A DNA stretch of 64,000 bases, from NCBI RefSeq assembly GCF_015143595.1, contig NZ_WYEU01000001.1:434001-498000 (forward strand), read 5' to 3'. Shown in pieces: positions 1 through 64,000 of this stretch (positions within the stretch are counted from its first letter, which is position 1; each line of letters opens with the position of its first letter). The notes under the pieces are model-generated. The model made no database searches. It saw only the letters and a list, made by a program, of their open reading frames with translations, and was not told where the DNA came from. Source of the stretch: Sneathiella sp. P13V-1. GTDB taxonomy: Bacteria > Pseudomonadota > Alphaproteobacteria > Sneathiellales > Sneathiellaceae. The position numbers and the translations under genes are program-made.

Positions 1-306
1 AGGCGCCAAAATGGCTTTCTTTGTTTCCTCATTCTCGGTCGCAGCCTCGATAACAAGGTCGACTTCCGGAAGATAGTCATCGTCCATGACAGTTGTGATG
101 CGGGATAGGGCTGCAACCATATCCCCTTCAGCAAGTTTACCCCTGCCGACCTGGCGTTGCATATTGCCTTCAATAACTTTCAATGCTTTTGAAAGCTGTT
201 CCTCAGAGATATCTCTAAGATACACATCAAGACCAGCAACCGCCATTACATGGGCAATACCATTGCCCATCTGGCCAGCACCAATTACACCTACCTTATT
301 AATCAT
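1..306 (-). CDS. 3-hydroxybutyryl-CoA dehydrogenase (partial, N-terminal 102 residues)
   Basis: The gene runs off the left edge, so only the N-terminal NAD-binding part is visible. The reading frame opens with MINKVGVIGAGQMGNGIAHV, the GxGxxG Rossmann motif of the 3-hydroxyacyl-CoA dehydrogenase family, and later shows DLVIEAATENEETKK, the conserved second half of the NAD fold. The family oxidises (S)-3-hydroxybutyryl-CoA to acetoacetyl-CoA or runs the reverse. It lies about 70 bases downstream of etfA on the same strand, so it is probably the last gene of an etfB-etfA-hbd operon. The C-terminal dimerisation domain is outside the window. The start is the ATG ending at 306. Assignment to the short (~290 aa) hbd type rather than a multifunctional FadB is an inference from the N-terminal start and the neighbours. 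Confidence 0.9.
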   Translation of the reverse strand, partial: MINKVGVIGAGQMGNGIAHVMAVAGLDVYLRDISEEQLSKALKVIEGNMQRQVGRGKLAEGDMVAALSRITTVMDDDYLPEVDLVIEAATENEETKKAILAP

Positions 307-373
307 CGCGTACCGTCCTGTAGTCCAGAATAACGCAAGATCATAGCGTTGGAATCATCGCAAACACAAGTCA

Positions 374-1303
374 TTAAAGTGCAGCTTCCAGTTCAGGTAG
401 TGCTTTGAACAGGTCTGCAACAAGACCGTAATCAGCGACCTGGAAAATAGGTGCTTCTTCGTCTTTGTTGATCGCAACGATCACTTTACTGTCTTTCATA
501 CCAGCCAAGTGCTGGATCGCGCCGGAAATACCAACTGCGATGTAAAGCTCTGGTGCAACCACTTTACCTGTCTGACCTACCTGATAATCGTTTGGAACGA
601 AACCAGCGTCAACAGCTGCACGGCTGGCGCCAACTGCGGCACCCAGCTTATCGGCAACTGCCTCGATCAGTGGGAAATTGTCGCCGGACTGCATGCCACG
701 ACCACCAGAGATAACAACACGTGCGGCTGTCAGTTCTGGACGTTCGGAAACAGACAATTCTTCACCAACGAAGGAAGATAGACCGGCGTCTGCTGCAGCA
801 GATGCGTTTTCAACAGCGGCAGAACCACCTTCTGCAGCAGCCGCTGCGAAAGCTGTGGAGCGAACTGTGATAACTTTCTTGGCATCTTTAGTCTGAACAG
901 TTGCCATGGCGTTACCTGCGTAGATCGGACGCACAAATGTGTCAGCAGACACAATACCGGTAATTTCAGAAAGTTGCGCAACGTCAAGAACGGCTGCAAC
1001 ACGTGGCATGATGTTTTTGCCTGATGTTGTCGCAGGTGCAACCAGTGCGTCATAAGATCCAGCCATGTCCACGATCAACGCAGAAACATTTTCAGCCAGA
1101 GAATTTGCATAAAGCGCATCGTCAACCAGAATGACTTTGGCAACACCAGCAACTTTTGCAGCTTCGTCAGCAACAGCGGCACAGCCGGAGCCTGCAACCA
1201 GTACATGGACGTCACCACCAAGCTGAGAAGCAGCGGTTACCGCGTTCAATGTGGCCGCACCAAGAGCCGCATTGTCATGATCAGCATATACAAGAACAGT
1301 CAT
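374..1303 (-). CDS. etfA: Electron transfer flavoprotein subunit alpha
   Basis: 309 residues, the normal length for EtfA. The C-terminal FAD-binding domain is clear: [20 protein letters not shown] near residue 200, then [20 protein letters not shown] and the following IQHLAGM. The N-terminal domain is the Rossmann-like part shared with EtfB. The EtfAB dimer takes electrons from acyl-CoA dehydrogenases and passes them to ETF:ubiquinone oxidoreductase. Its ATG overlaps the last base of the etfB stop codon, so the two are translationally coupled. In this window the likely electron donor is methylsuccinyl-CoA dehydrogenase at 8.5-10.2 kb, along with beta-oxidation enzymes elsewhere in the genome. 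Confidence 0.97.
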
Positions 1304-2052
1304 TAGATAACTCCCGCTTCGTCTTTGAGCTTGGCAACAAGCTCTTCTACACTTCCAACCATAACACCGGCTTGACGCTGTGCAGGCTCTTCAACTTTCA
1401 GAGTTGTAAGGCGCGGTGCCACATCCAGACCCAGATCAGCGATATCTTTTTCATCAATCGGCTTTTTCTTGGCTTTCATGATGTTTGGAAGAGACGCGTA
1501 ACGTGGCTCATTCAGACGCAGATCAGTTGTCACAACTGCTGGCATCTTCAGGTCAACTGTCTGTAGACCACCGTCGATTTCACGAGTTACCTTCACAGAA
1601 CCTTCGCCAAGGTCAACCTCGGAGGCGAATGTACCCTGTGCCCAACCCAGAAGAGCGGAGAGCATCTGACCTGTCTGGTTGCTATCGTCATCAATAGCCT
1701 GCTTACCAACAATGATCAGGTCCGGAGCTTCTTCAGCAGCAACAGCTTTCAGAACTTTAGCAACGCCCAGTGGCTCGACTTCGTCATCAGTTTTTACCAG
1801 GATACCGCGATCGGCGCCCATGGCGAGAGCTGTACGGATTGTTTCCTGTGCGGCCTGCGGGCCAACAGAGGCAACAACAACTTCCGTTGCTTTACCAGCT
1901 TCTTTAAGACGAAGAGCTTCTTCGACGGCAATTTCGTCGAATGGGTTCATTGACATTTTTACGTTAGCGAGTTCGACACCAGTGTTGTCCGATTTAACAC
2001 GGATCTTCACGTTGTAGTCTACGACACGCTTAACAGCGACGAGGATTTTCAT
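1303..2052 (-). CDS. etfB: Electron transfer flavoprotein subunit beta
   Basis: 249 residues from the ATG at 2052 ([16 protein letters not shown]). An upstream in-frame TTG at 2070 would add MGENRS, but it sits inside the GGGAG ribosome-binding site that serves 2052, so the ATG is preferred. The AMP-binding stretch [20 protein letters not shown] and the ETF-beta signature [20 protein letters not shown] (the loop that docks to acyl-CoA dehydrogenases) are both intact. First gene of the etfB-etfA-hbd operon. The 200 bases upstream to the adenosyltransferase gene should hold its promoter, but I could not identify one convincingly. Confidence 0.97.
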
Positions 2053-2252
2053 GGATCGGTTTTCTCCCAAGCCAAATGTCCCTCCGGTCGTGCAGGAAAC
2101 TCATTAATCCTACATCCGTAAGGGGGGGTGTTTCACTTTCTTTTTCGGCAGTGCACAATAATTAGCAAATGACATTCTGTCAAACACCATGGCACAGCCA
2201 TTTATTTATGCCCCTGCGCTTCTTTTATAGAAAGATTTCGGGGACGAAAAGG

Positions 2253-2822
2253 CTATCTGTTTGCGCCGGGCACCCAAAGGACGTCTTTTGTCCCTTTGCC
2301 ATTAAGATATCGCCCGATAACAAACAGAAAATCCGAAAGACGATTTATGTAACTTATTGAAATTGAATTTATATTTTCGATTTCAGACAAGGAAACCATG
2401 CGCCGCTCTGCTCTGCGGCAAACTGTCCTAGCATGATGCAAATGGGCAGAAGCGGCAGAACCACCCGGCAGAATAAAGGAATTGAGGGTGGAGAGTTCAC
2501 TATTTAGCGAATCAATTTCTGCCTCCAACCGGTTCACCTGATCCTGCACAATCCGCAGAGGTGGATATTTGGGATTCTCTTCCTCCGGTGTACAAAGATC
2601 AGCCCCGAGATCAAAAAGATCGTTCTGAATACGGCTTAACATAGCATCCGCATCTGGCAATTCGGATGTATGAAGGCGGGCAACACCAACAATGGCGTTC
2701 AGCTCATCCACATCGCCATAAGCCTCAACCCGCGCATCGTCTTTCGCTACACGCGCGCCATTCCCAAGAGACGTCTGCCCCTTGTCACCACCACGGGTGT
2801 AGATTTTCGTCAGTTTTACCAT
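2253..2822 (-). CDS. ATP:cob(I)alamin adenosyltransferase, PduO type
   Basis: 189 residues, typical of PduO/MMAB-type corrinoid adenosyltransferases. The N-terminal ATP-binding signature TRGGDKGQTSLGNGARVAKD, the conserved EAYGDVDELNA, and the C-terminal FILPGG ... RTVCRRAERRMVSL followed by YINRLSDFLFVIGRYLN are all present. The enzyme transfers the 5'-deoxyadenosyl group of ATP to cob(I)alamin to make coenzyme B12. Two adenosyl-B12 users lie in this window, ethylmalonyl-CoA mutase (11.8 kb) and NrdJ (36 kb). It ends 200 bases before etfB and follows a small membrane protein 6 bases upstream. This gene order (twin-TM protein, adenosyltransferase, etfBA, hbd) is common in alphaproteobacteria. 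Confidence 0.95.
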   Translation of the reverse strand: MVKLTKIYTRGGDKGQTSLGNGARVAKDDARVEAYGDVDELNAIVGVARLHTSELPDADAMLSRIQNDLFDLGADLCTPEEENPKYPPLRIVQDQVNRLEAEIDSLNSELSTLNSFILPGGSAASAHLHHARTVCRRAERRMVSLSEIENINSISISYINRLSDFLFVIGRYLNGKGTKDVLWVPGANR

Positions 2823-2828
2823 GCTTTT

Positions 2829-3023
2829 CTATTCCAAACCGAACCAAAGTGCGATCAGGATGAGCGCAACAGTAATCGCCTGCATGATAATTCTAAGACG
2901 CATTAACTTGTTGCTGTGCTTGCGGTTAAACTCCCCTCCCTTACCCATGGAGAGGACACCGATTAAAACAACAAGAAAAGTTGCTGCCATTGCGGCAATA
3001 ATGAGATAATTAAACATGCCCAT
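2829..3023 (-). CDS. Twin transmembrane (HIG1-like) small membrane protein
   Basis: 64 residues with two hydrophobic helices (about residues 5-25 and 43-62) separated by a basic loop, GGEFNRKHSNKLMRLRI. This fits the alphaproteobacterial twin-transmembrane protein family distantly related to HIG1, whose mitochondrial members associate with respiratory complexes. The N...SNKLMRLR loop is the family hallmark. It is 6 bases upstream of the adenosyltransferase gene, so the two are likely cotranscribed. Its role in bacteria is not established. Confidence 0.8.
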   Translation of the reverse strand: MGMFNYLIIAAMAATFLVVLIGVLSMGKGGEFNRKHSNKLMRLRIIMQAITVALILIALWFGLE

Positions 3024-3089
3024 TCAAATAACACAGTTTTCCCTCCCGGCAAACAGCGGGAGCCTGTTTCTAAGTGGTAATTTTGTGAA

Positions 3090-4262
3090 ATGACATTCGA
3101 CATAATCATTATTGGCGGCGGCGTTGTTGGCGCATCCATAGCTTACTTTTTGACCAAGAATGCAGCCTCTGATTTGAAGGTCGCAGTCGTTGAGAAAGAC
3201 AGCAGTTATCAATATGGCTCCACCGCCCGGTCAGCAGGTGGCATTCGCCATCAGTTTTCAACACCTGAAAATATCCGCATTTCACAATTTGGGACCGAGT
3301 TCCTGAGAAACATCACAGAACATCTGTCAACGGATGGCACAAAGGTGGATGTATCTTACAATGAAGGTGGATATCTCTTCCTCGCGTCCAATCAGAACAT
3401 CCCGATCCTCTATAATAACAATACCATTCAGCGCCGCGAAAATGTGGATGTAGCCCTAATGGATCCCGATGACTTAAGCCGCGCGTTTCCCTGGATGAAT
3501 GTTGGGGATCTGGCTGGCGGATCACTTGGTCTTTCCGGCGAAGGGTGGCTTGACGCTTATGGACTGAACCAGGCGTTTCGCAAAAAAGCCATTCAACAAG
3601 GGGCCACTTTCTTAAAAGAAGAAGCGCTTTCCCTCGAAATGGACGGAATTAAAGTTACAGCTATTAACCTCTCGGAAAGCGGGACCGTTAAAGCGGGTAC
3701 TTTTATTAACGCCGCCGGCGCACGTGCAGATGAAGTTGCCAAATGGGCAGGCATTGATCTGGATGTCCGGTCCCGCAAAAGATATGTTTATTCCTTCTCC
3801 TGCCGAACTGAAATCCCCGATTGCCCGCTGACAGTTGACCCAAGTGGCGTGTATTTCCGCCCCGAAGGTCATCAGTTCATTTCAGGTTGCTCTCCTGAAG
3901 CTGACAATGACCCTGACTGCACCGACTTTGAAGTGGATTATGGCTGGTTTGAAGAACATATCTGGCCCGTTCTGGCAAATCGCGTGCCCGCATTTGAAGC
4001 CATCAAAATGGAAAATGCCTGGGCAGGTCACTATGCCTATAATTTGTTGGATCAAAATGTCGTTCTTGGCCCTCACCCAGAGGTTACCAACTTTGTCTTC
4101 GCCAATGGCTTTTCGGGTCACGGATTGCAACAGGCCCCTGCTGTTGGCCGCGCCATCAGTGAATTGGTTCTGGATGGAAAATATTCCACACTGGATCTTA
4201 ATGTCTTTAACTTCGAGCGCATGCTCACCGGCAAAGCCGTCAAAGAGATAAACGTCGTTTAG
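3090..4262 (+). CDS. FAD-dependent oxidoreductase, DAO family (FOXRED1/sarcosine-oxidase-beta-like)
   Basis: 390 residues. The N-terminus FDIIIIGGGVVGASIAYFLT is the FAD dinucleotide-binding motif of the D-amino-acid oxidase/glycine oxidase superfamily, and the stretch near the C-terminus, ANGFSGHGLQQAPAVGRAIS, is the matching second FAD motif. The SAGGIRHQFSTPENIRIS segment resembles FOXRED1 and sarcosine-oxidase-like members. The substrate is not evident; secondary or tertiary amines and amino acids are usual for the family. It is divergent from the twin-TM/adenosyltransferase pair. No partner subunits (SoxA, SoxD, SoxG-like) are present next to it, so it may work alone. Confidence 0.85.
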   Translation: MTFDIIIIGGGVVGASIAYFLTKNAASDLKVAVVEKDSSYQYGSTARSAGGIRHQFSTPENIRISQFGTEFLRNITEHLSTDGTKVDVSYNEGGYLFLASNQNIPILYNNNTIQRRENVDVALMDPDDLSRAFPWMNVGDLAGGSLGLSGEGWLDAYGLNQAFRKKAIQQGATFLKEEALSLEMDGIKVTAINLSESGTVKAGTFINAAGARADEVAKWAGIDLDVRSRKRYVYSFSCRTEIPDCPLTVDPSGVYFRPEGHQFISGCSPEADNDPDCTDFEVDYGWFEEHIWPVLANRVPAFEAIKMENAWAGHYAYNLLDQNVVLGPHPEVTNFVFANGFSGHGLQQAPAVGRAISELVLDGKYSTLDLNVFNFERMLTGKAVKEINVV

Positions 4263-4370
4263 GAAAATCGAATTTAAACCGACAGCCCCTCTATAGATTC
4301 CGACCTATTGTTGAAAAACCTTACTCGATTAATACATAAAGAGGAAATAACAAGCGAAGGAGGGTCGGAA

Positions 4371-4625
4371 GTGGGGCACATAGGTGAAGGTATTATGCGT
4401 ATCGTTACGTATTTGATCTTCGAATTGTTACTTCATAATTTTCCTGGCTTCACACTTGGCGCGTTCGTCGGTGCTCTTCAATGCGGATTATTCTTTGTCT
4501 TCGATTTACCAGAAAGCGATATTGTTATTGGAGCAATGATGTTCACCTCTATGGTAATCTCTGGCATCCTCTGTGAATATGCCCGGCGATGCATGTCGAC
4601 GGACCAACGCCAAAACACGCAATAG
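4371..4625 (+). CDS. Hypothetical small membrane protein, 84 aa
   Basis: The preferred start is the GTG at 4371, which has an excellent ribosome-binding site (AAGGAGGG, 4357-4364) six bases upstream. A TTG at 4308 would add 21 residues but has no such site. The 84-residue product has two hydrophobic segments (roughly residues 8-40 and 50-66) and a polar tail, ARRCMSTDQRQNTQ. I do not recognise a family. It sits 13 bases upstream of the tautomerase gene and may share its transcript. Confidence 0.6.
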   Translation: MGHIGEGIMRIVTYLIFELLLHNFPGFTLGAFVGALQCGLFFVFDLPESDIVIGAMMFTSMVISGILCEYARRCMSTDQRQNTQ

Positions 4626-4638
4626 AGAAAGTTGTAAA

Positions 4639-4836
4639 ATGCCAGTCGTTAGAATTGAAATGTTTGCGGGCCGCGATGCGGAAACAAAGCAAAAACTGGT
4701 TAGAGAAATGACCGATAGCATGGCGCGCCTTACGGGGTGCTCCCCTGAAAGCGTCAGCGTCATTATCACTGATGTGCCTAAAGAAAACTGGGGACTTGGC
4801 GGTGAACTTGCCTCTACCAAATTTCCGGATAAATAA
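4639..4836 (+). CDS. Tautomerase family protein (4-oxalocrotonate tautomerase-like)
   Basis: 65 residues starting at the ATG at 4639 (MPVVRIEMFAGRDAETKQKL), the usual length of the small 4-OT-type tautomerases. After loss of Met1, Pro1 would be the catalytic base. Earlier in-frame starts would bury this proline and are rejected. The C-terminal part, SVSVIITDVPKENWGLGGE, matches the family pattern, including the conserved WG. Members tautomerise 2-hydroxymuconate or related enols; no aromatic meta-cleavage genes lie nearby, so the substrate is unknown. Confidence 0.85.
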   Translation: MPVVRIEMFAGRDAETKQKLVREMTDSMARLTGCSPESVSVIITDVPKENWGLGGELASTKFPDK

Positions 4837-4853
4837 ATCTCTCTAGCAGAAGC

Positions 4854-4897
4854 GCTCACTTATTTTTTCCAATGTATCTCAAGATACATAAGTGAGC
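4854..4897. other. Nested inverted repeats between tautomerase and DUF4142 genes
   Basis: An outer perfect 10-base inverted repeat (GCTCACTTAT at 4854-4863, ATAAGTGAGC at 4888-4897) encloses and slightly overlaps an inner perfect 8-base repeat (ATGTATCT / AGATACAT, 4872-4889) with a 2-base centre. The two structures share two bases, so they would compete if transcribed. The outer stem lacks a trailing T-run on either strand. It could be a weak terminator for the tautomerase gene or an operator for the DUF4142 gene. Confidence 0.45.
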
Positions 4898-4947
4898 CTT
4901 CCATCTCGCTATTCCTAAGGCATCCCGATGTTTTAAGGATTAGAAAG

Positions 4948-5481
4948 ATGAAAAAACTCTACGCACTCACCCTCCTCTGCTTCCTCCCCTTTGTTACTCT
5001 TGCACCTACAGTGTCGCAAGCAGGTGGGCTGGATGATGAGACCATTTTTGCGATTTTCGATCAGGCGAATATGGCGGATATCGCGACAGGGCGGCTCGGC
5101 TTAAAGAAAAGCACAAATTCCAAAGTTCGAATGCTGGCCACCATGGTTGTAAAAGACCATTCAGCGGTTCAGCAAATGGGCCGGGATATTGCCTATAAAT
5201 CAGGTATGCTCGGAACCCCGCCAGCGGACGATAAATCCTGGGAAAATCAGGCGGCGGCGCTTGCAAAGCTGGATAAACTGGAAGGTGCCGAATTTGATAA
5301 AGCCTATGTGCTTTACGAAATCGCTTACCACACTGCGGTTATTGACGCGATCAACACAACTTTGCTACCCGCCATTAAGAGTGCAGAATTTAAAGGCATC
5401 GTTCTGAAAGTCCTGCCCGGATTTGAACATCATCTGGCGGAGACCAAGCGGGTCGCAGATGAAATGGGACTTAAATACTAA
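4948..5481 (+). CDS. DUF4142 domain-containing exported protein
   Basis: 177 residues. The first ~25 form a Sec signal peptide (MKKLYALTLLCFLPFVTLA with cleavage near SQAGG). The rest fits DUF4142, a ferritin-like four-helix fold: FAIFDQANMADIATGRLGLK, MLATMVVKDHSAVQQMGRD and HTAVIDAINTTLLPAIKSAE mark the helices. The DH dyad and the alternating E/D/H residues recall metal-binding positions, but no function is established for the family. It precedes the Crp/Fnr regulator by 65 bases, with a probable terminator between them. Confidence 0.8.
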   Translation: MKKLYALTLLCFLPFVTLAPTVSQAGGLDDETIFAIFDQANMADIATGRLGLKKSTNSKVRMLATMVVKDHSAVQQMGRDIAYKSGMLGTPPADDKSWENQAAALAKLDKLEGAEFDKAYVLYEIAYHTAVIDAINTTLLPAIKSAEFKGIVLKVLPGFEHHLAETKRVADEMGLKY

Positions 5482-5493
5482 CAAGGTGGTGGC

Positions 5494-5530
5494 GCTGGCC
5501 GGATCTGCCCTTTAGTCTGGCCAGCAACCT
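5494..5530 (+). terminator. Possible terminator after DUF4142 gene
   Basis: A 7-base inverted repeat (GCTGGCC 5494-5500, GGCCAGC 5519-5525) with an 18-base loop is followed by AACCTTTT. The stem is GC-rich but the T-run is short and interrupted, so termination may be partial and allow read-through into the Crp/Fnr gene. Confidence 0.45.
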
Positions 5531-5546
5531 TTTAAAAGGGGCGCAA

Positions 5547-6191
5547 ATGACATTAGAGAACGAACTTTCAGAAAGTGGGCGAGAGCTTTACCACTCCCGC
5601 CTGATCACAAAAAAAGTTAAAGCCGGTCAGGCAATTTTGGATAAAGGCGACACCGTATCCGGGGCGTATATCGTCCAAAAAGGCCGCTTACGTGTCTACA
5701 CCTTAAGCGAACAGGGACGTGAAGCTACGCTTTACAATATTGGACCGGGGGAGACCTGCATCCTTGCCATCAACAGTCTGTTCAATGAATTTCTCTACCC
5801 CGCTTGGGTTATCGCCGATGAAGACACCGAAATTGGTGTTCTTCCGGGAAACATCTTCCGGGATCTCTTCCGAAGTGAAGCGGTTATTCAGGACACAACT
5901 ATTAAAGCGCTCTCTTCAACTGTGTTTGGATTGATGACCCAGCTGGAAATCCAGCACGCACAAACCGTCAAACAAAAGCTTGCCGGATATCTGCTTCGAA
6001 GCGCCTCTCCAGAACATGTGGTTGAGGTTACCCAGCAGAAAATCGCAGATGATTTGGGATCGTCCCGGGAATTTGTGGCTCGGCAAATGGCCGCACTCGT
6101 TCAAGATAATCTGGTCAAAACCTCCAGAGGAAAAATTGAGATCCTTAATCCGCGTAAACTTGGAAAGTTAAGTGCAAGCGAAGAGAATTAG
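5547..6191 (+). CDS. Crp/Fnr family transcriptional regulator
   Basis: 214 residues. Residues ~15-130 form the cyclic-nucleotide-binding beta-roll (ILDKGDTVSGAYIVQKGRLR, TLYNIGPGETCILAINSLF), and residues ~145-205 a winged helix (QQKIADDLGSSREFVARQMA) followed by a basic wing, KTSRGKIEIL. Only one cysteine (in GETCIL) is present, so the four-cysteine iron-sulfur cluster of true FNR is absent. The ligand is unknown. It is followed at 88 bases by the BrkB-like gene on the same strand. Confidence 0.9.
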   Translation: MTLENELSESGRELYHSRLITKKVKAGQAILDKGDTVSGAYIVQKGRLRVYTLSEQGREATLYNIGPGETCILAINSLFNEFLYPAWVIADEDTEIGVLPGNIFRDLFRSEAVIQDTTIKALSSTVFGLMTQLEIQHAQTVKQKLAGYLLRSASPEHVVEVTQQKIADDLGSSREFVARQMAALVQDNLVKTSRGKIEILNPRKLGKLSASEEN

Positions 6192-6279
6192 AATCTATCG
6201 CTCTTGTCTTTGACCTTTAAGTACCGTTAAGCTGCGCCAGTTGAATTGTTCTGCTAAAGAAGAAATCAAAAGGGGCGGC

Positions 6280-7131
6280 ATGGGCAATATTATTAAGGAC
6301 ATCCTGCTGGATATTCTGCGTCATTTTGCGCGGCGAAACTGTCCGCGTATGGCGACTGCTTTGAGTTACCAGACATTGCTGGCCATTGTGCCGCTGTTTA
6401 TCCTAGCCATCTCCCTTTTGACCTATGTAGATGCGTTTTACACCTTGCAGGAAGACATCCTGTTTTTCCTGTTCGACAACTTCCTGCCGGGCACAATCGC
6501 CAATGTGTATGACATGTTGCAGGATCTGGTCTTGAACGCCAAACAACTCACTTTTGTTGGTTTGGCAGGGCTCGCGGTTACAGCGGTTCTCTTGTTTTTG
6601 GGGATTGAGGATAGTTTTCGTGAAATCTGGCGGGTAAACTCAACGCGAAATATTTTTGTGCGTTTGTTTGCCTATCATTTTTTCATTGTCATTGGTCCCA
6701 TTGCCTTGTCTTCAAGCCTGACATTGGTGACGTGGCTGTCTTCCCTAACCGAAGAAGCAAGTGGCATTTCCTTTGAAGGGATTGCCCCCTATTTCAATTT
6801 TGTTCTGCCCTTCCTTTTAAGTTTTGTGATCCTTTTCAGCCTCTACAAACTTGTGCCTGCACAAAAGGTATATTGGACACATGCTGGTATTGGTGCCGGG
6901 ATCGCCGCGTCCCTTTTTGTTTTAGGCAAGCAGATATTTGGCTATTACCTGCTTCTTTTTCCGGGGTATGAGTTGATTTACGGGGCGTTGGCCATCTTGC
7001 CGCTTTTTCTGGTTTGGCTATATGTCAGTTGGTTAATGGTTATGCTTGGGGCCACCATCACAGCGGTTTTGGGCTTTCACTTAAACGGCAATTTGACACC
7101 GCGTGAAAATCCGATTGAACTATATTCCTAA
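6280..7131 (+). CDS. YihY/BrkB family membrane protein
   Basis: 283 residues from the ATG at 6280, preceded by AAGGGGCGG; an upstream TTG at 6241 is less likely. The family motif RRNCPRMATALSYQTLLAIV (residues ~17-36) and about six hydrophobic helices identify a YihY/virulence-factor-BrkB protein of the inner membrane. Despite an old RNase BN label, the family is not a nuclease and its function is unsettled. Its 3' end overlaps the convergent oxidoreductase gene by 12 bases. Confidence 0.92.
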   Translation: MGNIIKDILLDILRHFARRNCPRMATALSYQTLLAIVPLFILAISLLTYVDAFYTLQEDILFFLFDNFLPGTIANVYDMLQDLVLNAKQLTFVGLAGLAVTAVLLFLGIEDSFREIWRVNSTRNIFVRLFAYHFFIVIGPIALSSSLTLVTWLSSLTEEASGISFEGIAPYFNFVLPFLLSFVILFSLYKLVPAQKVYWTHAGIGAGIAASLFVLGKQIFGYYLLLFPGYELIYGALAILPLFLVWLYVSWLMVMLGATITAVLGFHLNGNLTPRENPIELYS

Positions 7132-8400
7132 GCGATCGGCAAATCGGTGCCACATGATCACCGCGGGCATAAACCACGGGTTCCCTGAATAAAGCACCTT
7201 GGTTGGCATGGGCATATCGTCAAAAGCGGTTCTGCCTTTTTCAGTATCCCCAAGAATCTTATATCCAAGCCGCTGCCCAAAATAGGTAGATCGCGCCACG
7301 CCAGATCCGCAATATCCCATGGCATAGAAAAACCCGTTTTGCTGTCCAATATGTGGTGTGTGATCAAAAGTGTAAGCCACTCGACCAGACCAGACATGGC
7401 TGGTTCCAACGGATTTCAATTCAGGATAAATTTCCTCCATACAAGCGCGCAGGAGATTTTTATTAGCTTCTGGACGGTCTTTCAAACTGGCCGCGCGTCC
7501 GCCAAACAAGATCCTCTTTCCATCAGGGGATGGACGATAATAGGCAACCAACCGGCGACTATCTCCATACATCCGCCGTTTCGGCATTAGTCGATCCATC
7601 ATCTCTGAGGAGATTTCATCAGTCGCAATCATCGCACTTCGAATAGGCAGCAGTCGGCGTCGCCATTCAGGAAACGCTTTCCCGGTATACCCATTTGTAC
7701 AAATAGCGACATTTTGTGCGGTAACAATGCCTTTGATCGTTTGGACTTTATACCCGCCCGGTGTTTTTTCAATGGCTTCAACCGGCGTAAAGGCGTGAAG
7801 ATGAACGCCTGCATGTTTCACAACCTCAAGGAAACCGTCATAATATTTGCCGGGATGCAAACCGCCATCTTGAGAATAAACCAATCCACCACAGAATTTA
7901 TTCGACCCCGTTTCTTCTGCCTGATCTTTGGCGCTTACCATATGTCCTTTCAGACCGGTTTCGCGGGCTAATTCCTCCAATTGCCGGGCCATTTGATCAT
8001 AATGAGCAGGCTTTAACGCCCCACGAAAACGGCCAACACGCTGAAAATCTGCGTCTATATTTTCGGTGCGAATAAAATCTTCCAGAAAGTCAACAAACCC
8101 AAGGCTTTCTTTTAAAATCTCGCTGGTTTTCTCTTGCCCATACACAGACTTCAAACCTGCAATACCAAGTTTATGAAAGCTGGGCCCCACCATACCGCCA
8201 TTTCTCGAACTGGCCCCTTCGCCTAAACATCCCGCCTCGAACAAAGTGACTTTCACACCGGCACGGGCCAGCACAAGCGCGGTGGATAATCCTGTATATC
8301 CCCCGCCGATCACAACCACATCCGTGTTGGTTTCAAGCGGCTGATTATCCGGGCTTAGATCTCTTGGGGCGGCTTCCCACCAGTATGGAACTTGCTTCAT
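7120..8400 (-). CDS. FAD-binding oxidoreductase, DadA/PuuB-like
   Basis: 426 residues from the ATG at 8400 (MKQVPYWWEAAPRDLSPD). The frame stays open upstream, but that part runs through the terminator of the previous gene and is not coding. The FAD motif VVVIGGGYTGLSTALVLARA occurs at about residue 30, with an aromatic leader PYWWEAAP typical of gamma-glutamylputrescine oxidase and related enzymes. NGYTGKAFPEWRRRLLPIRS and HIGQQNGFFYAMGYCGSGVA are the mid and C-terminal DAO motifs. The likely activity is oxidation of a secondary or primary amine to aldehyde plus ammonia or amine. The substrate cannot be assigned. Confidence 0.85.
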   Translation of the reverse strand: MKQVPYWWEAAPRDLSPDNQPLETNTDVVVIGGGYTGLSTALVLARAGVKVTLFEAGCLGEGASSRNGGMVGPSFHKLGIAGLKSVYGQEKTSEILKESLGFVDFLEDFIRTENIDADFQRVGRFRGALKPAHYDQMARQLEELARETGLKGHMVSAKDQAEETGSNKFCGGLVYSQDGGLHPGKYYDGFLEVVKHAGVHLHAFTPVEAIEKTPGGYKVQTIKGIVTAQNVAICTNGYTGKAFPEWRRRLLPIRSAMIATDEISSEMMDRLMPKRRMYGDSRRLVAYYRPSPDGKRILFGGRAASLKDRPEANKNLLRACMEEIYPELKSVGTSHVWSGRVAYTFDHTPHIGQQNGFFYAMGYCGSGVARSTYFGQRLGYKILGDTEKGRTAFDDMPMPTKVLYSGNPWFMPAVIMWHRFADRLGI

Positions 8401-8454
8401 TTTTCCCTGCCTTTTGTCAGACGATAGGACGGCAGATGGATCATCGCAAGGCAA

Positions 8455-8483
8455 GAAAAAAGCGCCGCAGTTTCCTGCGACGC
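8455..8483 (-). terminator. Rho-independent terminator of ccr-mcd operon
   Basis: On the minus strand a 9-base stem (GCGTCGCAG / CTGCGGCGC, one G-T pair) with a GAAA loop is followed directly by a run of seven T. It sits 30 bases after the mcd stop codon. Confidence 0.85.
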
Positions 8484-8512
8484 CTTTTGTCTTTTGTTGG
8501 ATTGGAAAAGGC

Positions 8513-10192
8513 TTAATTTGCCCCTTCCAGCAGACGACGGGCAATAACCTGCGCCTGAATTTCGCCTGCACCCTCGAAAATATTGAGGATACGAGCATCG
8601 CACAAGACCCGACTGATCGGATACTCAAGTGCAAAACCATTACCGCCGTGGATTTGCAAGGCGTTATCCGCAGCATTCCATGCTACACGCGCACCTAGCA
8701 GTTTTGCCATACCAGCTTCCAGGTCACAGCGGCGACCTTCATCCTTGGCACGGGCAGATGCATAAGTCAGCTGACGAGCCATCATGATCTCAACAGCCAT
8801 CCAGGCCAGCTTGCCGGAGACACGTGGGAATTCAATGATAGGACGGGCAAACTGTACACGATCCAGCGCGTAGCGAATGCCAAGTTCCATGGCGTTCTGC
8901 GCAACACCAATGGCACGAGCCGCAGTTTGAATACGGGCACTTTCAAAAGTCTGCATCAGCTGTTTAAAGCCATTGCCTTCTTCTTCACCCAAAAGGTTTT
9001 CTGCCTTCACTTCGAAGTTATCGAAGCCAAGTTCATATTCCTTCATACCGCGGTAACCCAGAACTTCAATTTCACCGCCAGTCATACCTTCGGTTGGGAA
9101 ATCTTCGTCCTCTGTCATGTGCTGCTTTTCAGCAAGGAACATGGACAGACCTTTATAACCTGGCTCATCCGGGTTCGTGCGAGCCAGCAATGTCATCACA
9201 TCGGCACGTGCCGCATGGGTAATCCATGTTTTGTTGCCCGTGATTTTGTAAACGTCACCGTCTTTCACCGCACGTGTGCGAAGGGAGGCAAGGTCAGATC
9301 CGGTGTTAGGCTCTGTGAAAACCGCTGTCGGCAAGATCTCACCTGACGCAATTTTCGGCAGCCATTTCTTCTTCTGCGCGTCCGATCCACCAGCCAGAAT
9401 AAGTTCAGCTGCAATCTCAGAACGTGTTCCAAGGGAACCCACACCGATATAACCACGGGACAACTCTTCAGACACCACGCACATGGACATCTTGCCAAGG
9501 CCCAATCCGTCATATTCTTCGGGAATGGTCAGACCAAAGACGCCAAGCTCAGACATATGCTTCACAACTGGCATCGGGATCAATTCATCTTTCAGGTGCC
9601 ATTCATGGGCATACGGGCCCACTTCTTCGTCACTGAAACGACGGAACTGGTCGCGGATCATGGCGTAGGTTTCATCAAGGCAAGGATCGCCGAAGAAACC
9701 TGTATCCATGCCTTCGGCCAGAAGTTCGGCCATGCGCATCCGAACAGGTGTTGTATAACCCTCATTGATCAGCTTCTTAACATCCGCTGTCTGGAAAGCG
9801 TCCACATCGTCGTCAGAGACACCCAAATCCTGTGCGCGAATAATTTCGCCCAAGGTCATTGGGATACCACCCGCCATCTGTGAAAGATAACCTGAGAAAC
9901 CGGCCTGTAGCGTAAGTTGCTCCAGCTCTCCCAGCTTGCCTTCTTCTTTCAGAGAACGTGTCCAGACGAGGGTTTCTTTTAAGGTTTCCACATAGGTCAC
10001 AAGCCATGCAAGGCCGTGGGTCGCATACTGGTTTTGCTCAACCAGCTTCGCGCTCACCCGACCATCGTCACCACGTGTGAAAGAAGCAACGGCTTGTATA
10101 GCCTGCTGTTTCAAAGTTTCCGCTGAACCCAAAGCGGATTCGCAAAGCGAATCCAGCCCGGACAGAATCAGGGAAGAATTAGAATCTGTCAT
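8513..10192 (-). CDS. mcd: Methylsuccinyl-CoA dehydrogenase (acyl-CoA dehydrogenase family)
   Basis: 559 residues, longer than ordinary acyl-CoA dehydrogenases (~380) because of an N-terminal helical extension of about 150 residues, as is usual for Mcd. The FAD/substrate signature TAVFTEPNTGSDLASLRTRA and GNKTWITHAARADVMTLLAR are intact, and the catalytic base is the first Glu of NIFEGAGEIQAQVIARRLLE. Mcd oxidises (2S)-methylsuccinyl-CoA to mesaconyl-C1-CoA in the ethylmalonyl-CoA pathway and passes electrons to ETF. Placement 60 bases downstream of ccr and next to ecm supports Mcd over a generic dehydrogenase. The Mcd assignment is family plus context; enzyme activity is not shown by sequence alone. 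Confidence 0.9.
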   Translation of the reverse strand: MTDSNSSLILSGLDSLCESALGSAETLKQQAIQAVASFTRGDDGRVSAKLVEQNQYATHGLAWLVTYVETLKETLVWTRSLKEEGKLGELEQLTLQAGFSGYLSQMAGGIPMTLGEIIRAQDLGVSDDDVDAFQTADVKKLINEGYTTPVRMRMAELLAEGMDTGFFGDPCLDETYAMIRDQFRRFSDEEVGPYAHEWHLKDELIPMPVVKHMSELGVFGLTIPEEYDGLGLGKMSMCVVSEELSRGYIGVGSLGTRSEIAAELILAGGSDAQKKKWLPKIASGEILPTAVFTEPNTGSDLASLRTRAVKDGDVYKITGNKTWITHAARADVMTLLARTNPDEPGYKGLSMFLAEKQHMTEDEDFPTEGMTGGEIEVLGYRGMKEYELGFDNFEVKAENLLGEEEGNGFKQLMQTFESARIQTAARAIGVAQNAMELGIRYALDRVQFARPIIEFPRVSGKLAWMAVEIMMARQLTYASARAKDEGRRCDLEAGMAKLLGARVAWNAADNALQIHGGNGFALEYPISRVLCDARILNIFEGAGEIQAQVIARRLLEGAN

Positions 10193-10252
10193 GATTACTA
10201 TTGCTCATTATTGTTGTCGTTGACCGATCAACGCAAAGTGTGGAAACCCCTA

Positions 10253-11554
10253 TTAGGAGTTTCCTGCTTCAATTGCATCTTCAAGTGTACGAAGACCCGG
10301 CACTTTTGCGGAAACCAGCACAGCCATATTACCTGGTTTGTGTTGGTTGTTCAGCATTTTAGTGTGGGCACGTGGAATATCTTCCCAAGAGAAGACTTCT
10401 GACATACACGGATCAATACGACGTTCAATCACCAACTGGTTCGCCTGTGACGCCTGTTTCAGGTTCGCAAAGTGGCTACCCTGAATACGCTTCTGACGCA
10501 TCCAAACAAAACGGGCATCCATTGTGAGGTTAAAGCCAGTTGTACCCGCACAGAACACGACCATACCACCACGTTTTACAACGTTACAGGACACAGGGAA
10601 TGTAGATTCGCCTGGATGTTCGAAGACGAAGTCAACGTCGTTGCCTTTACCTGTGATATCCCAAATGGCTTTACCAAATTCGCGAGTTTTCTTCATATAC
10701 TCAGCAAAACCCTCGCCGTTCACTGTTGGAAGCTGACCCCAGCAGTCAAAATCATTACGGTTGATCACACCTTTGGCGCCAAGGGACATAACAAAGTCAC
10801 GCTTGGATTCATCTGAAATCACACCAATGGCATGGGCACCGGCTGCGGCACAAAGCTGAATGGCCATGGAACCCAGACCACCAGATGCACCCCAAACCAG
10901 AACATTGTGACCTGGACGCAGGATATGTGGACGGTGACCGAACAACATGCGGTAAGCTGTTGCAAGTGTCAGTGTGTAACAGGCGCTTTCTTCCCAAGTC
11001 AGGTGCTTAGGACGTGGCATCAATTGACGGTCCTGCACGCGGCAGAACTGAGAGAAAGATCCGTCAGGCGTCTCATAACCCCAGATACGCTGGGATTTGG
11101 AGAACATTGGATCGCCACCGTTACATTCCTCATCGTCACCATCGTCCTGGTTACAGTGAATGATAACTTCGTCACCAACTTTCACACGCTTCACTTTGCT
11201 GCCAACTGCGTAAACGATACCGGACGCGTCAGAACCTGCGATGTGATATGGCTCGTTATGAACGTCAAATACCGATACTGGCTGACCCAGGGAGGCCCAA
11301 ACACCGTTATAGTTCACACCAGCTGCCATCACGAGGACCAGCACGTCATGGGAATCAAGCTGAGGTGTGTCCACCACTTCCATCTGCATGGCTTTTTCTG
11401 GCTCACCTTCGCGCTCGCGGCGAATGGCCCACGCATACATCTTGGATGGGACGTGACCTACTGGTGGAATTTCACCAACTTCATACAGGTCTTTCAAAGG
11501 CGCACTGTTTTCAGTGCTAGGGGAGTTTTGCTCAACTGCTTCAGGTTTCGACAT
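10253..11554 (-). CDS. ccrA: Crotonyl-CoA carboxylase/reductase
   Basis: 433 residues, typical of Ccr. The protein is a zinc-free medium-chain dehydrogenase/reductase: YEVGEIPPVGHVPSKMYAWA near the N-terminus, AAGVNYNGVWASLGQPVS (with the conserved Asn), IWGYETPDGSFSQFC (Tyr-Glu pair) and RIQGSHFANLKQA (conserved His) cover the positions tied to CO2 binding in characterised Ccr enzymes. VLVWGASGGLGSMAIQLCAA is the NADPH motif. It reductively carboxylates crotonyl-CoA to (2S)-ethylmalonyl-CoA, the committed step of the ethylmalonyl-CoA pathway. It is the first gene of the ccr-mcd operon and is divergent from ecm across 246 bases. Confidence 0.96.
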   Translation of the reverse strand: MSKPEAVEQNSPSTENSAPLKDLYEVGEIPPVGHVPSKMYAWAIRREREGEPEKAMQMEVVDTPQLDSHDVLVLVMAAGVNYNGVWASLGQPVSVFDVHNEPYHIAGSDASGIVYAVGSKVKRVKVGDEVIIHCNQDDGDDEECNGGDPMFSKSQRIWGYETPDGSFSQFCRVQDRQLMPRPKHLTWEESACYTLTLATAYRMLFGHRPHILRPGHNVLVWGASGGLGSMAIQLCAAAGAHAIGVISDESKRDFVMSLGAKGVINRNDFDCWGQLPTVNGEGFAEYMKKTREFGKAIWDITGKGNDVDFVFEHPGESTFPVSCNVVKRGGMVVFCAGTTGFNLTMDARFVWMRQKRIQGSHFANLKQASQANQLVIERRIDPCMSEVFSWEDIPRAHTKMLNNQHKPGNMAVLVSAKVPGLRTLEDAIEAGNS

Positions 11555-11697
11555 CGTTACTCAGTCCTTCTGCTCCGGTTTTGCATCAGCCCTGTTATAA
11601 ATTATTGTCGGAGTGCAGGGCCAATGCGCGTCATTTTTTGTCGCCAGAAATTTATCCAGCGGTAATAATGATGAAACATTACCTTCTGAAATCAACG

Positions 11698-11723
11698 GTG
11701 CAAGTTTTTTTTGCACTGCAAAA
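11698..11723. promoter_or_regulatory. TGCAA/TTGCA inverted-repeat cluster in ccr-ecm intergenic region
   Basis: Three half-sites lie in 26 bases: GTGCAA (11698-11703), TTGCAC (11711-11716) and TGCAA (11717-11721). The right pair makes a perfect 15-base palindrome, TTTTGCACTGCAAAA (11709-11723). It is about 80 bases upstream of the ecm start, within the shared ccr/ecm control region. TGCA-core palindromes of this kind are recognised by ScfR/PccR/RamB-type and PhaR-type regulators of acyl-CoA metabolism; which one acts here is not known. Confidence 0.5.
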
Positions 11724-11800
11724 CAAAGTTATGATATTACTTATCTCAACAACAACGAGAAACAAGTAACCGTTTTGCGGCAGAAAGACGAAAGATTATT

Positions 11801-13816
11801 ATGAGCAAGAACGCAACGGAAAGTCCGAAAAACGCGACTGCAGCAAAGAAAGATCGCCCCTGGCTGTTTAGAACCTATTCAGGTCATTCATCTGCCAAGG
11901 CATCTAATGAACTTTATAAAACGAATCTTGGAAAAGGGCAAACAGGATTGTCTGTAGCCTTTGATTTGCCTACGCAAACCGGATATGATTCGGATCACGT
12001 GCTCGCACGTGGTGAGGTCGGCAAGGTGGGTGTTCCTATCTGTCACATCGGTGATATGCGGACCCTTTTCGATGAGATTCCCCTCGAAAAAATGAACACT
12101 TCCATGACAATTAACGCCACTTCAGCGTGGTTGTTAGCCCTCTATATCGCAGTTGCGGAAGAACAGGGTGCCGATCGGAAGACCTTACAAGGCACTGTTC
12201 AGAACGATATCATCAAGGAATACCTGTCTCGCGGCACCTATATTTTCCCTCCTGCACCTAGTATGAAGCTAATCACAGACGTGGTGAGCTTCACGTATCA
12301 AGAAGTGCCGAAGTGGAATCCAACAAATGTGTGTTCCTATCACCTGCAAGAAGCCGGCGCGACCCCCGTTCAGGAGCTTTCCTTCGCACTTGCAACAGCG
12401 ATTGCCGTTCTGGATGCTGTAAAAGAATCAGGACAAATCAGTCCAGAAGACTTCCCGGAAGCCACCGGACGTATCAGTTTCTTTGTAAATGCAGGCATTC
12501 GTTTCATCACTGAGATGTGCAAAATGCGCGCATTTGTGGACCTATGGGACGAGATCCTTAAAGAACGCTATGGCGTAGAGAACGAAAAATTCCGCCGCTT
12601 CCGCTATGGCGTGCAGGTGAACTCTCTCGGTCTTACCGAACAACAGCCAGAGAATAACGTCTATCGTATCCTGCTTGAAATGCTGGCGGTTGTGTTGTCC
12701 AAAAACGCGCGCGCCCGCGCGGTACAGCTCCCAGCGTGGAACGAAGCACTTGGTTTGCCGCGCCCATGGGATCAGCAGTGGTCACTGCGCCTGCAGCAGA
12801 TTGTCGCCTTTGAAACGGATCTTCTTGAATATGCGGATATCTTTGAAGGCTCTGTTGAAATTGACCGTAAGGTGGAAGAGCTGAAAACCGCGGCACGCGA
12901 AGAATTGTCCCGTATTGAAAAAATGGGCGGCGCTGTCGCAGCTGTTGAATCAGGGTATTTAAAAGAAGCTCTGGTTCAGTCCAATACTGGTCGCGTTCAG
13001 TCCGTGATTTCAGGCGATACCACTGTCATCGGCGTGAATAAATTCACCGAAAGCACCCCGTCACCGCTCACCCAAGAAGGGGATGGTGGCATCATGACTG
13101 TGGATGCGGCGGCTGAACAGGAACAGATTGAGCGCCTTAAAGCGTGGCGGGCATCCCGTGATGAAGACGCTGTTGCCAAAGCCATTGCCGATTTGAAGGC
13201 GGCTGCGGAAAATGGCGACAACATCATGGAGCCATCCATTGCCGCCGCAAAAGCTGGCGTCACCACAGGCGAATGGTCGGAAGCCCTTCGCAACATCTAT
13301 GGTGAATACCGCGCCCCAACTGGGGTGAGCGGTGCCATTTCCAGCACAAATGGCGACGCCATCGACGCGGTACGCGCAAAAGTTGGCAAAGCGGCTAACA
13401 AGCTAGGCCGCCCTCTCAAAATTCTTGTTGGCAAACCGGGTCTTGATGGCCACTCCAATGGCGCTGAACAAATTGCCGTTGCTGCCCGTGATAGCGGCAT
13501 GGAAGTGGTCTATGAAGGCATTCGCCTGACCCCGGATCAGATCGTCAATGCCGCATTGGAAGAATCAGTTCACTTGGTTGGACTGTCTATTCTGTCAGGA
13601 TCTCACCTGTCACTTGCAACAGATGTGGTTGAAAAACTAAACGCTGCGGGCCTTGGTGACATTCCGGTCGTGGTTGGCGGTATTATTCCGCCAGAGGATG
13701 CTGAAAAGCTGAAGGCGAAAGGCATCGCTGCGGTTTACACACCGAAAGATTTCGACATGACGGGCATTATGTCAGACATGGTGGACATCATCCTCTCCTA
13801 TGAAGAGGCCGCCTAA
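11801..13816 (+). CDS. ecm: Ethylmalonyl-CoA mutase (adenosylcobalamin-dependent)
   Basis: 671 residues. The N-terminal ~520 residues are a methylmalonyl-CoA-mutase-type barrel (RTYSGHSSAKASNELYKTNL, GLSVAFDLPTQTGYDSDH, TMTINATSAWLLALYIAVAE as partly visible motifs). The C-terminal ~130 are the B12-binding domain with the base-off motif GLDGHSNGAEQIAVAARDSG (the DxHxxG histidine), LSILSGSH and VVVGGIIP. The shorter length and the absence of a separate small subunit match Ecm (formerly MeaA). It converts (2R)-ethylmalonyl-CoA to (2S)-methylsuccinyl-CoA. It is divergent from ccr, ends at a strong terminator, and depends on the adenosyltransferase at 2.3 kb for cofactor. Confidence 0.95.
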   Translation: MSKNATESPKNATAAKKDRPWLFRTYSGHSSAKASNELYKTNLGKGQTGLSVAFDLPTQTGYDSDHVLARGEVGKVGVPICHIGDMRTLFDEIPLEKMNTSMTINATSAWLLALYIAVAEEQGADRKTLQGTVQNDIIKEYLSRGTYIFPPAPSMKLITDVVSFTYQEVPKWNPTNVCSYHLQEAGATPVQELSFALATAIAVLDAVKESGQISPEDFPEATGRISFFVNAGIRFITEMCKMRAFVDLWDEILKERYGVENEKFRRFRYGVQVNSLGLTEQQPENNVYRILLEMLAVVLSKNARARAVQLPAWNEALGLPRPWDQQWSLRLQQIVAFETDLLEYADIFEGSVEIDRKVEELKTAAREELSRIEKMGGAVAAVESGYLKEALVQSNTGRVQSVISGDTTVIGVNKFTESTPSPLTQEGDGGIMTVDAAAEQEQIERLKAWRASRDEDAVAKAIADLKAAAENGDNIMEPSIAAAKAGVTTGEWSEALRNIYGEYRAPTGVSGAISSTNGDAIDAVRAKVGKAANKLGRPLKILVGKPGLDGHSNGAEQIAVAARDSGMEVVYEGIRLTPDQIVNAALEESVHLVGLSILSGSHLSLATDVVEKLNAAGLGDIPVVVGGIIPPEDAEKLKAKGIAAVYTPKDFDMTGIMSDMVDIILSYEEAA

Positions 13817-13823
13817 AGTAAAA

Positions 13824-13853
13824 AGCCCCGCTTCAAAGCGGGGCTTTTTTTTA
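13824..13853. terminator. Bidirectional rho-independent terminator between ecm and MAPEG gene
   Basis: A perfect stem (AGCCCCGCTT / AAGCGGGGCT, 13824-13845) with a 2-base centre is followed on plus by eight T and preceded by four A. It can therefore end ecm on plus and, more weakly, the convergent MAPEG/gluQ unit on minus. Confidence 0.93.
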
Positions 13854-14249
13854 TTACCAGGCCAGCAAGGCAAGCGCGCCAATTAACATCAGCAACAACG
13901 TCCCGATAACGGACAGCATGCGCCCCAGTTTTTGGAACTTCGTTGGTTTCACCTGGCCAAACAAAGCAAATGGGTGAACCACACGACAGATCATGAACAC
14001 GGCGCCATAGGCATGCAGATATTGCGCTTCGACACCTTTAAGCTCCAACATCAAAAGAAGCAATAAAACCGCCGGGGCGTATTCCACCAGATTGCCAAAT
14101 CCGCGCATCCGGATGGACATATCTTCGTTGCCGCCATCCCCTAGCGACACTTTGTGCTTCCCGCGACCGTTGGCGACACGAACGGCCAGCACGATCATCC
14201 ATAAAGCCGTGAGCGCCACATAAATTGGCGTAACCGTAATCAACTCCAT
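13854..14249 (-). CDS. MAPEG family membrane protein
   Basis: 131 residues with four hydrophobic helices. The motif FGNLVEYAPAVLLLLLMLEL (residues ~50-70), followed by a polar loop and another helix, is the MAPEG (glutathione/eicosanoid membrane protein) signature. Bacterial members may have glutathione transferase or peroxidase activity, but most are uncharacterised. It is 16 bases downstream of gluQ on the same strand. Confidence 0.9.
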   Translation of the reverse strand: MELITVTPIYVALTALWMIVLAVRVANGRGKHKVSLGDGGNEDMSIRMRGFGNLVEYAPAVLLLLLMLELKGVEAQYLHAYGAVFMICRVVHPFALFGQVKPTKFQKLGRMLSVIGTLLLMLIGALALLAW

Positions 14250-14265
14250 TTAATTCCTCCAAGGT

Positions 14266-15111
14266 TTAACTGAAACCGATCAACTTCCTGACATCATCGA
14301 CGCTATACCCTTCTTCACGCATATGACGAAGGGTGGCTGCTTTATCTCTTTTTGCCAGTCGGCGCCCTTTCAGATCGGATACCAAGCCATGATGTTTGTA
14401 TTGAGGGGTCGGAAATTCAAGCAAAAACTGTAACAAACGATGCAAGTGAGTTGCCTCGAACAGATCCTGTCCGCGCACCACAAGGCTCACCCCTTGCAGC
14501 GCATCATCATAGACAACGGCCAGATGATAACTGGTTGGGGTTTCTTTGCGGGCAAGAACCACATCCCCGAACTTCGCAGGATCCGCTTCAATGACACCCT
14601 TATCCAACTCTTCAAAATATAAAGGTTGATCCCCTTTTTCTTTTAAAGCCGCTTCCATATTAAGACGGAGCGCATATGCATCCCCCCTCTCGAACCTTTC
14701 TGCGCGCTCATCATCTGTTAAGTGACGGCAAGTTCCCGGATAAAGCGGCCCATCTGGTCCGTGTGGTGCGTTTGCCGATTGCGCCACTTCCGCGGCGATT
14801 TCCTTTCGGGTGCAAAAGCAAGGATAAACCAACCCTCGGTCATAGAGTTTTTCAAGAACAGCAGCATAATCTTCAAAGTGATCGCTCTGACGCCGAACTG
14901 GCTCTTCCCACTTCAAACCGATCCAGGAAAGATCTTCATAAATGGCGTCTTCAAACTCCGGTGTACAACGGGTCTGGTCAATATCTTCCATGCGTAAGAT
15001 GAATCGCCCGCCGCTCTCCATCGCATATTTATATGCCATAGATGCAGAATAGGCGTGACCGGCGTGTAAAAAACCGCTTGGACTTGGTGCAAATCGCGTT
15101 ACATATTTCAT
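14266..15111 (-). CDS. gluQRS: Glutamyl-Q tRNA(Asp) synthetase
   Basis: 281 residues. It is a truncated glutamyl-tRNA synthetase lacking the anticodon-binding domain, as expected for GluQRS. The class I HIGH motif appears as FAPSPSGFLHAGHAYSA, the zinc site as CFCTRKEI ... YPGTCRH, and the KMSKS loop as the degenerate LKGRRLAKRDKAA. The enzyme activates glutamate without tRNA and attaches it to queuosine at position 34 of tRNA-Asp. Confidence 0.95.
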   Translation of the reverse strand: MKYVTRFAPSPSGFLHAGHAYSASMAYKYAMESGGRFILRMEDIDQTRCTPEFEDAIYEDLSWIGLKWEEPVRRQSDHFEDYAAVLEKLYDRGLVYPCFCTRKEIAAEVAQSANAPHGPDGPLYPGTCRHLTDDERAERFERGDAYALRLNMEAALKEKGDQPLYFEELDKGVIEADPAKFGDVVLARKETPTSYHLAVVYDDALQGVSLVVRGQDLFEATHLHRLLQFLLEFPTPQYKHHGLVSDLKGRRLAKRDKAATLRHMREEGYSVDDVRKLIGFS

Positions 15112-15240
15112 AAGTCACACTATTAACCATATTAAGGCGAAAAAAGAACAAAAAATCCGAAATTTGCATTTGTTTTCAATAGTAAATCTATGGCACTAAT
15201 ATATTACGTTAAGAAATTATTAACCTTGGACCCGGTGCCT

Positions 15241-16527
15241 ATGCTGCGCAAGTATCTCATATTGGCCAACGCCATATTGATGTTGACCGCCTGTACACTG
15301 CCCTTCGCGAAGGAGCGGCATATTGTCGGCGCACTTGAGCAGTTCGAAAATGCATACACGGACACTTATGGTGATAAAGAGGAAGCGGAAGACGCGCGCG
15401 AGCTATTTTCAGAGGTCTTGCTTCGGATCGAAACACGTTATGTGGATGAAGTAGATACCCAAGTCATCACAGATACGGCCATTGCCGCGTTGAAAGACGC
15501 GAAAGGCAAAGAAGAAGTTCCTGTGACGCTGGCCCTCAATAGCGTGCTGAAATCACTGGATCCTTATTCCGCCTATATGCCGCCTGAATCCTATGAGCGT
15601 TATCAGGACAGTCTGGATGGACGCTTTAAAGGGTTTGGCTTCCGCATTGAACTTCGGAACGAAGAACTCACCGTTATTACACCGCTTCGCGGCTCCGCTG
15701 CAGAAGAGGCTGGTATCTTACCCGATGACGTTATTAGCCATATTGATGGCAAGTCTCTTAAAGGTTTCACATTACCAGAGGCTGTTACCGTCTTACGGGG
15801 TCCTGTTGGCACGCGTGCCGTTTTGACCATTAAACGCCCGGGAACGCTAAAATCGTTTGATCTCTCAGTTGAGCGCCGCGCCATCAATATTGTTCCGGTA
15901 GAATACCGAATTGACGGTGACGTCGGGTATATCAAGATTGAGACCTTCAATAAGAACACAGGGGCCAATGTCCGTGAAGCACTTGAGCATTTCGAAGAGA
16001 AACTGGGCTCCCGCATGTGTGGCGTTATTCTGGACGTTCGCAGCAACCCGGGCGGAACAGTAACATCAGCTGTACAGGTTGCTGATGAGTTCCTGGAAGA
16101 GGGAAATATTTTTTCTGCCATCAACCGTGGTAAAAGCTTTACTGAAGAAGAAGCCCACTCTGGTGATAGCATCAATGGCTTACCCATCATGGTTATGATC
16201 AATAAAGGCTCTGCGTCTGCTTCTGAAATTGTTGCAGGTGCCTTGAAGCACACACACCGCGCGCGCCTGATTGGCGAGACAAGTTACGGCAAAGGCACCA
16301 TGCAGACATTGTATGATCTGGATAATGGTGGTGGCATTCGTCTGACAACCGGTCGCTTCACTGTAGGCGGCGGTGCCTCTTTCAACGGCACCGGCCTTGC
16401 CCCAGACATTCAGGACAAAACTCATCCTGATGAAAATGAATTGGCCCCTATCGCCCGCGCGGGCAAAGCCATGAACTGCACAATGTCTTTGAGAACTGCG
16501 GCAACCGACTCCACTCCACGCCAATAA
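15241..16527 (+). CDS. S41 family carboxyl-terminal peptidase, probable lipoprotein
   Basis: 428 residues from the ATG at 15241. This start gives a lipoprotein signal, MLRKYLILANAILMLTAC, with the lipobox LTAC; an in-frame ATG at 15190 would add 17 residues and bury it. After a helical segment comes a PDZ domain (GFGFRIELRNEELTVITPLR, HIDGKSLKGFTLPEAV) and the S41 catalytic core: NKGSASASEIVAGALKH carries the nucleophile Ser and GETSYGKGTMQTLYDL the Lys. Such CtpA-like enzymes process periplasmic or cell-wall-associated proteins. Its stop codon is one base from the AlkA-like start. Confidence 0.92.
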   Translation: MLRKYLILANAILMLTACTLPFAKERHIVGALEQFENAYTDTYGDKEEAEDARELFSEVLLRIETRYVDEVDTQVITDTAIAALKDAKGKEEVPVTLALNSVLKSLDPYSAYMPPESYERYQDSLDGRFKGFGFRIELRNEELTVITPLRGSAAEEAGILPDDVISHIDGKSLKGFTLPEAVTVLRGPVGTRAVLTIKRPGTLKSFDLSVERRAINIVPVEYRIDGDVGYIKIETFNKNTGANVREALEHFEEKLGSRMCGVILDVRSNPGGTVTSAVQVADEFLEEGNIFSAINRGKSFTEEEAHSGDSINGLPIMVMINKGSASASEIVAGALKHTHRARLIGETSYGKGTMQTLYDLDNGGGIRLTTGRFTVGGGASFNGTGLAPDIQDKTHPDENELAPIARAGKAMNCTMSLRTAATDSTPRQ

Positions 16528-16528
16528 C

Positions 16529-17176
16529 ATGGAAGATCCGCTTCTCAGAGAAGGTTTAAATCACCTCCGTGAAGTGGATGAAGATTTTGCGCGGGCCTTG
16601 GGTATGATCACACCGCTGCCTTCGCGAAAACGGGATATGGGGTTCGAAGCACTGACCCGGATCATCATTGAACAACAAGTGTCTTTAGCCAGTGCAGCTG
16701 CCATCTGGGGACGCATTCAGGATGACATTAATCCTTTTACCCCAACGGAATTTCTAAAGCGCAACGAAGATCATTTAAGGGAACTGGGCCTAAGCCGACC
16801 TAAAGCGCGATACTGCCTTGCCTTGGCTGGTGATATCTCTGATGGCCGCCTTGATCTTGACCGCCTCCCTGAACTTTCTGATCAGGAAGCTGCTGAGCAT
16901 CTGACACAAGTGAAAGGTATTGGTCGCTGGACGGCTGAAATTTATTTGATCAGTTGCCTGCAACGTCCAGATATCTGGCCTGCAGGCGATGTCGCCCTGC
17001 AAATTGCCTTACAGCATTTAAAATCGTTGGAAACGCGACCAACAATTGACGAGATGGACGAAATATGCGCCCATCTCAGCCCGCACCGTACCCTGGCAGC
17101 CCGTGTTTTATGGCGTTACTATGTAGATGTGGTAAAGCCTCCAAAGAACCCGAAACAAATTCAAACACCTGCCTAA
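16529..17176 (+). CDS. DNA-3-methyladenine glycosylase II (AlkA-like)
   Basis: 215 residues. It is a helix-hairpin-helix DNA glycosylase: EALTRIIIEQQVSLASAAAI is the conserved first helix pair, LTQVKGIGRWTAEIYLISCL the hairpin, and PAGDVALQIAL carries the catalytic Asp. It removes alkylated bases such as 3-methyladenine. The N-terminal beta domain of E. coli AlkA is absent, as in many short relatives. It begins one base after the S41 peptidase stop, so the two are cotranscribed. Confidence 0.92.
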   Translation: MEDPLLREGLNHLREVDEDFARALGMITPLPSRKRDMGFEALTRIIIEQQVSLASAAAIWGRIQDDINPFTPTEFLKRNEDHLRELGLSRPKARYCLALAGDISDGRLDLDRLPELSDQEAAEHLTQVKGIGRWTAEIYLISCLQRPDIWPAGDVALQIALQHLKSLETRPTIDEMDEICAHLSPHRTLAARVLWRYYVDVVKPPKNPKQIQTPA

Positions 17177-17280
17177 AAGCCCATATACAGTAGGATCACA
17201 AAAGTTTAACACAAAATACTGTATTAGGATTTGATTTTTCACTCTCTTCGGGCCACACTTACCTTATAAAGATTATCTGA

Positions 17281-17850
17281 TTGAAGGGTCTTTATCACGT
17301 GTTGGCATCGACAGAGAAATTTCCGGCGCTTGTCCTTAACGCCGACTATCGTCCTCTCAGCTACTTCCCATTGTCGCTGTGGTCATGGCAGGATGCGCTA
17401 AAATCTGTATTCCTTGGCCGCGTCGAAATCATTTCAGAATATGATCGGGTGGTCCATTCACCAAGTTTCGAAATGAAACTACCGAGTGTCATTTGTCTGA
17501 AACGATTTGTGAAACGCAATCAGCAACCTGCCTTCACACGGTTCAACTTATTCCTGCGTGACGGATTTCAATGCCAATATTGTGGATCAAAAGAAGATCT
17601 TACCTTTGATCACGTGCTTCCAAGGCGTCTGGGCGGGGCGACCTCCTGGGAAAACATCACCACTGCATGCGCCCCCTGTAATATGAAAAAAGGGGGAAGG
17701 CTTACCCATCAGGCCGCCATGTTCCCAAGGATAAAGCCCTTCATCCCCACCCTTCACAACCTCAATGAAATGGGGCGTCTGTTCCCACCAAATTACTTGC
17801 ATGAAAGTTGGCGGGATTTTCTTTATTGGGACACGGAGCTGGTCGACTAA
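17281..17850 (+). CDS. HNH endonuclease family protein
   Basis: 189 residues from a TTG at 17281; an in-frame GTG at 17299 is also possible, since homologues begin just before FPALVLNADYRPLSYFPLSL. The C-terminal half has the HNH site: CQYCGSKEDLTFDHVLPRRL with ACAPCNMKKGGRL gives two zinc CxxC pairs and the catalytic His. This widespread family of non-mobile HNH proteins is found in many alphaproteobacteria, and its function is not known. There is no intron or restriction context. Confidence 0.88.
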   Translation: MKGLYHVLASTEKFPALVLNADYRPLSYFPLSLWSWQDALKSVFLGRVEIISEYDRVVHSPSFEMKLPSVICLKRFVKRNQQPAFTRFNLFLRDGFQCQYCGSKEDLTFDHVLPRRLGGATSWENITTACAPCNMKKGGRLTHQAAMFPRIKPFIPTLHNLNEMGRLFPPNYLHESWRDFLYWDTELVD

Positions 17851-17940
17851 CGGGTACATTTTAGGAACATATCTTGCCTTTGATAATTGGGCGGGGTAAT
17901 ACAGGGGTATCCCATCGACTACCGGATTATGTGATCGACC

Positions 17941-18669
17941 ATGAGTTACGGATTAGGCCTTTCTGAGAAAAGAAAAGCAAAAGAACGGCGCAGCAAATTC
18001 TTCAAATTTGTCTTCTACCTCCTCCTTTTGGGGGCAGCGGGCGCATATGGCTATTTTGAAGGCCAGTCAGAGGCTGACCGCAAAGTCGCGCTCGCCGATG
18101 AACAACGCCGTGTACTGTTAAAGGAAAATGATAATTTAACAGAGAAAACCCGTGCCGCCATGGACAAACAAAGCGCGGCGCTGGCAGAGGCACGCGCTTG
18201 GCGGGACAAATACGAAAAAGAGATCCCAACAGGCGAGCCACTTGAAATTCTAAACTTGGCGCGCACACGTTTGGAAGAAGGTCTGGACCCTGTTCGTATC
18301 AAGAACTTGATCACCTTGGCGCAGAATACTGAAAACTGTTCTTTGAAGCCGACCACTAAGCGCTTCATCGTCAACACACCCATTTATCAGCAACCTGGCA
18401 ACTCCATCAGTTTGGCTGATGGCAGTGTAACGGTCAGCGGTCTTGGCGCATCGACACTGAACGCAGATGGCAAACCGGAAGCCTGGTATGACCCCTCCAA
18501 GCCTGTGGCGATTACGTTCACAAAAATTGGTGGGAAAACGGAAAAAGTTGAAGGCGTGTTGCCGATCAGCAAAAGTCTGGTTTTCGGATCAGATGAGTTC
18601 CGCTTCACCGTCCAACAAGGGAATCAGAGCTTCGCGGTTATTTCTGTAACCCGCTGTGATTTCCCTTAA
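17941..18669 (+). CDS. Hypothetical membrane-anchored coiled-coil protein
   Basis: 242 residues. A basic N-terminus (SEKRKAKERRSKFFKF) precedes one transmembrane helix at about residues 23-41. Then follows a charged predicted coiled coil (about residues 45-90) and a C-terminal ~150-residue beta-rich domain (TKRFIVNTPIYQQPGNSISL to the C-terminus). Two cysteines, in NCSLKPTT and VTRCDFP, could pair in the periplasm. The topology implies an inner-membrane anchor with a periplasmic domain. I do not recognise the family. Confidence 0.7.
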   Translation: MSYGLGLSEKRKAKERRSKFFKFVFYLLLLGAAGAYGYFEGQSEADRKVALADEQRRVLLKENDNLTEKTRAAMDKQSAALAEARAWRDKYEKEIPTGEPLEILNLARTRLEEGLDPVRIKNLITLAQNTENCSLKPTTKRFIVNTPIYQQPGNSISLADGSVTVSGLGASTLNADGKPEAWYDPSKPVAITFTKIGGKTEKVEGVLPISKSLVFGSDEFRFTVQQGNQSFAVISVTRCDFP

Positions 18670-18681
18670 GGTCTATTTCAA

Positions 18682-19260
18682 TTAAATTCGTGAAGAAAGC
18701 CAGATTGCCAGTTTGGATCCGGCTTTAACGGCAGTTGTAAGCGCCTCATATCCAGGCGCTTCTTTTGCACCATGCTCCCGCGCAATATCCCGATGCTCGA
18801 TCTCTTCCGCACGGAACTGCTCAATAATCTCACGAAGCTCCGGCTCGTCCTCACCCAATTGCTCAAGCTGATGCAGATAATGCTCGTCGATGACCTCTTC
18901 GACGGCCTCGGTACATGCCATTGCCGCCTCCCGGCCGAGAAGGGCCGTTCCCGCGCCCAACGCATAACCCGCCACATGCCAGATCGGAGATAATAGTGTT
19001 GGACGAACCCGACGTTCCGCGATCAGCTTTTCAAACCTCTCCCGGTGAACTTCTTCCTGTTCTTTCATATGCTGGATCGTCGGAGCATCTTCATGATCTT
19101 TGAGAACGGCATATTGCCCTTCATAAATCCTCACGGCCCCAAATTCACCAGCATGATCCACGCGAATAATCCGCTCGATCAGCTCTTTGGGGGATAGGTC
19201 ACCGGGGTTGCGGCCTTCACCAGTTACTTTTGGTCCAATACCAACTTCTTGATCAGTCAT
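18682..19260 (-). CDS. coq7: Demethoxyubiquinone hydroxylase (Coq7 family)
   Basis: 192 residues. The di-iron ligands are visible as two EXXH-type repeats: HAGEFGAVRIYEGQY, EQEEVHRERFEKL, EAVEEVIDEHYLHQL and AEEIEHRDIAREHG. Coq7 hydroxylates 5-demethoxyubiquinol late in ubiquinone synthesis, in the membrane-associated Coq pathway. Its ATG overlaps the dsbB stop by one base, a common alphaproteobacterial pairing. Confidence 0.93.
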   Translation of the reverse strand: MTDQEVGIGPKVTGEGRNPGDLSPKELIERIIRVDHAGEFGAVRIYEGQYAVLKDHEDAPTIQHMKEQEEVHRERFEKLIAERRVRPTLLSPIWHVAGYALGAGTALLGREAAMACTEAVEEVIDEHYLHQLEQLGEDEPELREIIEQFRAEEIEHRDIAREHGAKEAPGYEALTTAVKAGSKLAIWLSSRI

Positions 19261-19751
19261 TATTTTGCTTCTCTGACAAGATACCTAACAGACAACAGCA
19301 TAAATATGGTCATGGCGGCGGCAAAAATAAAGTTATACCCCGCCATGGAAATACCAAACAGCTCCCAGGCAATTTCATTACACTTCACAATGGGGGCCGT
19401 CATCAGCTGCTCGCGCAATTGATCAAGCGACAAGCCGGCAGATGTGTCAGCAGCGCATTCCGCTGTACCTTCCCACCAGCCTTGCTCCACACCTACATGG
19501 TAAGCCGCGATCCCTGCAGTTGTCGCAAATGACGCGGCGACCAGCAAGCGAACAATCACCTCAGAGACCATTTGTCGCAAGAAAAACCAAAGCACCACAA
19601 GGGCAATAATCGCCGCATAAGGCCAACGCTGATAAATACAAAGAACACAAGGATACAGGTCAAAACCATACTGGGCGATAAAGACCATACCAATGGTGAC
19701 AACGGACATCGCCAAAGCAATCCAAAGTGCGTTCCTATACAATACGTCCAT
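19260..19751 (-). CDS. dsbB: Disulfide bond formation protein B
   Basis: 163 residues with four transmembrane helices. The first periplasmic loop has the redox pair in DLYPCVLCIYQRWPYA (CxxC), and the second loop has CAADTSAG and PIVKCNEIAWELFGISMAGYN (the cysteine of the second pair). DsbB reoxidises DsbA and passes electrons to ubiquinone, which fits the neighbouring coq7. It is 18 bases downstream of the DedA-like gene. Confidence 0.93.
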   Translation of the reverse strand: MDVLYRNALWIALAMSVVTIGMVFIAQYGFDLYPCVLCIYQRWPYAAIIALVVLWFFLRQMVSEVIVRLLVAASFATTAGIAAYHVGVEQGWWEGTAECAADTSAGLSLDQLREQLMTAPIVKCNEIAWELFGISMAGYNFIFAAAMTIFMLLSVRYLVREAK

Positions 19752-19769
19752 CTGCGCCCCTCTATCGGT

Positions 19770-20351
19770 CTAGATCACATACTTAATCAGTACGAAGCCA
19801 CCAAACAACAGAATGAAGAACAAAAATGTCAAAATTCCGAGATATTTCTCAATAAACTCTCTAATGGGTTCACCGAACCAATAAAGAAGTCCAGCTACCA
19901 GGAAGAAACGCGCGCTGCGTGATAAAACAGAGGCTGAAATAAACGCGGCCAAGTTCAGCTGAACAACACCACTTGCGATTGTAATCACTTTATAAGGGAA
20001 AGGGGTCAATCCAAAGAAGGCGACAATCCATGCCCCCCATTCTTCATAGGAGGCCTGAAAATTCGCGAATTTGTCCTGATAGCCATAGAAACTGATGATG
20101 CTATCCCCGATGAGGGTGAAGAAGTAGTACCCGATCACATACCCAAGCAGCCCCCCGAGCACTGAGAAGATGCTACAAACCAGCGCATGACGCCACGCCT
20201 TGGCCCGATCCGCCAACACCATCGGGATCAACATCACGTCCGGCGGAATAGGAAAAACAGAACTTTCTATAAAGGAAACCCCTGCAAGGAAATAACTTGC
20301 GTTGGGGCGGGCTGCGAAGCTCATCGTATAATCATATAATTTTCGCAGCAT
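19770..20351 (-). CDS. YqaA/DedA family (VTT domain) membrane protein
   Basis: 193 residues from the ATG at 20351, with an AAGGGTGC site upstream; a TTG two codons earlier is less likely. The motif SFIESSVFPIPPDVMLIPMV and the central GYVIGYYFFTLIGDSIISFY with LTPFPYKVITIASGVVQL are the SNARE-associated/VTT pattern of DedA-like flippases and YqaA. It is an inner-membrane protein of unknown substrate and the first gene of an apparent yqaA-dsbB-coq7 unit. Confidence 0.9.
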   Translation of the reverse strand: MLRKLYDYTMSFAARPNASYFLAGVSFIESSVFPIPPDVMLIPMVLADRAKAWRHALVCSIFSVLGGLLGYVIGYYFFTLIGDSIISFYGYQDKFANFQASYEEWGAWIVAFFGLTPFPYKVITIASGVVQLNLAAFISASVLSRSARFFLVAGLLYWFGEPIREFIEKYLGILTFLFFILLFGGFVLIKYVI

Positions 20352-20598
20352 ATTCAAAGCACCCTTCTAGAAAACTGTTTAATTTTTTGGCATCGGAACC
20401 TACATAAGGCCATGCAAATTCTTATCGCAAGAGTTTTGAAATTGAAACAGATTTAAGACTGGTATAAATCATTGGTCTGATTAAAGTTTAATCCAGAGTG
20501 TCGGATTTTATTGATTTTGTAACTTTTTTATCACATGATAAGAAAGGTACACTTATGAATTGTGAGCGACAACCGGTCAGTATGGACTTACCGTCAAT

Positions 20599-21312
20599 AT
20601 GAACAGCAACATTCTAATAGTAGATGACGAGCCTGAACTGCGCGATGTTTTACGCGAAACGCTCGAAATGGAAAACTATATTGTTAGCGAAGCCGCCAAT
20701 GCAGAAGAGATGCGGCACAAGTTCAATGAAGAGGATTTTGACCTCGTCATCCTGGATCTGATGATGCCAGGTGAAGATGGCCTTAGCCTTACACGGTACT
20801 TGAAAGAACGCTCAGACGTGGGTGTCATTATTCTGACGGGTAAGGGCGAAAGTGTTGACCTGATTATTGGCCTCGAAATGGGGGCGGATGATTATGTCGC
20901 CAAACCATATAACCGCCGCGAACTTCTTGCCCGAATTAAAAGCGTTCTTCGCCGTAGCGGGCGCCCTGCAGGAAAGTCTGCAGAAATCACAGATGGAAAA
21001 TCCTGCATCACATTTTCTGGATGGGAACTGGATCTGCCGCATCACAAGTTGGCAGCCCCGGACGGATCAGACGTGCCGCTGACCATGGCCGAATTTCAAC
21101 TGCTTAGGGTTCTTCTTGAAAACCCGGGTCAGCCGATCAATCGCGAAGACCTAAGCCTTAAAATCTTTAATAAAGAACTCCGGGAAAACAGCCGCAATAT
21201 TGACGCCTTGGTGCGTCGCTTACGCCAAAAACTGGAATATGACGGCAATCAACCGCAGATGATCAAATCCGTGCGTGGTTCAGGCTACACGATCCTGACT
21301 GCCTTGGATTAA
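20599..21312 (+). CDS. OmpR/PhoB-type response regulator
   Basis: 237 residues. The receiver domain (ILIVDDEPELRDVLRETLEM; phospho-acceptor Asp in LVILDLMMPGEDG; Thr in VIILTGKGES; Lys in YVAKPYNRRELLARIK) is followed by a winged-helix DNA-binding domain (TMAEFQLLRVLLENPGQPIN, NIDALVRRLRQKLEYD, IKSVRGSGYTI). No histidine kinase is adjacent, so its partner is elsewhere. The 241-base upstream region is AT-rich with no clear operator. Confidence 0.93.
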   Translation: MNSNILIVDDEPELRDVLRETLEMENYIVSEAANAEEMRHKFNEEDFDLVILDLMMPGEDGLSLTRYLKERSDVGVIILTGKGESVDLIIGLEMGADDYVAKPYNRRELLARIKSVLRRSGRPAGKSAEITDGKSCITFSGWELDLPHHKLAAPDGSDVPLTMAEFQLLRVLLENPGQPINREDLSLKIFNKELRENSRNIDALVRRLRQKLEYDGNQPQMIKSVRGSGYTILTALD

Positions 21313-21402
21313 TGAACTCAATCCAACGATTTTTTCAATATCGTCGTTATCTGTATTGACCCATCAAATTTGGACGCTATAGTGCGTTCACTTCCACAGA
21401 TT

Positions 21403-21488
21403 GCCCCTGTGGCGGAATTGGTAGACGCGATGGATTCAAAATCCATTGTCCTTAGGACGTGCCTGTTCGAGTCAGGCCAGGGGCACCA
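21403..21488 (+). tRNA. tRNA-Leu (anticodon CAA)
   Basis: An 86-base sequence folds as a tRNA with a long variable arm. The acceptor arms GCCCCTG (21403-21409) and CAGGGGC (21478-21484) pair, and a discriminator A and encoded CCA (21486-21488) follow. The anticodon loop TTCAAAA at 21435-21441 gives the anticodon CAA at 21437-21439, and the T-loop is TTCGAGT. Confidence 0.96.
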
Positions 21489-21516
21489 TATCTCTTTCTC
21501 AGTCATGACTTACAGC

Positions 21517-21918
21517 TCACTGCCCTGAGTGGATTTTCTGAACACCATTTATCCATAAGAGAAAATTCCGACCTGCCCGCAAAACGGGATAGCAAACCCT
21601 TGCCATGGTGGGGGATCGGAACATGATGGCATTGAAACGGTTAAACCACCCTACATTGCCGCCAAGAATGGCCATCATATTAAGGGCGTCAGCTCCATGG
21701 TAGAACATCCCCCCGTAAACCAGGACCATCCCTTCATCAAGATCCAAGCCTCTGGCGAGTATCTCTTCATACAAGGGATGACCCGCGCCTTCTCGAGCAT
21801 TGAGAACATTTAATTTCCCAACCTCTTTTCGAATGCGCAAGGAATAAGAGACCAGTCTGCAGACGGGGCAATCCCCATCATAAACAACCCAGACTTCATT
21901 TTCCTTTTGTGGCTTCAC
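21517..21918 (-). CDS. DCC1-like thiol-disulfide oxidoreductase family protein (DUF393)
   Basis: 133 residues. The N-terminal motif YDGDCPVCRLVSYSLRIR is the DxDCPxC signature of the DUF393/DCC family, a thioredoxin-like fold. The later GGMFYHGADALNMMAILGG also fits. Function is unproven; redox activity is inferred from the CxxC. It is convergent with tRNA-Leu and lies 9 bases downstream of the GST-like gene on the same strand. Confidence 0.88.
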   Translation of the reverse strand: MKPQKENEVWVVYDGDCPVCRLVSYSLRIRKEVGKLNVLNAREGAGHPLYEEILARGLDLDEGMVLVYGGMFYHGADALNMMAILGGNVGWFNRFNAIMFRSPTMARVCYPVLRAGRNFLLWINGVQKIHSGQ

Positions 21919-21927
21919 GAGAGTTAC

Positions 21928-22959
21928 CTACCCAAGCATATTGCCGTTACCCAGAAGATTGGCACTCTGCAATACCGTCTGCAAGCTCTCTTTCGCAGTA
22001 TCATCAAGCCTCGAATAACAGTCTCGCAATTCCTTTAAGCATTTCGCTTGATACGGAAAGGTTGGTTGCTCCCACGGCTTGCCATCAATGATTGTCTTAA
22101 ATGACGTCTCCGCCCCCATTACCGCGGCGGCATTTGCCAAAAGGAACGGTCCATATACATGTCCGATCTCTTTTAAAAGCGGAGCCAGGTGAGCAGAGAC
22201 ATCCTCAAAAGAAGACCACCCCTCTTCACGGCAATCCAGGCCCGACAGATCGTCCATCCGATCTATCCAGGCCCGAAGGCGGGGACTACGGGTAGCCATA
22301 AGCTCGGCGGGTGTTGGTTCAATAATCCCGATTTGCGTCAATTGTCCCTGCAGGGCGAAATCAGCAGACGATGGACGGTCGCCAAATAGAAACTGCGACT
22401 TCTGTAACAGGCTTTCCAAAACATCCAAAAGACGAAGATAGCTCTCTTCAATTGTTTGGCGTGTGGTGTCATTCGACCCCACCACATACAAACGATTAAT
22501 CTGCCGATCAGCGAAAGCAGCGGCCGCTTCTTGTGCTTTCGCTGGTTCCATTGTTGGGTGAGACCAGTGAACCAGTAGCGGTGCCGCATTTTCCGCATCC
22601 CGTTTGTGCGCCCATCTGAAATGGAACATGATCTTGGTCAGCCATTCATCCGCAAAATCTTCTAACAGGTCATTCAAAAAGGATAGCCTAGGGTCCGCTG
22701 GAATAATACTCCGCCCTTCATATTCATCCTCTAAACGCCTGATGATAGGCGTCGAGTCTACAACGGCCTCCATCTCACCGTTGTCGTCCTGAAAATAGAA
22801 AGTCGGAAGCAACGGCACCCTCGCGTCAGGATATCCTTCCTTTTTCTTTGTTCCCATGGTCCAGTGAACCACATAGGGAACGCGCCTATATCGCAGCACA
22901 CTTAACATTTTACGCGTGTAAGGTGACCCGGGTGATCCCAATAGTTCAAGCGTCGCCAT
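21928..22959 (-). CDS. Glutathione S-transferase family protein
   Basis: 343 residues from the ATG at 22959, which has a GGAGGGAGAG site immediately upstream. The N-terminal thioredoxin-like domain (LELLGSPGSPYTRKMLSVLR) and the helical C-terminal domain (FGDRPSSADFALQGQLTQIG) are GST-like. The protein is about 100 residues longer than ordinary GSTs, with an extra C-terminal segment. SPYT lacks a cysteine, so it is not an omega/beta type. The substrate is unknown. Confidence 0.82.
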   Translation of the reverse strand: MATLELLGSPGSPYTRKMLSVLRYRRVPYVVHWTMGTKKKEGYPDARVPLLPTFYFQDDNGEMEAVVDSTPIIRRLEDEYEGRSIIPADPRLSFLNDLLEDFADEWLTKIMFHFRWAHKRDAENAAPLLVHWSHPTMEPAKAQEAAAAFADRQINRLYVVGSNDTTRQTIEESYLRLLDVLESLLQKSQFLFGDRPSSADFALQGQLTQIGIIEPTPAELMATRSPRLRAWIDRMDDLSGLDCREEGWSSFEDVSAHLAPLLKEIGHVYGPFLLANAAAVMGAETSFKTIIDGKPWEQPTFPYQAKCLKELRDCYSRLDDTAKESLQTVLQSANLLGNGNMLG

Positions 22960-23031
22960 CTCTCCCTCCTTTGTTCTTTTTATGTGAGGCCTTTGAAGAG
23001 TATCGGGAAAGTGGAGCCCAATCAACGCAAC

Positions 23032-23061
23032 AAAAAAGCCCTGCAGGTTTCCCTGCAGGGC
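23032..23061 (-). terminator. Rho-independent terminator of livJ
   Basis: A perfect 10-base stem (GCCCTGCAGG / CCTGCAGGGC, 23038-23061) lies 25 bases past the livJ stop and is followed on the minus strand by six T. Confidence 0.92.
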
Positions 23062-23086
23062 TCTTATTCAAAAAATAGAATACGAC

Positions 23087-24187
23087 TTAGCGGTAGTCGT
23101 ACTTGCCATTTTTCCATTCGTACCAAACGTAACCAGGCAGCTTCACGTCGCCTTTGTTATCGAAGGACAGGTTACCAAGAACAGTGCTGAACTTGCCGGA
23201 GTTCAGCGCGCCCATCACTTTACCTGGCTCAGCTGTACCAGCTGTTTTTGCAGCCTGTGCCCATGCTTGAACAGCTGCGTAAGTGTACAAAACGTACCCT
23301 TCTGGCTCGATGTTCTTCGCACGGAATTTTTCAACAAGACCAGCTGCACCTGGGTTCTTACGTGGATCTGGTGAGAATGTCATCAGAGTGCCTTCACCAG
23401 CCGCACCAGTGATTGACCAATATTCGTCTGTTACCAGCGCGTCACCGGAAACCAACTGAGTTTTCATACCCTGGTCGCGCATCTGACGCACGATCAGACC
23501 AGCTTCTGTGTGGTAACCACCAACGTAAGCAACGTCGATATTTTCCTGTTTCATTTTGGAAACAAGCGCTGTGTAGTCTTTTTCACCAGCTGTGTAGGCT
23601 TCGTACATTTTAGCTGTACCGCCCATGCTTTCCATCGCACCTTTAGTCTGGTCAGCAAGACCCTTACCGTAGGCTGTTTTGTCGTGCAGGATTGCGATGT
23701 TCTTGCCTTTAAATTCTTTAGCAAGAAGGGCACCAGCTACCTGACCTTGCTGGTCGTCACGACCACAAACGCGGTAAACATTTGGTCCACCTTCGTCAGT
23801 CAGTTTTGGGTTTGTAGAAGCAGGAGAGATCTGAATGATACCTTCTTCTTCGTAAACTTTAGATGCTGGAATAGAAGAACCTGAGCAGAAGTGGCCTGCC
23901 ATAAAGACAACGCCTTTGGATACCATCTGGTTGGCAACCGCAACGGCCTGTTTTGGATCACAAGCATCGTCACCTACGGTTAGAACCAGTTTCTCACCGT
24001 TGATACCGCCAGCGGCGTTAATGTCGGCTACAGCCTGCTCAGCACCAGCTTTCATTTGCTGACCAAAGCTTGCGTACTGACCAGTCATTGGACCAGCAGT
24101 AGCAATCTGGATATCAGCCCATGCGCTTGTTGCTGTCATCATTGTGCCAGCAGTTAGCATAGTCGCTGCCAAAAGGAATTTTTTCAT
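23087..24187 (-). CDS. livJ: Branched-chain amino acid ABC transporter, substrate-binding protein
   Basis: 366 residues with a Sec signal peptide (MKKFLLAATMLTAGTMMTAT, cleavage after SAWA). The mature protein starts DIQIATAGPMTGQYASFGQQ, the LivJ/LivK type I periplasmic-binding pattern, and contains AAGGINGEKLVLTVGDDACD and HFCSGSSIPASKVYEEEGII. It is the last gene of the liv region and follows the DUF6867 gene after a 126-base gap holding a hairpin, so it may have its own promoter or be a stabilised processed transcript. Ligand specificity (leucine, isoleucine, valine or another amino acid) is inferred from the family. Confidence 0.95.
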   Translation of the reverse strand: MKKFLLAATMLTAGTMMTATSAWADIQIATAGPMTGQYASFGQQMKAGAEQAVADINAAGGINGEKLVLTVGDDACDPKQAVAVANQMVSKGVVFMAGHFCSGSSIPASKVYEEEGIIQISPASTNPKLTDEGGPNVYRVCGRDDQQGQVAGALLAKEFKGKNIAILHDKTAYGKGLADQTKGAMESMGGTAKMYEAYTAGEKDYTALVSKMKQENIDVAYVGGYHTEAGLIVRQMRDQGMKTQLVSGDALVTDEYWSITGAAGEGTLMTFSPDPRKNPGAAGLVEKFRAKNIEPEGYVLYTYAAVQAWAQAAKTAGTAEPGKVMGALNSGKFSTVLGNLSFDNKGDVKLPGYVWYEWKNGKYDYR

Positions 24188-24282
24188 GAATATGACTCCC
24201 TAGTTAGTTGAATATTTAAGTTACCCTTACGTCGATGTTCGGCAATAACTGCCCAATTGTAAAGAGTAATTTCACATAAACC

Positions 24283-24303
24283 GGGCGACACCCCCTGCCG
24301 CCC
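24283..24303 (-). terminator. Intercistronic hairpin between DUF6867 gene and livJ
   Basis: An 8-base stem (GGGCGGCA / TGTCGCCC on the minus strand, one G-U pair) has a GGGGG loop, with no clean T-run. It could be a weak terminator or an RNA-processing site that lets livJ be expressed more strongly than the membrane and ATPase genes. Confidence 0.45.
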
Positions 24304-24313
24304 AAGCTTAATT

Positions 24314-24652
24314 CTACTTCTCTTTCCAGGCGAACGGACCCGCAGGTGCATACAGCCATGGATATTGGGTAACCATCTGACGAACACGGGTCAGACGATA
24401 GCCAATGAGTGAGATGCCAATCAGCACCAAAGTATCCACAATATAGTACTGAAGTGACAACAATGTGCCTTCAAACAGAGCAAAGTGGAAGAAGCGATCT
24501 GCAAGACCTAAAAGCAGCATATAAAGCACCGGTTGGATCGGTGAGCGCCACTTGGCCGCCAGTGAGCGACCGGACATAAAGGCAGCACCACCAGCGATAC
24601 ATACGGTCAGCGCAAAAAAGACGCCAAAGCTGTTTTCCCAAAGAATGCCCAT
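24314..24652 (-). CDS. DUF6867-type small membrane protein of the liv operon
   Basis: 112 residues with three or four hydrophobic helices (about residues 8-25, 40-55, 65-85) and a basic, aromatic C-terminus, YPWLYAPAGPFAWKEK. It overlaps the livF stop by one base and lies inside the liv operon. A protein of this type between livF and livJ recurs in alphaproteobacteria. Its role in branched-chain amino acid uptake is unknown. Confidence 0.75.
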   Translation of the reverse strand: MGILWENSFGVFFALTVCIAGGAAFMSGRSLAAKWRSPIQPVLYMLLLGLADRFFHFALFEGTLLSLQYYIVDTLVLIGISLIGYRLTRVRQMVTQYPWLYAPAGPFAWKEK

Positions 24653-25380
24653 TAGTGCGCTCCTCCTTCAAGATAGGCTGCACGAACTTCTTCTTTTGCC
24701 AGAAGCTCTTTGCCAGTCCCGCTCATGGTAATGGCGCCGTTCACAACCACATGTCCCTTATCTGCAAGTTTCAAGGCGTGATAGGCGTTTTGCTCCACCA
24801 GGAAGATGGTCAGACCTTCGGTCTTGTTCAGCTCCTTAATGGCATCAAAAATCTGTTTCACCACAAGTGGCGCCAGACCCAATGATGGTTCATCCAGCAA
24901 CAGGAGTTTTGGTCGTGCCATCAAGGCCCGTCCAATGGCCAGCATCTGCTGCTCTCCGCCTGACAACGTACCGCCTCGCTGATCCCGACGTTCTTTCAAA
25001 CGCGGGAACAGGGTGAAAACCTTTTCAAAATCCTCTTCAATATGGGACTGGTCCGTCACCGCGGCTCCCATGATCAGGTTTTCATACACGGTCATACGCG
25101 GGAAAATACGGCGTCCTTCCGGAGACTGAGCAATTTGACGGCGCATAATCTCATGCGTCGGCATCTTGGTAATATCAACACCATCATAGATGATCTGCCC
25201 AGTGGCCGCCCGCGGGTTGCCACAGATTGTCATCATCAACGTCGATTTCCCGGCGCCGTTGGCACCGATCAAAGTGACAATTTCACCTTCATGAACGTCA
25301 AGGCTGACACCGCGAAGAGCCTGAATTTTACCGTAGAATGTTTCGACATTCTTGATCTGTAGAAGTGGTTCTTTAGCCAT
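24652..25380 (-). CDS. livF: Branched-chain amino acid ABC transporter, ATP-binding protein LivF
   Basis: 242 residues. Walker A GANGAGKST, ABC signature LSGGEQQMLAIGRALM, Walker B LLLLDEPSLGLAP and the H-loop region LVEQNA are intact. LivF is the second ATPase of the high-affinity uptake system and works as a pair with LivG. It starts 2 bases after livG, preserving the usual livHMGF order. Confidence 0.96.
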   Translation of the reverse strand: MAKEPLLQIKNVETFYGKIQALRGVSLDVHEGEIVTLIGANGAGKSTLMMTICGNPRAATGQIIYDGVDITKMPTHEIMRRQIAQSPEGRRIFPRMTVYENLIMGAAVTDQSHIEEDFEKVFTLFPRLKERRDQRGGTLSGGEQQMLAIGRALMARPKLLLLDEPSLGLAPLVVKQIFDAIKELNKTEGLTIFLVEQNAYHALKLADKGHVVVNGAITMSGTGKELLAKEEVRAAYLEGGAH

Positions 25381-25382
25381 GA

Positions 25383-26255
25383 TTATGCCTCCCCTCCTTC
25401 AGATGTGCCGGTTTGTTCGATCTCATGCTCAACTTCATCAACTTCGTCATCATCCACACCAAGATAAGCGGCAATCACTTTTGGATCACTTTTCACCTCA
25501 TCCGGTGTGCCGTCAGCAATTTTCTCACCATAGTCCAGCACAACAACATGGTCGGAGATTTCCATCACCACATTCATGTCATGCTCAATGAGAAGAATGC
25601 CTGTTCCCTCCTCTGAACGAATATCCAGCAATAGTTTATTCAGCTCATCGGATTCTTTCGGGTTCAGGCCTGCTGCCGGCTCATCAAGGCAAAGAAGATT
25701 TGGCTTCGTACACATAGCACGAGCGATCTCAAGCTTGCGTTGCTCACCATATGGAAGGTCTGCTGCCGCATCATCAGCGCGATCAGTTAGACCCGTTTTC
25801 TCCATCCAGTATTTGGCAAGATCAATTGCCTCTTTTTCAGCTTTTCTGTATCCAGAAACGCCAAAAATACCGCCAAAGGTGAATTTAGAAGCCTTCATCA
25901 GTGGGTTATGCTGTCCCACCATCAGGTTTTCCAGAACCGTCATACCGCCGAACAGACGGATATTCTGGAAGGTTCTGGCCACTTTTGCCACCTTTGGGAT
26001 CTTGAAGTCATCCATACGCTCCAACAGATACTTCTCACCATCTTCATGATATGTGGTGATCATGCCTTCTGTTGGCTTGTAGAAACCTGTGATGCAGTTA
26101 AACACAGTTGTTTTACCAGCACCATTTGGTCCGATGAGCGCCGTAATATCACCACGCTTCACATTGAATGACAGATCATTGACCGCAAGCAAGCCGCCAA
26201 AGCGCATTGTCAAATGCTCCACAGAAAGGAGCGTGTTCGCATCAATCGTGCTCAT
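25383..26255 (-). CDS. livG: Branched-chain amino acid ABC transporter, ATP-binding protein LivG
   Basis: 290 residues from the ATG at 26255 (MSTIDANTLLSVEHL), preceded by GAGAGGGG; upstream in-frame codons overlap livM and are rejected. Walker A GPNGAGKTTVFN, signature LPYGEQRKLEIARAM and Walker B LLCLDEPAAGLNP are intact. The C-terminus is unusually acidic (DDDEVDEVEHEIEQ), beyond the typical LivG end. Confidence 0.95.
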   Translation of the reverse strand: MSTIDANTLLSVEHLTMRFGGLLAVNDLSFNVKRGDITALIGPNGAGKTTVFNCITGFYKPTEGMITTYHEDGEKYLLERMDDFKIPKVAKVARTFQNIRLFGGMTVLENLMVGQHNPLMKASKFTFGGIFGVSGYRKAEKEAIDLAKYWMEKTGLTDRADDAAADLPYGEQRKLEIARAMCTKPNLLCLDEPAAGLNPKESDELNKLLLDIRSEEGTGILLIEHDMNVVMEISDHVVVLDYGEKIADGTPDEVKSDPKVIAAYLGVDDDEVDEVEHEIEQTGTSEGGEA

Positions 26256-26256
26256 A

Positions 26257-27594
26257 TCAGTGCCCCTCTCCTTGTGCGACCATATCTGCCGAGACACCTT
26301 TCTTCTTCTTCAAGAAGACGGACGGATCACGGGAAGAAATCAGACCACGTGGACGCCATACCATGATGACAACCATCGCAAGACCAAAGATCAACATACG
26401 GAACTGTTCAGCTTCACGGAACACTTCAAAGCCGCCGATCAGGAAGATAGAGGCGATAACAACACCGATCTGCGATCCCATACCACCCAAAACAACAATG
26501 GCCAGAATGAGAGCCGATTCGATAAAGGTGAAACTCTCCGGTGAGATAAAGCCCTGACGAGTTGCGAAGAAGGATCCGGCAAAACCTGCGAACATTGCTC
26601 CGATAGAGAAAGCAGACAGTTTCACCAATGTGGTATTCAACCCAAGTGAACGACAGGCAATTTCATCTTCACGAAGCGCTTCCCACGCGCGGCCAATGGG
26701 CAAACGGCGCAAGCGGTTCGTCACCACATTTGTCACAAGAGCCAAAATCAGGATCAGGAAGTAGAGGAAAATAATCCGGTGCATGGAGGAAAACTCCAGT
26801 CCGAAAAAGTCAGCAAAAGTTCCCTCACCGAAACGCTTGAACTCAAGTCCAAAGAAAGTTGGCCGCGGAATGCCTGAAAGGCCATCTGGGCCACCGGTAA
26901 ATTCGTACCAGTTCAGAAGAACCACACGAATAATTTCACCAAAGGCCAATGTCACAATGGCCAGATAGTCACCGCGAAGGCGCAACACAGGGAAACCAAG
27001 AATGATCCCCCAGAAAGCGGCCAGAATACCGGCAAGCGGCAGACATAGCCAGAAAGACAGTCCAAAATAGTGTGCGAGCAGCGCATAGGAATAAGCGCCC
27101 ACCGCGTAGAAGGCCACGTAACCAAGATCGAGAAGCCCCGCAAGTCCCACCACAATATTAAGGCCCCAACCAAGCATCACATACGTGAGGATCAGAATAC
27201 TGAGATCCAGGAGGTAACGATCGGTTGTTGGCAAAAACGGCCAAACCAGCGCTAGTAATAGCATTGTTGGTAGGAAGAATTTCCCAACCGGAGCCAAACT
27301 TGTCGTAACTGAAGCCTTCAGGCCGTCAGAAATAAGCGGCTGACGCTCGTTCACAGGTTTACGCCAAATGGTAACCCAGAGGATCAACCGAACAACAACG
27401 ACCAACGCCACAGCGCCAAGCCCCAGCATAGCATCTGTCTCAATTGAAAGGCCACCAGAAGCAGTTACTGTCTGAAACCCGAGGGTCGTACCAAAGATTG
27501 CTGCCGCCAAGAAGGCCGTCACGACAAGATCTTTCAACAGGTGCGCCGGGTTTAAACCTCCAGCGCCGCCTGTCTGTGTTGCAGATCCGCTCAT
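26257..27594 (-). CDS. livM: Branched-chain amino acid ABC transporter, permease LivM
   Basis: 445 residues, longer than E. coli LivM-type cores because of a ~100-residue N-terminal part with extra hydrophobic helices. The permease core shows [20 protein letters not shown] and [20 protein letters not shown] (the ATPase-contact loop), then [20 protein letters not shown]. It forms the membrane channel with LivH. Its start overlaps the livH stop. Confidence 0.95.
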
Positions 27595-28529
27595 TATACT
27601 TTTTCGACCTCTGGTTTACCGAGGAGACCCTGCGGCAAGAAGATCAACACAACGGCCAGCATGGCAAAGGCCGCAACGTCTTTATATTCCACCGAGAAAT
27701 ACGCAGACCAGAAGGTTTCAATCAAGCCAATCACAAGGCCACCCAGCATCGCCCCTGGCAGGGAACCGATACCGCCAAGAACCGCAGCTGTAAAGGCTTT
27801 CACACCCGCAATAAAGCCTATGAAGAAGTCAATCACACCATAGTAAAGCAGGAACATCAAACCAGCCACTGCCGCCAGTGCCGCGCCCATCACGAAGGTC
27901 GTGGAGATCGTGCGGTCCACATTGATACCCAGCAAGGATGCCATTTTCTGGTCCTGCTCACAGGCGCGCTGCGCACGGCCCAGAGATGTCTTGGCAATGA
28001 TCAAAGAGAAGACAGTCATCAACACCACAGTTACCGCAATAATCGCGATTTGGATATTTGATATCTGGACAAGGAATTCGCCATTTTCATCAACCCGCTT
28101 CATAATCGTGTAACCACCAGACACAATTGGCTGCAGCGGTTTCACGCGTGCGCCTTGTGCGATCTGGATGTAGTTCTGAAGAACAATGGAAACACCAATA
28201 GCAGTAATCAGTGGAGCAAGGCGGAAGGATCCGCGAAGGGGCTTGTAAGCCAGTCGTTCAAGTGTCCAACCGTAAACGGAGGAAATCACCATTGCGCATA
28301 CCAACACTAGGATCAGGGCGAGGATAATAACACCAACACCAGACGAAACCGCAATCCCGAGAGCTGTAATTACAATCAAAGAAATAAACGCGCCGACCAT
28401 AAAGACGTCGCCATGCGCAAAGTTAATCATTCCGATAATGCCATAAACCATCGTGTAACCGATGGCGATCAGGCCATAAATCGAACCCAGCGTGATCCCA
28501 TTGATCAACTGCTGAAGAAAGTATTCCAT
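27594..28529 (-). CDS. livH: Branched-chain amino acid ABC transporter, permease LivH
   Basis: 311 residues with about eight hydrophobic helices. The N-terminus [20 protein letters not shown] and the [20 protein letters not shown] loop identify LivH. It is the first gene of the livHMGF operon. A 7-base hairpin (28575-28596) lies in the predicted 5' leader. Confidence 0.95.
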
Positions 28530-28849
28530 TCGGCACCTCCCTGTCCGCTGATGCCATAATATAAAAACAACACTGTCCGCCTTCCCTCGGGCGGACTGAT
28601 CAGATCATTGTTAAGAAAATATGAAGATCTGATTTGCCCAAGCCTATGAAGTCGCGTCCGATTAGGCAAGCCTGTTGTTAGGCAAACTCGAATTTAGGTG
28701 AATTTTGAGTAATAAAATAACCCAAAGAGCAATTTCCGTCAGATAATTATTACGGAATAAAGTATTTCTGTCGGATTTCCAACCAAACCCGCGGCATGAA
28801 TCTCGAAAGAATATTTCGCACGTTAAATAAAGCATTCCGTTAAGTAAGC
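28530..28849. other. 320-base gap upstream of livH
   Basis: No gene is supported here. It should contain the livH promoter on the minus strand, but no good -35/-10 pair stands out. A hairpin GTCCGCC / GGCGGAC (28575-28596) would fall in the livH leader. The rest is AT-rich, with scattered short repeats such as ATTCCG and CGGAAT. Confidence 0.5.
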
Positions 28850-28880
28850 AAAAAGGGCGGTGATAAAAGATTCACCGCCC
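28850..28880 (-). terminator. Rho-independent terminator of thiolase-DUF35 operon
   Basis: A perfect 9-base stem (GGGCGGTGA / TCACCGCCC, 28855-28880) with an 8-base loop is followed on the minus strand by five T. It sits 30 bases past the DUF35 stop. Confidence 0.9.
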
Positions 28881-28909
28881 TTCCAAAAATTCCATCTACA
28901 CCCTGTTCA

Positions 28910-29308
28910 TTATGCCGGTGTGAATGTCGGAACCGGAGGGCCATCCCCTTCCGTTTCCGAGAATTTCAATTTCACCTTCTGCCCAATTTCAAGTTTGGAA
29001 AGATCACAATCCACAATATTGGTCATCATGGAAATATCAGTTCCATCAAGCGTGACATAAGCAATTGCATATGGGACAGGCGCCCGCCACATCACACTAA
29101 AGGAGTAAATTGCGCCGCCGCCCTCTGCTTCCTTGAAGTAGGTATCGTCACTGCCGCAGTGCGGACAGATCGGACGCGGATAATGGTGCGGATTTCCGCA
29201 AGAATTACAGTAACGCACCAGCAATTTACCTTCGCGGGCACCGTTCCAATATTCTTCCGTTCCCGGATACACTTCAGGGGCGGGAATGCTTCTTTGTTCC
29301 TGTGTCAT
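28910..29308 (-). CDS. Zn-ribbon/OB-fold protein (DUF35), partner of thiolase-like enzyme
   Basis: 132 residues from the ATG at 29308 (MTQEQRSIPAPEVYPGTEEY); longer in-frame starts run inside the upstream thiolase gene. A rubredoxin-like zinc ribbon (RYCNSCGNPHHYPRPICPHC, with four Cys) is followed by the OB-fold part (VMWRAPVPYAIAYVTLDGTD). DUF35 proteins bind thiolase-fold enzymes and help form the acyl-CoA site, for example in archaeal thiolase/HMG-CoA synthase complexes and in steroid side-chain aldolases. The gene begins one base after the thiolase stop, so the pair is almost certainly a complex. Confidence 0.9.
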   Translation of the reverse strand: MTQEQRSIPAPEVYPGTEEYWNGAREGKLLVRYCNSCGNPHHYPRPICPHCGSDDTYFKEAEGGGAIYSFSVMWRAPVPYAIAYVTLDGTDISMMTNIVDCDLSKLEIGQKVKLKFSETEGDGPPVPTFTPA

Positions 29309-29309
29309 T

Positions 29310-30476
29310 TTATTCCCTTTCCAGAATGAGAGTTGCACTGCCGTGACGTGTTCCGAGTGATCCACCCGTACCATGAGCGAGAACCAGATCACAGTTTGGC
29401 ACCTGAACAGCTGGATGAGCTTCGCCGCGAAGCTGACGCACCGCTTCGATAACCTTGGTCATGCCACCGCGGTTAGCAGGGTGGTTGTTGCAAAGTCCGC
29501 CGCCGTCTGTATTAAAAGGCAACTTACCGACACCGGAAATCAGGTTCCCATCGGAGACAAACTTGCCGCCCTCACCCTTTTCACAGAAACCAAGGTCTTC
29601 AAGCTGCATCAATACGGTGATTGTGAAGCTGTCATAGATGGAGGCGTACTTAATATCGGATGGTTTCACACCTGCTTCTGCGAAAGCGTTTGGACCGGAG
29701 ACAGCCGCACCACTATATGTCAGATCAACACGCCCCCCCATTTGACCCTTTGGAGACTCGCCTGCGCCTTTAATTTTCACTAAAGGACGATTGAGCGTTT
29801 TAGCGATTTCAGGGGAGACAACAACCAATGCCCCGCCGCCGTCACTGATAACGCAGCAATCAAGGCGGTGCAGCGGATCGGAAATGAGCGGGGAGTTCAC
29901 TACATCTTCAACGGTCACCACATCCTGCAACACAGCATTTGGATTGTGCTGCGCGTGATGTGACGCCGCCACTTTAATCCAGGCCAGCTGTTCGCTTGTT
30001 GTGCCAAACTCATACATATGACGCATGGCACACATGCCATACATGTTTGTGATCACAGGCGCAAAAGGCAGCTCAAACGGAACGTCCGGGCTGTCACCAT
30101 AGACACGTGGCTTGGTGCCTGTTGCCATGCCTTCCGCTTTTGGACGACCTGCAAGCGTAATAAGCGCGACGCTACATTTTCCAAGAGCAATGGCTTCCGC
30201 AGCATGAGCCACATGAACAAGGTAGGATGATCCACCTGTTTCCGTGCTATCCACATGGCGCAGTTTCAACCCCATATAGTCTGCAAGGTTGATGGGCCCC
30301 AAGCCCGGCGCATCACCCGCACAGAAATAGCCGTCCACGTCATCTTTAGTGAGGCCCGCATCTTTTAGGGCGCCCAACGCACATTCCGCGTGCAACTGTG
30401 CGACCGATTTATCCAAGGCTTTACGTGTCGGATGCTCAAACGCACCGGCAATATAGGCCTTGCCATTAATAGACAT
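29310..30476 (-). CDS. Thiolase-fold protein lacking catalytic cysteines (Ltp2/SCP2-thiolase-like)
   Basis: 388 residues. The fold is thiolase: YIAGAFEHPTRKALDKSVAQ at the N-terminus, YASIYDSFTITVLMQLEDLG in the middle and CNNHPANRGGMTKVIEAVRQ near the His loop. The usual nucleophile position reads STETGGSSYLVHVAHAAEAI, with no Cys (compare NQLCGSG in PhaA here), and the C-terminal Cys loop reads LAHGTGGSLGTRHGS rather than CIGGG. Members of this group with a DUF35 partner include the Ltp2 aldolases that cleave steroid side chains. Thiolytic activity is therefore doubtful. The exact reaction cannot be read from sequence. Confidence 0.88.
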   Translation of the reverse strand: MSINGKAYIAGAFEHPTRKALDKSVAQLHAECALGALKDAGLTKDDVDGYFCAGDAPGLGPINLADYMGLKLRHVDSTETGGSSYLVHVAHAAEAIALGKCSVALITLAGRPKAEGMATGTKPRVYGDSPDVPFELPFAPVITNMYGMCAMRHMYEFGTTSEQLAWIKVAASHHAQHNPNAVLQDVVTVEDVVNSPLISDPLHRLDCCVISDGGGALVVVSPEIAKTLNRPLVKIKGAGESPKGQMGGRVDLTYSGAAVSGPNAFAEAGVKPSDIKYASIYDSFTITVLMQLEDLGFCEKGEGGKFVSDGNLISGVGKLPFNTDGGGLCNNHPANRGGMTKVIEAVRQLRGEAHPAVQVPNCDLVLAHGTGGSLGTRHGSATLILERE

Positions 30477-30530
30477 TGATTGATCCCTTCTTATTTTGTT
30501 TGTTTTTGGCGCTGGGAATTGCGCGGTTCA

Positions 30531-30590
30531 TTAACTAGGGCTAGCAAAGAATTTTCTTAAATTCAACAATATAATAAGCTAGCTAGTTAA
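30531..30590. promoter_or_regulatory. Nested palindromes upstream of the thiolase-like gene
   Basis: An outer inverted repeat (TTAACTAGGGCTAGC 30531-30545, GCTAGCTAGTTAA 30578-30590) surrounds an inner GAATTT-TCTT-AAATTC palindrome (30549-30564). It lies in the leader of the thiolase-DUF35 operon and touches the cpdR stop codon at its right end. No T-run follows, so an operator is more likely than a terminator. Confidence 0.45.
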
Positions 30591-31000
30591 TTTGTCAGCC
30601 CTTTGTCAGCTGTGGTTGTTTTTGCTGATAGGGAAGACGCTTTTAACGCCTCTTCCACCCGCTCGCAGATCTCATCCAACGTGAAAGGTTTTGCGAGTAC
30701 ATCAAAAATCAGCTCTTCCAGATTGTGAGCGCGTTGCCGCTCTGCGGCATATCCTGTCATCAGGAGTACTTTCAAATCCGGAAATTCTTTTGCGACCTTT
30801 AAAGACAAGGCAATGCCATCCATTACCGGCATCACAATATCTGTCAGCAATAGGTCAAAAGGTGGATCCGCTTCCAGTAGCGCGTGCAAGCCTTCTGCGC
30901 CATCACGGACAGCGACAACGTCGTGCCCGTGATAACTCAAGGCACGTTGGACAAACTCCCTTAAAGAAGCCTCGTCTTCTGCTACCAATATCTTAGCCAA
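30587..31000 (-). CDS. cpdR: CpdR-like single-domain response regulator
   Basis: 137 residues. It has a receiver domain only: ILVAEDEASLREFVQRALSY, phospho-acceptor Asp in LLLTDIVMPVMDGI, Thr in VLLMTGYAAE, Lys in VLAKPFTLDEI. In alphaproteobacteria this family (CpdR) localises the ClpXP protease during the cell cycle. The TTG start at 31000 has a very strong GGAGGGGGG ribosome-binding site. It is third in the zinc-ribbon/hpt/cpdR run, opposite ftsEX, a conserved neighbourhood. CpdR identity is inferred from domain content and synteny. Confidence 0.8.
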   Translation of the reverse strand: MAKILVAEDEASLREFVQRALSYHGHDVVAVRDGAEGLHALLEADPPFDLLLTDIVMPVMDGIALSLKVAKEFPDLKVLLMTGYAAERQRAHNLEELIFDVLAKPFTLDEICERVEEALKASSLSAKTTTADKGLTN

Positions 31001-31014
31001 TCCCCCCTCCGGTC

Positions 31015-31554
31015 TTAGGCGTCAGTGATATGTCCGATATACGGCAATTCACGATAATAGTGCGCATAATCCAGGCCATAGCCAATGACAAATTTGTCAG
31101 GACAGTCGAAACCGACGAAATCTGCTTCGAAATCTACAATGCGTTTGCCTTTTTTATCAAGCATCAGACATGTACGCACCATTTCAGCGCCTCGATCCAG
31201 AAGCTCCTGCTGGGCAAAAGCCATTGTCCGGCCCGATTCCAGAATATCATCAATCAGCAGAACACGTCGGCCTTTGACGGTATCCACAATATCACGGGTG
31301 ATCACAACGGTACCGCTGCTGATCTGTTTGTCGCCGTAGGAAGACAGCGCCATAAAATCGATTTGCGGACGAACGCCTGCGTGGTGTAATTCGCGGATCA
31401 GATCCGCGGCAAAAACAAAACTGCCTTTCAGAACCGCAATCACCAGAAGATCTTCACCCATGTCAGAGGCAATCTGCTCAGCCAGTTCTTTATTGCGTCG
31501 CTCAATATCAGCGCTGGAAAAAAGTACTTCAATATTTGGCTTTTTATCGGCCAT
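31015..31554 (-). CDS. hpt: Hypoxanthine phosphoribosyltransferase
   Basis: 179 residues from the ATG at 31554 (MADKKPNIEVLFSSADIERR), with GGAG upstream. VLLIDDILESGRTMAFAQQE is the PRPP-binding loop, VLKGSFVFAADLIREL the family N-terminal motif, and YHS-unrelated FVIGYGLDYAHYYRELPYIG the C-terminal signature. It salvages hypoxanthine and guanine to nucleotides. Confidence 0.95.
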   Translation of the reverse strand: MADKKPNIEVLFSSADIERRNKELAEQIASDMGEDLLVIAVLKGSFVFAADLIRELHHAGVRPQIDFMALSSYGDKQISSGTVVITRDIVDTVKGRRVLLIDDILESGRTMAFAQQELLDRGAEMVRTCLMLDKKGKRIVDFEADFVGFDCPDKFVIGYGLDYAHYYRELPYIGHITDA

Positions 31555-31583
31555 TTGTGTCTCCAAACGGGAAAATCCCGATC

Positions 31584-32321
31584 CTATTGTTTATCGTCTG
31601 TGACCGCTTTTCTTGGTGCAATCAAATTCGCTTTAATATGTTTGGCTTCAGCCGGCGGCTGGTTCATGCTTGAAGAAAATTCAACTTTCTCCCAAGGGCC
31701 AACCTTCTCAGCTTTTGGTTTAGCCTGCCAGCTATAGACATGCAGTCCCTCCGAATCGACCAACTGGATTGCAATGCGCGGGATTGGGCGCTCTTCACTG
31801 GTGATGTTGACGATTTCACCCGTCACTGTCAGGCGGATAACACCATTTTCTTCAACTGATGTATTCTGGACATTTCGAATTTCCAGACCCAACGTATTGG
31901 CTGTTTTTACATCCAGTTTCAACGAATGATAAAGGGACGCTGTGCCAGGCATGATCTGAACAACAAAATTACGTCCATAATAGGCGCCAGCCCCAAGACC
32001 GCCCAGAATTATCAGGAAGATCAACCATCCAAGCCAGCTACGCTTCTTTGGCTCAGGCTTGGGGCGCGGGCGCGGTTTCGTCGCCCGTGTCATCTCCTCG
32101 ATACTCATCCCTGCTTCTGGCGCGGGGGCAACCTCTTCCCTAGGTTCCGGCGCTGGTGCGTCGTCTACAACAGGTTCATCCAGAGTAATTGGCGCATCTT
32201 CAGGCGGAAACTCCCGCCATTTGTGACCACACTTGGCGCATTTCACCATCCGTCCTTCCGGGCCGATGGAAGCCGCATTAATCGAATAACGCGTTGAACA
32301 GGAGGAACAAGTTAATATCAT
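31584..32321 (-). CDS. MJ0042-type zinc-ribbon membrane protein with DUF3426-like C-terminus
   Basis: 245 residues. The N-terminal zinc ribbon CSSCSTRYSINAASIGPEGR followed by VKCAKCGHKW has two CxxC pairs. A proline/glutamate-rich linker follows (about residues 45-95), then one transmembrane helix near residues 98-118 (SWLGWLIFLIILGGLGAGAY) and a C-terminal domain (LGLEIRNVQNTSVEENGVIR) like DUF3426. The topology puts the zinc ribbon in the cytoplasm and the C-domain in the periplasm. Such genes commonly sit opposite ftsEX in alphaproteobacteria. The function is unknown. Confidence 0.85.
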   Translation of the reverse strand: MILTCSSCSTRYSINAASIGPEGRMVKCAKCGHKWREFPPEDAPITLDEPVVDDAPAPEPREEVAPAPEAGMSIEEMTRATKPRPRPKPEPKKRSWLGWLIFLIILGGLGAGAYYGRNFVVQIMPGTASLYHSLKLDVKTANTLGLEIRNVQNTSVEENGVIRLTVTGEIVNITSEERPIPRIAIQLVDSEGLHVYSWQAKPKAEKVGPWEKVEFSSSMNQPPAEAKHIKANLIAPRKAVTDDKQ

Positions 32322-32449
32322 AGGTCGGAAGCTATCAGTCCTAGAGTTTAAGAATTCTATTTTTATAGGCTTTCAGACAAACATGCACAAGACTAGGCAA
32401 TAAATCCACTTTAGATTATTGTGGGTTCAAAATTTAAGGGGAGGATTTT

Positions 32450-33145
32450 TTGGTCAGGTTCGAAAATGTTGGTATGCGTTACGGAATGGGACCAGAAGTT
32501 CTGCGGGATATCAATTTACATCTAAGCCCCGGATCTTTTCACTTTTTGACCGGCCCTACAGGTGCCGGGAAAAGCTCTCTCCTTAAACTTCTTGCCCTCT
32601 CTCACCGGCCAAGCCGCGGTCTTCTGACCCTATTTGGTCAGGAAGTGAGCCAGTTAAAACGCGAAGACCTGCCTGACTTTAGGCGGAAAATTGGTGTGGT
32701 TTTTCAGGAATTTCGCCTGATCGATCACCTAACCGCCTTTGAAAATGTAGCCCTGCCCCTTCGAATCGCTGAGGCGGATGAGGAACTCGTTCGAAAGAAC
32801 GTGCATGAGCTTTTAAACTGGGTTGACCTTGGGAATCAGATGAACGCCAAACCACCAACTTTATCGGGCGGTGAAAAACAGCGTGTTGCCATTGCTCGGG
32901 CCATAATCAATCGCCCGCAACTTCTCATTGCGGACGAGCCCACAGGCAGTATGGATCCGGAAATGGGTCTGCGCCTGATGTATTTATTTCAGGAACTCAA
33001 CAAACTTGGGACCACTGTAGTCATCGCAACCCACGACATTGAAATGATCCGGCGTTTTGCCCACCCTGTCATGTATCTCGAAGACAGCACCCTGCATTCA
33101 ACAACACCTTCGGCCTACCTTGCCCGTTTTGAGGGGTTGAGATGA
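32450..33145 (+). CDS. ftsE: Cell division ATP-binding protein FtsE
   Basis: 231 residues from a TTG at 32450 with AAGGGGAGGA upstream. Walker [16 protein letters not shown]-loop [11 protein letters not shown], signature [15 protein letters not shown] and Walker [15 protein letters not shown] are intact. FtsE with FtsX forms an ABC-like complex at the divisome that controls cell-wall hydrolase activity. Its last bases overlap the ftsX start. Confidence 0.95.
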
Positions 33146-34032
33146 AATTCAGCTTCCTTGCCAAACCCTCCGAACTACAATTGGAGAAAGACGCTTCCAG
33201 TAAATACCTGCCTGTCGTAGTTGCAGCCATGGTCTTTTTGGCGTCGCTTTCTCTTATTGGATTGTTTTCCATCAATTCTGCCATTTCCAGCTGGTCGGGT
33301 GCGATCAGCGGTAATCTGACCGTAGAAATCGCCTATGACAAAGACTCGGATATGGATAAAAAATCCCAAAAGGCGGTCTCTTTCCTAAAAACTGTACCTG
33401 GATTGGACGAAGTGAGAGCCATTAGTTCTGGGGAAGCGGCCAAGTTGCTGGAGCCGTTTCTTGGGCGCGCTGATGTCATTGAACGCTTACCTCTTCCCCG
33501 CCTTATAGAAGTCACTGTTGCCGAGAACAGCGCGCTTGACCTTCTGGCAACAGCCAATCAACTGGAACAAGCCGTGCCGGGTGCACATTTGAACACCCAT
33601 CGGCCATGGCTGGATAAAATGTTGCTGCTTGCAAGATCCGTTCAGTTCCTAGCAGCAGCCATAATGTTCCTGATCAGCATGGTGACCGTTGTAATTATTA
33701 TTTTTGCCGCCCGAACCGGTATGGTGATGCATCATGATATTATCGAAGTCCTACATTTGATCGGAGCCAAAGACAGCTATATTGCCCGTCAATTTCAGGA
33801 TTATTTCGCCCGCCTTGCCCTTTATGGTGCAATTCCCGGTCTGATAATCGCCATAATCACCATGCAACTATTCACCTATCTTGCTGGACGTTTGGAAGCT
33901 GGCTTAATACAGCCCCCAACGATGATTTTGGAGGGGTGGATAGCACTTGCCATGCTGCCGCTTCTGGTTGCAATTTTAACAACATTTACAGTACGCTGGA
34001 TTGTATTGAGTTCCTTAAAACGGATGATGTAG
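33142..34032 (+). CDS. ftsX: Cell division protein FtsX
   Basis: 296 residues with four transmembrane helices: one at ~26-50, a periplasmic domain (~55-165), then three C-terminal helices (AAAIMFLISMVTVVIIIFAA; GAIPGLIIAIITMQLFTYLA; ALAMLPLLVAILTTFTVRWI). The motif VLHLIGAKDSYIARQFQDYF is the conserved FtsX cytoplasmic loop. It is coupled to ftsE by a 4-base overlap and to gmhB by a stop/start overlap. Confidence 0.93.
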   Translation: MKFSFLAKPSELQLEKDASSKYLPVVVAAMVFLASLSLIGLFSINSAISSWSGAISGNLTVEIAYDKDSDMDKKSQKAVSFLKTVPGLDEVRAISSGEAAKLLEPFLGRADVIERLPLPRLIEVTVAENSALDLLATANQLEQAVPGAHLNTHRPWLDKMLLLARSVQFLAAAIMFLISMVTVVIIIFAARTGMVMHHDIIEVLHLIGAKDSYIARQFQDYFARLALYGAIPGLIIAIITMQLFTYLAGRLEAGLIQPPTMILEGWIALAMLPLLVAILTTFTVRWIVLSSLKRMM

Positions 34033-34580
34033 TGCTTATCTTGCTGGACAGAGATGGTGTTCTAAATGAAGACCGTCCGGACTTTGTGAAAAATCCGGGT
34101 GAATTGATTATGATCCCCGGTGCAGCCGAGGCCGTTGCCCGACTAAAATCTGCAGGGCATCATCTGGCGATCGTTACAAATCAATCCTGTATTGGACGCG
34201 GTATTATCTCAGATGAAATGCTGGATCAGATCCACAGCAAACTGCTTCAGGCCATTCGATCTGCAGGTGGGGACATTGACCATATTTACGTGGCCCCAGA
34301 CGCGCCGTGGGAAGCAAGTGAAAACCGAAAACCTGGTGCCGGGATGATTTATCAGGCCTTGGACCGTTTCCGTACCCTTCCAGAAAAGGCGGTCATGATC
34401 GGGGATGCTAAAAGAGATCTGCAGGCGGCAGCAAAAGCAGGGGTTCATCGTATTCTTGTCCAAACAGGAAAAGGTGTGAAAACTCAAAAAGAAGGGTTGG
34501 ATCAAAATCTGATGCCAGTTTCCGTCGCCGCTAACCTTGCAGAAGCGGCCGATTTCATAGATCAAGGGCGGTATACATGA
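34032..34580 (+). CDS. gmhB: D-glycero-D-manno-heptose 1,7-bisphosphate 7-phosphatase-like HAD hydrolase
   Basis: 182 residues if it starts at the GTG at 34032, which overlaps the ftsX TAG by one base; longer in-frame starts lie inside ftsX. LILLDRDGVLNEDRPDFVKN is the HAD motif I (DxDG) and MIGDAKRDLQAAAKAGVH motif IV. The family hydrolyses heptose bisphosphate in LPS core synthesis, or histidinol phosphate in some members. Position with acyltransferase and YdcF genes favours an envelope role. The phosphatase class is solid; the heptose substrate is inferred. Confidence 0.87.
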   Translation: MLILLDRDGVLNEDRPDFVKNPGELIMIPGAAEAVARLKSAGHHLAIVTNQSCIGRGIISDEMLDQIHSKLLQAIRSAGGDIDHIYVAPDAPWEASENRKPGAGMIYQALDRFRTLPEKAVMIGDAKRDLQAAAKAGVHRILVQTGKGVKTQKEGLDQNLMPVSVAANLAEAADFIDQGRYT

Positions 34581-35188
34581 TGAGGTTTCTGCAGCAGCTC
34601 TGGCTCAATTTCCTGATGATCGTGATCCTCGCTTGGTTTGGCGGATACGTGCTTTTCATCCATCAGGTACGCACGCAGCCTAACGATGTCACCCGCAAAG
34701 CAGATGCCATCGTAGTGCTGACAGGCACAACCGCGCGCCTGAATGTCGCTTATCAACTCCTGACGGAAGGGGCGGGAGAGCGATTACTCATATCCGGCGT
34801 CAACCGGGTTATCAGCAAAGAAACCCTGCGACAGGCATTGGACGTTAATGAGAAGATCATGGAATGCTGTATTGATATTGGCAAACAGGCACTGGATACG
34901 GTTGGAAATGCAGATGAGATTTCCCTCTGGGCGGCAGAACGAGGGTATAAATCGCTGCTTGTCGTAACCAGCGCCTACCATATGCCAAGATCCCTTGTAG
35001 AGATCCGCCGCATGTTGCCAGACGCAACACTTTTGCCCGTTCCCGCACAGGATAAATCACTTGATCTAGAAAATTGGTGGCAAAATCCGAAAAGCATGTA
35101 CATATTGGCGGCCGAATTTAACAAGTTCCTGTTCAGCCTCATCCGCGCCCGAACAGAGAGCGCCGTCATGTCAGGAGACAGCAATTGA
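34577..35188 (+). CDS. YdcF family (DUF218) membrane protein
   Basis: 203 residues with one N-terminal transmembrane helix (FLMIVILAWFGGYVLFIHQV). The DUF218/YdcF motifs are AIVVLTGTTARLNVAYQLLT, LLISGVNRVISKETLRQALD and LLVVTSAYHMPRSLVEIRRM. Members include the ElyC/SanA group, linked to peptidoglycan and undecaprenyl metabolism. It overlaps gmhB by 4 bases and plsC by 4 bases. Confidence 0.88.
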   Translation: MMRFLQQLWLNFLMIVILAWFGGYVLFIHQVRTQPNDVTRKADAIVVLTGTTARLNVAYQLLTEGAGERLLISGVNRVISKETLRQALDVNEKIMECCIDIGKQALDTVGNADEISLWAAERGYKSLLVVTSAYHMPRSLVEIRRMLPDATLLPVPAQDKSLDLENWWQNPKSMYILAAEFNKFLFSLIRARTESAVMSGDSN

Positions 35189-35913
35189 CCGCTATTAGAT
35201 CCGCCCTGTTTTTTACCCTGTTCTGGATCTGGTCCGTTATCATGAATATTCTGTTCCTTCCCGGCCTCATTCTGCCAAGAATGGTGATAGTCTGGGGACA
35301 ACATATCTGGACCGGCGGCATTATTCTCATGATGCGCTTCATCTGTGGCCTGAAGGTTGAAATTCGCGGAAAAGAATATCTGCCAAAACACAAAGCGCTG
35401 ATCGCCTGTAAACATCAATCAGCATTCGAGACGATGGTGTTTCACTGGCTGACACGTGATCCGGCCATGATCTTGAAAAAAGAACTGCTGATGATCCCTG
35501 TTTACGGCTGGTATTGCATGAAAACAAAAATGATTGCAGTTGACCGTAAAGGGCATGCGGCGGCCCTTCGTTCCATGATCGAACAAGGACAGGCTGCTCT
35601 TGAAATGGATCGCCAGATTGTCATTTTCCCCGAAGGTACCCGCAGTGCTATGGATGACTATCCGGCTTTCCAGCCGGGAATCGCGGCATTGTATGGGAAA
35701 TTGGATATACCGGTGACACCTGTCGCGCTTAACACAGGACTTTACTGGCCGCGCAAACAATTCCTTTGCCGTAAAGGCACACTCGTCATTGAATTTCTGC
35801 CGCCCATTGAGCCTGGCCTGAAACGCAGAGATTTCATGGGTAAATTGCAAACCACCATTGATGAAAACAGCCAGCGGTTGGTCGAAGAAGGTCGCACAAA
35901 GGACTTTAATTAG
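35185..35913 (+). CDS. plsC: 1-acyl-sn-glycerol-3-phosphate acyltransferase
   Basis: 242 residues from a TTG at 35185 with AGGAGA upstream. The HX4-acidic catalytic motif reads KHQSAFETMVF, with Glu in place of the textbook Asp, a variant seen in other proteobacterial members. IFPEGTRSAMDDYPAFQPGI is the glycerol-phosphate-binding motif. Two hydrophobic segments lie near the N-terminus. It makes phosphatidic acid at the inner membrane, and is the last gene of the ftsE-ftsX-gmhB-ydcF-plsC run, whose genes all overlap by one to four bases. Confidence 0.93.
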   Translation: MTAIRSALFFTLFWIWSVIMNILFLPGLILPRMVIVWGQHIWTGGIILMMRFICGLKVEIRGKEYLPKHKALIACKHQSAFETMVFHWLTRDPAMILKKELLMIPVYGWYCMKTKMIAVDRKGHAAALRSMIEQGQAALEMDRQIVIFPEGTRSAMDDYPAFQPGIAALYGKLDIPVTPVALNTGLYWPRKQFLCRKGTLVIEFLPPIEPGLKRRDFMGKLQTTIDENSQRLVEEGRTKDFN

Positions 35914-35946
35914 CTCATAAAAACGCCATATGTCGTGGGGCAGCAT

Positions 35947-35975
35947 TTGTGAATTACCTTTATCTGGTATATAAT
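35947..35975 (+). promoter_or_regulatory. Sigma-70-type promoter for nrdJ
   Basis: TTGTGA (35947-35952) and a perfect TATAAT (35970-35975) are separated by 17 bases, 37 bases before the nrdJ start. No cobalamin riboswitch is seen in the 99-base gap. Confidence 0.72.
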
Positions 35976-36012
35976 GCGATCCTAACTGTTTCTAATCACG
36001 AACAGGGTTCCT

Positions 36013-38334
36013 ATGGCGTCTATTGCACCTATTTCGCAACAAATCTGGGATATGAAGTACCGTTTTCGCTCCGCTGATGGGCAGGAGACGGAACGAAGTA
36101 TTGAAGATACGTGGGCAAGGATCGCCCATGCCTTGGCGGAACCTGAAGACGATCCGGATAAGTGGCAGGAAATTTTCTATAAAGCCCTTGAGGATTATAA
36201 ATTCCTGCCCGCGGGCCGTATAGTTGCGGGTGCCGGAACCAAACGCAACGTGACCCTGTTTAACTGCTTCGTCATGGGCAACATCCCCGATGACATGGCA
36301 GGAATTTTCGACAATCTGAAAGAAGCTGCCGTCACCATGCAGCAGGGCGGCGGCATCGGATATAATTTCTCCACCATCCGCCCCAAAGGTGCCCCTGTCA
36401 AAAGCATGGGATCAGACGCCTCTGGCCCGCTTAGTTTTATGGATGTGTGGGACAGCATGTGCCGCACAATCATGAGCGCAGGGTCCCGCCGCGGCGCCAT
36501 GATGGCAACGCTTCGGTGTGATCATCCGGATATTCTGGATTTCATCCGCGCCAAACAAGACCCCGGACGGCTGCGCATGTTTAACTTGTCAGTTCTCGTC
36601 ACCGATGACTTTATGGAGGCGGTTAAATCGGATGGGTCTTGGGATCTGGTATTTGAAGGCACTCATTTCAAAACCCTTCGCGCTCGTGAACTTTGGGACG
36701 AGATCATGCGTTCCACCTATTCATATGCTGAGCCGGGCGTGATCTTTATCGACCGGATCAACAAACGGAACAACCTCTATTACTGCGAAGATATCACCGC
36801 CACCAACCCGTGCGGTGAACAACCCCTGCCTGCATATGGAGCGTGTTTGTTGGGTTCGGTGAACCTTACCCGTTTCGTCAAGGATCCGTTTAGTTCAGAT
36901 GCCGCCCTTGATCTGGAAGCACTGGATGAAACCGTTCGCACCGCCATTCGCATGATGGATAATGTGGTGGATGTGTCCAATTTCCCGCTGGAGGAACAAC
37001 GTCATGAGGCAAAAGCCAAACGCAGGATAGGCCTTGGGATTACAGGCCTTGCGGATGCATTGATTATGTGCGGCGTACGCTATGGGTCGGATGAAGCCAT
37101 TTCCCTCACCCGACAGTGGCTGTCCACCCTACGGAGATCCGCTTACCTCGCTTCCACCGATTTGGCGAAGGAAAAAGGGGCCTTTCCCCTTTATGATGAA
37201 GAGGCTTATTTAAGCGGAGAGACCGTTAAAACGCTGGAGCCTGAAATTCAGGGCGCCATCAAGAAAAACGGGATCCGAAACGCGCTTGTCACCTCCGTTG
37301 CACCAACGGGAACCATTTCCCTGCTCGCCGATAATATCTCCAGCGGGTTGGAGCCGGTTTTCAGTTTTTCCTACACCCGCAATGTTCTGATGCCGGACGG
37401 CACCCGCAAATCGGAAGAAGTGAGCGATTATGCCCTTCGCCTGTTCCGTCGCCTGAACGGTGAAGATGCGCTCCTACCCGACTATTTTGTAGATGCGCAA
37501 ATCCTCACCCCTGAAGATCATGTGAAGATGCAGGCGGTGGTACAGGATTATATCGACAGCTCTATTTCCAAAACCATTAACTGCCCTGAAGATATCAGCT
37601 TTGATCAGTTTAAAGATATCTACATGCAGGCCTATGATCAGGGCTGTAAGGGCTGTACAACCTACCGCCCCAATGATGTGACCGGCGCCGTGTTAGAAGC
37701 GAGCCAAAGCGGTCAGAAGACCGACGAACAGGCGTCCCTACCCTTGGATGAGCCAACCCCTCGCCCCAAAGACAGCTTTGAGGCTGGCGGCGTCGTATAT
37801 ATGACAAGGCCACTTGATCGCCCTGGCACCATTCCGGGACAGACTTACAAGCTGAAATGGCCCGAAAGCAATCACGCCATGTATATCACCCTGAACGATA
37901 TTATTCAGGATGGTCGCCGCCGCCCGTTTGAGATTTTTATCAACTCCAAGAACGTGGAACATTTCGCCTGGACAGTGGCCCTCACCCGCATGATTTCGGC
38001 TGTATTCCGCCGGGGCGGAGATGTGAGTTTTGTTGTGGAAGAATTAAAAGCGGTGTTTGATCCGCGCGGCGGTGCGTGGGTACAAGGGAAATATGTCCCG
38101 TCTTTGCTGGCAGCCATTGGAGATGTGATTGAAACCCACCTGATCCAGATCGGCTTTCTGCCGGAAAAACAATCACCGGATAAGCAAAATTCTGCCCATC
38201 AGGTCATGCCTGTCGGCGGCGCCCCACAAAAGACCGGATTGCAACGCCAATGCCCCGAATGCGGAGAGCTCTCCCTCATCCGAAGCGAAGGGTGTGACAC
38301 CTGTTCGTCCTGCGGATTTTCTAAATGCGGGTAG
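36013..38334 (+). CDS. nrdJ: Adenosylcobalamin-dependent ribonucleoside reductase (class II)
   Basis: 773 residues, a class II enzyme. VTLFNCFVMGNIPDDMAGIF and EDITATNPCGEQPLPAYGAC carry the active-site cysteines, and ALVTSVAPTGTISLLADNIS is a reductase core motif. The C-terminus ends in a cysteine-rich zinc-like tail (QCPECGELSLIRSEGCDTCS SCGFSKCG in two blocks) that serves redox exchange. It converts ribonucleotides to deoxyribonucleotides using a B12 radical, independent of oxygen. The gene stands alone with its own promoter and ends at a palindrome. Confidence 0.96.
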   Translation: MASIAPISQQIWDMKYRFRSADGQETERSIEDTWARIAHALAEPEDDPDKWQEIFYKALEDYKFLPAGRIVAGAGTKRNVTLFNCFVMGNIPDDMAGIFDNLKEAAVTMQQGGGIGYNFSTIRPKGAPVKSMGSDASGPLSFMDVWDSMCRTIMSAGSRRGAMMATLRCDHPDILDFIRAKQDPGRLRMFNLSVLVTDDFMEAVKSDGSWDLVFEGTHFKTLRARELWDEIMRSTYSYAEPGVIFIDRINKRNNLYYCEDITATNPCGEQPLPAYGACLLGSVNLTRFVKDPFSSDAALDLEALDETVRTAIRMMDNVVDVSNFPLEEQRHEAKAKRRIGLGITGLADALIMCGVRYGSDEAISLTRQWLSTLRRSAYLASTDLAKEKGAFPLYDEEAYLSGETVKTLEPEIQGAIKKNGIRNALVTSVAPTGTISLLADNISSGLEPVFSFSYTRNVLMPDGTRKSEEVSDYALRLFRRLNGEDALLPDYFVDAQILTPEDHVKMQAVVQDYIDSSISKTINCPEDISFDQFKDIYMQAYDQGCKGCTTYRPNDVTGAVLEASQSGQKTDEQASLPLDEPTPRPKDSFEAGGVVYMTRPLDRPGTIPGQTYKLKWPESNHAMYITLNDIIQDGRRRPFEIFINSKNVEHFAWTVALTRMISAVFRRGGDVSFVVEELKAVFDPRGGAWVQGKYVPSLLAAIGDVIETHLIQIGFLPEKQSPDKQNSAHQVMPVGGAPQKTGLQRQCPECGELSLIRSEGCDTCSSCGFSKCG

Positions 38335-38351
38335 GGGCATTACGCCCCTAC
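38331..38351. repeat. Palindromic repeat copy A, at the nrdJ 3' end
   Basis: Arms GTAGGGGC (38331-38338) and GCCCCTAC (38344-38351) with the centre ATTAC; two further flanking bases on each side also pair. It overlaps the nrdJ stop codon. The same 21-base element, with three differences, recurs at 41872-41892. There is no T-run, so it is either a transcript-end hairpin or a REP-like dispersed palindrome. Confidence 0.65.
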
Positions 38352-38374
38352 CCAAGCATATTCTTACAAGACGT

Positions 38375-38875
38375 TTAAGCCTTCAAAGAAGCGCCTTGTG
38401 GCTGATCTTTAGCTTGTTGCCCCGATTGTTTCTGAGCGATCAAGTGATCCAGAGACAGGCTTCCTGGTCCTTTGGAGATAATGGCAAGGGAGAGCGCCAT
38501 CCATCCAAGGTGGGTTGAGAGGAAAGCATCTGGATAGACGAAGATCTGAATGACCAGTGTCATAAAGAAAAGACCAAGTGCCGCAAAGCGCGTGGCAAAC
38601 CCGAACAGAAGCATTAATGGGAGAATATGTTCTGCATAGGTTGCCAGTGGAACCAAAAAGTCCACGGAGAAGAAGGGAAGTTGATACTCCTCTTCGAAAA
38701 GGAAATAGGTGTTGTCGGTAATGGTCAAAAAGTCAGTGACTTTCGTACGTGCGGACACCCAGAAAATACCGGCAAGTCCAAGACGCAGTGACAAATTGAC
38801 CAGACTGTCTGGAATTTTAGACATCAAAGCGATGATGCCTGTGGTGGCATTATGAATAAAGCTGGAAGCGCTCAT
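38375..38875 (-). CDS. DoxX family membrane protein of bufferin cluster
   Basis: 166 residues from the ATG at 38875 with AGAGGAG upstream. Four hydrophobic helices and the motif LRLGLAGIFWVSARTKVTDF (DoxX), with TYAEHILPLMLLFGFATRFA. It is 23 bases downstream of the bufC-like gene. DoxX proteins are regularly the last gene of DUF692-type bufferin operons, where they may supply quinone-linked redox chemistry; that role is inferred. Confidence 0.87.
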   Translation of the reverse strand: MSASSFIHNATTGIIALMSKIPDSLVNLSLRLGLAGIFWVSARTKVTDFLTITDNTYFLFEEEYQLPFFSVDFLVPLATYAEHILPLMLLFGFATRFAALGLFFMTLVIQIFVYPDAFLSTHLGWMALSLAIISKGPGSLSLDHLIAQKQSGQQAKDQPQGASLKA

Positions 38876-38898
38876 TTTAATTCTCCTCTTGCCGGGTC

Positions 38899-39612
38899 TC
38901 AAAGTGTCAGGAAACCCAGGTTCAGGTAGTTGATAAAAGCGCCGATCTTCACGGCGACTTGTTCTTCATCTTCAATTTGTTGCAAGTAATTTACGAAAGG
39001 CGCGCCTTCTAGAATTTCCGCGAAACATTCCAGTTCGTCCTCAGGAACAATTACCTGTTGAATGTCATCCTCCCCCTGCCAAACGGCAACGGTTTCCGCT
39101 TTCCAATCCGCGATTGGTGCGGGGGTCTCTTGCTGGTGATTTGCCCAGATGGTTCCCACTGGATAAGGGGAGTGCAGCAAGGTCGCCCCTTTTGAAATCA
39201 CAGCTGGAAAGTTAATTGCCTGCAGAATTTCATCTTCCGAAGAAATCTGGTGGGGCAGTAATGCGATGACCGTTTTCGCGGTCGCACGTGCCCATTCCAG
39301 CCTCGCGACATCTGCAAGATAGGGAACTTGCTGAACAGGCTCGAACCCTTCAAGGAACTCGGCAAACCGCTCCCCATATATCCCCATCACTGGGGAGGTT
39401 GGTGGGATTTGAGTTGCATATTCCTGCACTAAAGCGTCAAAAAACTCGGGCCCAACAAGTTCTGCCGTCACGGGAAATTGCTCAGTCAGGACGGCGATCA
39501 GACTCGAAAAGTAGTTACTTCTATAGGTGTTAAACCTGCCCCCAGTGTTGACGACATCGTCAGGAGTGTTCGCACCCAAATCCGTGACTGCATTGGCAAA
39601 GGCTTCTATCAT
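38899..39612 (-). CDS. bufC: BufC/HvfC-like MNIO partner protein (DUF2063 N-terminal domain)
   Basis: 237 residues. The N-terminal half has FNTYRSNYFSSLIAVLTEQF and ELVGPEFFDALVQEYATQIP, the DUF2063 pattern, and the C-terminal half is a mixed domain that contains LLHSPYPVGTIWANHQQ. These proteins bind the MNIO enzyme and present the precursor peptide. It overlaps bufB by four bases (ATGA). Confidence 0.87.
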   Translation of the reverse strand: MIEAFANAVTDLGANTPDDVVNTGGRFNTYRSNYFSSLIAVLTEQFPVTAELVGPEFFDALVQEYATQIPPTSPVMGIYGERFAEFLEGFEPVQQVPYLADVARLEWARATAKTVIALLPHQISSEDEILQAINFPAVISKGATLLHSPYPVGTIWANHQQETPAPIADWKAETVAVWQGEDDIQQVIVPEDELECFAEILEGAPFVNYLQQIEDEEQVAVKIGAFINYLNLGFLTL

Positions 39613-40502
39613 TGGAACCGCTCTTTCGCTGCATCAATGAGAAGCTGAGCAGCGCTCACCTCATTGAGCAGATCACCTAAGGGCGGCACGTTGTTATCCC
39701 GCTCAATCAATGTTGGGCATGGTCCGATTTTCGACAGAAGCTCGCAATAAAGTGTCCAGACAGGCTCCACAACCTCAGAACCGTGAGTATCCACAAGATA
39801 CGAATTACCGTTGTCGTCTTCGGATGCCTCATGTCCGGCCAAATGAATTTCGCCCACCGCTTCAACGGGGATGCGAGACAACCAGTCTTTCGTATCCCAC
39901 CCATGATTTTGGGCAGAAACATAAAGGTTGTTTACATCCAGAAGTAGACCGCAGGAGGTCTCATCCACCAGCTCGGCGATAAAGTCAGCCTCAAACATGG
40001 TATCTGATTGAAAGCGCACATAACTGGATGGATTTTCCACCAACATGCGTGTTCCAAGAATCTGCTGAACCCGATCAATGCGATCCGCAAGATGATACAA
40101 ACGGCGCCGATTATAAGGGATGGGAAACAGATCGTTGTAATAAACCCCGTTATGGCTTGACCAGGCGATATGTTCTGAAAAGCTGCCGGGTTGAATGGTA
40201 TCAATCAGATGTTTCAAACGTCTGAGATGATCCTTATCGAGAGGGTCTTCCCCGCCCAAGGAAAGCGCAACGCCATGAATGGACACAGGCCAGATTTTTG
40301 AAATGTCTTTTAACAATTCCAACTGCGGGCCACCATCCATAAAGTTCTCGGCGTGAACTTCCACAAATTGAATTTGATTGGGGTTGTCCCGAAGCCCGGG
40401 AAGGTGTTCACGCTTCAGGCCAACCCCAACACCAAATGGCAGCCCCGACCGGATCGTGGGGTTGAGAGTCAGATCACCGATATCAATGGGCTTGCCGTAC
40501 AT
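39609..40502 (-). CDS. bufB: MNIO-family (DUF692) multinuclear iron oxidase BufB
   Basis: 297 residues, typical of DUF692. The TIM-barrel metal ligands are visible: VEVHAENFMDGGPQLELL, VSIHGVALSLGGEDPLDK, MLVENPSSYVRF, LLLDVNNLYVSAQNHGW, EIHLAGHEASEDD, LVDTHGSEV and LIERDNNVPPL. MNIO enzymes use two or three iron ions to modify cysteines in a RiPP precursor, in bufferins to thiooxazoles. The precursor gene is 2 bases upstream. Confidence 0.93.
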   Translation of the reverse strand: MYGKPIDIGDLTLNPTIRSGLPFGVGVGLKREHLPGLRDNPNQIQFVEVHAENFMDGGPQLELLKDISKIWPVSIHGVALSLGGEDPLDKDHLRRLKHLIDTIQPGSFSEHIAWSSHNGVYYNDLFPIPYNRRRLYHLADRIDRVQQILGTRMLVENPSSYVRFQSDTMFEADFIAELVDETSCGLLLDVNNLYVSAQNHGWDTKDWLSRIPVEAVGEIHLAGHEASEDDNGNSYLVDTHGSEVVEPVWTLYCELLSKIGPCPTLIERDNNVPPLGDLLNEVSAAQLLIDAAKERFQ

Positions 40503-40504
40503 GG

Positions 40505-40801
40505 TTATTTCTTCACTTCTTTAAAGGCTGCAAGCTGACCGAAGCCAGTTGGCGAAGTGGGGGATTCAATCGTTGTGCAGGTACCCTGTGGAACTAGTTT
40601 CCAGGCGTTTGTCTGATAGTCTTTCTTGGAAGTCCCTGCACAGGAGGTGCCTGGGCCTGCGGAACAATCGTTATGTCCTGCGAGAGAAATACCATAGCAC
40701 TTCTCTTTTTTGGCCCGAGCTTCTGCTGAGTCAGTCACGGCAAGACCCGCGGCAACTGTAGCAAGGGCGGCTGAAATAATCATCGTCTTCTTCATGCTCA
40801 T
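40505..40801 (-). CDS. bufA1: Bufferin-type metallophore precursor (BufA1/DUF2282 family)
   Basis: 98 residues. A Sec signal peptide ([20 protein letters not shown], cleavage near AEARA) is followed by a short cysteine core with four Cys at positions 35, 46, 54 and 75 ([44 protein letters not shown]). This matches the DUF2282 pattern KCYG...NDC...SCAG...GTC. In described bufferins the MNIO complex converts some of these Cys into metal-binding heterocycles and the peptide is exported to buffer copper. Here the cognate enzymes follow directly downstream. Confidence 0.92.
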
Positions 40802-40839
40802 TGTCTTAATCCTTTCGTTTCTTGGAAACCGGGTTGTCG

Positions 40840-40865
40840 GTGGCCCGGGTGGTCGCCCGGGCCAC
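40840..40865 (-). other. Perfect hairpin between YHS gene and bufA1
   Basis: A perfect 10-base stem (GTGGCCCGGG 40840-40849, CCCGGGCCAC 40856-40865) with a 6-base loop lies in the 81-base gap. There is no T-run on the minus strand. It may tune expression between the YHS gene and the bufferin precursor, for example as a processing or stability element. Confidence 0.6.
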
Positions 40866-40882
40866 GTAAAGCAATCAAAAGA

Positions 40883-41392
40883 TTAGTTGGCGTTCAGAGA
40901 AGCTGGTGTCTGGTGCTTAAGTTCTGGCCAGTAGTCGTCAGCTGTCTGGATGTTTTCATTAAGGTTACGGTTCCAGGCTACAGAAACGTCTTTGTTCACG
41001 TTGAGGTACAGTTTTCCATCAACGATTTTCCATACATTTGGATCACCATCGAGTTTTTTACCAAGGGCTGTACCCATTGCGCAGAAGCCACCATATTGCG
41101 GCAGGTATTTTTCTGGGTTCGCGATAAACGCTTTCATGTTTTCCGCGCTGGCGAAGTAGTAGTTACCGCCAGTGTGCTGAACAGAAAACTTCTTCATGCC
41201 TTTTTGCGGGCCACCGGATTTGAAGTAAGCAACCGGATCATAACCCTGCATCGCCAGGAACTGCTCATCTGTATTCACGGCAGAAGTTGCGTTATCAACA
41301 ACCGCGTAAGATGGGGAGCTGAGGGTCACAGTCGCTGCAGCCATAGTCAGACCAATTGCTGCAATCAAAGAACGTTTAGACAGTTTGTTCAT
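40883..41392 (-). CDS. Exported YHS domain-containing protein
   Basis: 169 residues from the ATG at 41392 with GGAG upstream; earlier in-frame codons lack a ribosome-binding site. A signal peptide (MNKLSKRSLIAAIGLTMAAA, cleavage near SPSYA) precedes a YHS domain: QGYDPVAYFKSGGPQKGMK, FASAENMKAFIANPEKYLP and YGGFCAMGTALGKK, with a single Cys at 104. YHS domains are linked to metal, notably copper, handling. It lies 81 bases upstream of bufA1 on the same strand and is probably the first gene of the operon. Confidence 0.88.
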   Translation of the reverse strand: MNKLSKRSLIAAIGLTMAAATVTLSSPSYAVVDNATSAVNTDEQFLAMQGYDPVAYFKSGGPQKGMKKFSVQHTGGNYYFASAENMKAFIANPEKYLPQYGGFCAMGTALGKKLDGDPNVWKIVDGKLYLNVNKDVSVAWNRNLNENIQTADDYWPELKHQTPASLNAN

Positions 41393-41871
41393 TTTCAAAA
41401 TCTCCAATTTATAAAACAGACCAAAGTTGAGGGGGTCTGGTGTAACTCTCTGCTGTTTTGCTGTTGCCCCAGATAGAACGCTCACCAGAAAGGTCAGAAA
41501 TTCAACCGAAACAACAAACGGGCGTCACGGCCCTGTTTAAAATCAGCACAACATTAACAGATCGGTAAATGTCAGTTAGGAACGAAGTGCCAGTCAATCA
41601 ATAGGGAAATTGATTTTTTTTTGAAATATTCTCAAAAATACACCAAATTACGGTGAAATATGGCGGTTTTCTTGAACTTTCACGTTTATAAATAGGTTTA
41701 CGTATCGGTAACGTTAAAATCAAATAAGCGTTATCGGCGCGTGATTATATGAGAAGAATAGAGCAGTACGCCGGCAGATCGGCGCGCATAATCATTTCCA
41801 AAAGGATGGAAGAGCCCTGCTTTCAGGTGAGGGCAAGAACACCTGAAGAGATTTTGAAGGAGCAAATCAGG
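41393..41871. other. 479-base intergenic region between YHS gene and CDF transporter gene
   Basis: No convincing gene is present. It should hold the promoter of the YHS-buf operon (minus strand). AT-rich, with a T9 run at 41613-41621 region and partial repeats of ATCGGTAA (41561 and 41705 areas). A plus-strand open frame from 41749 reaches into the transporter gene and is probably not coding. Confidence 0.5.
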
Positions 41872-41892
41872 GTAGAGGCGTTACGCCTCTAC
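41872..41892. repeat. Palindromic repeat copy B, at the CDF gene 3' end
   Basis: Arms GTAGAGGCG (41872-41880) and CGCCTCTAC (41884-41892) with the centre TTA. It overlaps the stop codon of the transporter gene. It differs from copy A at 38331 in three of 21 positions. There is no T-run on either strand. Confidence 0.65.
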
Positions 41893-42501
41893 GTGCCGGT
41901 ATTCCTGTGCGGCTTGGGTAAGGATCTGCACGGCGGACCAGAGGAAAAGCCCCGCCATAATTCCGGCGACGATTAAGTCAGGCCACGCGGTTCCGGTGAT
42001 TGCAACACCACCTGCGGCCAACATGACCGCCACATTACCGATGGCATCGTTTCGGCTGCACAGCCAGACGGAGCGCACATTTGCATCCCCGTCTTTATAT
42101 CGGACAAGGATCAAGACACTTGCCATATTGGCGGCGAGCGCAAGAAAGCCGATACCGCCCATAAGCGGCGCATTTGGCACCCCAAGGACCAGCACCTGAT
42201 AGGCCGTGGAGCTGAAGACCCAAAGCCCCATCAAGGCAAGGGAGCCGCCTTTAAACAAGGCCGCCAAGGATCTTGCCTTCACAGACATCCCAATAACAGC
42301 AAGGCTTATTCCGTAAGTTAAGGTGTCCCCCAGAAAATCGAGGGCGTCTGCCTGTAAGGCTTGCGATCCGGCAAGGGCACCCGCAGCCATTTCAACGGCA
42401 AACATGATGGCGTTTATGGCAATAACGATCCACAAGGCCCGGCGAAACCCACCTGAGGCACCGTCAAATTTTGGCTCGTTCTGACAGCAGCTTCCCGCCA
42501 T
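41881..42501 (-). CDS. Cation diffusion facilitator-type metal transporter
   Basis: 206 residues with about six transmembrane helices. Helix-2 motif QADALDFLGDTLTYGISLAV and helix-5 motif CSRNDAIGNVAVMLAAGGVA are CDF metal-site patterns. The N-terminus carries a Cys pair (AGSCCQNEP). The usual C-terminal cytoplasmic domain (~80 residues) is missing, as in a short CDF subgroup. It exports a divalent metal such as Zn, Cd or Pb. It is divergent from a MerR regulator, with a MerR-type promoter between them. Confidence 0.88.
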   Translation of the reverse strand: MAGSCCQNEPKFDGASGGFRRALWIVIAINAIMFAVEMAAGALAGSQALQADALDFLGDTLTYGISLAVIGMSVKARSLAALFKGGSLALMGLWVFSSTAYQVLVLGVPNAPLMGGIGFLALAANMASVLILVRYKDGDANVRSVWLCSRNDAIGNVAVMLAAGGVAITGTAWPDLIVAGIMAGLFLWSAVQILTQAAQEYRHVEA

Positions 42502-42542
42502 TTATCTACTCCAGCGCACTTTAATAATATCTAGGAGTATCT

Positions 42543-42573
42543 TATGTAATATCTACAGTAACTATAGGTTCAA
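42543..42573 (-). promoter_or_regulatory. MerR-type metal-responsive promoter and operator for the CDF gene
   Basis: On the minus strand a -35 TTGAAC (42568-42573) and a -10 TACATA (42543-42548) are separated by 19 bases, the long spacer typical of MerR-controlled promoters. The spacer holds the dyad CTATAGTTACTGTAG (42553-42567), one mismatch from perfect. Confidence 0.75.
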
Positions 42574-42583
42574 GAGAAAAATC

Positions 42584-43021
42584 ATGAAATATGAGCATAC
42601 CATCGGTCAGGTGGCGAAATCTGCGGGCTGCAAAGTACAAACCATCCGGTACTACGAACAAATCGGCCTGCTGCCCGCGCCCATCCGCTCAGAAGGCAAT
42701 CAGCGGCTCTACACCGATCATGATATTCACAGGCTTTCCTTTATCCGCCATGCCCGCGACCTTGGCTTTCCTCTTGATGCCGTGCGGGAGCTGATCAGCA
42801 TCTCTGACAGCCCAGATCACGCCTGCGATACCGCCGATGAAATCGCTGCCAAACAACTCGCCGATGTCCGCGCCCGCATCGAACGCTTGCAAGCGTTGGA
42901 AAAAGAACTCAGCCGAATGCTGGATCACTGCAAAGGCGGGAAAGCATCTGATTGTCTGGTTCTGGAAACGTTAAGCGACCACAGCTTATGCGTGACAGAA
43001 GACCATAAGAACCCTGGTTAG
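42584..43021 (+). CDS. MerR family metal-responsive transcriptional regulator
   Basis: 145 residues. N-terminal HTH (YEHTIGQVAKSAGCKVQTIR YYEQIGLLP across two blocks) and a long dimerisation helix are typical of MerR. Metal-ligand Cys lie in SPDHACDTADE and in LDHCKGGKASDCLVL, resembling the CadR/ZntR/PbrR subgroup. It activates the divergent CDF gene by the adjacent operator when metal binds. The exact metal cannot be told from sequence. Confidence 0.92.
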   Translation: MKYEHTIGQVAKSAGCKVQTIRYYEQIGLLPAPIRSEGNQRLYTDHDIHRLSFIRHARDLGFPLDAVRELISISDSPDHACDTADEIAAKQLADVRARIERLQALEKELSRMLDHCKGGKASDCLVLETLSDHSLCVTEDHKNPG

Positions 43022-43159
43022 GAAGAAGTTTAACAGCAGCCTTAGAATAATTTATCACGGCTGCCAGTAACTTTACATAATAATATACTAATACTTGCCC
43101 GGAGCCTCAATCTTTAGTAATATTTAAAATAATAAAATACGACCTAAAAGGAGGCTGAA

Positions 43160-44446
43160 ATGAAAAGATTTTTTGCCGTTTTAGTAGTTTTTGCGTCGGT
43201 TACTATTATACCCCAACAATCAAAAAAAGCTGTCGCACAAGAAATTCCATCAGCGGCAGCTGCAAGCATGGTGTTGGATGAACTTTTTAAGAAATTAGAT
43301 TTACTCATTGAAACAGCCCGCTCCGATGGAGAGTATTTGTTGGCAAGCGCTGGCTTAGAAGCAAAAGAGGCCCTAAAAACCTGGAAAGAAGTAAACAATG
43401 AACTTTTAGATACAGCTTTTTCAGAGTTAGATAAAGCAAGTCAGGATAACTTTTCAAGAGCTCAAAAACTTGTTATCGATGCGAATAATAGCATTGGCAG
43501 TAATATAGAATTAGCTCAACAAATTACAGACTCTGCAAATCAAATTCTAGCAAGTATACCAACTCAGATGAGAGCTCATGTTTTAAGGTATTATCCTCGC
43601 ATTATGCCTCCACAAACAGGAAAAGAGCTAATTATTAGAATAAGAGGGGTGAATTTGGACGAAGCTGACCCCATCCTTAACTTAGCAAACGGCAAAGCAC
43701 AACGAACTCTTACAGGTCCTTTAGAGGCACAATTCAAAATTCCGGCATCTGAGTTGCCTGTCGATCAAACTCAAATAAAAATGCATTCTTTAAAATTGAC
43801 TTTGAGTCCTCCTTCAAGCTCATGGTGGAAGAGAATTTTTGGTGGCAAAGACAATATTGAAAGAGAAATAACTGTTTTCTCTCTACCGAAAATTCTAGCG
43901 AGTTTCACTTTGAATGGAGATAGAAAATATAAAACGAGAATAGAACGAGAATTTACACGGAATCTTGGTCAATTTAAAGCGTCAAATAGACGTATCTATA
44001 AAATTGCAAAGCCAGATAAAGGCTGGAAATGGGATCTAAACCAGGCTTTCACCAAAATTCAAGGGCAAGGGGAGTCTGGCAGATGTGAGGGGGTAGATAT
44101 GAATCAATCCACAGAGGATGGAGTTTCATTTTTTGCACATCTCGATAGAATTAATAAGTGGAATCATCAGGGGCCGGGTTATGTAAATTGCTCTTTAAAA
44201 GGTAAAATTTATAGAGTCGTTTCCGAAACGGATACCTTTGCAACTCAATCAGGTCAACTTTCGTGGACACAAGATAAAGTCCTGAAACTACCTTCTGATT
44301 TTAATAAATTTCAATTAAACATAACAAAATTTGATGGTGTCAAAAGATCTTTTACCAATACCGGAAGCGATCAGTTTTTCGGTGTACAATTACAAGGAGA
44401 TAGAATCCTGATTACTCCAAAGATCCCTAAGGATATTGTCAACTAG
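43160..44446 (+). CDS. Hypothetical exported protein, AT-rich gene of foreign composition
   Basis: 428 residues with a signal peptide (MKRFFAVLVVFASVTIIPQQ, cleavage near AVAQE). The mature N-terminal part (about residues 30-135) is a predicted helical, coiled-coil-like region. Residues ~140-240 look beta-rich (GKELIIRIRGVNLDEADPIL, an Ig/IPT-like pattern), and residues ~250-428 are a second beta-rich domain with the only two Cys (309 and 344). No family is recognised. Base composition is strikingly AT-rich: the line 43921-43980 has 18 G+C of 60, against 38 of 60 at 42661-42720. That points to horizontal transfer. The GGAGG site at 43150 region supports the start. Confidence 0.8.
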   Translation: MKRFFAVLVVFASVTIIPQQSKKAVAQEIPSAAAASMVLDELFKKLDLLIETARSDGEYLLASAGLEAKEALKTWKEVNNELLDTAFSELDKASQDNFSRAQKLVIDANNSIGSNIELAQQITDSANQILASIPTQMRAHVLRYYPRIMPPQTGKELIIRIRGVNLDEADPILNLANGKAQRTLTGPLEAQFKIPASELPVDQTQIKMHSLKLTLSPPSSSWWKRIFGGKDNIEREITVFSLPKILASFTLNGDRKYKTRIEREFTRNLGQFKASNRRIYKIAKPDKGWKWDLNQAFTKIQGQGESGRCEGVDMNQSTEDGVSFFAHLDRINKWNHQGPGYVNCSLKGKIYRVVSETDTFATQSGQLSWTQDKVLKLPSDFNKFQLNITKFDGVKRSFTNTGSDQFFGVQLQGDRILITPKIPKDIVN

Positions 44447-44518
44447 CGACTCTACCTCAGTAAAATTTACAGATACCCGGAAACTATGCAGAGGAAATTA
44501 AGAAACTCCTAATACAGC

Positions 44519-44535
44519 TATGCAGAAACTGCATA
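44519..44535. promoter_or_regulatory. Palindrome upstream of DUF1127 gene
   Basis: Perfect TATGCAG-AAA-CTGCATA dyad (44519-44535), with a direct repeat CTATGCAGA at 44484-44492 and 44518-44526. It lies 80-130 bases before the DUF1127 start, in an AT-rich gap, and is a candidate regulator-binding site. Confidence 0.4.
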
Positions 44536-44614
44536 TCTGAGGACGAGTAATTATGCATGTCATTGCTGTGAAATAGGACTACATACCCTCCACAAGTTAA
44601 GTATGGAGGAAATC

Positions 44615-44806
44615 ATGGCTACTTTAGTTTCAAAATCAGCAACACACGCAGCACACCACGGTGTATTCGGTAAAGTCTTCGACAGCATTGTTCACGCATA
44701 CCGCGTTCGCAAAACAGAAGCTGCCCTTTACGCACTTGATGATCGTGAACTTGCTGACATCGGTCTAAGCCGCGGTGACATCCACAACGTCTCTCGCGAC
44801 ATCTAA
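44615..44806 (+). CDS. DUF1127 small protein
   Basis: 63 residues from the ATG at 44615, whose GGAGGA site (44605-44610) is ideal; an upstream ATG at 44603 precedes that site. The C-terminal motif RKTEAALYALDDRELADIGL followed by SRGDIHNVSRDI is the DUF1127/YjiS signature. Small arginine-rich DUF1127 proteins are abundant in alphaproteobacteria and have been tied to RNA turnover and phosphate and stress responses in some species. Confidence 0.92.
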   Translation: MATLVSKSATHAAHHGVFGKVFDSIVHAYRVRKTEAALYALDDRELADIGLSRGDIHNVSRDI

Positions 44807-44812
44807 GACTAT

Positions 44813-45415
44813 TTAGTCCTGAAGCTTATCAACCAGTTTCAGGATAGCGTGGAGCGGACCATCACTGATGCCAAATTCATCAAGATGTTCGACCGTGCTA
44901 ACCAGATAATCCCTGTTGGGACCGCCGCGCCCTGAGGCGCGAGCTATGATGCGGGCCGCTTCTTCTACGGAAGGGCGGCCGCAATATTGTTCATGGGACG
45001 GATCCGCCACAAAGGTGAGCGCATCAACCCACTCCCCGCTCCCCCCAAGTTTTAAGCGCACCATCTTCGGCACATACACCCGCGTCACCATTTCCCTGCG
45101 ATAGAGATAATCCACGACAGGTTCGCGAATGTCAGACGGACAGCGGATCGCTTTCCCACGGCAGGAGCCCCCCCGATCAAGGCCAAGGACCAGCCCTGGG
45201 TTCTCATGGGTCCCCCGATGCACAACGGACGAGACACAAAAAGCGCGGTGATATCCGTAAAGGCGCGCGTCATGGATACCTTTATGATCAAAGCCCGGAC
45301 GCCACATCAACGATCCATACCCGAAAATCCAGAGATCTTCGTTGGGCACAAAATCCGGTAGGGGATGATCCACCGGTGGCAGGTCAGGTTCCAGAACCAG
45401 ATCATATTTACGCAT
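44813..45415 (-). CDS. Gamma-glutamylcyclotransferase (ChaC family)
   Basis: 200 residues from the ATG at 45415; an in-frame TTG upstream is less likely. DLWIFGYGSLMWRPGFDHKG is the glycine-rich substrate loop of ChaC, and CVSSVVHRGTHENPGLVLGL and NRDYLVSTVEHLDEFGISDG follow the family. ChaC enzymes cleave glutathione to 5-oxoproline and Cys-Gly. It overlaps the EamA gene by 8 bases and is convergent with DUF1127. Confidence 0.92.
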   Translation of the reverse strand: MRKYDLVLEPDLPPVDHPLPDFVPNEDLWIFGYGSLMWRPGFDHKGIHDARLYGYHRAFCVSSVVHRGTHENPGLVLGLDRGGSCRGKAIRCPSDIREPVVDYLYRREMVTRVYVPKMVRLKLGGSGEWVDALTFVADPSHEQYCGRPSVEEAARIIARASGRGGPNRDYLVSTVEHLDEFGISDGPLHAILKLVDKLQD

Positions 45416-46316
45416 GTTTGGCCTTTCCAAAATTCAGGTTCACCAGCGCCACGCCCACAATGGTCACCCCCATCCCGATCATGGAATTTCCGGTGAGCGT
45501 TTCACCAAACAGGAAATAGGCCACGATGGCGGTGGAGGGCGGTACAAGGAAAAACAGGCTGGAAACCGATGCCGCAGCGCCTTTCCTCAGCAGAATATAA
45601 AGTAAAGTCACCGCGCCCAATGACAACACTAGAATAAGCCACGCAAGGGCAATGATCAGGTCCATGTGCCAAATAATTTCACGGGTTTCAAACAGGAAAG
45701 CAAAGCCTGTGAAATAGATGGAGGCCACAATGAACTGGATGAAGTTGCCACTTTTGAGATCCATGGTGGAACAAAACTTCTTCTGATAGAGGGTGCCAAA
45801 AGCGATACTGAGAAGGGCAAAGAAGCTGAGAGCCATGCCGAAAACGGTGCCTTCACCAATATCCAGTTTATCCAGCACCACAAGAAACACACCGGCGAGG
45901 CCCAGCAAAAGACCCGACCACTGACGGATGGATACTTTTTCCGAGAGGAAAATACCGGCAAGGGCCGCAACGATCAAAGGCTGCACCCCTGCGATCAGCG
46001 CGGATGTCCCTGCGGGCACGCCTTCGCCAATGGACCAGAAGACAAAGCCCAGATATCCCCCATGCATCAAAAGACCCGCCATGCCGATATGGAACCAGTC
46101 GATGCCTCTGTTCGGCCATAGTGTTTTTGTAAATATCACCACAGGCAGCATCAAAATCATGCAGACCACAAACCGAATGGCGAGGAAGGTCATCGGCTCC
46201 ACATAAGGAAGACCCAGCTTGGCGCCGATAAATCCGGTACTCCAGAGAAACACAAAAATGAACGGCATGGCCCTGATATACAGGTCCTGACTAAGAGACT
46301 GGGATTGCGGGGCCAT
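45408..46316 (-). CDS. EamA family (DMT superfamily) transporter
   Basis: 302 residues with ten hydrophobic helices and two EamA repeats: IFVFLWSTGFIGAKLGLPYV at the N-terminus and YFLFGETLTGNSMIGMGVTI near the end. A metabolite exporter of unknown substrate. It is cotranscribed with chaC through an 8-base overlap and divergent from the DUF2125 gene. Confidence 0.9.
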   Translation of the reverse strand: MAPQSQSLSQDLYIRAMPFIFVFLWSTGFIGAKLGLPYVEPMTFLAIRFVVCMILMLPVVIFTKTLWPNRGIDWFHIGMAGLLMHGGYLGFVFWSIGEGVPAGTSALIAGVQPLIVAALAGIFLSEKVSIRQWSGLLLGLAGVFLVVLDKLDIGEGTVFGMALSFFALLSIAFGTLYQKKFCSTMDLKSGNFIQFIVASIYFTGFAFLFETREIIWHMDLIIALAWLILVLSLGAVTLLYILLRKGAAASVSSLFFLVPPSTAIVAYFLFGETLTGNSMIGMGVTIVGVALVNLNFGKAKHA

Positions 46317-46412
46317 AAAGGGGAAGCCTTTGCAAATATGCGATGACAGGATTGCCGCTAAACATATAGAGTGACCCCCGAAATCTCAAGCGCCTATGAG
46401 GATATAGAACCT

Positions 46413-47468
46413 ATGACGAAATTCCGTATTGCCATCTTTGCCATTATCCTTGCCCTCGGCGGATATGTCTTCTGGTGGTATCAGGTGTCAGAGGCGGCCC
46501 TCACCGAGACGAAGAAGTCCATCGCCGCGATGAAGCAGGATGGCCTTAAAGTTGAGTATTCCAATATGGCAACGGATGGTTTTCCGTATCGGGTGCGCCT
46601 CACCATCTCGGACGTGAAAATTGAAGGTACTGAGCCCGCTCGCGGTGGCAGTTACGCATTTTCCGCAGACAGCGTCTGGGCAATTGCACAGCCGTGGAAC
46701 CTGAAACATGTCATCTTCGGGACAGAAGGGAAAACGGAACTGAAAGTACAGGAAGGCGAGGGCCTTGCTACCTTCCTTCCAAAAACTGTTCTTGGCAGCA
46801 TTACCATGGAAAAAGCGGCAGAACTGAAAGCCCTTGCCCTTGATACCAATGACATCACAGTGATTGGCAAAGATGAAGCGGCCCAGATCACCATCAAACG
46901 GGCCCAACTTCATATGCGTCAAACCGAGGTCGTTGAAAAACAGCCGGAACATAAAGATAGCCCAGCCAGCGAAAAGGCGATCAGATCAACCGAGGCTGCC
47001 TTGCGTATCAACGACATACTTCTGCCAGATATGGGCGGAGAGAATGCCCTTGGACGAGAGATTTCAAACGCCGCCCTCCTTCTTGAATGGCCGGGTCAGC
47101 CACAGAATTTCCTGGATGAAAGAAATCTGTCCAAATGGAGCCAAACCGGGGATGCGCTTGACATCAAATCGGCGGAGCTTAACTGGAAAGATGGTCGCCT
47201 GAAAGCAAATGGCACTCTGACACTGGACGAAAAACAACGCCTTTTGGGAACTCTGACACCGGAGATTTGGGGATATGCAGCGCTGCTGGATCGCTCCGGC
47301 GTTTTGAAGGCCGGCGGCACGCCGCCGGAATTTATGGCGATGATTTTGGGAATGATGAATAAAAAGGACGAAAAGGGAGAAGATTACCTCTCCCTTCCCA
47401 TGACATTTCAGGATGGCTGGGCCACATTGGGTCCGCTAAAGCTGTTTGAACTGGAGCCTTTACTATAA
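46413..47468 (+). CDS. DUF2125 domain-containing protein
   Basis: 351 residues from the ATG at 46413; a GTG at 46371 would add 14 non-hydrophobic residues before the membrane segment. An N-terminal signal-anchor (FRIAIFAIILALGGYVFWWY) is followed by the alphaproteobacterial DUF2125 pattern VEYSNMATDGFPYRVRLTIS and IWGYAALLDRSGVLKAGGTP. Probably periplasmic. Function unknown. It converges with tyrC two bases apart. Confidence 0.87.
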   Translation: MTKFRIAIFAIILALGGYVFWWYQVSEAALTETKKSIAAMKQDGLKVEYSNMATDGFPYRVRLTISDVKIEGTEPARGGSYAFSADSVWAIAQPWNLKHVIFGTEGKTELKVQEGEGLATFLPKTVLGSITMEKAAELKALALDTNDITVIGKDEAAQITIKRAQLHMRQTEVVEKQPEHKDSPASEKAIRSTEAALRINDILLPDMGGENALGREISNAALLLEWPGQPQNFLDERNLSKWSQTGDALDIKSAELNWKDGRLKANGTLTLDEKQRLLGTLTPEIWGYAALLDRSGVLKAGGTPPEFMAMILGMMNKKDEKGEDYLSLPMTFQDGWATLGPLKLFELEPLL

Positions 47469-47470
47469 GG

Positions 47471-48403
47471 CTATTCACCTTCGCCTTTGGGAGCACGGCC
47501 AAAGTCTGTTTCGGCCGTTTCCTGACCCGCATCAATGATCTGACGGCGGATCGCCCGGGTGCGGGAGAACATCTGAAATAGCGTATCCCCATCATCCCAA
47601 CGGATCGCCCGTTGCAAGGCAGACAGATCTTCTGTAAAGCGCCCCAGCATTTCCAGAACCGCATCCTTGTTGTGCAGGAACACGTCCCGCCACATAGTAG
47701 GGTCGGAAGCTGCGATACGGGTAAAGTCACGGAAACCACCGGCAGAGTATTTAATCACCTCGGATTGTGTCACCTCTTCCAGATCATCCGCCGTTCCCAC
47801 AATGTTGTAGGCGATCAAGTGCGGTACATGAGAGGTAATCGCCAACACCAGATCGTGGTGTTTAGGGTCCATTGTCTCGACATTACTGCCGAGGGCTGCC
47901 CAAAAATCAGAGAGCTTTTCCACCGCTTCATCACGGGATTTGGCAGAGGGTGTCAGGATACACCAACGGCTTTGGAACAGTTCGGCAAAACCTGCCGCCG
48001 GACCTGATTTTTCTGTACCTGCAACCGGGTGGGCGGCCACGAAATCAACACCTTCCGGAATATGAGGTTCGATGGAATCCACAACTGTCTTTTTCACAGA
48101 GCCCACATCACTGATCAATGCACCCTTTTCAAGATGCGGGGCAATTTCTTCAGCAATTTTGCCGTAAGTACCAACAGGTGTGCAGAAAATAACCAGATCT
48201 GCACCCTTGACCGCATCCGCTGAATGCTCATAGGCGTGATCCACAACCCCAAGTTCCATGGCGACACGGCGGGTATCGTGGGTACGGGCGGAACAGACGA
48301 TTTCCTCTGCCAGTCCTTTTTGGCGGACCCCCCGTGCAATGGATGATCCGATCAGGCCAATACCGATCAGGGCAAGTTTCTTGAACTGGGCGGTGTCAGA
48401 CAT
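47471..48403 (-). CDS. tyrC: Prephenate/arogenate dehydrogenase
   Basis: 310 residues. LALIGIGLIGSSIARGVRQK is the NAD(P) motif; AAHPVAGTEKSGPAAGFAEL and AITSHVPHLIAYNIV are the TyrA core signatures including the catalytic His. It makes 4-hydroxyphenylpyruvate or tyrosine. It lies 5 bases downstream of hisC, in the chorismate-mutase/hisC/tyrC unit. Confidence 0.93.
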   Translation of the reverse strand: MSDTAQFKKLALIGIGLIGSSIARGVRQKGLAEEIVCSARTHDTRRVAMELGVVDHAYEHSADAVKGADLVIFCTPVGTYGKIAEEIAPHLEKGALISDVGSVKKTVVDSIEPHIPEGVDFVAAHPVAGTEKSGPAAGFAELFQSRWCILTPSAKSRDEAVEKLSDFWAALGSNVETMDPKHHDLVLAITSHVPHLIAYNIVGTADDLEEVTQSEVIKYSAGGFRDFTRIAASDPTMWRDVFLHNKDAVLEMLGRFTEDLSALQRAIRWDDGDTLFQMFSRTRAIRRQIIDAGQETAETDFGRAPKGEGE

Positions 48404-48408
48404 TGTTA

Positions 48409-49500
48409 CTACTCCAGAAATTCTCTCAAAGCGTCAATGACGTTGCGGTTGTCTTCATCGGTTCCAATTGACATACGTAGGCATGTTGGAAGACCATATG
48501 ACGCCACATTACGCAAGATCAGACCACGCTCCATCAGAAACTTATCGGCTTCCACCGCGTCTTTACCCGTTTCGGCAAAATCCATCAGTAGGAAGTTTCC
48601 AACGCTTTCCGGAACTTTCAGACCCATACCGCGCAAGGACTGTAAAAGAATTGGCATCCATTTGGCATTATGGGCGCGTGCCTCATCAATAAACGCCTGA
48701 TCTTTCACTGCCGCGATACCAGCAATCTGTGCCGCCGCGTTCACATTGAACGGCCCCCGAATACGGTGCAGAACGTCAATCACAGCATCCGGACCATAGG
48801 CCCAGCCAAGGCGCAAAGCAGCAAGACCATAAATCTTTGAGAATGTGCGTGTCATGATCACGTTATCATTCTCACGCACCAGTTCGACACCCGCTTCGTA
48901 ATCTTCACGCGCGACATATTCCGCGTAAGCTGCATCCAGAACCAGCAGAACATTTCCTGGAAGACCCGCGTGCAAACGCTTTACTTCATCGGTGGAAATA
49001 TACGTCCCTGTTGGGTTGTTCGGGTTTGCCAGGAACAGAATTTTGGTTTTGTCTGTAACCGCGGCAAGCAATGCATCCACATCTGTTGTCAGATCCTTCT
49101 CAGGGGCTTGAACAGGGGTTGCGCCATTGGCAAGGGCCGCCAGTTCGTAGACCAGAAATCCATGCTGGGAATAGAGAACCTCATCCCCGGGGCCTGCATA
49201 TGCGTTGGCGATCAGGGAAAGGATCTCGTCAGACCCATTACCACAAATCAGATTTGTGGCTGGTAGATCATGAACGTCCGCAATGGCCTCAATAAGGGCA
49301 GAGAACCCACCATCAGGATAAAGCTGAAGTTCAGCGCCCAAACCGTTCAGCGCGTCTTGCGCTTTTGGGCTTGCGCCAAGTGGTGTCTCGTTTGAAGATA
49401 GTTTGGCAACTTTCTTGTTATCGCCTGCTTTGGATTTACCGCCAACATATGGGGTAATTTCCAGAATACCGGATTTTGGTGTAGGAATAAGTGCAGTCAT
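48409..49500 (-). CDS. hisC: Histidinol-phosphate aminotransferase (also aromatic)
   Basis: 363 residues, a fold-type I PLP aminotransferase: LSSNETPLGASPKAQDAL at the N-terminus, NPNNPTGTYIS and MTRTFSKIYGLAALRLGWAY with the Schiff-base Lys. The operon with tyrC and chorismate mutase suggests use in tyrosine/phenylalanine synthesis as well as histidine. It starts 27 bases after the chorismate mutase gene. Confidence 0.93.
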   Translation of the reverse strand: MTALIPTPKSGILEITPYVGGKSKAGDNKKVAKLSSNETPLGASPKAQDALNGLGAELQLYPDGGFSALIEAIADVHDLPATNLICGNGSDEILSLIANAYAGPGDEVLYSQHGFLVYELAALANGATPVQAPEKDLTTDVDALLAAVTDKTKILFLANPNNPTGTYISTDEVKRLHAGLPGNVLLVLDAAYAEYVAREDYEAGVELVRENDNVIMTRTFSKIYGLAALRLGWAYGPDAVIDVLHRIRGPFNVNAAAQIAGIAAVKDQAFIDEARAHNAKWMPILLQSLRGMGLKVPESVGNFLLMDFAETGKDAVEADKFLMERGLILRNVASYGLPTCLRMSIGTDEDNRNVIDALREFLE

Positions 49501-49527
49501 GAACTTAACAACGCTTTTACAGAGATT

Positions 49528-50385
49528 TTAACTATCGATGGCAACCGCGTAGGCGCCAAGAATTACGGTTTTGATGAGATTATCACCCAGTATTTCATTA
49601 AATGCTTTAAGACGGGTGTCGTCGTTATGCAAGAAATCAGGAACCTCAAACAGATGGAGCGAGTCGCCTTCTTCAACAGCGGGTGACCGGCTATCCAGAC
49701 AATGCCCGGGCAAGCCTGCCTTTTCCATATATTCATTAAGTCGGGCCCGACTCACTTCCCCTTCTGTAACCACAACAAAGAGAGTAACGTCTTCACCTGA
49801 AGGCTCTGGCGATGCCTGCCCAATAACCAAGGCGTTCAAGTCTTCGAAACGGCCGGTCCCATTTTGGGTAAATGGTAACGCCGCCAGAATTTTGGGGACG
49901 TCTTCCCCTCCTTGCGCCAAATGTTCCCACCAGGTATCCCGTTCAATATTTTTCCAGGGCATCACGCCCAGCACAGTTGGGTCGGCGGATACTTCGCGTA
50001 GAACAACCGTTGGGGATTTGTGCAGTGTCATGGGGGTCGCTGACCCAAAATGGTTGCGCGCCAGATCCCAATAACCCACAGATTTTTCTGGTGCCGTGAT
50101 GGAAACAGACATCGGCTTTTGCATCCGGCATACGGCTGAGATAATCTCCCGCCAGATGCGCGCAACTACCGCGTCCGGCAGATCACTTGAATGGGCAGCC
50201 AAACGACGACGAATGACGGCAGCCTCACGACCCGGACGGAACGCAATGGCGGTCCCATCATCTTCCTTTGCCGCTGCGATATCTTTTACAATGGCAATAC
50301 GTTTTTCCAGAACCTTCAGCAGTTCGTCATCCAGACGATCTACCTCAGCGCGCAATTCTTCCAGTTTTTTATTTGTTTTGCTCAC
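49528..50385 (-). CDS. Chorismate mutase fused to a degenerate prephenate-dehydratase-like domain
   Basis: 285 residues. Residues ~7-95 are an AroQ chorismate mutase (LRAEVDRLDDELLKVLEKRI, IAAAKEDDGTAIAFRPGREA, VARIWREIISAVCRMQ). The remaining ~190 residues (SVGYWDLARNHFGSATPMTL, VSADPTVLGVMPWKNIE, then VTLFVVVTEGEVSRARLNEY) recall the PDT and ACT parts of PheA, but the catalytic Thr-Arg-Phe motif of PDT is not evident. The mutase role is firm; the rest may be regulatory. It leads the tyrC operon and is divergent from metX. Confidence 0.87.
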   Translation of the reverse strand: MSKTNKKLEELRAEVDRLDDELLKVLEKRIAIVKDIAAAKEDDGTAIAFRPGREAAVIRRRLAAHSSDLPDAVVARIWREIISAVCRMQKPMSVSITAPEKSVGYWDLARNHFGSATPMTLHKSPTVVLREVSADPTVLGVMPWKNIERDTWWEHLAQGGEDVPKILAALPFTQNGTGRFEDLNALVIGQASPEPSGEDVTLFVVVTEGEVSRARLNEYMEKAGLPGHCLDSRSPAVEEGDSLHLFEVPDFLHNDDTRLKAFNEILGDNLIKTVILGAYAVAIDS

Positions 50386-50425
50386 GGCTCAATCCTGAAA
50401 TGGGTGCAATCATGCTAAAAAGTCT

Positions 50426-50455
50426 CTTTTAAGGGGTATTTACGCCCTTTAAAAG
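50426..50455 (-). promoter_or_regulatory. Terminator-like hairpin in leader of the chorismate mutase gene
   Basis: On the minus strand an 11-base stem (CTTTTAAAGGG / CCCCTTAAAAG, one G-U) is followed after four bases by TTTTT, about 40 bases before the start codon. A short overlapping open frame (ATGATTTCTTTTCTTTTAAA and on) codes a 12-residue leader. The layout could be an attenuator; no cluster of Phe or Tyr codons is present. Confidence 0.4.
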
Positions 50456-50466
50456 AAAAGAAATCA

Positions 50467-50496
50467 TTGACAGATAATATGCCTCGGCCCTAGCTA
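50467..50496 (+). promoter_or_regulatory. Possible promoter for metX
   Basis: A perfect -35 TTGACA (50467-50472) is followed after 18 bases by TAGCTA, a poor -10. About 60 bases before the metX start. No SAM-II riboswitch is recognised in the gap. Confidence 0.3.
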
Positions 50497-50557
50497 TCAG
50501 CAAAGACAGTTAATACAAAGATTTTTCTCAACTCCCTAGAACAAAAGAGTCGAAACC

Positions 50558-51700
50558 GTGTCCATAATCCCTCCAAAATCCAATCATCATACTGTGATAC
50601 TGGGTCGTGAAGAACCCATGCCACTGGATTGCGGAGCCATGTTGAGCGACATCACGGTGGCTTACAACACATATGGGACACTCAACGACAACAAATCCAA
50701 TGCCATTCTGATCTGCCATGCTCTCACAGGCGATCAATTTGCCGCAAGCCATCATCCGGTAACCGGCAAGGAAGGCTGGTGGAGTGTCCTGATTGGACCG
50801 GGCCGCATTCTGGATACGGACAAGTATTTCATCGTCTGCTCCAACGTTCTCGGGGGATGCATGGGAACAACAGGACCGAAGGAAATAGACCCTGATACAG
50901 GCAAACCTTATGGCCTCAATTTCCCGATCATCACCATTGGTGATATGGTCAGGGTTCAGGCCCTGCTGCAGGATTATCTGGAAATCCCTGACTGGTTTTC
51001 TGTTGTCGGGGGATCCATGGGTGGCATGCAAACCCTACAATGGGCCAGCGCTTATCCGGAGCGGTGCTTCAGTGTAATCCCGCTGGCAACCGCAGCCAAA
51101 CATTCAGCTCAAAACATCGCTTTTCACGAAGTTGGTCGTCAGGCAGTGATGGCCGATCCGGACTGGTGCGGCGGTAAATATTTGGAACAGGATAAAAACC
51201 CGCGCTCCGGCCTTGCAGTGGCCCGAATGGCGGCCCATGTGACCTATTTGTCCGAATCAGCCTTGCACCGGAAATTTGGCCGCAATCTGCAAGATCGTGA
51301 CAGTCTGGCCTATGGGTTTGATGCTGATTTTCAGGTGGAAAGTTATCTTCGGTATCAGGGAATGAATTTCGTGGATCGTTTCGATGCGAACTCATACCTC
51401 TATATCACCCGCGCCATGGATTATTTCGATCTGGCCCGTGATCATGGGGGGTCATTGGCGGCCGCGTTTAAGGATACAACCACTCGCTTTTGTCTTGTAT
51501 CTTTCTCAAGCGACTGGCTTTTCCCCACCTCGGAAAGCCGCGAGATTGTCAAAGCCCTCAACGCAGCTGCGGCGAATGTCAGTTTCGTTGAAATTGAAAC
51601 CGACAAAGGCCATGATGCCTTTTTGCTGGATACACCTGAAATGCTCGACACAATTGGCGGCTTTATGGAATCAACTGCCCGCAGCAGAGGGCTTGCCTAA
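50558..51700 (+). CDS. metX: Homoserine O-acetyltransferase (MetX)
   Basis: 380 residues from a GTG at 50558. An alpha/beta hydrolase fold with the nucleophile Ser in [20 protein letters not shown], Asp in [14 protein letters not shown] and His in [14 protein letters not shown]. It activates homoserine for methionine synthesis. Acetyl- versus succinyl-CoA use cannot be fixed by motif. It overlaps metW by one base, the standard metXW pair. Confidence 0.94.
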
Positions 51701-52332
51701 TGACTGAAGTAGCTCAAAATTTTCGCCCTCAGGATATTCGTGTCGATTTCAGGCTGATCGCCGAAATGGTAGAACCGGGCAGCCGCGTTCTGGATGTGGG
51801 ATGCGCCGAAGGGACGCTTCTTGATTATCTGGTTGCCACCAAAAATGTGGATGGTCGCGGTATTGAACTTAGTCAGGAGGGCGTGAATATCTGTGTATCC
51901 AAAGGCCTGTCGGTTATCCAAGGGGATGCGGACGCGGATCTCGTCGATTACCCAGATAAAAGTTTCGACTATGCGCTCTTAAGCCAAACATTGCAGGCAA
52001 CGCACCGCCCGAAAGAGGTTATTGATCAACTACTTCGGGTTGGGAAGAAGGCTGTTGTGTCCTTTCCAAATTTTGCCTACTGGCAGTGCCGTGCTTATCT
52101 GGCGTTTAAAGGGCGTATGCCCATGACCAGTGATCTGGATTACGCATGGTATGAAACGCCAAATATCCACTTCTGTACGCTTCGGGATTTCACCGTCTTG
52201 TGTGAAGAGTTGGGGATTACTATTGACCAATCCGTCATTTTGGGCGCGAAGGGTAAAATTCTGAATTACCCGCTGGAGAGCAGCCGAGCCAATCTGTTTG
52301 CCGCCCAAGGTGTCTTTTTGCTATCTCGCTAA
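51700..52332 (+). CDS. metW: Methionine biosynthesis protein MetW
   Basis: 210 residues. A class I methyltransferase fold: VEPGSRVLDVGCAEGTLLDY is the SAM motif; LSQTLQATHRPKEVIDQLLR and VSFPNFAYWQCRAYLAFKGR are the MetW-specific stretches. It forms a functional pair with MetX. Its stop overlaps the stop of the convergent methyltransferase gene (CTAA). Confidence 0.94.
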   Translation: MTEVAQNFRPQDIRVDFRLIAEMVEPGSRVLDVGCAEGTLLDYLVATKNVDGRGIELSQEGVNICVSKGLSVIQGDADADLVDYPDKSFDYALLSQTLQATHRPKEVIDQLLRVGKKAVVSFPNFAYWQCRAYLAFKGRMPMTSDLDYAWYETPNIHFCTLRDFTVLCEELGITIDQSVILGAKGKILNYPLESSRANLFAAQGVFLLSR

Positions 52333-53099
52333 ACTGATTTCTCGCGCTTGATGGCACCCGATTGCTGGATCGCCCCTATAGGGCGGGCCGCAGGGGCGAT
52401 CACGGGGCGCACCTTTTTCTTCTTTAATGGCTCTTGCGGTATTGCAAAGACCTGTTTTTCAGCTTCGATAATGCGCACGCCACTAAATTGCGACCACCAT
52501 TTCTCGCCAATTTTTTCCAAAAAACTAGCCATCCGCAGAATGATCCGCATGTTGCTGGGCGGAAAATAAAGAGCCCCCTGAACATCTGAAAAAGTGAACA
52601 TATTGTCGCGAAGCGCCCGGCGCAGCTGCTTGTCAGAAAAAGGATGACCATGCCCAAATGGTGTCTTTTCAAGTCTCGCCCAGAGCCCACGACGTCCCGG
52701 CACGACAACCAGCAATTTCCCGCTGGAGGTCAGAACCCTCCAGATTTCCTGCAAAATAACATCGGCTTCACGGGTGTTTTCTAAACCATGCACCAGAATA
52801 ATCCGATCAACTGAATTGTCCTGCAAAGGAAGACGTGTTTCGTCACACAAACCCACAAGCCCCGGCCCTTCATGAGGCCAATGAATAACACCCTGCTGCG
52901 CAGGCATTAATGCAAATGTGCGTTCCGTTTCATTTCGAAAGGGATAAAGATACGGTGTTGCATATCCGAGACCTAGCAAGCGGAAATTTGAAATATCCGG
53001 CCAAATTGTGCGGATTTTACGAACCAGCGCTTTTCTGACTGTCACACCAAGACGAGTGTGATAGAATTTTCGCAAATCTATGACATCGGGGCGCATCAT
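52329..53099 (-). CDS. Class I SAM-dependent methyltransferase family protein
   Basis: 256 residues. The SAM-binding part is atypical: FRLLGLGYATPYLYPFRNET, then DETRLPLQDNSVDRIILVHG and EIWRVLTSSGKLLVVVPGRR are the methyltransferase_11 pattern. The C-terminal ~40 residues are basic and proline-rich (KKKKVRPVIAPAARPIGAIQ). It is divergent from gloB, a recurring alphaproteobacterial arrangement. Substrate unknown. Confidence 0.85.
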   Translation of the reverse strand: MMRPDVIDLRKFYHTRLGVTVRKALVRKIRTIWPDISNFRLLGLGYATPYLYPFRNETERTFALMPAQQGVIHWPHEGPGLVGLCDETRLPLQDNSVDRIILVHGLENTREADVILQEIWRVLTSSGKLLVVVPGRRGLWARLEKTPFGHGHPFSDKQLRRALRDNMFTFSDVQGALYFPPSNMRIILRMASFLEKIGEKWWSQFSGVRIIEAEKQVFAIPQEPLKKKKVRPVIAPAARPIGAIQQSGAIKREKSV

Positions 53100-53152
53100 G
53101 GTGTTATACTCTTAATTAATGACAACAATCAGAAAACAGAAGCCCGAAGGTC

Positions 53153-53923
53153 ATGAGCAAACTGGAAATTCATCAGATCCCTGTCTTACATGATAATTAT
53201 CTCTATCTGATTAAAGACCCGGATAGCAATAACGTCGCAATTGTTGATCCTGCCGTTAGCGAGCCGGTTCTTGAAAAGCTGGACGAACTGGGATGGAAAC
53301 TTACCCATATCCTGAACACCCACCATCACATGGACCATACGGGTGCCAATCTGGAATTGAAAGAGAAAACAGGCTGCACCATTGTCGGTGCTGACTGTGA
53401 TGCAGAACGCATCCCCGGCATCGATATCCGCTTGAAAGATGGGGATAACTTTGAATTTGGCTCCCAGTCAGCCGATATTTTTGAGGTGCCGGGTCATACA
53501 ACTGGTCACATCGCCTATTGGTTTAAAGACTCCGATGCTCTTTTCTGCGGAGATACCTTGTTTGCCCTTGGCTGTGGTCGCCTGTTCGAAGGGACACCTG
53601 CCCAGATGTGGGACAGCCTTGGGAAATTTATCGCCCTTCCAGATACAACAGGGGTGTATTGTGCCCACGAATATACAGAAGCAAACGCGCATTTCGCCAT
53701 GACGATTGAGCCGCAAAATCCAGAACTTCGAAAACGTTTCGATGAAATTCAGGATTTACGCGCCAACGGCAAACCAACAGTGCCGTCCACTATCGGCCTT
53801 GAAAAAGCGACCAACCCATTTCTGCGCCCAGACAGCGCTGATATCCGGGAAACCCTTCATATGAATGACGCCGATACTGTTGCGGTATTTGCAGAAATTC
53901 GGGCGCGCAAAGACAGTTTTTAA
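53153..53923 (+). CDS. gloB: Hydroxyacylglutathione hydrolase (glyoxalase II)
   Basis: 256 residues, typical GloB. A metallo-beta-lactamase fold: NTHHHMDHTGANLELKEKTG is the THxHxDH zinc motif, VPGHTTGHIAYWF and FCGDTLFALGCGRLFEGTPA the later ligands, and YCAHEYTEANAHFA the C-terminal His. It hydrolyses S-D-lactoylglutathione. Followed at 26 bases by a glyoxalase I-like gene. Confidence 0.95.
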   Translation: MSKLEIHQIPVLHDNYLYLIKDPDSNNVAIVDPAVSEPVLEKLDELGWKLTHILNTHHHMDHTGANLELKEKTGCTIVGADCDAERIPGIDIRLKDGDNFEFGSQSADIFEVPGHTTGHIAYWFKDSDALFCGDTLFALGCGRLFEGTPAQMWDSLGKFIALPDTTGVYCAHEYTEANAHFAMTIEPQNPELRKRFDEIQDLRANGKPTVPSTIGLEKATNPFLRPDSADIRETLHMNDADTVAVFAEIRARKDSF

Positions 53924-53949
53924 GAGTTAGATATCACAGGGAAAATAAC

Positions 53950-54369
53950 ATGCGATACCTGCATACAATGGTCCGGGTAAAAGACCTGGACGATAGCCTC
54001 GATTTTTATTGCAACAAGCTGGGCCTCAAAGAGATTAAACGCAAAGAAGTTGAAGCCGGACGCTTCACACTCGTTTTTCTGGCTCCGGAAGGACAGGAAG
54101 AAGCCCAGGTTGAGCTTACCTATAACTGGGATCCAGAAGATTATGATGAAGGCCGCAACTTCGGTCATCTGGCTTATGAGGTGGATGATATTTACGCCCT
54201 TTGCCAGCATATGATGGATAATGGCGTCACCATCAATCGCCCGCCTCGGGACGGCCGCATGGCATTCGTCCGCTCACCTGATAACATCTCCGTAGAGCTT
54301 TTGCAAAAAGGTGATGCCCTTGCCCCGCAAGAACCATGGGCGAGCATGGAAAATACCGGTAAGTGGTAA
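53950..54369 (+). CDS. gloA: Lactoylglutathione lyase-like VOC protein (glyoxalase I)
   Basis: 139 residues. Two beta-alpha-beta VOC repeats: RYLHTMVRVKDLDDSLDFYC with the first metal His, AQVELTYNWDPEDYDEGRNF, FGHLAYEVDDIYALCQHMMD and ISVELLQKGDA with further His/Glu ligands. The pattern fits GloA. It and gloB form a complete glutathione-dependent methylglyoxal pathway. Confidence 0.9.
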   Translation: MRYLHTMVRVKDLDDSLDFYCNKLGLKEIKRKEVEAGRFTLVFLAPEGQEEAQVELTYNWDPEDYDEGRNFGHLAYEVDDIYALCQHMMDNGVTINRPPRDGRMAFVRSPDNISVELLQKGDALAPQEPWASMENTGKW

Positions 54370-54370
54370 T

Positions 54371-55282
54371 TTACTCGGCGGGTGATGTAGGTCGCCCGCC
54401 TATCATTTCTTTTAATGTATTAAGCGACCCGATCGCCGCCCCGACTGTGATCAACAAACACCCCGCCACCAAAGACACGCTCATGACCGTTGGCGTGAGG
54501 GCAATCAGGATCAACGTAGACAGAAGCGGCGACAGGTAAGACAAAACACCAAGCCCCTGAATATCGCCGTGCTTTACCCCAAAGTCCCATAAGAAAAAGG
54601 CCGCCCCAACCGGTCCAAGCCCCAATCCCAAAACAGCGAACCATGTAATAAGGTCACCGGGAATAACGGTTTCCTCCAATGCGAGATGGCAAACAAACGA
54701 CAGGATAGCGGTCACCCCACAGAATGTCCCGATGACATCAGTTGAGACGTCTGAAAACTTCCGGCTCAAAACCGAATAACTGGACCAGATAAACGCGCAG
54801 GTTAATGCCGCCAAATATCCATCTGTATATTCAGGATTAAGGTTGAGGCTTTCCCCTTTGGTAATAAGAAGGCCAGCCCCCAAAAGACTGATAATCGCGC
54901 CCGCAATATGGAACCAAAAAAGGCGCTCCCCCGGCAGCAAAGCTGAAAACAAAACGATCAAGAGCGGCCATAGGTAAGCGATCAAACCAGCTTCGGCGGG
55001 TGGAGCTGATTTCAAGGCCAGAAAATAGAAGAAATGATAGCCAAACAGACCCCCTACTCCCAACACCCAAAGGGCGGGCGGCAATTTCAAAAACTGTAGC
55101 GGATTTTGGCGTGCGAAAATCCATTTGAGCAGGGCCGCGCTAAACGCAATTGCAAAACTCATAGCCGTCAACTGAAAAGGCGGAATATCCCCGGTATAAA
55201 CAGTAAATAGTGCCAGTACAGCCCAAAGAAGAATAGCAAACAATCCAAGAAGGGTCGCAAATTTTCGGGAAGGTTGAGCCAT
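54371..55282 (-). CDS. EamA family (DMT superfamily) transporter, YddG-like
   Basis: 303 residues with ten hydrophobic helices. LLGLFAILLWAVLALFTVYT and LFGYHFFYFLALKSAPPAEA are EamA features, close to the aromatic-amino-acid exporter YddG subgroup. Substrate not established. Convergent with gloA, one base between stops. Confidence 0.87.
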   Translation of the reverse strand: MAQPSRKFATLLGLFAILLWAVLALFTVYTGDIPPFQLTAMSFAIAFSAALLKWIFARQNPLQFLKLPPALWVLGVGGLFGYHFFYFLALKSAPPAEAGLIAYLWPLLIVLFSALLPGERLFWFHIAGAIISLLGAGLLITKGESLNLNPEYTDGYLAALTCAFIWSSYSVLSRKFSDVSTDVIGTFCGVTAILSFVCHLALEETVIPGDLITWFAVLGLGLGPVGAAFFLWDFGVKHGDIQGLGVLSYLSPLLSTLILIALTPTVMSVSLVAGCLLITVGAAIGSLNTLKEMIGGRPTSPAE

Positions 55283-55348
55283 CGGAGAAGTTCCTCAATC
55301 AGATACGAGAAACATCCATATCAAAGAAAACTGGGATCAGATAGCCCC

Positions 55349-55395
55349 AAAAAGTGAGAAGGCACGCGTCCAAGGGAGGAAACACGTGCCTTCTC
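55349..55395 (-). terminator. Rho-independent terminator of phaA-phaB operon
   Basis: A perfect 11-base stem (GAGAAGGCACG / CGTGCCTTCTC, 55356-55395) with an 18-base loop, followed on the minus strand by AC and five T. A second 7-base stem, AAGTCGG / CCGACTT (55397-55422), overlaps the phaB stop. Confidence 0.85.
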
Positions 55396-55420
55396 TAAGT
55401 CGGTTTGACAGGGAGCCGAC

Positions 55421-56143
55421 TTAATACATGTGCTGACCACCGTTAATGGACAGCGTTGATCCTGTTACGAAACCGGCGTCATCCGCGACGAGGAAGCAAA
55501 CACCGCGGGCAATTTCACTGGCTTTACCCAGACGGCCAACCGGGATTTTAGCAACGATTTTTTCAAGAACCGGTGCGGGAACCGCGGCCACCATATCTGT
55601 ATCGATATAGCCAGGTGCAATCGCGTTCACGGTTACGTTCTTCGCTGCACCTTCCTGCGCCAAAGCTTTTGTAAAGCCATGGATACCGGATTTAGCAGCG
55701 GCGTAGTTCACCTGACCATATTGACCGGCTTGACCATTGATGGATCCGATATTGACGATCCGACCAAAATTACGCTCGCGCATTCCTTCGATAGTTGCAC
55801 GGCACATGTTGAAGCAGGAACCAAGGTTGGTATCGATCACCTGCTGCCATTTGTCATGGTCCATACGGTGGATCGTTCCGTCCCGTGTGATGCCTGCATT
55901 ATTAACAACAACATCAACTGGCCCAAGATCTGCTTCAACTTTCGCCACGCCTTCAGCACATGCGTCGAAATCAGAGACATCCCATTTGTAGGCAGGAATA
56001 CCGGTTCTGTCGGTAAATTCCTTCGCGGCTTCATCATTTCCACCGTAGTTAGCGGCAACTTTATAGCCTTTTTCCTTCAGCATGACGGAAATTGCTTCAC
56101 CAATTCCTCGTGTACCACCTGTTACGATTGCTACTCTGCTCAT
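55421..56143 (-). CDS. phaB: Acetoacetyl-CoA reductase
   Basis: 240 residues, a short-chain dehydrogenase: VAIVTGGTRGIGEAISVMLK (NADPH motif), VNNAGITRDGTIHRMDHDKW, and the YxxxK active site in GQVNYAAAKSGIHGFTKALA. PhaB makes (R)-3-hydroxybutyryl-CoA for PHB synthesis. 26 bases downstream of phaA. Confidence 0.96.
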   Translation of the reverse strand: MSRVAIVTGGTRGIGEAISVMLKEKGYKVAANYGGNDEAAKEFTDRTGIPAYKWDVSDFDACAEGVAKVEADLGPVDVVVNNAGITRDGTIHRMDHDKWQQVIDTNLGSCFNMCRATIEGMRERNFGRIVNIGSINGQAGQYGQVNYAAAKSGIHGFTKALAQEGAAKNVTVNAIAPGYIDTDMVAAVPAPVLEKIVAKIPVGRLGKASEIARGVCFLVADDAGFVTGSTLSINGGQHMY

Positions 56144-56169
56144 GTCCCAAATTCCCTGATTTTAGTGGA

Positions 56170-57345
56170 TCATTCTCTCTCTACACACATCGCGATACCC
56201 ATACCGCCACCAATACACAGGGTCGCCAGACCCTTCTTCACATCACGTTTTTCCATTTCATGGAGAAGCGTCACAAGAATACGTGCACCGGACGCGCCGA
56301 TCGGGTGTCCAATGGCAATGGCACCGCCATTGACATTAACTTTATCTGTATCCCAGCCAAGATCCTTATTCACGGCACAGGCTTGTGCAGCAAAGGCTTC
56401 ATTGGCTTCTACAAGTTCAACATCGTCGATCGCCCAGCCGGCTTTTTCAATCGCTTTGCGGCTGGCGGGAATTGGGCCAGACCCCATGATGGATGGATCA
56501 ACACCCACCTGCGCCCAGGAGACGATTTTCGCAAGTGGCTTAACACCACGTTTGTCAGCTTCTTCGCGGCTCATCATGACAACCGCAGCAGCACCATCAT
56601 TAATGCCGGACGCGTTACCAGCAGTTACCGTACCGTTTTCTTTTTGGAAAGCTGTCCGAAGGCCGGAAAGTTTTTCTTCTGTTGTTTCACCGCGGATATA
56701 TTCGTCTTCGGAAACTACCACTTCACCTTTACGGGTTTTGATAGTCACAGGAACGATTTCATCTTTAAAACGACCCGCAGATTGTGCCGCTGCCGCTTTT
56801 GCCTGTGAGGCCGCTGCGAATTTATCCTGCTGTTCCCGTGTGATCTGCCATTTGGCCGCAACATTTTCAGCTGTATTACCCATGTGGTAACCATAGAAAG
56901 CATCCATCAGGCCATCGTTGATCATAGTGTCGACAAATTTCATGTCGCCCATTTTCTGACCGTCACGAAGGTGGGCACAATGTGGTGCCTGGCTCATGCT
57001 TTCCTGACCACCCGCAACAACAATATCGCTGTCGCCGTTCAAAACTGCCTGAAAACCGAGGGCAACGGCGCGAAGGCCGGAGCCGCAAAGTTGGTTCACG
57101 CCCCAAGCAGGCACTTCTACTGGAAGTTCTGCTGCCATAGCTGCTTGGCGGGCGGGGTTTTGCCCCTCACCAGCGGCAAGAATCTGGCCCATAATAACTT
57201 CGGAGACATCCGCACCATCAACGGAAGACCGCTTCAAGGCTTCGCGAATTGCAGCTTCGCCGAGTTTGTGCGCAGGCAAACTTGACAAGGATCCGTTAAA
57301 TGATCCTACCGGTGTGCGTGCCGCCCCTGTAATTACTACTTCCAT
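56170..57345 (-). CDS. phaA: Acetyl-CoA C-acetyltransferase (PHB beta-ketothiolase)
   Basis: 391 residues. A canonical thiolase: [20 protein letters not shown] with the nucleophile Cys, [20 protein letters not shown] with the catalytic His and [16 protein letters not shown] with the second Cys. Condenses two acetyl-CoA to acetoacetyl-CoA. First gene of phaAB; serves PHB and the ethylmalonyl-CoA pathway. Confidence 0.97.
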
Positions 57346-57359
57346 AGTTGACCTCTTTT

Positions 57360-57369
57360 GTTTGCAAAC
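57360..57369. promoter_or_regulatory. GTTTGCAAAC palindrome upstream of phaA
   Basis: A perfect 10-base palindrome 15 bases before the phaA start codon, between the start and the 3' end of phaC. TTTGCAAA-type sites are bound by ScfR/PccR-family and related regulators of acyl-CoA metabolism. Short, so a chance match is possible. Confidence 0.35.
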
Positions 57370-57488
57370 TAATTAAAGTTCAATTTCCTTGGTCATTGCG
57401 TAATTTTCAGCATAATTAGCTGCTAAATTCGAAATAACCTTATATTTTCGCATATGCAACATATTTTATCGCATCTGCGGCAAAAAGT

Positions 57489-58742
57489 TTAATAACTTTC
57501 GATCCACTCTGTGACATTTGACCATAACCCACTGCACGCCCGCGCCCCTGCCATCATCCCCACATGACCGGAAGGGGGTGTCACAATCGTTGCATTTTCT
57601 AGCTGTTCAGCAAGTGAAAGTGCTGATTGAGGCGGAACGATCTTATCCGATTTCGGCACAGCAATCATTGAGGGAATTGTGATATTTTGAGGACATACCG
57701 GATTATCACCTAAAATCCACTCCCCTTTGTGCGGCGCATTATCACCATACCAGCTTCCAAGGCATTCCATTGCTACCTTTCCGGCAAGGGGCACCCCATC
57801 ATTGAGCCAATCTTCAAGGGCCACAAAATCCTCTGCTCGCTCACTCGACATATCCATTTGATTGAACATGTTGAATTTCTTCATGCATAAATTGGGATCA
57901 AGCGCCGTGAAAAAGGTCTGCAATATATCTACCGGCAGATTTCCAAAAGTGGCGATTACCTGTTGCCATTGTTGGGTCGCAGAGAACATGGTTTTGCCGA
58001 CCTCACCCAGCCCCGCATGGAAATCCCAGGGGGCCGCCACCGCCATAAAAGAGGTGAGGTCCGATTGATACCTTTCTGCCACGGCAACAGACATGGTCCC
58101 ACCCATACAATATCCAAGTAGGTGTTTCGGCGATTCGGGATAGGCTGATTTTAGAAACTCAAAAGCCGGAAAAAGAATATTATTGAAATAATCGGCCAAA
58201 GAAAAGGACGCCACATCCCCTTCCGGCACTCCCCAATCGAGTAAAACAGCCCGAAACCCTTTGGATTGTAAAAAAGCCGCGAAACTTCTGTTTTCCTTCA
58301 AATCCAGAATGTAGGACCTGTTCACTAGTGACGGCACTAAAAAAACAAGGGGAGCACCCAGCGACAGTTTTTTATCCGCAAATTCCTGCAGGCAGCATCC
58401 CTGCTGCTTCCAGATAATTTTGTGATCCGATATTTTCCGGCGATAAGGGTGCCGATGATATTTCTGAATACCTGTCAGCATTCCCGAAAGTCTGGACTGC
58501 CCCATTTTCCCCACGGCGAGCATCAATTCTGGCAATGTAAATTGTTGTAACTTCGCTGACAGCGCGTCCGCTTCTTCCTCAAGTTCGGGAAGCCAAGGGA
58601 AATTCCCTATTTGCGCAAGAGGTAGTGCTGCAACAGAAGACGTAACAGTAAGAGACCCCAATCCCAAATGAAGCCCCATAGGACGCGGCCCTATTCTGAC
58701 AGGAGGAATTTCAGCTACGGACTGGCTCGTCTTTTCAGACAT
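57489..58742 (-). CDS. phaC: Short PHA synthase-like alpha/beta hydrolase (PhaC)
   Basis: 417 residues, much shorter than the ~590 of ordinary class I synthases, mainly at the N-terminus. The lipase-like box HLLGYCMGGTMSVAVAERYQ carries the catalytic Cys, VPKSDKIVPPQSALSLA the Asp and PPSGHVGMMAGARACSGLW the His. LVFLVPSLVNRSYILDLKEN and FRAVLLDWGVPEGDVASF match PhaC. It polymerises 3-hydroxybutyryl-CoA. It overlaps an upstream 59-codon gene by 8 bases. Confidence 0.9.
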   Translation of the reverse strand: MSEKTSQSVAEIPPVRIGPRPMGLHLGLGSLTVTSSVAALPLAQIGNFPWLPELEEEADALSAKLQQFTLPELMLAVGKMGQSRLSGMLTGIQKYHRHPYRRKISDHKIIWKQQGCCLQEFADKKLSLGAPLVFLVPSLVNRSYILDLKENRSFAAFLQSKGFRAVLLDWGVPEGDVASFSLADYFNNILFPAFEFLKSAYPESPKHLLGYCMGGTMSVAVAERYQSDLTSFMAVAAPWDFHAGLGEVGKTMFSATQQWQQVIATFGNLPVDILQTFFTALDPNLCMKKFNMFNQMDMSSERAEDFVALEDWLNDGVPLAGKVAMECLGSWYGDNAPHKGEWILGDNPVCPQNITIPSMIAVPKSDKIVPPQSALSLAEQLENATIVTPPSGHVGMMAGARACSGLWSNVTEWIESY

Positions 58743-58914
58743 CTTCTGGACTTTCTTTATCCACTTGACCTTTCAGGTAATCAGAAATTCCTTCAGCCTT
58801 GTTGAACAACGCCTTCACACTATCTTCCGGCCGCTGAGAGGAAAGGGTGACCTGCCGCTGCCAAAGGTCCAAAAAGGCCGCCGCCGCCTCATCAATGTTT
58901 GTCTTCTTTACCAT
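58735..58914 (-). CDS. Small 59-aa protein overlapping phaC
   Basis: An ATG at 58914 opens a 59-codon frame (MVKKTNIDEAAAAFLDLWQR then QVTLSSQRPEDSVKALFNKA, ending KESPEDV) whose TGA lies 8 bases inside the phaC start. The sequence looks like an amphipathic helix with an aromatic DLWQRQ, similar in flavour to phasins or to the N-terminal part of class I PhaC. The tight overlap implies translational coupling. I do not know a named family. Confidence 0.65.
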   Translation of the reverse strand: MVKKTNIDEAAAAFLDLWQRQVTLSSQRPEDSVKALFNKAEGISDYLKGQVDKESPEDV

Positions 58915-59001
58915 GGGGATAATATAACGCCCTAAAGCCCCCTAGACCAGCCAAAGCGAATTATGATTGCCAAATGGATGACGGCATTGCACAATAACCG
59001 A

Positions 59002-59012
59002 CTGCAACGCAG
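59002..59012. promoter_or_regulatory. PhaR-type operator CTGC-N3-GCAG
   Basis: CTGCAACGCAG lies in the divergent region between phaR (start 59039) and the small gene/phaC. CTGC-N3/4-GCAG is the type of site reported for PhaR in Paracoccus and Rhodobacter. This supports autoregulation and control of phaC. Confidence 0.65.
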
Positions 59013-59038
59013 CATTCTTCAAGGGGGGTGGATAAAAC

Positions 59039-59653
59039 TTGTCCGATAAAACCAATCAAGAAGCAGACGCAATTGTCATTAAAAAATATGCCAATCGCCG
59101 ACTGTATAATACTGCAACATCTTCATATGTAACCTTGGATCACCTCAGCAGCATGGTGAAAGAGGGAACTGATTTTGTTGTTTATGATGCAAAAACAAAT
59201 GAAGACATTACGCGTTCTGTCCTCACTCAAATTATCTTTGAGGAAGAAGCCAAGGGACAGAATCTGCTGCCTATCAATTTTCTTCGCCAGTTGATCCGCT
59301 ACTATGGTGACAGCTTGCAAACGGTAGTTCCAGATTATCTGGATATGTCCATGCGGTCATTCACCAGCAATCAGGAAAAAATGCGCGAAGCCATGCCTGA
59401 CAATCTGACGGATAACCCACTTTATCGTCAGTTTGAAGAAATGGGACGCCAAAACATGGCCATGTTCAGCCAGGCCATGAAAATGTTCTCACCGCAAGGA
59501 TTTGGCGTGGCACAAGAACAGCCGGAACCTGTAGCAGAAGAAAAACCTGCCCCTGCGGCAAGTGATGAAACAACATCAATGATGAAACAGTTGCAAGAGC
59601 AGCTCGCGCAGATGCAATCACGCATTGATGAATTGGATAACAAGAAAAAGTGA
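59039..59653 (+). CDS. phaR: Polyhydroxyalkanoate synthesis repressor PhaR
   Basis: 204 residues from a TTG at 59039 with AAGGGGGG upstream. The N-terminal DNA-binding domain IKKYANRRLYNTATSSYVTL is the PHB_acc_N signature; QIIFEEEAKGQNLLPINFLR and LIRYYGDSLQTVVPDYLDMS are the accumulation-regulator domain. The C-terminus is a glutamine-rich predicted coiled coil. PhaR senses PHB granules and represses phasin and PHB genes. Confidence 0.95.
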   Translation: MSDKTNQEADAIVIKKYANRRLYNTATSSYVTLDHLSSMVKEGTDFVVYDAKTNEDITRSVLTQIIFEEEAKGQNLLPINFLRQLIRYYGDSLQTVVPDYLDMSMRSFTSNQEKMREAMPDNLTDNPLYRQFEEMGRQNMAMFSQAMKMFSPQGFGVAQEQPEPVAEEKPAPAASDETTSMMKQLQEQLAQMQSRIDELDNKKK

Positions 59654-59882
59654 TCCGGAGGTGAGGGTTAGGGGCTTGTAATCCTCACCACCTACTGACA
59701 TATATGATCAACAGACTTAAGAACATCATTGTATTATGATTTAATGTTTTGTTAACTAAATTGGTCACAAAATATTCGTTTGAAAGTCTTTCCTCCAGAG
59801 AATCTGGAGTCTGGTTTACGATTAGCCGCGTCAATACTCCGTAAGTCTTTGTCGAATTAACAACGATGGTGATGAGCAACTA

Positions 59883-60353
59883 ATGGAGCCCGCTCGGTCC
59901 GGCATAATACCTCTATCCCAACATCATGCGGCGGCCCTTCGCCAAGCTGACCTGTTGGCATACGCGGAACAGAAAGCCCTCATTAATGAGGAGCGTCTGT
60001 CCCGTAAGGTGGACTCTACTGACAATTCAGCAATTGGATCCAGGCGGCAACCTGTTCAAGTCGATCCCGACCAGCACTCGGCAAGGTCCGTTACAGGGCA
60101 TATCCGCTCCCTACAGGCATATCAGCGCCCGGAAGAGAGATTTGCACTTCAAACTTATGAAGTTGGGCAGCACTCAACTCCTTTCCTTGCGCAACAGGTC
60201 GCACAAGGTCAGTTACCTGAACTGTCTGCCCATGAGATTTTCAGAAGCGATGCCGAACTTGAGCATCAACAGGCGACACAGGCCTATCAGGATACCCGCG
60301 CCCTCACCGCAACTGTGCTTGGATTGCAAGGCTTCAGAGAACGGATTGCCTAA
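59883..60353 (+). CDS. Hypothetical protein, 156 aa
   Basis: 156 residues, hydrophilic, rich in Gln, Ala and Arg, no cysteine, no signal or membrane segment, largely predicted helical (HHAAALRQADLLAYAEQKAL, AYQDTRALTATVLGLQGFRE). It stands alone after phaR and converges with msrA. No family is recognised; an alternative frame from 59926 (191 aa) is less likely because it runs into msrA. Confidence 0.6.
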   Translation: MEPARSGIIPLSQHHAAALRQADLLAYAEQKALINEERLSRKVDSTDNSAIGSRRQPVQVDPDQHSARSVTGHIRSLQAYQRPEERFALQTYEVGQHSTPFLAQQVAQGQLPELSAHEIFRSDAELEHQQATQAYQDTRALTATVLGLQGFRERIA

Positions 60354-60360
60354 AGCGCCA

Positions 60361-60843
60361 TTAGATGCGGCAGGTCGCCAGGCCGCGTTTTTCCAGATAT
60401 TGCTGATGATAATCTTCCGCCGGATAAAAATCCGGTGCCTGCTCGATAATCGTTACAATGGGATCCCGAAAGGCTTTTGCATCCGTGAGCGCTTGTTTTG
60501 ATCTTTCAGCCGCTTCTTTTTGCGCGTCGTCGCAATAGAATATCACAGACCGATATTGTGTGCCGATATCCGGGCCCTGCCTATTCAGCGTTGTGGGGTT
60601 ATGGCTCTGCCAAAAAACGTTCAAAAGCTGCTCATAAGAGACTTTTGCTGGATCAAAACGAACGGCGACAACTTCAGCATGTTGTGTTGTGCCGCTACAA
60701 ACCTCTTCGTAAGTTGGGCTTATTTTATGTCCACCCTGGTAGCCGACAGCCGTTTCAATAACCCCTTCAACATTACGATATGCGGCCTCGACACCCCAGA
60801 AGCAGCCTGCCCCAAAGTAAGCGATTTGTGATCCGTTACCCAT
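60361..60843 (-). CDS. msrA: Peptide-methionine (S)-S-oxide reductase MsrA
   Basis: 160 residues from the ATG at 60843, with AAAGGG five to eleven bases upstream. IAYFGAGCFWGVEAAYRNVE carries the catalytic Cys of GCFWG; GYQGGHKISPTYEEVCSGTT and VFWQSHNPTTLNRQGPDIGT are MsrA signatures. It repairs oxidised methionine. It lacks a separate resolving-Cys tail; one Cys occurs at the C-terminal TCRI. Confidence 0.95.
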   Translation of the reverse strand: MGNGSQIAYFGAGCFWGVEAAYRNVEGVIETAVGYQGGHKISPTYEEVCSGTTQHAEVVAVRFDPAKVSYEQLLNVFWQSHNPTTLNRQGPDIGTQYRSVIFYCDDAQKEAAERSKQALTDAKAFRDPIVTIIEQAPDFYPAEDYHQQYLEKRGLATCRI

Positions 60844-60984
60844 TCTCATCCCTTTCTGGCCTGAATTACGCCCTATCAATCTATTAGGTATACGAAAACT
60901 CGAAAACAATAGATTTCAGATAACTTTATTGTAATCAGTCCCAAAGTAATTCTAAATTACCGGAATTCACAGGGCCAATTTGAC

Positions 60985-62466
60985 ATGAAACAAATACTGC
61001 TTTCCGCTATCTCTTTGGATTTAAAAAGTAAAGATCCACTACATCGTCAATTATTCCTACAACTAAGGGAAGCCATCCTGGATGGCACCTTAAAGGCAGG
61101 AACACGGCTGCCCTCTACACGGCTGCTGGCAAAAGACCTGAACGTTTCCAGAAACACTATTCTCGCTGCATTTGATCAGCTCATGGCGGAAGGATATTTG
61201 ACAAGCCGGACCGGATCGGGAACTTTCATTTCAGATCAGATCCCCGATGAAATTCTGACGAAATCTGCCAAGAAAGAAAATCCACAAAAAATTGATCGCC
61301 ATTTTCCACTTTCAAGTCATGCAGCGGCATTGCATCAGAAAAAAGCGTCACAAGTTTATCACGGCGGCCCCTTTTCACCGGGCACCCCGGAACTGGAACA
61401 GTTTCCTTTTGTGGATTGGTCACGATTGTTAGCAAAGCACTGGCGGCGTCCCAAAAGGGAATTGCTAACTGGAAATCCTATAGGTGGCTCCCGAGATTTG
61501 CGAGAAGCTTTGAGTGACTATCTTGCCCAAACCCGCGCCGTAAAATCCGATCCCGAGCAGATCATTGTCTTAAGTGGATCCCAGCAGGCCATTCATCTGG
61601 TTGTTCGGGCCTTTGCAAATCCGGGAGATCCCATTCTAATGGAAGATCCCGGATTTCCTGGGGTTCGCAACACCATTATTGGCGCTGGCGCAACGCCTAT
61701 ACCTGTTCCCGTTGATGACGAAGGATTTTCTTTGGAGGCAGCTGAAAAACTGGCACCAGAAGCGCGCCTTGCCTGTATCGCCCCGTCCCATCAGTATCCC
61801 CTTGGACCTACCATGTCTTTGCCCAGAAGGTTGGATCTTCTGAATTGGGCAAAACAAACGGACAGCTTCCTGTTGGAAGACGATTATGACAGTGAATATC
61901 GCTATACGGGTCGTCCCCTTTCCTCTTTGCAGGGGCTGGATACGGATCAACGGGTTATTTATGTGGGTTCCATGAGCAAGGTGATGTTTAGTGGACTCCG
62001 AATCGGATACATGGTTGTCCCGCCCGACCTTGTGGATATGTTCCTGTCTTTAAGGCGGGATATGGATGGGCATTCACCTGCCACAGTGGAACCTGCCCTT
62101 GCCGAATTTATTCGTGAAGGGCATCTGTCTAGCCATATTCGCCGGATGCGGTTACTTTATGACGAACGTCAACAATGCCTTTTGAAACTGCTCCAAGATA
62201 AATGTGGTGATTTTCTTGATGTGAAACCGCAAGAGTCTGGCATGCATCTGGTCGCTTTTCTAAAGGACAATATCAGAGATTTGGATGTTGAGGCCAAATG
62301 CAAGGAAGATGGATTGCTCTTGCGGGCGTTATCCCGGTTTTATCACGGGCCGAAAAGTCGTAACGGTCTGATCATTGGTTTCGCCGGAACCTCCAAAGAG
62401 CACATGCCTGCCCATGTGGATAAACTGCAACAGCATTTAGTAACCCTAAATGGTGGGAAAACATGA
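60985..62466 (+). CDS. MocR/PdxR-like GntR-aminotransferase regulator
   Basis: 493 residues. The N-terminal GntR winged helix (PLHRQLFLQLREAILDGTLK, GTRLPSTRLLAKDLNVSRNT, GYLTSRTGSGTFI) is joined to a PLP aminotransferase-like domain (EDDYDSEYRYTGRPLSSLQG; Schiff-base Lys in YVGSMSKVMFSGLRIGYMVV). MocR regulators sense PLP or an amino-acid ligand. It overlaps the downstream transporter gene by 4 bases. Confidence 0.93.
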   Translation: MKQILLSAISLDLKSKDPLHRQLFLQLREAILDGTLKAGTRLPSTRLLAKDLNVSRNTILAAFDQLMAEGYLTSRTGSGTFISDQIPDEILTKSAKKENPQKIDRHFPLSSHAAALHQKKASQVYHGGPFSPGTPELEQFPFVDWSRLLAKHWRRPKRELLTGNPIGGSRDLREALSDYLAQTRAVKSDPEQIIVLSGSQQAIHLVVRAFANPGDPILMEDPGFPGVRNTIIGAGATPIPVPVDDEGFSLEAAEKLAPEARLACIAPSHQYPLGPTMSLPRRLDLLNWAKQTDSFLLEDDYDSEYRYTGRPLSSLQGLDTDQRVIYVGSMSKVMFSGLRIGYMVVPPDLVDMFLSLRRDMDGHSPATVEPALAEFIREGHLSSHIRRMRLLYDERQQCLLKLLQDKCGDFLDVKPQESGMHLVAFLKDNIRDLDVEAKCKEDGLLLRALSRFYHGPKSRNGLIIGFAGTSKEHMPAHVDKLQQHLVTLNGGKT

Positions 62467-64000
62467 TAAAGCGGGCCATCATCGCATTTGCGCTCACCCT
62501 TCTTGTTAGACATGGCACAGCAGCATCTGAAGAGGGAATTGCCATGCATGGAAGTCCGAAGTATCAAGCGGGCTTTTCCCATTTTTCATATGCCGACCCT
62601 GCCGCCACTCAAGGGGGACATTTACGCCTTGCGTCAGTTGGAAGTTTCGACAGCTTGAACCCGTTTATTGTGCGGGGGAATCCGGCAAAAGGTTTGGGCC
62701 TGATATACCAGTCTCTTCTTAACCGAAGTGCAGATGAACCCTTCAGTTTGTATTCCGGTCTTGCTTCCATTGTTGACATCAGCAGCGACAGGCGGCGACT
62801 GCATTTGCGCCTTCATGACAAAGCCCGGTTTTCTGACGGCACCCCTGTCACCGCTACAGATGTAAGGTTCAGTTTCGAAACCTTAAGAGACAAAGGCCGA
62901 CCCAATCACAGGCAATATTACCGTGAAGTCTTAACTCTGGAAGCCCCAAACGATAGAGACCTTATCTTTACCTTCCGGGAAGCCAGTGGTCGGGAGTTAC
63001 CCCTTATACTTGGGCTAATGCCCGTGCTATCAGCCAAATTCTATAGCCAGCAACCCTTCGCAGAGACACATCTTTCACACCCGGTTGGCAGCGGTCCCTA
63101 TCGCATAAAAACTGCCGAGGCCGGCAATCAAATAACATATGAACGCATTCGCCCCTTTTGGGGGGATGAGCTGCGCTCCATGAAGGGACGCCACAATTTT
63201 GATCAGGTGACCTACAAGTATTTCCGCGACAAGGAAGTTGCCTTTCAAGCGTTCAAAGCCAATGAAGTGGATCTCTATACAGAAGGTGATCCTGCAAAAT
63301 GGAACGCTCGCAAAAAAGACACCACCTACCGTTCAGTGGCACTATCGAGGCGGCTCCCCCCATATATGGAAGCCCTCGTTTTCAACACACGGCGCGCGCC
63401 TTTTGACGACAAAAATATCCGAAAAGCGCTAGCGAGGTTGTTTGATTTTGAGTGGATTAACAAAAATCTTCTTCACGGTTTATACCAAAGGACCGGCAGC
63501 TTTTTTGAACATACTCCCCTTTCCGCCTTAAACCCTCTGTCTACAACAGAACAAGAGACCTTAAAAATCCTCGGCATAAAATCCGACGATTACGAACTTC
63601 TAGATCAGCAAGCATTTGCAACCAATCTGGACAGACGAAACTCCCTTCGGGCTGCGAAGAAAATCCTTCGTGAAGCGGGTTGGAAAATTGGCCCTGATGG
63701 GATGTTGATAGATCGCAACAAAAAAGCATTTGAATTTGAAATTCTGCTGGTCGATCGTCAATACCAGAAAATACTGGCAGGTTTCATCGATACCCTTCGA
63801 AAAATCGGCATTCAGGCGAAAATCCGAATGATGGATAGTGCTGGATATCAACAGCGCATCAACCAATTTGATTTTGATATGATGATCGCGAGATGGGGCC
63901 AAAGCCTGTCTCCCGGAAACGAACAGGCCTTTTACTGGGGCAGTGCTGCTGCTGATCTTTCAGGAAGCCGTAATTATCCTGGAATCCGATCAGCAGCCGT
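62463..64000 (+). CDS. Extracellular solute-binding protein family 5 (YejA-like), partial
   Basis: About 512 codons are visible and the gene leaves the right edge. A signal peptide (MIKRAIIAFALTLLVRHGTA) precedes the mature SBP_bac_5 domain: HLRLASVGSFDSLNPFIVRG, RFSDGTPVTATDVRFSFETL, HPVGSGPYRIKTAEAGN, YMEALVFNTRRAPFDDKNIR. The GSFDSLNPFIVRG and later pattern match YejA, the peptide (microcin C-type) importer subunit. Permease and ATPase genes should follow beyond the window. Confidence 0.88.
   Translation, partial: MIKRAIIAFALTLLVRHGTAASEEGIAMHGSPKYQAGFSHFSYADPAATQGGHLRLASVGSFDSLNPFIVRGNPAKGLGLIYQSLLNRSADEPFSLYSGLASIVDISSDRRRLHLRLHDKARFSDGTPVTATDVRFSFETLRDKGRPNHRQYYREVLTLEAPNDRDLIFTFREASGRELPLILGLMPVLSAKFYSQQPFAETHLSHPVGSGPYRIKTAEAGNQITYERIRPFWGDELRSMKGRHNFDQVTYKYFRDKEVAFQAFKANEVDLYTEGDPAKWNARKKDTTYRSVALSRRLPPYMEALVFNTRRAPFDDKNIRKALARLFDFEWINKNLLHGLYQRTGSFFEHTPLSALNPLSTTEQETLKILGIKSDDYELLDQQAFATNLDRRNSLRAAKKILREAGWKIGPDGMLIDRNKKAFEFEILLVDRQYQKILAGFIDTLRKIGIQAKIRMMDSAGYQQRINQFDFDMMIARWGQSLSPGNEQAFYWGSAAADLSGSRNYPGIRSAA

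Follow-up and report, generated by a model that had tools for sequence, protein, structure and literature searches.

The five minus-strand genes yhs, bufA1, bufB, bufC and doxX, read in that order from position 41392 to 38375 of the window (the whole 64,000-nucleotide stretch of Sneathiella sp. P13V-1 DNA that was analysed), form a Buf1 bufferin operon headed by a YHS gene, and operons of this layout are a recurrent sub-type of bufferin operon, not a local oddity. The composition of the locus had been predicted from the letters alone and is confirmed: all five genes lie where the original prediction put them, and profile matches and coordinates agree for the YHS protein (its export being judged by eye), the precursor, the MNIO enzyme, its DUF2063 partner and the DoxX protein (Table 1). 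The cluster thus holds what defines a Buf1 bufferin gene cluster (BGC), namely a four-Cys DUF2282 precursor and a BufB-type MNIO together with a DUF2063 partner and DoxX. The four precursor cysteines had also been placed correctly and are invariant in the 17 BufA sequences aligned; the BufA N-terminus is signal-peptide-like, again by eye. bufB is the sole PF05114 match in the window's genome. Scores for bufC and doxX against the HvfC and HvfX models (53 and 47.6 bits) fall under the respective cut-offs of 142 and 80. The stem-loop in the gap between yhs and bufA1 (fold z-score −3.74 for 40790–40890) was considered as a terminator and rejected: it has no T-run and so is not a classical terminator, it is absent from the terminator scan, and the gap sequence is poorly conserved in G005 and G009. 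Rfam gave no match in 36000–44500 of the window.

Table 1. Features of the bufferin locus and its immediate surroundings (window coordinates).
Feature	Position	Strand	Description
doxX	38375–38875 (from ATG)	−	DoxX-family membrane protein; PF07681 57 bits, over Pfam cut-off
bufC	38899–39612	−	DUF2063 partner; PF09836/DUF2063 72.4 bits, over Pfam cut-off
bufB	39609–40502	−	MNIO (DUF692) maturase; NF050167 MNIO_BufB 356 bits (cut-off 310); PF05114 338 bits
bufA1	40505–40801	−	98 aa Buf1 bufferin precursor; PF10048/DUF2282 88.9 bits; Cys 35/46/54/75
Stem-loop	40840–40865	−	10-bp perfect stem, inside the 81-bp yhs–bufA gap; no T-run
yhs	40883–41392	−	169 aa, exported-looking (by eye), YHS_seleno-type, single Cys104 (GGFC)
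TetR-type dyad TTTACCGATCTGTTAA	41554–41569 (G000:C1:475554-475569)	−	161 bp upstream of yhs
CDF transporter	41881–42501	−	PF01545 63 bits; neighbour, not counted as operon member
MerR regulator	42584–43021	+	Divergent from CDF; neighbour, not counted as operon member

A YHS gene stands before bufA on the same strand in eight of the ten DUF2282 loci of the window's family and in 11 loci from six other families. The original prediction had proposed that the co-occurrence of the two gene families be assayed across genomes, and the outcome is a recurrent linkage: the arrangement is present in at least 14 of the 62 genomes holding both families (387 genomes of the class searched; a lower bound, counted without G085 and G313) and in at least 6 of 68 genomes of the phylum sample (396 phylum genomes; a lower bound, counted without several multi-copy genomes, in a sample that overlaps that of the class), loci of the same genus not being independent. 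Among YHS loci from named records, the 80 best of 579 relatives, 16 show it too; one of these, L173, is identical with the G020 locus and was therefore kept out of the trees. In 15 of the 16 bufA is the next recognised gene, and in the other, L120, doxX intervenes. The chance expectation is roughly 0.0003 per genome. Since YHS genes precede bufA in many families, the arrangement is far beyond chance, and a head YHS gene is not the less usual feature that it had been taken for.

The YHS protein itself scores 148.5 bits against NF041384 (cut-off 70), which places it in the YHS_seleno family, and 29.5 bits against Pfam PF04945, just below the gathering score of 30.3. YHS/TRASH domains bind metal through an Asp or Cys plus three Cys (described in part of PMC4626032); inspection by eye shows that the window protein keeps the Asp (D52) and lacks the three Cys. 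Its only cysteine lies elsewhere, in a G102-x-C104 (GxC) motif that is invariant across the aligned YHS proteins and that is replaced by GxU in rare members of the family (as far as PMC13188914 was available). The likeness to the YHS/TRASH domains of copper ATPases and the M. phlei adenylyl cyclase is therefore that of a weak match to the same Pfam domain family, but the window protein misses three of the four ligands, has a different invariant Cys/Sec site after the domain and looks exported. The YHS protein had been proposed to receive or deliver the metal bound by the modified peptide. With three of the four metal-binding residues missing, canonical exchange of this kind is doubtful; binding by the single cysteine may still occur. 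A fold search with the YHS model (mean pLDDT 79.9) returned only ciliary chains (9d2f, 9fqr) and low-scoring stretches, and pointed to no function.

The genes around yhs suggest a different kind of signal. With regulator profiles that were built partly from the same loci as were counted, the 2 kb upstream of 38 linked YHS genes contained 13 RclR-like AraC and 5 TetR genes (18/38, the other 20 having neither), and the same interval upstream of 76 unlinked YHS genes contained 11 and 8 (19/76). Among 51 bufferin loci that lack a head YHS gene, only one has such a regulator: none of 31 from the same class (31 of the 32 unlinked bufferin loci in the BufB tree, L115 being left out; L087 and L088 carry a more distant YHS gene on the opposite strand) and one of 20 from other classes, chosen by hand. 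Restricted to alphaproteobacterial loci, the comparison is 7/20 linked against 0/31, five of the seven coming from one genus. Sub-threshold regulator matches scored 32.1, 25.9 and 27.6 bits, and 51, 28 and 27 bits; five further bufferin loci without YHS (L232–L236), outside the count, gave one weak TetR match of 26 bits. The single exception, L248, has a divergent RclR-like gene (278 bits) beside a bufferin operon without YHS, so that the regulator does not strictly follow YHS; the same gene supports oxidant control of bufferins. Family counts, with short reading frames dropped from each neighbour list, were AraC/Cupin_6 7, TetR_N 5 and LysR 4 among 58 proteins upstream of linked YHS (58 of 66 listed), and AraC/Cupin_6 9, TetR_N 4 and DUF1348 3 among 100 neighbours of unlinked YHS (100 of 123 immediate neighbours, 13 related roseobacter loci having been left out beforehand); downstream of doxX, no family occurred in more than 3 of 51 proteins (51 of 64 listed).

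RclR was the best NCBIfam match for all eight AraC proteins scanned (six beside linked and two beside unlinked YHS; E 1e-22 to 3e-31), at 81–109 bits compared with the NF040475 equivalog cut-off of 400. RclR uses Cys21 and Cys89 (PMC7464077, consulted in part). Both cysteines have counterparts by sequence: C24 is present in 10 of 11 aligned AraC proteins and C87 in all 11, the latter near RclR model position 89 by hit coordinates. The recurrence of RclR-like AraC and TetR regulators near YHS suggests a response to thiol oxidants or electrophiles, not a MerR-type response to metals, and hints at a role of the bufferin under oxidant stress in addition to metal stress.

Upstream of yhs in the window lies the dyad TTTACCGATCTGTTAA, which has two exact occurrences in the 3.7 Mb genome, compared with none for the reversed pattern as control. 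G005 and G009 conserve it upstream of their yhs genes, and in G009 and G015 it stands upstream of the TetR gene. The remaining 31 linked loci scanned do not have it before yhs even when up to two mismatches are allowed, which restricts it to three members of the genus among 34 linked upstream regions. The window's genome has no TetR gene adjacent to the yhs operon. Its TetR ortholog lies on another contig (C6:40739-41287) behind a dyad with two mismatches, and the second exact dyad adjoins another TetR gene (L199), which leaves two candidate repressors. NrsF (PF06532) had no match in the window's genome; the Caulobacter control was positive.

We give an even chance of being right to a reading in which the locus is a thiol-oxidant-induced, periplasmic copper-buffering Buf1 operon with a single-thiol YHS accessory. 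As is known for the family, BufB and BufC would turn the two central cysteines of BufA into thiooxazoles, and the peptide, once exported, would buffer periplasmic copper. The exported YHS protein would contribute a periplasmic thiol, its one invariant cysteine, that may bind or hand over Cu(I) or may be redox-active. Gene position, the dyad and the conserved cysteines suggest induction by thiol-attacking oxidants or electrophiles, a stress resembling that of hypochlorous acid; a Cys-bearing TetR repressor would act as the switch in the window's lineage, and in gammaproteobacteria this part would probably fall to AraC proteins of the RclR-like kind. Thiol-oxidant stress brings damage from copper and oxidant together, against which the copper buffering would protect the cell.

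The two partners could instead share no more than their regulation, the bufferin genes having been captured behind the promoter of a YHS gene that belongs to an oxidant/electrophile regulon, with proteins that do not cooperate. YHS is indeed widespread in the absence of bufferins, beside regulators of the same kinds (76 unlinked rows, in a set gathered by searches with linked YHS), and the two are kept apart in most genomes holding both. L226, for example, reads TetR, DUF1348-like, apparent flavoprotein disulfide reductase (by eye) and YHS, with no bufferin genes in the stretch. The linked label also changes several times: the YHS tree needs 12 changes, of which at least 6 are forced, and the BufB tree (32 linked and 32 unlinked BufB rows, all above 200 bits) needs 9, of which at least 7 are forced. 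However, these two families have come together repeatedly, with YHS in front of bufA in the linked loci, which is more than one regulon of many members would lead one to expect, and one genome has two YHS–bufA loci (L228 and L229), one of them with only doxX. We consider capture without cooperation somewhat less than an even prospect.

We think it less likely than not that this is an ordinary copper or heavy-metal bufferin operon, in which YHS would serve as a metal chaperone or store and the regulators would sense thiol-attacking metals. Buf1 peptides do buffer copper (PMC12452194, in the part available), and in Caulobacter chromate and cadmium act on the Buf operons by way of sigma-F and NrsF, the latter with two conserved Cys (PMC3511200, likewise in part). 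The CDF transporter and metal-responsive MerR regulator that had been noted beside the operon are also present, and a CDF gene adjoins two loci of the genus, that of the window and L062, where it sits directly behind doxX. However, the YHS is of a type without the canonical Cys, its regulators are not of the MerR type, and neither MerR nor CDF is a conserved neighbour. In the window the two form their own divergent pair, with 488 bp between the end of the CDF gene and the yhs start downstream of it, and the best model for the MerR protein, CueR, gives 116.7 bits, under its cut-off of 147.4. In phmmer searches (E 1e-5) of 171 other loci (L058–L197 and L227–L257, some without bufferin genes), the MerR protein had no match at any locus, bufferin-linked or not, and the CDF protein had one, in L062. 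We therefore rejected the pair as a conserved unit; the metal-homeostasis island that had been proposed is weakened, with L062 as its single supporting case.

That YHS is an extra substrate of BufB and BufC, modified at its GGFC cysteine, is very improbable: its apparent export, its place next to the MNIO genes and its single invariant Cys would fit, and tandem precursors are known in bufferin BGCs (PMC12452194, in part), but that Cys is just as invariant where YHS genes lie apart from bufferin genes, among them those of Bacteroidota, Cyanobacteria and Acidobacteria, and at least three linked loci (L078, L122 and L228) have no bufB or bufC in the fetched stretch.

Among known systems, the Buf1 BGCs of Caulobacter (buf) and Cupriavidus/Legionella (gig) share the order DUF2282–MNIO–DUF2063–DoxX, the four conserved Cys and the signal-peptide-like start, but the window operon is led by YHS, seems to be under TetR/AraC-type control and belongs to a genome without NrsF. 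YHS is missing from the main text of the bufferin landscape paper, where unrelated genes were accepted only up to a distance of 10 bp, and a literature search of articles without their supplements found no published link between YHS and the bufferin, MNIO or DUF families. The precursor of the Haemophilus influenzae DoxX operon is of another type than that of the window. This UPF0276 (MNIO)/DUF2063/DoxX operon is induced by hypochlorite under the ECF sigma factor RpoE2, and the available part of the report describes a four-gene cluster with no YHS among its genes (PMC7907618). Captophorins, thiooxazole metallophores that also depend on an MNIO and a DUF2063 partner and for which DUF2282 precursors are one of three groups, have already been proposed to act in oxidative and metal stress, in a paper whose main text names no YHS, TetR or AraC (PMC13097082). 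In the RclR regulon (E. coli rclABC, P. aeruginosa rclX), too, a regulator of the AraC family with a pair of redox Cys is encoded next to its target; here the target is yhs(-buf), the regulators are far below the RclR cut-off and the window's genus has the TetR type. RclA is a Cu(II) reductase (PMC7464077, PMC7950407 and PMC7527725, each in part), so a link between HOCl and copper is already known.

The bufferin core of the window is thus of a known kind, and its YHS partner is without description in the literature found. Tentatively, and with more doubt than attaches to the preferred reading above, the GxC/GxU YHS protein may be a genuine component of a bufferin sub-type: a periplasmic thiol, rarely a selenol, that would keep peptide and copper reduced as Cu(I) or pass copper to the peptide, in reactive-chlorine/electrophile operons that RclR-like or Cys-bearing TetR regulators would switch. 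As a RiPP group, bufferins rank among the largest, and a recurrent fifth gene with thiol-switch-like regulators offers direct and cheap tests of their triggers and partners. For the exported GxC/U YHS family, on which the literature found offers proposals only, the linkage to bufferins provides a first functional setting.

The original prediction of a Buf operon headed by a YHS gene was borne out by gene order and family matches. The products of yhs, bufA1, bufB, bufC and doxX comprise 169, 98, 297, 237 and 166 aa respectively (DoxX counted from its ATG); bufB and bufC overlap by 4 bases and the other gaps are short, except for 81 bp between yhs and bufA. BufB scores 356 bits against the 310 cut-off of the NCBIfam bufferin-maturase model, and BufA, BufC and DoxX lie above the cut-offs for DUF2282, DUF2063 and DoxX. 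The predicted four-Cys precursor of 98 residues was likewise confirmed, its four Cys being invariant across 17 aligned precursors. These matches and invariant residues identify the bufferin part, at the level of sequence, as a plain Buf1 cluster. A genome search gave a single gene each for DUF2282 and MNIO and three for NF041384 (YHS). The yhs–bufA gap contains a very stable 10-bp stem-loop, not kept in near relatives, that might set unequal amounts of the two products.

Features of the window and of fetched loci (L numbers, from other genomes or elsewhere in the window's genome)
Feature	Position	Remark
yhs-bufA1-bufB-bufC-doxX run	window 41392-38375	minus strand
Dyad TTTACCGATCTGTTAA	window 41554-41569	161 bp upstream of yhs start codon
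Stem-loop	window 40840-40865	yhs–bufA gap
428-aa exported-looking protein	window 43160-44446	adjoins MerR gene
Second exact copy of the GATC dyad in the window's genome	L199:851-2441 (G000:C1 ~685258)	flanked by a different TetR gene and a PhzF-like one (names assigned by eye)
Perfect dyad copy	L129:5810-5825	Falsiruegeria, upstream of unlinked YHS gene
bufA-yhs-bufA-bufBC-doxX	L102:2621-6551	YHS sandwiched by two bufA genes
Minimal yhs-bufA-doxX	L078:4006-5368	no bufB/bufC alongside
yhs-bufA-doxX without bufBC	L122, L228	as in L078
doxX adjoining yhs	L120, L149	
TetR, DUF1348-like, apparent flavoprotein disulfide reductase, YHS	L226:3623-8730	no bufferin genes; reductase and DUF1348 labels by eye
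Bufferin operon without YHS	L248:2820-6866 (genome G588)	divergent RclR-like gene (278 bits) ~600 bp before bufA

The YHS protein scores 148.5 bits for NF041384 (cut-off 70) and falls just below the cut-off of the Pfam YHS model. Its G-x-C104 motif is invariant across alignments of 19 and of 13 sequences and is common to linked members (those followed by bufferin genes) and unlinked ones; by eye, both keep the YHS-domain Asp without its three metal Cys, as judged against the available text of PMC4626032. A selenoproteome review lists the YHS family with a GxU motif (PMC13188914, available portion). Since this position tolerates Sec, we infer that thiol/selenol redox or soft-metal chemistry is suggested for YHS. 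AlphaFold models the domain with confidence, and a fold search with this model returned no informative solved relative. Several segments of PDB entries 9d2f and 9fqr (ciliary adenylate kinase 9, a CFAP chain) match the YHS profile.

The head gene had been considered less usual; instead, its genomic placement indicates that YHS is a recurrent partner of bufferin operons. In eight of ten DUF2282 loci of the window's family, a same-strand YHS gene precedes bufA. Among 387 genomes sampled from the class, DUF2282 occurs in 141, YHS in 119 and both in 62, against 43 expected (ignoring kinship); YHS is the recognised same-strand gene before bufA in at least 14 of these 62, from seven families. The chance of such adjacency is roughly 0.0003 per genome if 4 Mb holds 2 YHS and 1.2 DUF2282 genes and the reach is 1 kb. 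In the phylum sample (396 genomes; 129 with DUF2282, 119 with YHS), 68 genomes carry both where 39 were expected, with adjacency in at least six of the 68. Among named records searched with an alignment of linked YHS, 16 of 80 loci (the best 80 of 579 relatives) have bufferin genes behind YHS, including those of Sandarakinorhabdus, Deefgea, Marinobacter, Cognaticolwellia, Glaciecola, Ningiella and Motiliproteus. Fifteen of the 16 have bufA as the first gene recognised after YHS, no more than 500 bp away; in the other (L120) doxX intervenes. Strict dependence is counted against by the YHS tree, in which 76 of the 110 rows are unlinked, and by genomes with both families, which mostly keep the genes apart. 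Bufferin modification at L078 would need an enzyme encoded elsewhere. Genome G627 has two yhs-bufA loci, L228 (doxX only) and L229 (bufB/bufC present), each accompanied by a divergently oriented RclR-like gene.

The linked state requires 12 changes on the YHS tree, at least six forced by well-supported branches, although this tree has only 117 columns and many unresolved forks; the BufB tree requires nine, at least seven forced. The window's BufB clusters with those of Sandarakinorhabdus and alphaproteobacterium PA4 (support 100/98), whose operons also have yhs heads. Two distinct YHS lineages head bufferin operons within the window's genus, and a third (DGHCA motif) does so in the sister genus. 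Both repeated recruitment and repeated loss are possible histories.

The exact dyad upstream of yhs occurs at only two places in the window's genome (reversed control pattern, 0). It is kept upstream of yhs in the related genomes G005 and G009 and was found in none of the remaining 31 linked loci scanned. The gene divergent from yhs in G005 encodes a TetR protein; in G009 and G015 its orthologs are preceded by the dyad, 13-14 bp from the start of each, and the window's genome has an ortholog with a 2-mismatch copy on another contig (C6). Because the dyad precedes both these starts and yhs, it is probably the operator of the G005-type TetR repressor, with the caveat that the second exact dyad adjoins another TetR gene. 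As the Falsiruegeria copy precedes an unlinked YHS gene, the operator may be tied to YHS rather than to bufferins. In four further members of the genus the gene divergent from yhs encodes a second type of TetR, and one Cys is common to all seven aligned TetR proteins. The L226 cluster looks like an oxidant/electrophile regulon.

In gammaproteobacteria the gene divergent from yhs often encodes an AraC/Cupin_6 protein in which Cys 24 and 87 are conserved; RclR was the best NCBIfam match in 8/8 scanned (81-109 bits against a cut-off of 400), the independent part of the assignment since our own profiles were built partly from counted loci. With those profiles, an RclR-like or TetR regulator lies within 2 kb upstream of 18 of 38 linked and 19 of 76 unlinked YHS genes, compared with 0/31 bufferin loci without head YHS in the same class and 1/20 in other classes. 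Restricted to Alphaproteobacteria, the comparison is 7/20 against 0/31 (Fisher 0.0007, a value that includes kinship because five of the seven come from one genus). The exception, L248, shows that an RclR-like regulator can adjoin a YHS-free bufferin operon. This makes it less likely that the regulator goes with YHS only, and is consistent with control of bufferins by oxidants. Both RclR and NemR detect HOCl through Cys (PMC7464077), and a Haemophilus DoxX/DUF2063 operon is induced by HOCl (PMC7907618), according to the available text of each. Caulobacter sigma-F drives its Buf operons along with a YedY gene (PMC3511200, available portion); a genome search found no NrsF in the window's genome, so sigma-F/NrsF control is inapplicable here.

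The case for the proposed metal island was weakened. MerR and CDF genes form a divergent pair, the CDF end 488 bp from yhs. Among 171 other fetched loci MerR had no match and CDF one, behind doxX in the same genus (L062), so a genus-level CDF tie is possible; a general tie was not seen among them. For the 428-aa protein beside MerR, neither Pfam nor NCBIfam gave a match at E 0.001.

The bufferin operon itself is already known. The MNIO landscape paper, whose main text does not mention the YHS head, describes further conserved genes as extremely rare and admits unrelated genes only up to a distance of 10 bp, which the window's 81-bp yhs–bufA gap exceeds. The captophorin paper (PMC13097082), also without mention of it, already proposes oxidative stress for the class, so that role is not new. 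As far as the main-text literature searched goes, what is new is the recurrence of YHS as a partner, together with regulators of RclR-like and TetR type. Gene content, order, recurrence, conserved Cys, the dyad and the regulator families are read from sequence; thiooxazole formation and copper buffering come from literature on relatives (PMC12452194, PMC13097082, available portions). We propose that a thiol-attacking oxidant or electrophile would release TetR or activate the RclR-like protein. Modified BufA and YHS would both be exported, the one to buffer copper and the other to contribute a thiol that handles copper or redox reactions, and DoxX would act in the membrane.
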